Positions 1-20,414 of a stretch of DNA of 20,414 nucleotides are shown one piece after another. The position numbers and the translations under genes are program-made. The stretch is from a virus. The DNA is taken from positions 1-20,414 of the IMG/VR virus record IMGVR_UViG_3300017756_000152, one strand, 5' to 3'. Every line of letters starts with the position of its first letter. Position 1 is the first letter of the stretch. The notes below the pieces were generated by a model. The model searched no databases. It saw only the letters and a list, made by a program, of their open reading frames with translations, and was not told the origin of the DNA.

Positions 1-240
1 CAAGCACATGATGTGTGATGTGTACGTGTGTCATGCACGGGTGGGCAGGGGCCATGCGGGGGGTATACGTATATATACATGTACTCATACACAGAACAGG
101 GAAATATGACTGTTAACCACTATACACATAAGGTGGTTTACATACTCGTAGGTACGTTATACTATAACAATATACGTGCTATCACTAGGTAACGGAATGT
201 TTCAGTATATCACATAATGTTACAACTGTACGATTAGGGG
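1..240. other. AT-rich non-coding left end
   Basis: No ORF of useful length is seen on either strand. The first 60 bases are rich in GT/TG steps. They are followed by alternating purine-pyrimidine stretches and a perfect 10-base palindrome TATACGTATA near 64-73. A weak promoter-like pair, TTTACA at 137-142 and TATAAC at 163-168, has a 20-base spacer, which is too long for a confident call. The region could be an intergenic control region or a contig end; the sequence does not decide. Confidence 0.5.
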
Positions 241-268
241 TTGACATGTATTATATAATGTGTAAAAC
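241..268 (+). promoter_or_regulatory. Sigma70-like promoter upstream of the first genes
   Basis: A perfect -35 box TTGACA lies at 241-246. It is followed after 16 bases by TAAAAC at 263-268, then TATAT. The same layout, TTGACA then 16 bases then TATAAC followed by TATAT, occurs upstream of the capsid gene at 12219-12246, which supports this reading over the closer TATAAT at 254-259. It would drive transcription rightwards through the two 26-bp repeats and the hairpin at 409-437 into the first gene. Confidence 0.45.
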
Positions 269-298
269 TATATATGTTAGTTAGGGTAGGGTCACTAT

Positions 299-324
299 AA
301 GTGATACACGTACAGTATACACTT
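299..324. repeat. 26-bp repeat, copy 1 (possible operator)
   Basis: This copy and the one at 375-400 are identical except for the position of a single G. Each holds two half-sites of the form AGT(G)ATACAC, 13 bases apart, on either side of a GTAC centre. The outer arms AAGTG and CACTT are inverted. Directly upstream a perfect 13-base palindrome, TCACT-ATA-AGTGA, covers 292-304. Just downstream CACTTATA is repeated at 320-327 and 330-337, one helical turn apart. A paired protein-binding site close to a promoter is a reasonable inference; the binding factor is unknown. Confidence 0.5.
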
Positions 325-374
325 ATAATCACTTATACTAATCTCTTAAATATTATGTAACTATAATTATATGT

Positions 375-400
375 AAGTATACACGTACAGTGATACACTT
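375..400. repeat. 26-bp repeat, copy 2 (possible operator)
   Basis: Second copy of the repeat at 299-324, 76 bases further on. Here the extra G sits in the second half-site instead of the first. It lies between the promoter at 241 and the hairpin at 409, so it would be transcribed into the leader. It could act as DNA (operator) or as part of the RNA. Confidence 0.5.
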
Positions 401-408
401 AAATGGTA

Positions 409-437
409 ACTTGCCGTAGGCGAGTCCTTTTATATTT
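409..437 (+). terminator. Hairpin terminator or attenuator before the first gene
   Basis: A seven-pair stem (ACTTGCC with GGCGAGT, one G-T pair) closes a 3-base GTA loop at 409-425. It is followed by CC and then TTTTATATTT. This is the form of a Rho-independent terminator on the plus strand. It sits between the promoter at 241 and the start codon at 458. It may therefore end an upstream transcript or attenuate the downstream operon. Confidence 0.45.
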
Positions 438-457
438 GTACAAATTAAGTATTGACA

Positions 458-664
458 ATGACAAAGAAATCAGTAAAACTATATACAGATAATGTTCTTG
501 AAGAATTTTACCGACATGTATTAGACGGTAATCTTGAGAACTTACATATTCCCCATAGCGATGTATTCTATGTAAAGACTGCAGTGGAGGCCCACTATGG
601 TCGTAAATTTACATTAGAGCATGTAGAGTGGGCTATGCGTGAAGAAGGATGGACGGATGGCTAA
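458..664 (+). CDS. Small hypothetical protein (68 aa)
   Basis: First gene of the rightward cluster. The ATG at 458 is preferred over an in-frame TTG at 452, although neither has a clear Shine-Dalgarno sequence. The product is mixed-charge and probably helical, with several aromatic and His residues (FYRHVLD, HIPHSDVFYV) and a C-terminal stretch EHVEWAMREEGW that looks amphipathic. No membrane segment or catalytic motif is visible. Its stop overlaps the start of the next gene by 8 bases, so the two are probably translated together. I do not recognise the family with confidence. It could be a small regulatory or virion-associated protein. Confidence 0.6.
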   Translation: MTKKSVKLYTDNVLEEFYRHVLDGNLENLHIPHSDVFYVKTAVEAHYGRKFTLEHVEWAMREEGWTDG

Positions 665-941
665 AGATCCTAGACTAGAACGTGCGGGTGTATCGGGCTT
701 TAATAAACCTAAGCGTACACCTAACCACCCTAAGAAGTCACACGTAGTTGTGGCTAAAGAGGGTGATACGATTAAGACTATTCGTTTTGGTGAGCAAGGC
801 GCAAGTACTGCGGGTAAACCTAAGTCAGGTGAAACAGATAAAATGAAAAAGAAACGTGCATCTTTTAAAGCACGTCATGCGAAAAACATTAAGCGTGGTA
901 AGTTGAGTGCAGCTTACTGGGCAGATAAAGTTAAATGGTAA
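657..941 (+). CDS. Small basic conserved phage protein (94 aa)
   Basis: The ATG at 657 is chosen because AAGGA at 645-649 gives a good ribosome-binding site. An upstream GTG at 639 is in frame but less likely. The protein is strongly basic. The segments MAKDPRLERAGVSGFNKPKR and KSHVVVAKEGDTIKTIRFG, followed by RASFKARHAKNI and a C-terminal AAYWADKVKW, are typical of a small protein seen in many marine phages. I recall it being labelled DUF6321, but I am not certain of that label. Its function is unknown; the charge suggests nucleic-acid contact or packaging with DNA. It precedes another Lys-rich gene after 12 bases. Confidence 0.7.
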   Translation: MAKDPRLERAGVSGFNKPKRTPNHPKKSHVVVAKEGDTIKTIRFGEQGASTAGKPKSGETDKMKKKRASFKARHAKNIKRGKLSAAYWADKVKW

Positions 942-953
942 AGGAACTATAAA

Positions 954-1526
954 ATGGGCGCTCTATCTAAATTAGCTAAAGTAGGAAAGAAAACTAAAGA
1001 TGTAGCTAAAAAAACTAAAGCTTCAATGGAGGCTGCTGAAAAGAAACGTAAAGCAGCAGCAGCAAAAAGTAAACAGGGTAAAGCAAAAGCAGCAGCCAAA
1101 GTTACAGAGAAAAAAGGTTCTATCGCTAAAAAGATGACTGTCAGTGCTACCGATATTAAGCAAGCTAAAACGGCTAATCAATTTGCTGCTATGCAAAGGC
1201 GCATTGATGACATGCCAGACGGTAACAGTAAAAAGATGATGCAAAATATGTTAGACAGGCAGCGTAAAGAATTTGAAAAAATGCAGTCTGAAGAAGTATC
1301 ACGTGCCTCACGTAAGTCTGCACAGTCTGCTTCAGATCGTAAAGCTAAACCTGTAACACTTCCCCCTATGCCTTTCGCTAAAGGTGGCCTCACTAAACCT
1401 TCTGCAAGTCAGTCTGGCCTGAAGAAACTGCCTACTGCTGTACGTAACAAAATGGGCTACATGAAGAGTGGTGGCAAAGTTACTAAGGATCACGTAGACA
1501 TGCGTAAGGGTGGCTTGTTCAAATAG
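954..1526 (+). CDS. Lys/Ala-rich basic protein (190 aa)
   Basis: Start ATG 954 has GGAA about eight bases upstream. Roughly the first 65 residues are almost entirely Lys, Ala and Thr, resembling histone-like or DNA-condensing tails. The middle (about residues 70-125) looks like charged helix with DMPDGNSKKMMQNML. The C-terminal third is Gly/Lys-rich and carries three Gly-Gly motifs: FAKGGLTKPS, MKSGGKVTKDH and the terminal MRKGGLFK. Similar Gly-Gly motifs recur in other proteins of this window. The stop shares a base with the next start (TAGTG). No enzymatic motif is visible. It may be a DNA-associated internal virion protein, which is inference from composition only. Confidence 0.65.
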   Translation: MGALSKLAKVGKKTKDVAKKTKASMEAAEKKRKAAAAKSKQGKAKAAAKVTEKKGSIAKKMTVSATDIKQAKTANQFAAMQRRIDDMPDGNSKKMMQNMLDRQRKEFEKMQSEEVSRASRKSAQSASDRKAKPVTLPPMPFAKGGLTKPSASQSGLKKLPTAVRNKMGYMKSGGKVTKDHVDMRKGGLFK

Positions 1527-2053
1527 TGAGCATAGAAAGTGATATACGGGATTGGTCTAGTAAAGTATTAGAAGTACCTAACGATGCTCTTGGTGGTTTA
1601 CCCGCATGTCCTTATGCACAGCAAGCATGGAAGCAAAACAAAGTACGTGTAGTAGAAACTAAGCACCTTGGCATTGAAGCTATTACACAAGCTAATATGT
1701 TTGATAATACATATGACTTAGTTGTAGTTGCATCATATTACTTTCCATCACCGCTGCAGCTTAAAGAGTTTACTACAATTTTAAACGATACGTACACACC
1801 TAGAGATTTGCACATAATGGAGTTTCATCCTGACTACGGTGCAGAAGATGCAGACTTAGACTTTTTATATGAGCATGAGTGGGAGTCTGATATAGAAGAT
1901 GAATACGCTATGTTGTTTATTCAATCTTTAAGTAAAGTAGATGACGCAAGTTTACGGTTAGAAAAATTAGGATACTATAATGTGTATCCTCAAGACGAGT
2001 ATGAAGCACTCGTATTAGATAGAAGGCAACGGAGACAGAAACAATGGCAATGA
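1526..2053 (+). CDS. Conserved protein with CPYA and FHPDY motifs (175 aa)
   Basis: Starts with GTG overlapping the previous stop (TAGTG), which implies coupled translation. It is acidic, unlike its basic neighbours. Visible features are an N-terminal Trp-Ser segment, LPACPYAQQAW around residues 25-35, a hydrophobic strand YDLVVVASYYF near 63-73, and MEFHPDYGAEDADLDFLYE near 98-116. The CP[FY]A plus FHPDY pattern recalls DUF1415 proteins, but the later NRSPYPT-type motif of that family is absent, so the link is tentative. The C-terminus is Arg/Gln-rich. A soluble enzyme or metal-binding role is possible (Cys28, His101), but nothing proves it. It overlaps the next gene by 10 bases. Confidence 0.65.
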   Translation: MSIESDIRDWSSKVLEVPNDALGGLPACPYAQQAWKQNKVRVVETKHLGIEAITQANMFDNTYDLVVVASYYFPSPLQLKEFTTILNDTYTPRDLHIMEFHPDYGAEDADLDFLYEHEWESDIEDEYAMLFIQSLSKVDDASLRLEKLGYYNVYPQDEYEALVLDRRQRRQKQWQ

Positions 2054-2184
2054 AACCTAGAGCAATGAAAAAGAAAACACCTATGCGTGGCGGTGGTATG
2101 GCTAAAAAAACCATGATGCGTGGTGGCGGTATGGCAGCTAAGAAAAAAATGATGCGTGGTGGAATGGCTAAGAAGAAAAAGTAA
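2044..2184 (+). CDS. Met/Gly/Lys tandem-repeat microprotein (46 aa)
   Basis: A short gene overlapping the previous one by 10 bases and the next by one base (TAATG). The product contains 11 Met, 13 Lys, 8 Gly and 4 Arg in 46 residues. It is built from three imperfect units starting with MRGG at Met14, Met25 and Met37, each followed by Met-Ala and a Lys block (MRGGGMAKK, MRGGGMAAKKK, MRGGMAKKKK). In DNA the unit is 33-36 bases long. Such a composition rules out a normal globular fold. It could bind DNA, RNA or membranes, or be packaged in the virion. The position between two clearly coded genes, with the same overlap style as its neighbours, argues that it is real. Confidence 0.7.
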   Translation: MAMKPRAMKKKTPMRGGGMAKKTMMRGGGMAAKKKMMRGGMAKKKK

Positions 2185-2435
2185 TGACACTTATCTCTCA
2201 CTTTCCTTTACCTAGTTTTCCTTTTCAGACGCATGATAACATTGTGTTTGAGAAGGCAGACAAGGATAGGTCCAGTAGAAATAATGAAGAATACAAACCA
2301 GAACAACCTAATCGCATTACTCCTGATACACCAGTAGAAGATCTAAAGCTAGTAAATCAGATGTATGCGTACAATCCTAATCCAAATAAACTACGTACTC
2401 CTGATGGACAGATCGTAGACTTTATTATTGCATAA
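2184..2435 (+). CDS. Small hypothetical protein (83 aa)
   Basis: The ATG overlaps the previous stop (TAATG). The first 20 residues are Pro/Phe-rich. They are followed by a charged, Pro/Asn-rich stretch and an ordered C-terminus with VEDLKLVNQMYAYNPNPNKL and TPDGQIVDFI. It has no Cys, membrane segment or catalytic signature. It is the last gene before the 115-base control region at 2436-2550, so it probably ends this transcription unit, although no convincing terminator follows. I do not recognise it. Confidence 0.6.
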   Translation: MTLISHFPLPSFPFQTHDNIVFEKADKDRSSRNNEEYKPEQPNRITPDTPVEDLKLVNQMYAYNPNPNKLRTPDGQIVDFIIA

Positions 2436-2456
2436 TGCATTTAGTGCATAACGGGA

Positions 2457-2503
2457 TTGCAATCTTAACTATTATATGTTATAACTAAGTATGATATAAC
2501 TAT
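2457..2503 (+). promoter_or_regulatory. Promoter region before the DUF1127-lysis cluster
   Basis: TTGCAA at 2457-2462, 17 bases, then TATAACTA from 2480 makes a sigma70-like promoter. A second TATAAC follows at 2495-2500. It lies inside the 14-base word TATGATATAACTAT (2490-2503), which is repeated exactly at 12236-12249 in the capsid promoter. The shared word suggests a common -10 form used by this phage. The promoter is well placed for the genes from 2551 onward. Confidence 0.55.
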
Positions 2504-2511
2504 CTCTGTAA

Positions 2512-2530
2512 GGGTAAGTAACTCTTACCT
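2512..2530 (+). promoter_or_regulatory. Leader hairpin upstream of the DUF1127 gene
   Basis: GGTAAG at 2513-2518 and CTTACC at 2524-2529 form a perfect six-pair stem around TAACT, extendable by one G-T pair. There is no T-run after it, so it is not a terminator. It lies at or just after the expected transcription start and ends about 20 bases before the start codon at 2551, close upstream of the AGGAGA ribosome-binding site at 2539-2544. It could stabilise the 5' end of the message or influence translation. Confidence 0.4.
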
Positions 2531-2550
2531 ACATATATAGGAGATAGAAT

Positions 2551-2691
2551 ATGTTAAAACGTATGTTTAAAAAGTTACAACAGAATCAGCAACGCAGAGC
2601 CGACTATTGGATTCTTATGAATCTAAGTGATAAGGAACTGCATGACATGGGGATCAGTAGAGGTGAAGTCAGGCAAAAAGTCTACGGTTAA
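2551..2691 (+). CDS. DUF1127 (YjiS-like) microprotein (46 aa)
   Basis: The start ATG 2551 follows a strong AGGAGA site. The product has a basic N-terminus with Gln/Arg (MFKKLQQNQQRR) and then LMNLSDKELHDMGISRGEV, which matches the DUF1127 pattern of Leu-Ser-Asp-x-x-Leu-x-Asp-[IM]-Gly-[IL]-x-Arg-x-[DE]-[IV]-Arg. DUF1127 proteins are abundant in alphaproteobacteria. Characterised members such as CcaF1 of Rhodobacter sphaeroides bind RNA and affect sRNA maturation and RNA turnover. Here it is first in a transcription unit with its own promoter, followed by small basic genes and the lysis cassette. A role in tuning host or phage RNA is inference. The family call itself is strong. Confidence 0.8.
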   Translation: MLKRMFKKLQQNQQRRADYWILMNLSDKELHDMGISRGEVRQKVYG

Positions 2692-2845
2692 TGCGGCAGG
2701 AAATTATACTAAGCCTACTATGCGTAAACGTCTTGTCGCATCCGTTAAAGCTGGGAGCAAGGGTGGAAAACCCGGACAGTGGAGCGCACGTAAGGCACAA
2801 ATGGTCGCAAAGCAATATAAAGCAAAAGGTGGGGGCTACAAGTAG
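2663..2845 (+). CDS. Small basic Gly/Lys-rich protein (60 aa)
   Basis: GTG 2663 is preferred because it gives a product beginning just before KKSTVNAAGNYTKPTMRKR, the usual beginning of this small marine-phage protein as I recall it. Upstream in-frame starts GTG 2627 and ATG 2642 would overlap the DUF1127 gene more deeply. With GTG 2663 the overlap is 29 bases. The protein is very basic, with GSKGGKPGQWSARKAQMVAK and the terminal KGGGYK. No catalytic residues are visible. Its stop overlaps the next start (TAGTG). The function is unknown; its size and charge fit a nucleic-acid-associated or virion accessory protein. Confidence 0.65.
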   Translation: MKSGKKSTVNAAGNYTKPTMRKRLVASVKAGSKGGKPGQWSARKAQMVAKQYKAKGGGYK

Positions 2846-3090
2846 TGGCCCTCTCTAAGTCTCAAAAGTCTTTAAAGAAATGGACTAAGCAAGATTGGCG
2901 AACTAAAAGTGGCAAGCCTAGTGCTAAGACTGGTGAGCGTTATCTACCTGCTAAGGCTATTAAGTCTCTTAGCAGCAGTGAGTATGCAGCTACAACCAGA
3001 GCTAAACGACAAGGCACGAAGGCAGGTAAGCAGCATGTGGCTCAACCTAAAGGCGTTGCAAAGAAGACCGCTAGATTCAGGAGAACTTAA
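2845..3090 (+). CDS. Small basic conserved protein (81 aa; DUF5872-like)
   Basis: Starts with GTG sharing a base with the previous stop. The pattern SQKSLKKWTKQDWRTKSGKP, then GERYLPAKAIKSLS, EYAATTRAKRQG and AKKTAR near the C-terminus, is a family I recall from phages and large viruses, often labelled DUF5872. That label is from memory and uncertain. It is rich in Lys, Arg, Ser and Ala, with no membrane segment. The next gene starts immediately after its stop. The function is not known. Confidence 0.7.
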   Translation: MALSKSQKSLKKWTKQDWRTKSGKPSAKTGERYLPAKAIKSLSSSEYAATTRAKRQGTKAGKQHVAQPKGVAKKTARFRRT

Positions 3091-3297
3091 ATGACAATAG
3101 CTATGGAAAAAATACTAGCTTGGAAAATTATGCCACGTCTTATGATGTTGGTTATGACCGTTATGTATATACGTGTTATAGAATGGTTTATGTCTTTGCC
3201 CCAAGGTGAGGTAAGTACACAAGCTACAGCACTTACTGCAACTGTTACTGGTGCTATGACGGGTGCTTTTGCTGTATGGTTAAATAACGAAAAATGA
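3091..3297 (+). CDS. Putative holin, two membrane segments (68 aa)
   Basis: A very hydrophobic small protein. The first membrane segment runs from about residue 14 to 35 (PRLMMLVMTVMYIRVIEWFM). A short polar loop with LPQGEVSTQ is followed by a second segment at about 45-63 (ALTATVTGAMTGAFAVWL). A short charged C-terminus NNEK follows. Size, topology and position directly before another membrane protein and an endolysin are typical of a phage holin, which perforates the inner membrane at the time of lysis. The segment TGAMTGAFAVW is familiar from small holins of marine phages. The stop overlaps the next start (ATGA). Confidence 0.75.
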   Translation: MTIAMEKILAWKIMPRLMMLVMTVMYIRVIEWFMSLPQGEVSTQATALTATVTGAMTGAFAVWLNNEK

Positions 3298-3647
3298 TTG
3301 GTCAGATCTTAGGAGCAGTAGGTGGACTAGCAACTACATACCTTGATGGTAAAGTAGCTGTACAGAAAGCTAATGCTGAGATTAAAGTAAAGCAAGCTAC
3401 TGGTGAAATAGACTGGGATCTTGCTGCTATACAAGCTACACAGAATAGCTGGAAAGATGAGTGGATTACTTTACTTTTTTCTATTCCGTTAATTTTAGCG
3501 TTCTGTGGAGATTGGGGTAATAACATTGTGCAAGCTGGCTTTGCTGCACTAGAAACTATGCCAGCGTGGTATCAGTATAGCCTTGGCGGTATTGTAAGTG
3601 CCAGCATCGGTATTCGTTCTGTAAGTAAATTCTTTGGGAAAAAGTAA
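3294..3647 (+). CDS. Holin-like protein of the GTA 3TM type (117 aa)
   Basis: The layout matches the family called holin of 3TMs for gene-transfer release. It starts with a short Gly-rich helix (MIGQILGAVGGLATTYL). A charged helix with AEIKVKQATGEIDWDLAAIQ (about 29-48) comes next. After the hallmark SWKDEW (52-57) there are two membrane segments: LLFSIPLILAFCG and, after MPAWYQYSLG, GIVSASIGIRS. It ends in a basic tail FFGKK. The family is best known from alphaproteobacterial gene transfer agents. Together with the gene at 3091 it forms a two-component membrane lysis pair; which one triggers lysis cannot be told from sequence. It overlaps the endolysin by one base (TAATG). Confidence 0.75.
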   Translation: MIGQILGAVGGLATTYLDGKVAVQKANAEIKVKQATGEIDWDLAAIQATQNSWKDEWITLLFSIPLILAFCGDWGNNIVQAGFAALETMPAWYQYSLGGIVSASIGIRSVSKFFGKK

Positions 3648-4099
3648 TGGCATTTAAATTAAGCAGTAGAAGTTTAAAGAAACTAGAAGGTGTAGATGAA
3701 GGTATTGTATCAGTAGTTAAAGATGCTATTGGTATTACGAAAGTAGACTTTGGTGTTACCTTTGGACTACGTACACTAGAAGAACAAAAGAAACTGTACG
3801 AATCTGGTAGATCACAGACTATGAAGTCTAAGCATCTTGAAGGTCGTGCTGTAGATCTAGTCGCATACTTTGGTTCTGACATTTCTTGGGAACTTAATGT
3901 CTATGATGACATCTGTGATGCTATGGCTGAAGCCGCTAGAAAGAATGATGTAGCAATTAAATGGGGTGCTGCATGGAGTGAAGGAGACATTCGACAGTAC
4001 GCAGGTACTGCAGAAGATGCAATGAATGCATATGTAGATCTCCGTAGGTCACAATCCCGTAGACCATTTATTGATGCCCCACATTTTGAGATGATGTAA
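3647..4099 (+). CDS. Endolysin, M15-type zinc peptidase (150 aa)
   Basis: A peptidoglycan peptidase of the M15 (VanY/L-alanyl-D-glutamate or D-Ala carboxypeptidase-like) fold. Visible hallmarks are FGVTFGLRTLEEQKKLYESG around residues 35-54, the zinc motif SKHLEGRAVDL with His63 and Asp70, and the third ligand His146 in DAPHFEM at the C-terminus. The length is normal for a single-domain phage endolysin, and no separate wall-binding domain is present. It has no signal peptide, so it relies on the two holin-like proteins just upstream to reach the cell wall. It cleaves peptide stems of peptidoglycan at the end of infection. Start and stop are both of the TAATG overlap type. Confidence 0.88.
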   Translation: MAFKLSSRSLKKLEGVDEGIVSVVKDAIGITKVDFGVTFGLRTLEEQKKLYESGRSQTMKSKHLEGRAVDLVAYFGSDISWELNVYDDICDAMAEAARKNDVAIKWGAAWSEGDIRQYAGTAEDAMNAYVDLRRSQSRRPFIDAPHFEMM

Positions 4100-4473
4100 T
4101 GGCTAGAGAATTAACGGAACGCCAACAAAAGTTTCTTGCAGTCCTTATGGATGAGGCAGGTGGCGATGTTACTATGGCTAAGAAACTTGCTGGATACTCT
4201 GAGAATACTTCTAACACTGAGATTACAAATAGTCTTAAAGAAGAGATCATTGACGTAACACATAGCTACTTAGCACGTAATGTACCCAAAGCTGCAATGG
4301 CTATGGTTAGTGCACTATACGATCCTACTGAGCTAGGTATTCGTGATAAGATGGCAGCAGCTAAAGAGCTACTTGATCGTACTGGTTTAGTTAAAACGGA
4401 GAAGATGCAAGTAGAAGCTAAAGGTGGTGTAATGCTTATGCCAGCCAAGCAAACACAGGATGATGATGACTAA
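4099..4473 (+). CDS. Probable small terminase subunit (124 aa)
   Basis: The N-terminus LTERQQKFLAVLMDEAGGDV followed by AKKLAGYSENTSNTEI is a helix-turn-helix arrangement typical of small terminase subunits that recognise phage DNA for packaging. The middle carries NVPKAAMAMVSALYDP and RDKMAAAKELLDRTGL, which looks like an oligomerisation helix region. The C-terminus ends in an acidic tail DDDD, a plausible contact for the large subunit. Position close to the large terminase supports the call. The gene starts in the endolysin stop and overlaps the next gene by about 8 bases. Confidence 0.75.
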   Translation: MARELTERQQKFLAVLMDEAGGDVTMAKKLAGYSENTSNTEITNSLKEEIIDVTHSYLARNVPKAAMAMVSALYDPTELGIRDKMAAAKELLDRTGLVKTEKMQVEAKGGVMLMPAKQTQDDDD

Positions 4474-4888
4474 ACCATTAGGACAATGGAAACTACCACA
4501 ACCGACAGACCTACAAGAAGATAATGAATGGGTTCCTATTCCACGTGTAGCACGTACCGTGCCCTTTGGATATGAAATAGATCCAGACGATACTGGAATC
4601 CTCTTGCCAATTGAACACGAACTTGATATGCTTGTAAAAGCCAAGAAGTACTTAAAGCAGTACTCTTATCGTGAGGTAGCCAACTGGCTGACTAGAAACA
4701 CTGGCAGAACTATATCTCATGTAGGATTAAAGAAACGGTTAGATAATGAGCGACGAAGAAAAAACAAAGCTGGAAGCCTACGCAGATGGGCAGACTATGC
4801 GAAAAAGGCAATCGCCAAAGCGGAAGAACTTGAAAACAACCGCATCGGGGCGAAAGAGCAAGACAACCAAGAAACAAACGCAGCCTGA
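4466..4888 (+). CDS. HTH-containing protein between terminase genes (140 aa)
   Basis: Three ATG codons in a row occur at 4460, 4463 and 4466. The last is best placed after AGGA at 4457-4460. The N-terminal half is Pro-rich with WVPIPRVARTVPFGYEID. The middle (about residues 65-92) reads YSYREVANWLTRNTGRTISH followed by VGLKKRL, a clear helix-turn-helix like those of resolvases and recombinase-type regulators. A basic, charged helical tail follows. It probably binds DNA, either helping packaging-site recognition or regulating late genes. Its last 143 bases overlap the open frame of the large terminase, an unusually long overlap for this window. Confidence 0.65.
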   Translation: MTKPLGQWKLPQPTDLQEDNEWVPIPRVARTVPFGYEIDPDDTGILLPIEHELDMLVKAKKYLKQYSYREVANWLTRNTGRTISHVGLKKRLDNERRRKNKAGSLRRWADYAKKAIAKAEELENNRIGAKEQDNQETNAA

Positions 4889-6329
4889 ACCAGCAAAGAT
4901 AATAGTAGATGACCTTGCTCCTGTAGAAGAGCAGCATAACATTATCTTTAAACCTAACGCTGGCCCACAGACAAACTTTCTAGCAGCAGGTGAGCGTGAG
5001 GTTCTATATGGTGGCTCTGCAGGTGGGGGTAAGTCATACGCTATGTTGGCTGACCCATTACGGTTTATGGGCCATCCAGCCTTCTCAGGATTGCTCCTAC
5101 GACATACTACAGAAGAACTAAGAGAACTTATCTTTAAGTCACAGGAAATGTACCCTAAGATCTGGCCCGGTATTAAGTGGTCTGAACGTAAGATGCAATG
5201 GACTGCACCATCGGGTGCCAGACTGTGGATGTCTTACTTAGATAAAGAAGATGACGTATTACGCTATCAAGGTTTGGCATTTAGTTGGATAGGCTTTGAC
5301 GAACTTACTCAGTGGCCTACTCCCTTTGCTTGGAACTACATGAGGAGTCGCTTGAGATCTACAGCAAATGATTTGCCTGTATATATGAGAGCTACTACTA
5401 ACCCCGGAGGTAGAGGCCATCATTGGGTTAAAAAAATGTTTATTGATCCTGCTCCGCATAATAGAGCGTTTGATGCAACAGACATTGAAACAACTGAAGT
5501 ATTACGTTATCCTGCTGGACATGAGAAAGCTGGTAAACCTTTATTCAAACGTAAGTTTATACCTGCCCGTCTTTCCGATAATCCTTACCTAGCTGCACAA
5601 GGTGACTATGAAGCAATGCTTCTGTCTTTACCTGAACAACAACGTAGGCAATTACTAGATGGTGATTGGGATATTAAAGAGGGTGCAGCCTTTACAGAGT
5701 TCGACAGAAACATACATGTAGTTGAACCCTTTCGTATACCAAGTAACTGGGTAAAGTTTAGAGCATGTGACTATGGGTATGGAAGTAAGTCAGGAGTAGT
5801 TTGGTTTGCAGTATCTCCTAATGAACAATTAATTGTATACAGAGAACTATACGTAGGTAAAGTACTAGCTGCAGACTTAGCAGATATGGTATTGGATTTA
5901 GAGGCTGAAGATGGAAATATTAAGTATGGCGTTCTTGATAGTTCTTTATGGCACAAGCGTGGTGATACTGGCCCATCATTGGCTGAACAAATGATTCAAC
6001 GTGGATGTCGGTGGCGTCCATCTGATAGATCTAAAGGCTCACGTGTAGCTGGTAAGAATGAAATACATAGGCGGCTACAGGTAGATGAATTTACGGAAGA
6101 GCCTCGTATGGTGTTTTTTAATAACTGTACTAATATGGTTGCCCAACTACCAGCCCTACCCATCGACAAAAGAAACCCAGAAGATATTGACACCACCTCC
6201 GAAGATCACTTGTACGATGCTTTGCGATATGGTATCATGTCCAGACCAAGGTTTAGTATATTTGACTACGACCCAAACGGAAGACCACAAGGTGGTATGC
6301 GAGTAGCAGATGCTACCTTTGGTTATTAA
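4746..6329 (+). CDS. Large terminase subunit (ATPase and nuclease, 527 aa)
   Basis: The packaging motor and headful or site-specific nuclease. The ATPase shows Walker A GGSAGGGKS at 89-97, Walker B IGFDE at 182-186 and the coupling motif TTNPGG at 217-222. The nuclease half begins near FRACDYGYG with Asp342, continues with YGVLDSS near 400, and ends with EDHLYDALRYG containing Asp491, consistent with an RNase H-like metal site. The first 60 residues are Lys/Thr-rich and probably flexible. The start is uncertain: ATG 4746 gives full length, and ATG 4797 reduces the overlap with the HTH gene. Neither has a strong ribosome site. It acts at the portal with the small subunit at 4099. Confidence 0.92.
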   Translation: MSDEEKTKLEAYADGQTMRKRQSPKRKNLKTTASGRKSKTTKKQTQPEPAKIIVDDLAPVEEQHNIIFKPNAGPQTNFLAAGEREVLYGGSAGGGKSYAMLADPLRFMGHPAFSGLLLRHTTEELRELIFKSQEMYPKIWPGIKWSERKMQWTAPSGARLWMSYLDKEDDVLRYQGLAFSWIGFDELTQWPTPFAWNYMRSRLRSTANDLPVYMRATTNPGGRGHHWVKKMFIDPAPHNRAFDATDIETTEVLRYPAGHEKAGKPLFKRKFIPARLSDNPYLAAQGDYEAMLLSLPEQQRRQLLDGDWDIKEGAAFTEFDRNIHVVEPFRIPSNWVKFRACDYGYGSKSGVVWFAVSPNEQLIVYRELYVGKVLAADLADMVLDLEAEDGNIKYGVLDSSLWHKRGDTGPSLAEQMIQRGCRWRPSDRSKGSRVAGKNEIHRRLQVDEFTEEPRMVFFNNCTNMVAQLPALPIDKRNPEDIDTTSEDHLYDALRYGIMSRPRFSIFDYDPNGRPQGGMRVADATFGY

Positions 6330-6346
6330 CAGCAATGGAAATATAA

Positions 6347-8473
6347 ATGGAAGAAGATACAGAAGGTTTTATTGAAGACGATGCCATTATTCTAGAAGAT
6401 AGTGATGACTCAACTATTGATGATGCAGACACTTCTAAAATAATTCCGTTTATTATGGAAAAATACAATCGTGCAGATGATTATCGTCAGCAGGATGAGG
6501 ATCGTTGGTTACGTGCGTACCGTAATTATCGTGGCTTGTATAGCCCAGACGTACAATTTACTGAAGCAGAAAAGTCTAGAGTATTTATTAAAGTAACTAA
6601 AACAAAAACACTAGCTGCCTATGGTCAGATTGTAGATGTATTATTTGCAGGACAAAAGTTTCCGCTTACTGTAGATCCTACAGAGCTACCTGATGGCGTA
6701 GTTGCTGATGTAAACTTTGATCCTAAAGAGCCTGAACAGTTACGTGAGTCTGGATTAAATGAACCTGTAAGTCCGTATGGCTTTAGGGGAGATGGCAGAG
6801 AACTACCTGCAGGTGCTACATCTAAAACTCTTTTAGAAAGTCTAGGACCACTTAAAGATAAACTAGAAGGCATAGATGGTGTACGTGAAGGTGTAGGCAA
6901 AACTCCTACAGCAATTACATTTAGCCCAGCAATGGTTGCGGCTAAGATGATGCAAAAGAAAATACACGATCAGTTAGAAGAGTCTAGTGCCAGTAAACAT
7001 TTACGTAGTACTGCATTTGAGATGGCATTATTTGGTACGGGTATTATGAAAGGCCCGTTTGCTGTAGATAAAGAGTATCCTAATTGGGGTGACGATGGAG
7101 AGTATTCTCCTATGATGAAAACAATACCTCAAGTATCACATGTATCTGTATGGAATTTTTACCCAGATCCAGACGCAAACAATATGGAAGAAGCTCAGTT
7201 TGTTATTGAGCGCCATAAAATGTCACGTACTCAACTGCGTAACTTAAAACGTAGACCGCACTTTCGTTCTAATGTAATTGAAGAAGCGGTACAGCTTGGT
7301 GAAAATTATAATAAAGAATCGTGGGAAGATGATTTAGCTGACTATGCACCAGAGCATGGTGTAGAGCGTTACGAAGTTCTTGAGTATTGGGGTATGGTAG
7401 ATACCGATATGCTAGAGGAACAAGGCGTAGATATTCCACAAGAACTGTCTGAAGTAGAAGAGCTACAAGCTAACGTCTGGATTTGTAACGGTAAACTACT
7501 TCGCATGGTACTTAACCCGTTTAAACCCGCTAAGATTCCTTACATGGCTGCACCATACGAGCTTAACCCTTACTCATTCTTTGGTGTAGGTATTGCAGAA
7601 AATATGGATGATACACAAACATTAATGAATGGCTTTATGCGAATGGCTGTTGACAATGCTGTATTATCTGGTAATCTTTTAATTGAGGTTGATGAAACTA
7701 ACTTAGTGCCGGGTCAAGATCTATCTGTATACCCCGGCAAAGTATTTAGACGCCAAGGTGGAGCACCGGGGCAAGCTATCTTCGGCACAAAGTTTCCTAA
7801 CGTTGCTGCAGAAAACTTACAGTTATTTGATAAAGCAAGGGTACTAGCAGATGAGTCAACTGGATTTCCATCTTTCGCTCATGGTCAAACAGGGGTCAGT
7901 GGTGTGGGTCGTACTGCTTCTGGCATTTCTATGCTTATGGGTGCCGCACAAGGTGGTATAAAGAATGTAATTAAAAACGTAGATGATTACTTACTACGTC
8001 CACTAGGCGAAGGTCTATTTAGATTTAATATGCAGTTTGACTTTGATCCAACAATCAAAGGTGATCTAGAGGTTAAAGCACGTGGTACTGAAAGTCTTAT
8101 GGCTAATGAAGTACGCAGTCAACGTCTTATGCAGTTTATGCAAATCTCCTCTAGTCCTGCGCTTGCACCTTTTGCTAAGTTTCAGTACATTATTCGTGAG
8201 ATTGCAAAGTCTTTAGAGTTAGATCCAGATAAAGTAACTAACAATATGGATGAAGCGGCTATTCAAGCAGAGTTAATGAAAGGCTTTCAGCAAGAACAGC
8301 CAGCACCAGCAGGTGCTAATCCAGCAGATCCAACAGGTGCAGGTGGCGGTACAATAGGTACAGGCCAAGCACCAACCCCTCAAGAACAAGGATTCAGTGG
8401 CAATGAACAAGGAGCACCTCAACAAGCTCAAGGGGCTGGTCAACAACCACCAGCAGTGGGAACAGTTCAGTAA
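6347..8473 (+). CDS. Portal protein (708 aa)
   Basis: The dodecameric ring through which DNA enters and leaves the head. The length of about 700 residues fits portals of P22-like and related short-tailed phages. The acidic N-terminus is followed by YNRADDYRQQDEDRWLRAYR and KVTKTKTLAAYGQIVD, common in this type. The core has VWNFYPDPDANNMEEAQFVI and GVGIAENMDDTQTLMNGF, and then TASGISMLMGAAQGGIKN, all typical portal segments. Residues from about 645 form a Gln/Pro/Gly/Ala-rich tail. The last 70 or so bases encode this tail while also coding the next gene in another frame. Start ATG 6347 has GGAA five bases upstream. Confidence 0.88.
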   Translation: MEEDTEGFIEDDAIILEDSDDSTIDDADTSKIIPFIMEKYNRADDYRQQDEDRWLRAYRNYRGLYSPDVQFTEAEKSRVFIKVTKTKTLAAYGQIVDVLFAGQKFPLTVDPTELPDGVVADVNFDPKEPEQLRESGLNEPVSPYGFRGDGRELPAGATSKTLLESLGPLKDKLEGIDGVREGVGKTPTAITFSPAMVAAKMMQKKIHDQLEESSASKHLRSTAFEMALFGTGIMKGPFAVDKEYPNWGDDGEYSPMMKTIPQVSHVSVWNFYPDPDANNMEEAQFVIERHKMSRTQLRNLKRRPHFRSNVIEEAVQLGENYNKESWEDDLADYAPEHGVERYEVLEYWGMVDTDMLEEQGVDIPQELSEVEELQANVWICNGKLLRMVLNPFKPAKIPYMAAPYELNPYSFFGVGIAENMDDTQTLMNGFMRMAVDNAVLSGNLLIEVDETNLVPGQDLSVYPGKVFRRQGGAPGQAIFGTKFPNVAAENLQLFDKARVLADESTGFPSFAHGQTGVSGVGRTASGISMLMGAAQGGIKNVIKNVDDYLLRPLGEGLFRFNMQFDFDPTIKGDLEVKARGTESLMANEVRSQRLMQFMQISSSPALAPFAKFQYIIREIAKSLELDPDKVTNNMDEAAIQAELMKGFQQEQPAPAGANPADPTGAGGGTIGTGQAPTPQEQGFSGNEQGAPQQAQGAGQQPPAVGTVQ

Positions 8474-8612
8474 TTACTTAGATGAACTGATAGCACAGCA
8501 ACATCGTTCTATGGAACAAACAGATAATGATAAAGTTATGTATAGGTCACAGGGCGCTATATATCAGTTACGTAGATTAAAACTATTACGAGATGAGGTA
8601 TTAAAATCATGA
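8403..8612 (+). CDS. Small charged helical protein after the portal (69 aa)
   Basis: ATG 8403 (or GTG 8397, two codons earlier) begins inside the portal tail, with AAGGA at 8388-8392. The product MNKEHLNKLKGLVNNHQQW followed by FSNYLDELIAQQHRSMEQ and a second helix YQLRRLKLLRDEVLK is predicted by eye to be mostly alpha-helical. It is rich in Gln, Leu and charged residues. The portal overlap is about 70 bases. The stop overlaps the next gene's start (ATGA). No enzyme motif is visible. It might assist head assembly, given its position between portal and the large modular protein, but that is inference. Confidence 0.65.
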   Translation: MNKEHLNKLKGLVNNHQQWEQFSNYLDELIAQQHRSMEQTDNDKVMYRSQGAIYQLRRLKLLRDEVLKS

Positions 8613-11056
8613 AAGATCAAATGGAACTTTTTGAAGATGGCGGTCTTAAAGATGAGGGCGGCATGGTAGATGAAGAATCTGGTAATGAAGTTCCTGTTGG
8701 TGGAACACGTAAAGGTGTTCGTGATGATATACCTGCAATGGTAAGTGAAGGTGAGTTTGTATTTCCTGAAGATGTAGTAAGATACATTGGCCTAGATAAA
8801 CTTATGCAGCTACGACAAAAGGCAAAAGTAGGATTAAAACGTATGGAAGATATGGGCCAAATGGGTAATAGCGATGAAGCTACCATACCTGACGATATGC
8901 CTATGGATTCACCCGATCTTGTTATTGTAGCTGGTGAAGCACCTAAAGAGATGGCAGAGGGTGGGGCGGTTGTAGATGGAGTTGCTCAAACTGCTGCACC
9001 CCGCAGACTTACACCTGAAATACAAAGACCCGAAAGAAAACAGGTAAGTTTTAAACAGCTTATGGGCAAGAATGCTGTAGAGTTTAAGCAGTATCGCAAT
9101 GCTCAAGGAGCAAGTCTTTTGATTCCTTTTGTGGGAGGTAATCCTATATACCCAATTCCTTCTGGTTATACTTTGTACGATGCAAGCACAGATACTGCCG
9201 ATCCTACAAGCCCTCAAAATCAAGCTGATGCTATTGCTACTGAAGTGTCTACAGCTATTAATAGAGCTACTGGTAATGATAGAGATGATGATGGACCTGC
9301 ATCAGTACCTCAAAGTGCTTTTCAAAAAGCTGGCAGTTGGGATATGGATACATCAGGTAAAGATGGCAAGGCTTTACAGATGTGGATTGATGAGGCTACT
9401 AAATTTACAAATGGAACATCTACGGTTGTAACAGGTGTAGCCGCTGCATTTGGTTTAGGTTTACCTGTAGCTGCAATGACATCTTTGGAAAAAAAACGAA
9501 TACTAAAGGGTATTGATGCTAAAATTGCACAGGCCAGAAAAACAGATATGGCAGGTCAGGTAGCTGCATTAGAGGCTATTAAAAAAGATTTAACAGAAAA
9601 AACTACAGGTATAAGTTCTGCTTTGTCTAGTTTAACTACTACAGTATCTGACCTATTTAATTTTTCAAATGAACAAAAAGAAACAGCAGTTAATACTGCT
9701 AGTAGAGTAACTGAACTAGAAAATACTGTAGCTGAACAACCTACTGCTGCTTTTACTCCTGATGTAGCTAAAGATACTGCTACACCTGCTGTAGATGAAG
9801 GCTTTCAACAAGATCAAGCTAGTCAAACTCTTGCTGCTTTTACTCCTACTGTATCGGGTCCAGCAGCAGCAGAGGCTCAATTTGGTGCTCCATTAGGAGA
9901 TCCTTTAGGTGGAACTCCTCCTGCTGTAGATGAACTAGTGTTTACTCCAAGTTTACCTGTACCACCAGTAAGTGGCTATGATGAAATTAAAGCAGATCCT
10001 CGTCTATTAGAATCAGCAGGTGTGCCTTTTCAGTATCCTGCACCTACACCTGTAACTACTCCTGCACCTCAACCTACAACACCTGTAGGTGCTAGTTCTT
10101 TTGGTGAGGCACTAACTCAACAAGCGCCTAGTTTAATAGCAGAAGACATACAACAAACAGATGCGTATAAACTAAGATATGGTGATACTGATGCTCAGAT
10201 GCAAAGTTTAATGCCGCCCGTTGTATTGCCAAGTGCACCAGTAGTAACTGGTTATGATGATGCACCTATTAAATCTTTAACTGATACACGGCAAGAAAAA
10301 GAAAAGGCAGAAATTGCAGCAGCAGCAAAGGCAGCAAAAGAAAAAGCTGAAAAAGAAGAAGCAGCAAGGGAAGCAGCAATAGCGGCAGCAGCAAAAGCAG
10401 CGGCAGATAAAGCGGCAGCGGAAAAGGCTGCAGAAGAAAAGGCTGAAAGAGAAAGAGTTGCAGCAGCAGCAAAAGCAGCTAGAGAAAAAGCTGAAAGTGA
10501 CGCTAGAGAAGCGGCTGCAGCAAAGGCAGCAAAAGAAAAAGCTGAGAAAGAAGAAGCAGCAAGGGAGGCAGCAATAGCGGCAGCAGCAAAACGTGACAGA
10601 GATGATGACACTAATAGTATTTTTAATAAAACATTAGAAACAACAGGTACGGCAACTAGAACAGGAAGTGCTGCACCTAGTACATCTATTAGACCTACAG
10701 CTAGACCAACTACTTCTTCAAGTGACGATAGTAGTAGCGATGATAGTAGCAGTGATAGTAGTTGTGTTATAGCAACTCACGGCGTAGCAACAGGAGGCTT
10801 TAGTCTTTTAGATAAAGCAAAAGCAGAGCTGTGGTGTGAGAGAACATATCACAATAAATGGTACGGTGAAGCATTTAGACGTGGCTACCGCTATGCAGGA
10901 AACACGGCTATTAAAAAAGGCAATGCAGCAAAACACTATCAAGAGTTTAAAGACTTTGTATTATACGGTAGGGGTCTTAAAAAGGATTGGAAGTCTGCAG
11001 TAAATTATTATAAACGAACTATTCAGTTTTTTGTAACTGGACTAATTGTAAGATAG
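8609..11056 (+). CDS. Large modular virion-type protein with Ala-rich coil and Cys/His C-terminal domain (815 aa)
   Basis: Residues 1-90 carry FEDGGLKDEGGMVDEESG, RDDIPAMVSEGEFVFPEDVV and RYIGLDKLMQLRQKAK, a conserved N-terminal module that I recall from many marine phage proteins. A second Gly-Gly motif MAEGGAVVDG follows near 113. The centre is Thr/Pro/Ala-rich and includes a Gly/Ala-rich hydrophobic stretch near 276-293. Residues 560-665 are an Ala/Glu/Lys coiled coil holding a 25-residue duplication (572-596 and 637-661). A Ser/Asp linker (about 701-718) leads to a distinct C-terminal domain with Cys719, His724, Cys743 and His748, then aromatic and basic residues. The gene lies between portal and scaffold, so a structural or ejected internal protein is likely. 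The exact function is unknown. Confidence 0.75.
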   Translation: MKDQMELFEDGGLKDEGGMVDEESGNEVPVGGTRKGVRDDIPAMVSEGEFVFPEDVVRYIGLDKLMQLRQKAKVGLKRMEDMGQMGNSDEATIPDDMPMDSPDLVIVAGEAPKEMAEGGAVVDGVAQTAAPRRLTPEIQRPERKQVSFKQLMGKNAVEFKQYRNAQGASLLIPFVGGNPIYPIPSGYTLYDASTDTADPTSPQNQADAIATEVSTAINRATGNDRDDDGPASVPQSAFQKAGSWDMDTSGKDGKALQMWIDEATKFTNGTSTVVTGVAAAFGLGLPVAAMTSLEKKRILKGIDAKIAQARKTDMAGQVAALEAIKKDLTEKTTGISSALSSLTTTVSDLFNFSNEQKETAVNTASRVTELENTVAEQPTAAFTPDVAKDTATPAVDEGFQQDQASQTLAAFTPTVSGPAAAEAQFGAPLGDPLGGTPPAVDELVFTPSLPVPPVSGYDEIKADPRLLESAGVPFQYPAPTPVTTPAPQPTTPVGASSFGEALTQQAPSLIAEDIQQTDAYKLRYGDTDAQMQSLMPPVVLPSAPVVTGYDDAPIKSLTDTRQEKEKAEIAAAAKAAKEKAEKEEAAREAAIAAAAKAAADKAAAEKAAEEKAERERVAAAAKAAREKAESDAREAAAAKAAKEKAEKEEAAREAAIAAAAKRDRDDDTNSIFNKTLETTGTATRTGSAAPSTSIRPTARPTTSSSDDSSSDDSSSDSSCVIATHGVATGGFSLLDKAKAELWCERTYHNKWYGEAFRRGYRYAGNTAIKKGNAAKHYQEFKDFVLYGRGLKKDWKSAVNYYKRTIQFFVTGLIVR
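10322..10396 (+). repeat. 75-bp in-gene duplication, copy 1
   Basis: Codes residues 572-596 of the 815-residue protein (Ala/Lys/Glu coil). It matches 10517-10591 with only two base differences, both silent, 195 bases apart. This points to a recent duplication in a coiled-coil segment. Confidence 0.8.
10517..10591 (+). repeat. 75-bp in-gene duplication, copy 2
   Basis: Second copy of 10322-10396, in the same reading frame, coding residues 637-661. The spacing of 65 codons keeps the frame, so the duplication lengthens the coil without breaking the gene. Confidence 0.8.
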
Positions 11057-11064
11057 AGGATATA

Positions 11065-11280
11065 ATGGCTGATCAAAAAACATACAACGAGTTTATGTTA
11101 GAAGTAAAAGATAGATTTAGGCAGTTGTCAGATAATGATAAAGATGCAATACGTTCTTTACGTGGCACACCTGAAGGTAGAGTACTATCAAAGGTACTAG
11201 GAGAAATAGGTCTTATTAATCTAGGAATAGCTAAAAAACCTACGGCAAGATCTAAAAAACGTGGACTAGCAACACGTTAA
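11065..11280 (+). CDS. Small hypothetical protein (71 aa)
   Basis: ATG 11065 has AGAGGAT just upstream. The product is charged and probably helical: YNEFMLEVKDRFRQLSDNDK, then TPEGRVLSKVLGEIG, and a basic tail KKPTARSKKRGLATR. It carries no Cys and no membrane segment. It sits between the large modular protein and the scaffold, a place where phages often have small head-assembly factors. I do not recognise the family. Confidence 0.65.
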   Translation: MADQKTYNEFMLEVKDRFRQLSDNDKDAIRSLRGTPEGRVLSKVLGEIGLINLGIAKKPTARSKKRGLATR

Positions 11281-11281
11281 A

Positions 11282-11350
11282 TTGCTAGATACGCTGGCTA
11301 CTCATCCCCCATCCAACATGGCTACGGTGGCCCCAGTAAGGAAAATATAA
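11282..11350 (+). CDS. Possible 22-codon leader ORF before the scaffold
   Basis: Between the stop at 11280 and the scaffold start at 11350, a short open frame runs from TTG 11282 (with an internal ATG 11318) to a TAA that overlaps the scaffold ATG (TAATG), the same coupling seen elsewhere here. The predicted peptide is LDTLATHPPSNM followed by ATVAPVRKI. The stretch is more GC-rich than its surroundings, with TGGCTAC repeated at 11295 and 11319. There is no clear ribosome-binding site. It may be a leader peptide or only a spacer RNA. Confidence 0.25.
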   Translation: MLDTLATHPPSNMATVAPVRKI

Positions 11351-12213
11351 TGGCTAATGATATTATGGCAGAAGAAATGCAAACAGAAAAGAAAGTTGCA
11401 TTTGCTAATCGTAAATATAATAATGAAGACAAACGTAAAAAAGAAGAAGAAGAGTTAGAACAACTTATCGCAGAACAAAAGGGTGAATCTGTAGAAAGTA
11501 CACAAGAAGCAGAACCTACTGGTGCAGAAGAAAGAAGTTTTAAAAAACGTTACGGTGATCTTCGTAGGCACATGCAAGATAAAGAAAAATCTTGGGAAGA
11601 TAAGTTTAAACAACTTGAAGGTCAGTTAAAAGAAGTAACGCAACAAGAAATTAAATTACCTAAATCGGATGATGACATTGAAGCGTGGGCAAAACAATAT
11701 CCAGATGTAGCTGCTATTGTAGAAACTATTGCAATTAAAAAAGCACGTGAACAGTCTGCAGGTTTAGAAGATCGTGTAAAAGAAATTGATGAGATGAGAG
11801 CTACAGCATCTCGTGAAAAAGCAGAAGCTGAATTAATGAAGGCACACCCAGACTTTGGTGAGATTCGTGATAGTGACGAGTTTCACGAGTGGGCTGATGA
11901 ACAACCTAAGTGGGTACAAGATGCACTGTATGAAAATGACAGTGATGCTCGTTCAGCAAGTCGTGCCATTGATCTGTATAAAGCAGACAAGAACATTAAA
12001 ACAAAGAAACCTGCAAGCACAAAAGATGCTGCACGTTCTGTAAACAGTCGTAATAATCGTAGCCAACCTGAAGAATATGATTCATCTACAATATTTAAAG
12101 AATCACAAGTAGCTAAGATGTCACCTCAACAATACGAAAAAGCATCTGACCAAATTATGGAAGCTATTCGTACAGGTAAATTTGTTTACGATATGTCTGG
12201 TTCTGCCAGATAA
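11350..12213 (+). CDS. Scaffolding (capsid assembly) protein (287 aa)
   Basis: A highly charged, mostly helical protein directly upstream of the major capsid gene, the normal position of a phage scaffold. Residues 20-110 are rich in Glu, Lys and Gln with long heptad-like runs (RKKEEEELEQLIAEQ, KFKQLEGQLKEVTQQE). The middle carries IEAWAKQYPDVAAIVETIA and MKAHPDFGEIRDSDEFHEWA, followed by QPKWVQDALYEND, familiar from scaffold-type proteins of marine podoviruses. The C-terminus is polar and ends with a short helix (QIMEAIRTGKFVYDM) that may bind the capsid protein. AAGGA precedes the start. It is expected to leave the head before or during DNA filling. Confidence 0.8.
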   Translation: MANDIMAEEMQTEKKVAFANRKYNNEDKRKKEEEELEQLIAEQKGESVESTQEAEPTGAEERSFKKRYGDLRRHMQDKEKSWEDKFKQLEGQLKEVTQQEIKLPKSDDDIEAWAKQYPDVAAIVETIAIKKAREQSAGLEDRVKEIDEMRATASREKAEAELMKAHPDFGEIRDSDEFHEWADEQPKWVQDALYENDSDARSASRAIDLYKADKNIKTKKPASTKDAARSVNSRNNRSQPEEYDSSTIFKESQVAKMSPQQYEKASDQIMEAIRTGKFVYDMSGSAR

Positions 12214-12218
12214 AGCTA

Positions 12219-12246
12219 TTGACATATAATATATTTATGATATAAC
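12219..12246 (+). promoter_or_regulatory. Promoter for the major capsid gene
   Basis: TTGACA at 12219-12224, 16 bases, then TATAAC at 12241-12246. The -10 box lies inside the 14-base word TATGATATAACTAT (12236-12249), identical to 2490-2503. It begins five bases after the scaffold stop. It would place the transcript start near 12253, leaving a leader of about 225 bases before the capsid gene. Confidence 0.65.
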
Positions 12247-12249
12247 TAT

Positions 12250-12478
12250 ATGTACAATCGGTAGTATGGCCCTGTTAGGTATTAACTACAGTTACCCGTA
12301 CTACCAATTAACTAAACTATCCGCAAACAACAATACACGCTTTCGGACAACCTAATGTCTCATGGCCCGTTTTGCTAGAAGGTAGGCCAACTTTCTAATA
12401 AACGCACCCTAGTAGAATTAGCCTCTGTATAAGTCATTAGTCGTTTGCATCTGTGATTTAATGCTAGGAGAAACTAAA
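12250..12478 (+). promoter_or_regulatory. Long structured leader of the capsid mRNA
   Basis: About 228 bases without a clear gene. GGTAGTA at 12260-12266 pairs perfectly with TACTACC at 12299-12305. AGAAGGT at 12377-12383 pairs with ACTTTCT at 12390-12396 (one G-T pair, extendable by T-A). TTAGGT at 12275-12280 can pair with ACCTAA at 12350-12355, and GGCC at 12268 with GGCC at 12364, which would compete with the first hairpin. A 29-codon frame (ATG 12266 to TAA 12355) with no ribosome site is also present. The leader ends in AGGAGA at 12466-12471 before the capsid start. It may regulate capsid translation or mRNA stability. Confidence 0.45.
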
Positions 12479-13537
12479 ATGGCATTTACATCCGCTGCTG
12501 GACATGGCAATTTACCCAACGGTAATTTTTCACCAGTAATTTATAGCAAACAGGTGCAACTTGCTTTCCGCAAAGCATCAATCTGTGAAGCTATTACTAA
12601 CTCCGATTATTTTGGAGAAATCGCTGCAATGGGCGACTCAGTTAAAATTATCAAAGAACCTGAGATCACTGTTAAAGCATATGAGCGTGGCACAACCATT
12701 ACACCACAAGATCTTGATGACGAAGATTTCTCATTGACAATCGACAAAGCCAATTATTTTGCCTTCAAGGTCGATGATATTGAGGAAGCTCATTCCCACG
12801 TTAATTTCCAAGGTCTTGCAAGTGATCGTGCTGCGTATCGTTTGTCAGATCAGTTCGACCAAGATGTACTTGGCTACTTAACTGGTTTTAAGCAATCAGC
12901 TATTCATGGTACACCTGACACAGTTAACACAACTGTCAATGGTACTGTAGCTGTTTCAACTGCAGGTACAGATGAACTGTTGTCTTCAATGAAACTTGAC
13001 GCAGCAGCCTTCGGTGGTTCTGCTGGTGATGCGCTTGCCCTTCAGCCACGTGCTGGTGGTGCAACTGACACTACTCCTGCTGTTGGTGATACTTTCCCAT
13101 TAACTGTTATTGCACGTATGTCACGTTTGTTGGATCAACAAAATGTGGATACTCAAGGCCGTTGGTTGGTAGTAGATCCAGTATTTATGGAACTTCTGAA
13201 AGACGAAGACTCACGTTTGTTTAACGCCGACTTCGGTGGTTCAGGCTTGGCTAATGGTCAAATCGGAATGAACATTCATGGTTTCCGTGTTTATCAATCA
13301 AACAACTTACCAGCCGTTGGTACAGGTCCGTCCTTTACAGGTACAAACTCTGCTGTCAACTACGGTATGATTGTTGCTGGTCACGATTCAGCCGTTGCAA
13401 CTGCAGAGCAGATCAACAAGACTGAAACATATCGTGATCCAGATTCATTCGCTGACATTGTTCGTGGAATGCATCTATATGGTCGCAAGATCCTTCGTCC
13501 AGAAGCTCTTGTGAACGCTAAGTATCACTTGGCATAA
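12479..13537 (+). CDS. Major capsid protein (352 aa)
   Basis: Builds the icosahedral head, expected HK97 fold. ATG 12479 is chosen because AGGAGA lies seven bases upstream; an ATG at 12461 is in frame but upstream of that site. Typical segments are NFSPVIYSKQVQLAFRKASI, a charged E-loop-like region near 50-85 (GDSVKIIKEPEITVKAYERG), then FDQDVLGYLTGF, GRWLVVDPVFMELLKDED and GMNIHGFRVYQSNNLP. The end reads SFADIVRGMHLYGRKILRP. Codon use differs from neighbouring genes: more TTC, ATC, GAC and GTT and fewer GTA, as expected for a very highly expressed gene. It has its own promoter and a long leader. Confidence 0.9.
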   Translation: MAFTSAAGHGNLPNGNFSPVIYSKQVQLAFRKASICEAITNSDYFGEIAAMGDSVKIIKEPEITVKAYERGTTITPQDLDDEDFSLTIDKANYFAFKVDDIEEAHSHVNFQGLASDRAAYRLSDQFDQDVLGYLTGFKQSAIHGTPDTVNTTVNGTVAVSTAGTDELLSSMKLDAAAFGGSAGDALALQPRAGGATDTTPAVGDTFPLTVIARMSRLLDQQNVDTQGRWLVVDPVFMELLKDEDSRLFNADFGGSGLANGQIGMNIHGFRVYQSNNLPAVGTGPSFTGTNSAVNYGMIVAGHDSAVATAEQINKTETYRDPDSFADIVRGMHLYGRKILRPEALVNAKYHLA

Positions 13538-13552
13538 GAGGAGAACTAGACA

Positions 13553-14029
13553 ATGGCTACTATTACTGCACAACTAGCTCCTGCACATGGAGCTTCTTCA
13601 CGTGGGCGTCAGCCTTACATGGTAGAGCAAACAATCGACCTAACGGCAAATAGCATTGCACCTGCTGATGTAGTACAAGCTATCACTGTTCCTGCAAATA
13701 CTAAAATTATTGCTGCAGGTATTCAAGTGACAGCTTCCGCTACTATGAATACAGGTACAGATGCTACTGCTATCTTGGGTACAGCCGTAGACGATAATGA
13801 GTACGTGGCTGCTTTTGATATTGATGGTGCTGCAGATGGAGCGTATGCTCCTTCCGCTGCTGTAGCGGGTGATGTTGTCATTACTTCTGCAGATACACTT
13901 GACGTAACACTTGCAGGTTCTGGCGCATCATTTTCTGCAGGTACACTACGTGTATACGCTGTAATGATGGACGTTAGCGCACTAGGTGAGATGTCTGCTG
14001 ACGAAGTAGGTCGTGACGCACTTGCGTAA
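13553..14029 (+). CDS. Probable capsid decoration protein (158 aa)
   Basis: Follows the capsid gene after 15 bases with a strong GAGGAG ribosome site, and a terminator comes directly after it. The sequence is rich in Ala, Thr, Val and Gly with alternating beta-strand patterns (TKIIAAGIQVTASATMNTG, DVVITSADTLDVTLAGSG, GTLRVYAVMMDV) and no Cys. Size, composition and position fit a head decoration or stabilisation protein made in high amounts with the capsid protein. The family is not certain; a head fibre base is an alternative. Confidence 0.65.
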   Translation: MATITAQLAPAHGASSRGRQPYMVEQTIDLTANSIAPADVVQAITVPANTKIIAAGIQVTASATMNTGTDATAILGTAVDDNEYVAAFDIDGAADGAYAPSAAVAGDVVITSADTLDVTLAGSGASFSAGTLRVYAVMMDVSALGEMSADEVGRDALA

Positions 14030-14037
14030 CTAAATAA

Positions 14038-14067
14038 TTAAGGGGCTGCTTTCGGGTGGCCCTTTAA
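14038..14067 (+). terminator. Terminator after the capsid-decoration pair
   Basis: A hairpin of about 12 pairs (TTAAGGGGCTGC with GTGGCCCTTTAA, including three G-T pairs) encloses a TTTCGG loop, beginning nine bases after the decoration stop. The 3' arm ends in CCCTTTAA, so the T-run is short and lies within the stem. It may be partial, allowing read-through into the tail genes while limiting their level relative to capsid. Confidence 0.65.
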
Positions 14068-14085
14068 CTACATAAGGATTTTAAA

Positions 14086-14292
14086 ATGCGTAAGAAAAAA
14101 GGATATGCTTTAGGTGGTGTTACTACACCTGAACAAGAAGATAGTAGATACCGTCCTTCTGCTAATCGTGCACCTCAAGGCATGATGTCCTCACGAGGCA
14201 CTGCTGCAGCTATGGGTTTGTATGATGGTGGTGTAGTAGTTAAAAAGAATTACTGTAATCCTGTAAAAATTGTAGATAATCGTAAAAAATAA
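14086..14292 (+). CDS. Small basic protein with Gly-Gly motifs (68 aa)
   Basis: ATG 14086 follows AAGGA. The product begins MRKKKGYALGGVTTPEQED, then NRAPQGMMSSRGTAAAMG, LYDGGVVVKKNYC and a basic end. It shows the Gly-Gly-aliphatic motif twice (ALGGV, YDGGV), as do several other small proteins in this window. No fold or function is recognised. It is the first gene after the terminator and its stop overlaps the next start (TAATG). Confidence 0.6.
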   Translation: MRKKKGYALGGVTTPEQEDSRYRPSANRAPQGMMSSRGTAAAMGLYDGGVVVKKNYCNPVKIVDNRKK

Positions 14293-14678
14293 TGGCAGGT
14301 ATTAACTTCAGGACAGCCAGCAAGTTTGCCGCAGTTACAGGTAACTCTGCTAGTAGTACTAGCAATCCTAATAATGCTACGGTATTATTTACTTGTCCTG
14401 AAAGTCACGAAGCTGAAATAGTTTTTCTTATGATAGCTAATGAAGATAGCTCTACATCTAACATAGGAATACAAGTATACCATGCAGATGACAACACTTA
14501 CCATATGCTAGTAGGTGAAGAGTCTATAGCAGGTAATAACCATACACAGTTTATTGGTGGTGGGCCTTTGTTTTTACATGCAGGTGATAAGGTCTTAATA
14601 TTTAGACACACTTCTTCACACAACTTTGATGCTACACTTTCTGCTAGATTATATTTTACACCTGCTAAAAGGTTATAA
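14292..14678 (+). CDS. Beta-rich structural-type protein (128 aa)
   Basis: A compact protein with alternating strands: NATVLFTCPESHEAEIVFLM, NIGIQVYHADD, TYHMLVGEESIAG, GPLFLHAGDKVLIFRH and ATLSARLYFTP. This layout resembles a beta-sandwich, common in head decoration and tail accessory proteins. It lies between the capsid and tail adaptor genes, so a role in the head or the neck is likely. It holds one Cys and several His without an obvious metal motif. Start is coupled to the previous gene; the adaptor follows two bases after its stop. I do not recognise a named family. Confidence 0.65.
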   Translation: MAGINFRTASKFAAVTGNSASSTSNPNNATVLFTCPESHEAEIVFLMIANEDSSTSNIGIQVYHADDNTYHMLVGEESIAGNNHTQFIGGGPLFLHAGDKVLIFRHTSSHNFDATLSARLYFTPAKRL

Positions 14679-14680
14679 CA

Positions 14681-15397
14681 ATGAGTACTTTTCTTAGTCT
14701 AACTAACGAACTTTTACGTCGATTGAATGAAGTTCAAATTGACCAAGCAGACTTTGCTAACGTTAAAAACGTTCAAGCATTGGCTAAAGATTCTATTAAC
14801 TCATCTATTCGTCAGATGCTTCAGGATGCTCAAGAGTGGCCTTTTACTTTAGTAACTTATGAGCAGACACTAGTCGCTGGCACTAATACATATGACTTTC
14901 CTGCTGACTACTCTAAAGCAGACTGGGATACATTTTATATTAAACAACTTACCTCAGAAAACAACACACCTAAAAAATTAAAATTAATTACATATGATCA
15001 ATACTTATCTAAATTTAGAAGTGTAGAAGATTTAGGTGGAGATAATGGTAGATCTGATCCTGACTATGTTTATTTAACACAAGATACAAAGTTTGGAGTT
15101 ACGCCTATACCAAATGCAGCGTATGTTATAGAGTATAGATATTGGAAGTATCCAGCAGATCTCACAGCTTATGATGATACAGCGATTATACCTGATAGAT
15201 TTAAACATGTTGTTATTGATGGTGCTATGATGTATATGATGTTGTTTAGATCTAATGAACAAAGCGCATCTATGCACAGTAAAAAGTTTGAAGACGGTAT
15301 TAAGATGATGCGTAGATTAGTTGTAGATCAACATATTAATGTTATATCTACAGTAATACAAAGGTCTAACTATACCGCAAATGTTGATAACTTTTAA
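14681..15397 (+). CDS. Head-tail adaptor protein (238 aa)
   Basis: Resembles the adaptor proteins of short-tailed phages (SU10-type adaptor, equivalent to P22 gp4 or T7 gp11) that form a ring below the portal. Supporting segments are LTNELLRRLNEVQIDQADFA and LAKDSINSSIRQMLQDAQEW in the N-terminal helices, TYDFPADYSKADWDTFYI, the strand region YVIEYRYWKYPADL, and FKHVVIDGAMMYMMLF followed by a charged helix. Length and place before a nozzle-like gene fit. It links the portal at 6347 to the nozzle at 15400. Confidence 0.75.
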   Translation: MSTFLSLTNELLRRLNEVQIDQADFANVKNVQALAKDSINSSIRQMLQDAQEWPFTLVTYEQTLVAGTNTYDFPADYSKADWDTFYIKQLTSENNTPKKLKLITYDQYLSKFRSVEDLGGDNGRSDPDYVYLTQDTKFGVTPIPNAAYVIEYRYWKYPADLTAYDDTAIIPDRFKHVVIDGAMMYMMLFRSNEQSASMHSKKFEDGIKMMRRLVVDQHINVISTVIQRSNYTANVDNF

Positions 15398-15399
15398 GT

Positions 15400-17184
15400 A
15401 TGGCTGACGCTTTACAAACATATGTCTCTGTTTGTGCAGGGGGTCTTGTTACTAACGTTGACCCACTTACTCAAAGTAACTCTTTGTCAGGCAGCGCAGT
15501 ACGTCTAATTAACATGGAGCCATCTTTAGAAGGTGGTTACAGACGTATAAGCGGTTACGCAAACTCTTATGGTACACTTCCCGGTACTGGTAAAGTTTTA
15601 GGTCTTAATGTAAACGGTGAAATAAATCAAGGAATACTTGGTTGTAGAAAACCGTCCTCTGGAAATAACTACTTACATTGGTATAATCACTACTACGATG
15701 TAGCACTAGGATCAGGGCAAGGCTCTGGTTTTTCTGTAGGTGAAACTCTTACAGGTGTAGTTAGTTCAGGAGATGCAACTACAGTAGCAGCAACAGGTAC
15801 TGTAATATCTAAAACTTCTGATGCTCTTGTAGTAGACTTTGGTAAATTGCCTAGTAATATCTTTGCTACAGGTAATGTTATTACAGGCGGTACATCTACT
15901 GCAACAGGTACAGTAGCAAGTACACCTACAGTCAAGGGTTGGCAAGCAGTATCATCTGCAGGTAGTCCTACCATGATAGGGGTTGACGTCGTAAGGTTTG
16001 AACGTTATAATTGGACTGAAGAAGTCCTGCTACTAACAGACGGTATTAACCCTGCTGCTAAGTATAACGGTACTACATACACACAGATTACACATACTAA
16101 TGCTCCAAACAATCCACAGTTTGCTAGTGCCTTTGCAAATCACTTATGGTTAGCTGGAGATCCTGACGAACCATTTAATATTTATTTTTCATCCCCTAAT
16201 GCTGATACAGACTTTGATCCAGCAAATGGGGCTGGTGTTATCAACATAGGCTTTACTGTAACTCAGTTAAAAGCATTTCGTAATCAACTTTATGTATTTG
16301 GTCAGAACCAGATTAAACGTATTGTTGGAGACAACTACTCTAACTTTAGTGTAGAAAATGTTACTAATGACTTGGGTTGTGTTGCTCCTGATACTGTAGT
16401 AGAATTTGGTGGTGACATTATCTTTCTTGGACCTGATGGTGTTAGACCTATTTCTGGAACTTCTCGCATTGGTGACGTTGAGCTTGAAACAGTATCTCGT
16501 GAAATACAAAAGACTTTTGAAAACTATACAGCTAACGAAGATGTTACAAAACTAAAAGCCCTAGTTATTCGTAGGAAGTCACAGTTTAGATTATTCTTTG
16601 AAGCTAATACTTCTTTGTCGTTACTGGCGGCTATTCGTAAAAGTTCTTCAGCACAGTCTACATTTGAATATAGTCAGCTTGTAGGCATTGAAGCAACAGC
16701 AGTAGCTAGTGGGTATGTAGGGCAGTTTGAGTTTGTACTGCATGGAGATACTACAGGTAAAGTATTTAAGCAAGAAGAAGGTAATTCTTTTGGTGGATCT
16801 GACATACTAAGTGTTTATCAAACTCCATTTTATTTTATGGGTGATCCAGAGTTACGTAAGATTTTTTACAGAGTTAAAACGTTTCTTAAATCAGAGGGTT
16901 CAACTTCAATATCTGTAGGCATAGAGTATAACTTTGGTGACTCAGAGATTGCTACACCAGCAAACTTTGATTTAAGTACCGCAGGTGCTGCATCTTTATT
17001 TGACGCAAGTTCAACTCTTTACGATGAAACAGATGTTTATGACGGAAACCCTACACCAATTAGAACTACTAACATAAGTGGGTCAGGCGATTCTATATCA
17101 GTAGCATATGTTACTAACGGTACAAACCCCAGCCATACCATACAGGCTGTTTCTATATTGTATGGTGCAGGGGATAGGAGATAA
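15400..17184 (+). CDS. Tail nozzle protein (594 aa)
   Basis: Similar in plan to the nozzle proteins of short-tailed phages (P22 gp10, T7 gp12 and SU10 nozzle): an N-terminal strand region with GGLVTNVDPLTQ and INMEPSLEGGYRRISGY, then propeller-like strands such as FERYNWTEEVLLLTDG, HLWLAGDPDEPFNIYFS, FRNQLYVFGQNQIKRI and GGDIIFLGPDGVRPIS. Residues about 100-185 form a Gly/Thr/Val-rich insert (GETLTGVVSSGD ... TGTVAST) with beta-type repeats, probably an added surface domain. The C-terminal part has KTFLKSEGSTSISVGIEYNF and a final beta region. The protein forms the tail end that opens for DNA release. The fibre gene follows after three bases. Confidence 0.78.
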   Translation: MADALQTYVSVCAGGLVTNVDPLTQSNSLSGSAVRLINMEPSLEGGYRRISGYANSYGTLPGTGKVLGLNVNGEINQGILGCRKPSSGNNYLHWYNHYYDVALGSGQGSGFSVGETLTGVVSSGDATTVAATGTVISKTSDALVVDFGKLPSNIFATGNVITGGTSTATGTVASTPTVKGWQAVSSAGSPTMIGVDVVRFERYNWTEEVLLLTDGINPAAKYNGTTYTQITHTNAPNNPQFASAFANHLWLAGDPDEPFNIYFSSPNADTDFDPANGAGVINIGFTVTQLKAFRNQLYVFGQNQIKRIVGDNYSNFSVENVTNDLGCVAPDTVVEFGGDIIFLGPDGVRPISGTSRIGDVELETVSREIQKTFENYTANEDVTKLKALVIRRKSQFRLFFEANTSLSLLAAIRKSSSAQSTFEYSQLVGIEATAVASGYVGQFEFVLHGDTTGKVFKQEEGNSFGGSDILSVYQTPFYFMGDPELRKIFYRVKTFLKSEGSTSISVGIEYNFGDSEIATPANFDLSTAGAASLFDASSTLYDETDVYDGNPTPIRTTNISGSGDSISVAYVTNGTNPSHTIQAVSILYGAGDRR

Positions 17185-17187
17185 AAA

Positions 17188-20100
17188 GTGGCAGGATATA
17201 CAAGACAATCTTCAGCAGATATTATTGCAACGGCTGTTGTTCGTGCTAACCCGCTGAACGTAGAGTACAATGCATTACGAGATGCATTTAACGCAAGCAC
17301 AGGACATAAGCACGATGGTACTGCAGCAGAGGGTGCATATGTACCACTGATTGCAGACTCAGATGCTTTAAACAAAGTAGTTATTGATACATCAAACAAT
17401 CGTGTTGGTGTATTCGTAGAGGTAGCTAGTGCTGCTGTAGAGCAAATACGTATTCAAGATGGTGCAGTCGTTCCTGTTACTAACAACGACATTGATCTTG
17501 GTACATCTAGTTTACAGTTTAAAGATTTATTTATTGATGGTACAGCTACAGTAGATGCACTGCAAGTAGATGCTAATGCTGTTGTTACAGGTAATCTTAC
17601 AGTAAACGGTAATGCTACTCTGGGTAATGCCGCTAGTGACACTGTTACTATTACTGCTGACGTTGCTTCTCCACTACTACCTTCTGCTGATGACACGTAT
17701 GACTTAGGTGCTGTAGGCTCTGAGTGGCGTAACTTGTACATTGACGGTACAGCTAACATTGATGCTCTCGTAGCAGATACTGCAGACATCAATGGTGGTA
17801 CAGTTGATGGTGCTGTTATTGGTGGGGCTAGTGCTGCTGCTGGTACATTTACTTCTTTAACTGCTACAGGTACATCTACACTTACTACGGTAGATATTAA
17901 TGGTGGTAATATTGATGGAACTATTATTGGTGCTGGTTCTGCTGCTGCTATTACAGGTACAACAATTACTGGTACATCTCTTGTAGGTCCAGTAACAGGT
18001 GATGTTACAGGCAATGCAGACACCGCTACTGCACTAGAAACGGCAAGAACTATAGGTGGTGTATCGTTCAACGGTACAGCTAACATCAATCTTCCCGGTG
18101 TAAATGCTTCAGGTAATCAGGATACTTCAGGTAATGCTGCTACAGCTACAGCCTTAGAGACTGCTCGTACTATTGGTGGAGTTAGCTTTAATGGTACATC
18201 TAATATTAATCTCGCAGGTGTAAACACTACAGGTAATCAAGATACGTCAGGCAATGCAGCTAGTGCGACTGTACTACAAACAGCAAGAACTATTGCAGGT
18301 AACTCTTTCAATGGCTCTGCTAATATTACTATTGCTGCTACAGATCTGTCCGACACAGACCAGAGTTTAGCTACAAGTGATAACGTACAGTTTGCTCAAG
18401 TAACTACTACAGGCAATGCTATTGTCGGTGGTGACTTAACTGTAAATGGTACTACAACAACAATCAACTCTAGTAACATGACTGTAGACGATCAGCTTAT
18501 TGAGTTAGGTAATGGTCGTTCAGGTTCTGCTTCAGGTGATGCTGGTATTGTTATTGAACGTGGCAGTGATGCTAATGCTTTCATTGGCTTTGACGAAAGT
18601 GCAGATAAGTTTACTGTAGGTACTGGTACATTTACTGGTGCATCTACAGGCGATCTTACAATTACTACAGGCACACTTGTAGCCAATATTGAAGGTAATG
18701 TCACAGGTGCTGTTACAGGTAATGCTGATACAGCTACGGCCCTAGCAACCGCACGTACAATTGCTGGTCAATCTTTTGACGGTACGGCTAATATTACTAT
18801 AGCTCCTACAGACCTTACGGGTGTAAATGCTACCGCTACTGAACTAAACATTATGGATGGCGATACGTCAGCTACATCTACTACTCTTGCAGATGCAGAC
18901 AGAGTTGTAGTTAATGATGCTGGCACCATGAAGCAGGTAGCACTGACTGACTTTGAAACATACATGGAGACATCTTTAGATACTCTAAGTAATGTGACAA
19001 CAGTAGGTGCTCTTAACAGTGGTAGTATTACAAGTGGCTTTGGTGCTATTGATGTTGGATCAAGTGCTATTGCTACTACAGGCACAATTAACTTTGGCTC
19101 ATTAGCTGATGGTTCAATTACTATTACAGGCTTTGTAGATGAAGACGATATGTCATCTAACAGTGCTACACTTATTCCAACCCAACAGTCTGTAGAAGCT
19201 CGTATTCAAGCAGTCAATGGTACATCTAACAACGTAACAGGTCTTACTGCCACAGGTGCAGAGCTAAACACAGTAGCTGACTTTTCTGCTGTAAGTGTAG
19301 ACACAAGTACTGCAATAGCTAGTAATGATGCCTTATTAGTATTTGACAATGGTAACGAAATAGGTTATCGTGATGTAGACTTACTTGATACATACTTCTC
19401 AGGTACAACTAAAACACTCACTAATAAAACTCTAACAAGTCCAGTAGTAACTGGTATGCACCTTAATGATTCAGGGTTTACTGTAGAAGGTTCTGGTGCA
19501 GATGGTAATGAAACTACTGTAGCCTTTACAAACCCAACTGCAGATCACACTATTACATTCCCTAATGCTACAGGTAATGTAGCTGTATTTGCTACTGCAC
19601 CTACTGCAGCTATTACTGATGGTTCTGCAGGGCAGTTCTTAAAAACAGATGGCAGTGGTGCATTGAGCTTCGCCGCAGCGGGTGCTGATCTCTATGCTGC
19701 TAATGAAAGTAGTCCTACTGCACAGCCTTCAGCCACTGGCGCTAATGCAATCGCTATTGGTAATCAAGCTGTTAGCTCTGGTGCTGATAGTGTTGCTCTT
19801 GGTCACTCTAAGGCCGCAGGGGAAGACTCTTTTGCAGCAGCAATACAAAACAGTGACGGAACTTACGGCGCTTTAGAGGCGAGAAGTGTTGCTATCGGGA
19901 GCCAAGCTAAAGTTGCATCAGGTGCAACAGGTGGTTGCGTAGCTATCGGTAACTCTGCATTAGTTACAGGGAATACTGCTTCCGTAGCTGTTGGATTTGC
20001 AGCAACAGCTTCTGGTTCAGCATCTTCAGCTTTTGGAAGACAGGCGGTTGCGGCTGGTACTAGAAGTGTAACTGTAGGTAGAGGGTATTCTTCAGGAACC

Positions 20101-20414
20101 GACAGCTTTGCCGCAGGTATAGGGTCTACTAGCACTAGCAAAGGGGCATTACACGACTATTCTGTAGCTCTAGGTTATGAAGCTGTAACCACAGGCTCTA
20201 ATCAAATTGCGTTAGGCGGTGGCAGTACAGCAGTTAGAGTATCAGAAGCCTACACCCTACCAACGGCTGATGGTTCTGCCAATCAGGTGCTTACCACGGA
20301 TGGCTCAGGCGTAGTTAGCTTCGCAGATGCTGGTGGAGACCCTGATCTCTATCGTGACAATGCTGTTTCTGCGACTACCCCAACAGCAAGTGGTGATAAT
20401 GCAGTAGCAATTGG
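17188..20414 (+). CDS. Tail fibre with adhesin-like head repeats (partial, at least 1075 aa)
   Basis: GTG 17188 has AGGAGA six bases upstream; the frame stays open to the window end, so the C-terminus is missing. Residues 1-50 (RQSSADIIATAVVRANP, then NVEYNALRDAF and HKHDG) probably attach to the tail. Two LFIDGTA/LYIDGTA units follow near 115 and 186. From about 272 there are tail-fibre repeats of the type NADTATALETARTIGGVSFN and GTANI, three in tandem and a fourth near 512. KTLTNKTLTSPVV lies near 745. From about 852 to 1010 some eleven short turns of SVALG/SVAIG type resemble the YadA head beta-roll of trimeric adhesins. A new module starts near 1030. It likely forms a trimer that binds the host surface. 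Confidence 0.88.
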   Translation, partial: MAGYTRQSSADIIATAVVRANPLNVEYNALRDAFNASTGHKHDGTAAEGAYVPLIADSDALNKVVIDTSNNRVGVFVEVASAAVEQIRIQDGAVVPVTNNDIDLGTSSLQFKDLFIDGTATVDALQVDANAVVTGNLTVNGNATLGNAASDTVTITADVASPLLPSADDTYDLGAVGSEWRNLYIDGTANIDALVADTADINGGTVDGAVIGGASAAAGTFTSLTATGTSTLTTVDINGGNIDGTIIGAGSAAAITGTTITGTSLVGPVTGDVTGNADTATALETARTIGGVSFNGTANINLPGVNASGNQDTSGNAATATALETARTIGGVSFNGTSNINLAGVNTTGNQDTSGNAASATVLQTARTIAGNSFNGSANITIAATDLSDTDQSLATSDNVQFAQVTTTGNAIVGGDLTVNGTTTTINSSNMTVDDQLIELGNGRSGSASGDAGIVIERGSDANAFIGFDESADKFTVGTGTFTGASTGDLTITTGTLVANIEGNVTGAVTGNADTATALATARTIAGQSFDGTANITIAPTDLTGVNATATELNIMDGDTSATSTTLADADRVVVNDAGTMKQVALTDFETYMETSLDTLSNVTTVGALNSGSITSGFGAIDVGSSAIATTGTINFGSLADGSITITGFVDEDDMSSNSATLIPTQQSVEARIQAVNGTSNNVTGLTATGAELNTVADFSAVSVDTSTAIASNDALLVFDNGNEIGYRDVDLLDTYFSGTTKTLTNKTLTSPVVTGMHLNDSGFTVEGSGADGNETTVAFTNPTADHTITFPNATGNVAVFATAPTAAITDGSAGQFLKTDGSGALSFAAAGADLYAANESSPTAQPSATGANAIAIGNQAVSSGADSVALGHSKAAGEDSFAAAIQNSDGTYGALEARSVAIGSQAKVASGATGGCVAIGNSALVTGNTASVAVGFAATASGSASSAFGRQAVAAGTRSVTVGRGYSSGTDSFAAGIGSTSTSKGALHDYSVALGYEAVTTGSNQIALGGGSTAVRVSEAYTLPTADGSANQVLTTDGSGVVSFADAGGDPDLYRDNAVSATTPTASGDNAVAI
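18001..18303 (+). repeat. Tandem tail-fibre repeats in protein
   Basis: Three units of about 40 codons in the fibre gene, starting near 18007, 18133 and 18253, each with Gly-Asn-Ala-x-[TS]-Ala-Thr, then TART(I)-[GA]-G and F-N-G-[TS]. A fourth, separate unit lies near 18718-18810. Base identity between units is only partial, so the repeats are old rather than recent. They probably form a repetitive triple-stranded shaft. Confidence 0.75.
19621..20414 (+). repeat. Repeated adhesin-like module in the fibre
   Basis: The segment from 19618 (DGSAGQFLKTDGSG, ALSFAAAGADLY, then SATGANAIAIG) is matched by that from 20269 (DGSANQVLTTDGSG, VVSFADAGGDPDLY, then TASGDNAVAIG), about 650 bases later. Both lead into SVALG-type turns. 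The second copy is cut by the window end, so the number of modules is unknown. Confidence 0.75.

Follow-up and report, generated by a model that had tools for sequence, protein, structure and literature searches.

A DUF1127 gene of HMO-2011-type roseophages and the leader hairpin predicted to hide its Shine-Dalgarno sequence

Identification of a DUF1127 gene in an HMO-2011-type podovirus

We analysed a virus record of 20,414 bases, referred to here as the window. Its TerL is 88.6% identical to that of Roseobacter phage CRP-345 and 82.9% identical to that of Puniceispirillum phage HMO-2011, both over the full length, and the HMO-2011-like terminase and gene order are both present. On the basis of these terminase identities, the window is assigned to the HMO-2011-type podoviruses, as a fragment of one such genome. 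The HMO-2011-type roseophages, which infect Roseobacter bacteria, form a viral family that is highly abundant in the sea. Elsewhere in the window, positions 8609-11056 carry an ORF of 815 aa, weakly TolA-like, in which a long stretch is rich in Ala, Lys and Glu.

The features of the locus are collected in Table 1. The preliminary description had placed the product close to the DUF1127 consensus, and this was borne out by the Pfam search: the ORF matched PF06568 with 31.0 bits (curated cut-off, 23.3; E 2e-7) over profile positions 3-37 of 37, and was the sole match to this profile in the whole record. The gene is syntenic among the relatives, occupying a constant position on the late strand, and its dN/dS is low (median pairwise value of 0.12 among close relatives; pooled pN/pS of 0.19). 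Since relatives were found in at least 129 loci, together with this low dN/dS and synteny, we regard the ORF, on sequence grounds, as a genuine DUF1127 gene under purifying selection and not as a chance ORF.

Table 1. Positions of the DUF1127 gene, its upstream elements and related genes of other phages
Feature	Position	Strand	Remarks
Conserved element GCATAACGGGATTGCA (consensus CATAACGGGGTTGCA)	2446..2461	+	Single copy in window
P1 -35 TTGCAA	2457-2462	+	17 nt upstream of P1 -10
P1 -10-like TATAAC	2480..2485	+	Element +28; missing in some relatives
P2 extended -10 TGATATAAC	2492..2500	+	Predicted start site near 2507
Anti-Shine-Dalgarno arm ACTATCTCT	2499..2507	+	Ends at predicted P2 start site
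Inner hairpin GGGTAAG-TAACT-CTTACCT	2512..2530	+	Fold
Shine-Dalgarno AGGAGATAG	2539..2547	+	Paired with arm in read-through RNA (computed)
DUF1127 gene	2551..2691	+	ATG, 46 aa; PF06568, dN/dS, composition, structure model
DUF1127 gene between mazG and ribonucleotide reductase	L199, L200:1474-1671; L201, L202, L203, L205:1495-1674		Cobavirinae, CRP-6, Autographiviridae

The window protein contains five Arg, five Lys and five Asp plus Glu, with a net charge of +5; the phage DUF1127 proteins are basic in general (mean net charge of +4.3 for 73 proteins). Arg accounts for 10.9% of its residues (5/46) and for 10.6% on average over the 73 proteins, against the 14% stated for DUF1127. A DIGL-type motif is represented by DMGIS in the window protein and by DIG[IV] in most relatives, and D32, G34 and R37 are invariant. 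One long helix (residues 2-23) and two short ones (27-32 and 37-45) were predicted, in a model built from the window and the IMG/VR loci (mean pLDDT of 86). A fold search with this model gave no meaningful PDB match (best E of 5.1), a PDB sequence search gave only weak SAM-domain and ribosomal L19 matches at E 0.06 or worse, and SAM-like Pfam matches remained below the cut-off. In the CRP-345/CRP-1 branch (L006:3842-4108, L011:2954-3232, L068 and L079), the C terminus of the protein is extended by a conserved tail with SWRQYIYSKLGWELHKANHA at its end, which possibly represents an extra motif.

Distribution of the gene among HMO-2011-type phages

In all 11 HMO-2011-type Roseobacter isolates found, exactly one copy of DUF1127 lies upstream of the terminase. 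No DUF1127 was detected in the entire records of HMO-2011 itself (a SAR116 phage), the pelagiphages HTVC033P and HTVC115P and the Rhizobium relative RHph_N3_19, nor in the whole records of the uncultured members ctYwJ313 and L062. In IMG/VR, which was searched with a profile built from eleven phage DUF1127 proteins, the gene lies 2.2-4.2 kb before TerL in the relatives that reach far enough upstream, L062 being the one clear exception; a few contigs with just 2.0-3.4 kb upstream of TerL were left out of this judgement. A scan with the protein alignment confirmed at least 527 stretches as DUF1127 among the 600 matches listed.

A 2019 paper on RCA phages reported three genes exclusive to CRP-1, CRP-2 and CRP-3 in comparison with HMO-2011, one of which was 'ORF47 in CRP-3', of unknown function (PMC6918029). 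This ORF47 (CRP3_gp47) is the DUF1127 orthologue, and it and its orthologues occupy the same position as the window gene. In the papers searched, we found no description of its DUF1127 identity or of its leader; the word DUF is absent from the main text of a later group paper on these phages, and the papers among those searched that name both 'DUF1127' and 'phage' included, as judged by titles, none on phage-borne DUF1127. The expectation that so short a gene would be missed by most gene callers did not hold for HMO-2011-type roseophages, 10 of the 11 records of which include it as a CDS (CRP-13 alone does not) and one of which names it DUF1127 (CRP-603 gp69 carries this annotation), but it did hold for SIO1, a phage of another family, in which the DUF1127 gene is unannotated.

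The gene might also be regarded as moron-type cargo, expressed from a prophage and unrelated to lytic timing, as it is host-like and has promoter-like sites of its own, most members of the group carry an integrase, and CRP-3 integrates. This explanation is weakened by the distribution of the integrase, since CRP-9 and CRP-13 have DUF1127 without a PF00589 integrase and HMO-2011 shows the reverse, and the fixed place of the gene in the late strand also speaks against it; we consider it quite improbable.

DUF1127 genes in unrelated phages

A host DUF1127 query also found the domain in unrelated phages, among them other roseophages and rhizobial phages, all with alphaproteobacterial hosts. Matches to PF06568 above the cut-off were obtained for the Cobavirinae SIO1, P12053L, ICBM1 and CRP-5, for CRP-6, CRP-7, Atu_ph07 (two genes) and phiM12, and for CRP-118 of the Autographiviridae, while the genes of CRP-4 and CRP-403 rest on tblastn evidence. 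In the roseophages with a Pfam match, CRP-7 excepted, DUF1127 lies immediately after mazG and ahead of the ribonucleotide reductase, with one additional gene between DUF1127 and the reductase in CRP-6. The upstream sequences of the HMO-2011-type gene described below were not found in the 60 bases inspected upstream of the DUF1127 genes of these other roseophages. Two further observations concern single phages: the two DUF1127 genes of Atu_ph07, a jumbo phage of Agrobacterium, differ from each other (L204:1498-1641 and L208:795-944), and in CRP-7, of another lineage, a long hairpin is predicted immediately before the DUF1127 Shine-Dalgarno (L206:700-830).

A tree of phage and host DUF1127 proteins, the latter sampled through one pattern scan of GTDB genomes, comprised 56 columns and had long branches and many unresolved forks. 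Given such poor resolution for so short a domain, we claim neither a single origin nor a separate phage group.

Promoter-like sites upstream of the gene

An own promoter had been proposed for the gene, and promoter-like sites are indeed present, namely the P1 -35/-10 pair and the extended -10 of P2. Within the element CATAACGGGGTTGCA, CGG(G) lies 42-45 nt ahead of the P2 -10, TA[TA]AA[CT], in 129/129 loci (as CAGGG in one). Among 81 distinct cassettes, P2 has TAWAAY in all and the preceding TGn in 53; exact TATAAC at P1, 17 nt from TTGCA, is likewise found in 53 of them. In one clade, TAAAAC replaces TATAAC at P2, with P1 intact. A single copy of the complete cassette is present in the window, ahead of DUF1127, and CRP-345 has none elsewhere in its 46.7 kb outside this region. 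It was not found in phages without DUF1127, for which the best scores were at the level of the shuffled background, and a DNA-level search with it gave CRP-1 as the sole match (63 bp at 84%).

The P2 -10 fits the last six positions of GCTANAWC, the alphaproteobacterial RpoD -10 consensus derived from Caulobacter (PMC8144410). TATAAC has no T at position -7, where the E. coli consensus has one, and for this reason a sigma-70 scan did not list it. DUF1127 is likely to be the head of a transcription unit, although genes of the same orientation lie upstream.

A leader hairpin predicted to pair with the Shine-Dalgarno

The leader hairpin and the strong ribosome site of the preliminary description were both recovered. 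The leader between 2490 and 2560 folds at -20.5 kcal/mol (z -4.3), and none of 200 shuffles was as good. A point absent from that description is that the hairpin is predicted to sequester the DUF1127 Shine-Dalgarno. The 3' end of the arm lies at +6 to +9 from the P2 -10 in 76/81 distinct cassettes, corresponding to the place where the P2 transcript would start; in CRP-235 and CRP-738, the arm is wholly upstream of the -10 and not across it. In nearly all leaders, the stretch between the P2 -10 and approximately the predicted start site is complementary to the Shine-Dalgarno. An Rfam scan gave nothing at the gathering score, the only matches being chance ones to snoRNAs.

The arm and the Shine-Dalgarno co-vary between lineages, across a loop of about 5-31 nt: the pairs are CTATCTC/GAGATAG in the window, GTCTCCG/CGGAGAC in CRP-13, CTACTCC/GGAGTAG in CRP-9 and a large clade, ATTATCTC/GAGATAAT in CRP-3, AATTACCT/AGGTAATT in CRP-212, GTATAACTCC/GGAGTTATAC in L065 and AAACTCTCCTTAG/CTAAGGAGAGTTT in CRP-235. 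Pair counting was replaced by an arm swap test because the MAFFT leader alignment misplaces the Shine-Dalgarno in some rows. With 18 leaders chosen to represent different Shine-Dalgarno arms, the mean was -13.2 kcal/mol for native pairs and -9.4 kcal/mol for swapped pairs, and 0/20000 permutations reached the native mean; these statistics ignore phylogeny, but relatedness alone creates no complementarity. The same result was obtained with 12 representatives of an enlarged set. Such pairing averaged z +0.2 for 63 other genes of these phages with a Shine-Dalgarno, in comparison with -2.1 and -3.0 for the DUF1127 genes of the window and CRP-345, respectively. An inverted repeat overlapping a promoter might instead be a DNA operator, forming no RNA hairpin. 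The arms, however, vary by lineage yet stay complementary, their spacing is variable, and one of them is always the Shine-Dalgarno; the operator was rejected on the varying but still complementary arms, and we regard it as highly improbable.

Over the 81 distinct leaders, the mean computed probability that the Shine-Dalgarno is unpaired was 0.06 in read-through RNA, 0.07 in P1 RNA and 0.72 in P2 RNA, and the Shine-Dalgarno was freer in P2 than in read-through RNA in every leader; the lower pairing in P2 RNA arises partly by construction, as it depends on where the start site is placed. For the window-type leader, computed on the identical leader of L019, the values were 0.12 in read-through RNA and 0.85 from P2.

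A proposed promoter-nested gate and its likeness to T4 gene e

The geometry and pairing potential seen in the sequence suggest a start site, a silencing and a timing of the following kind. The P2 -10 region doubles as the 5' strand of the predicted hairpin, the 3' strand of which is the DUF1127 Shine-Dalgarno. RNA entering from the upstream genes or from P1 would fold, locking the Shine-Dalgarno and preventing translation, while RNA from P2 would begin inside the loop, without the 5' strand, and would be well translated.

In T4 gene e, the ribosome site of the long early transcripts is buried in a hairpin, and late promoters located in the 5' strand give transcripts that lack this strand and are translated (PMC3014915). 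The likeness extends to soc, 49 and I-TevI, since in all four T4 genes the Shine-Dalgarno lies in a helix of long upstream transcripts, as computed here; in gene e, the promoter is located in the DNA of the helix 5' strand, a geometry that is predicted here for 76/81 cassettes. The systems differ in that occlusion is proven in T4 and predicted here, and in that the T4 late promoter is TATAAATA and the sites here are RpoD-like (TATAAC, TAAAAC or TATAAT). T4 is also a different kind of phage, and its gene e product is a lysozyme, while the product here is regulator-like.

The RNA from P1, if P1 is active, would be locked to no evident purpose, which counts against the gate, as do the arms of CRP-235 and CRP-738 and the missing -7 T of TATAAC. 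In an alternative reading, the hairpin acts in the normal P1 transcript, either as a 5' stabilizing stem or as a switch of translation that a protein (perhaps DUF1127 itself), temperature or a host factor would open. The 17-nt spacing of the P1 -35/-10 pair, the presence of the whole hairpin in P1 RNA, and the clade with TAAAAC at P2 but an intact P1 are all in its favour. Nevertheless, TATAAC is missing at P1 in 28/81 distinct cassettes while the P2 motif is kept throughout, and the overlap of the arm with the P2 -10 and discriminator would be left unexplained; we consider the alternative unlikely. Pausing at the second -10, as at lambda pR', was dropped, several lineages being without the first promoter.

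Possible targets of the protein

Host DUF1127 proteins, namely CcaF1 of Rhodobacter sphaeroides, SDP1-3 of Agrobacterium and YjiS of E. coli and Salmonella, share the domain with the phage proteins and are likewise short and basic, a D-[IM]-G-[IL] motif coming after the helical region. Unlike them, the proteins studied here are phage-encoded and less Arg-rich, and are specified by a late-strand operon with a promoter-nested leader. The motif CCTCCTCC, which we take to be that of the CcsR-type sRNAs beside the CcaF1 gene, was not found in the window, nor was there an Rfam match. Published findings on host DUF1127 proteins conflict: CcaF1 of Rhodobacter is RNA-binding and works with RNase E (PMC10253847), while YjiS of Salmonella did not associate with RNA. 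By analogy, we infer as the first choice that the phage protein may bind RNA and alter RNase E-dependent turnover as CcaF1 does. This ranking is a matter of judgement: CcaF1 comes from the bacterial family of the hosts, and a lower phosphate uptake is of no obvious benefit to a phage.

The second choice, also by analogy, is that the protein would bind a sensor kinase such as PhoR, mimicking host DUF1127 and resetting phosphate or related signalling. Binding to PhoR is known for the DUF1127 proteins of Agrobacterium and E. coli, and the Agrobacterium mutant is complemented by DUF1127 of Sinorhizobium, Rhodobacter (including CcaF1) and E. coli (PMC12501420). The adjoining mazG and ribonucleotide reductase genes in other roseophages, which form a nucleotide-metabolism operon, also agree with such a role. 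On the other hand, host DUF1127 lowers phosphate uptake, an effect hardly wanted by a replicating phage, and the gene lies in the late strand of HMO-2011-type roseophages; we consider this role somewhat unlikely.

Taken as a whole, our reading is that DUF1127 is kept as a host-directed regulator that would be tightly timed by the promoter-nested hairpin, the protein being CcaF1-like as the first choice; we assign it a probability of about 0.5. On a broader scale, we tentatively suggest that several unrelated roseophage lineages acquired DUF1127 as a regulator for taking over the host and that, in the abundant HMO-2011-type group, it may be silenced in read-through RNA and, once released, act late and at a set time on host RNA turnover or sensor kinases. 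This analysis supplies a family identity for a gene that belongs to the only three by which the Roseobacter members were reported to differ from HMO-2011, and the same domain is seen in other, unrelated roseophages. It also offers, outside T4, a simple switch in which a promoter would lie inside an anti-Shine-Dalgarno hairpin, and the phage gene may serve as an independent system for asking whether the DUF1127 domain binds RNA or kinases.
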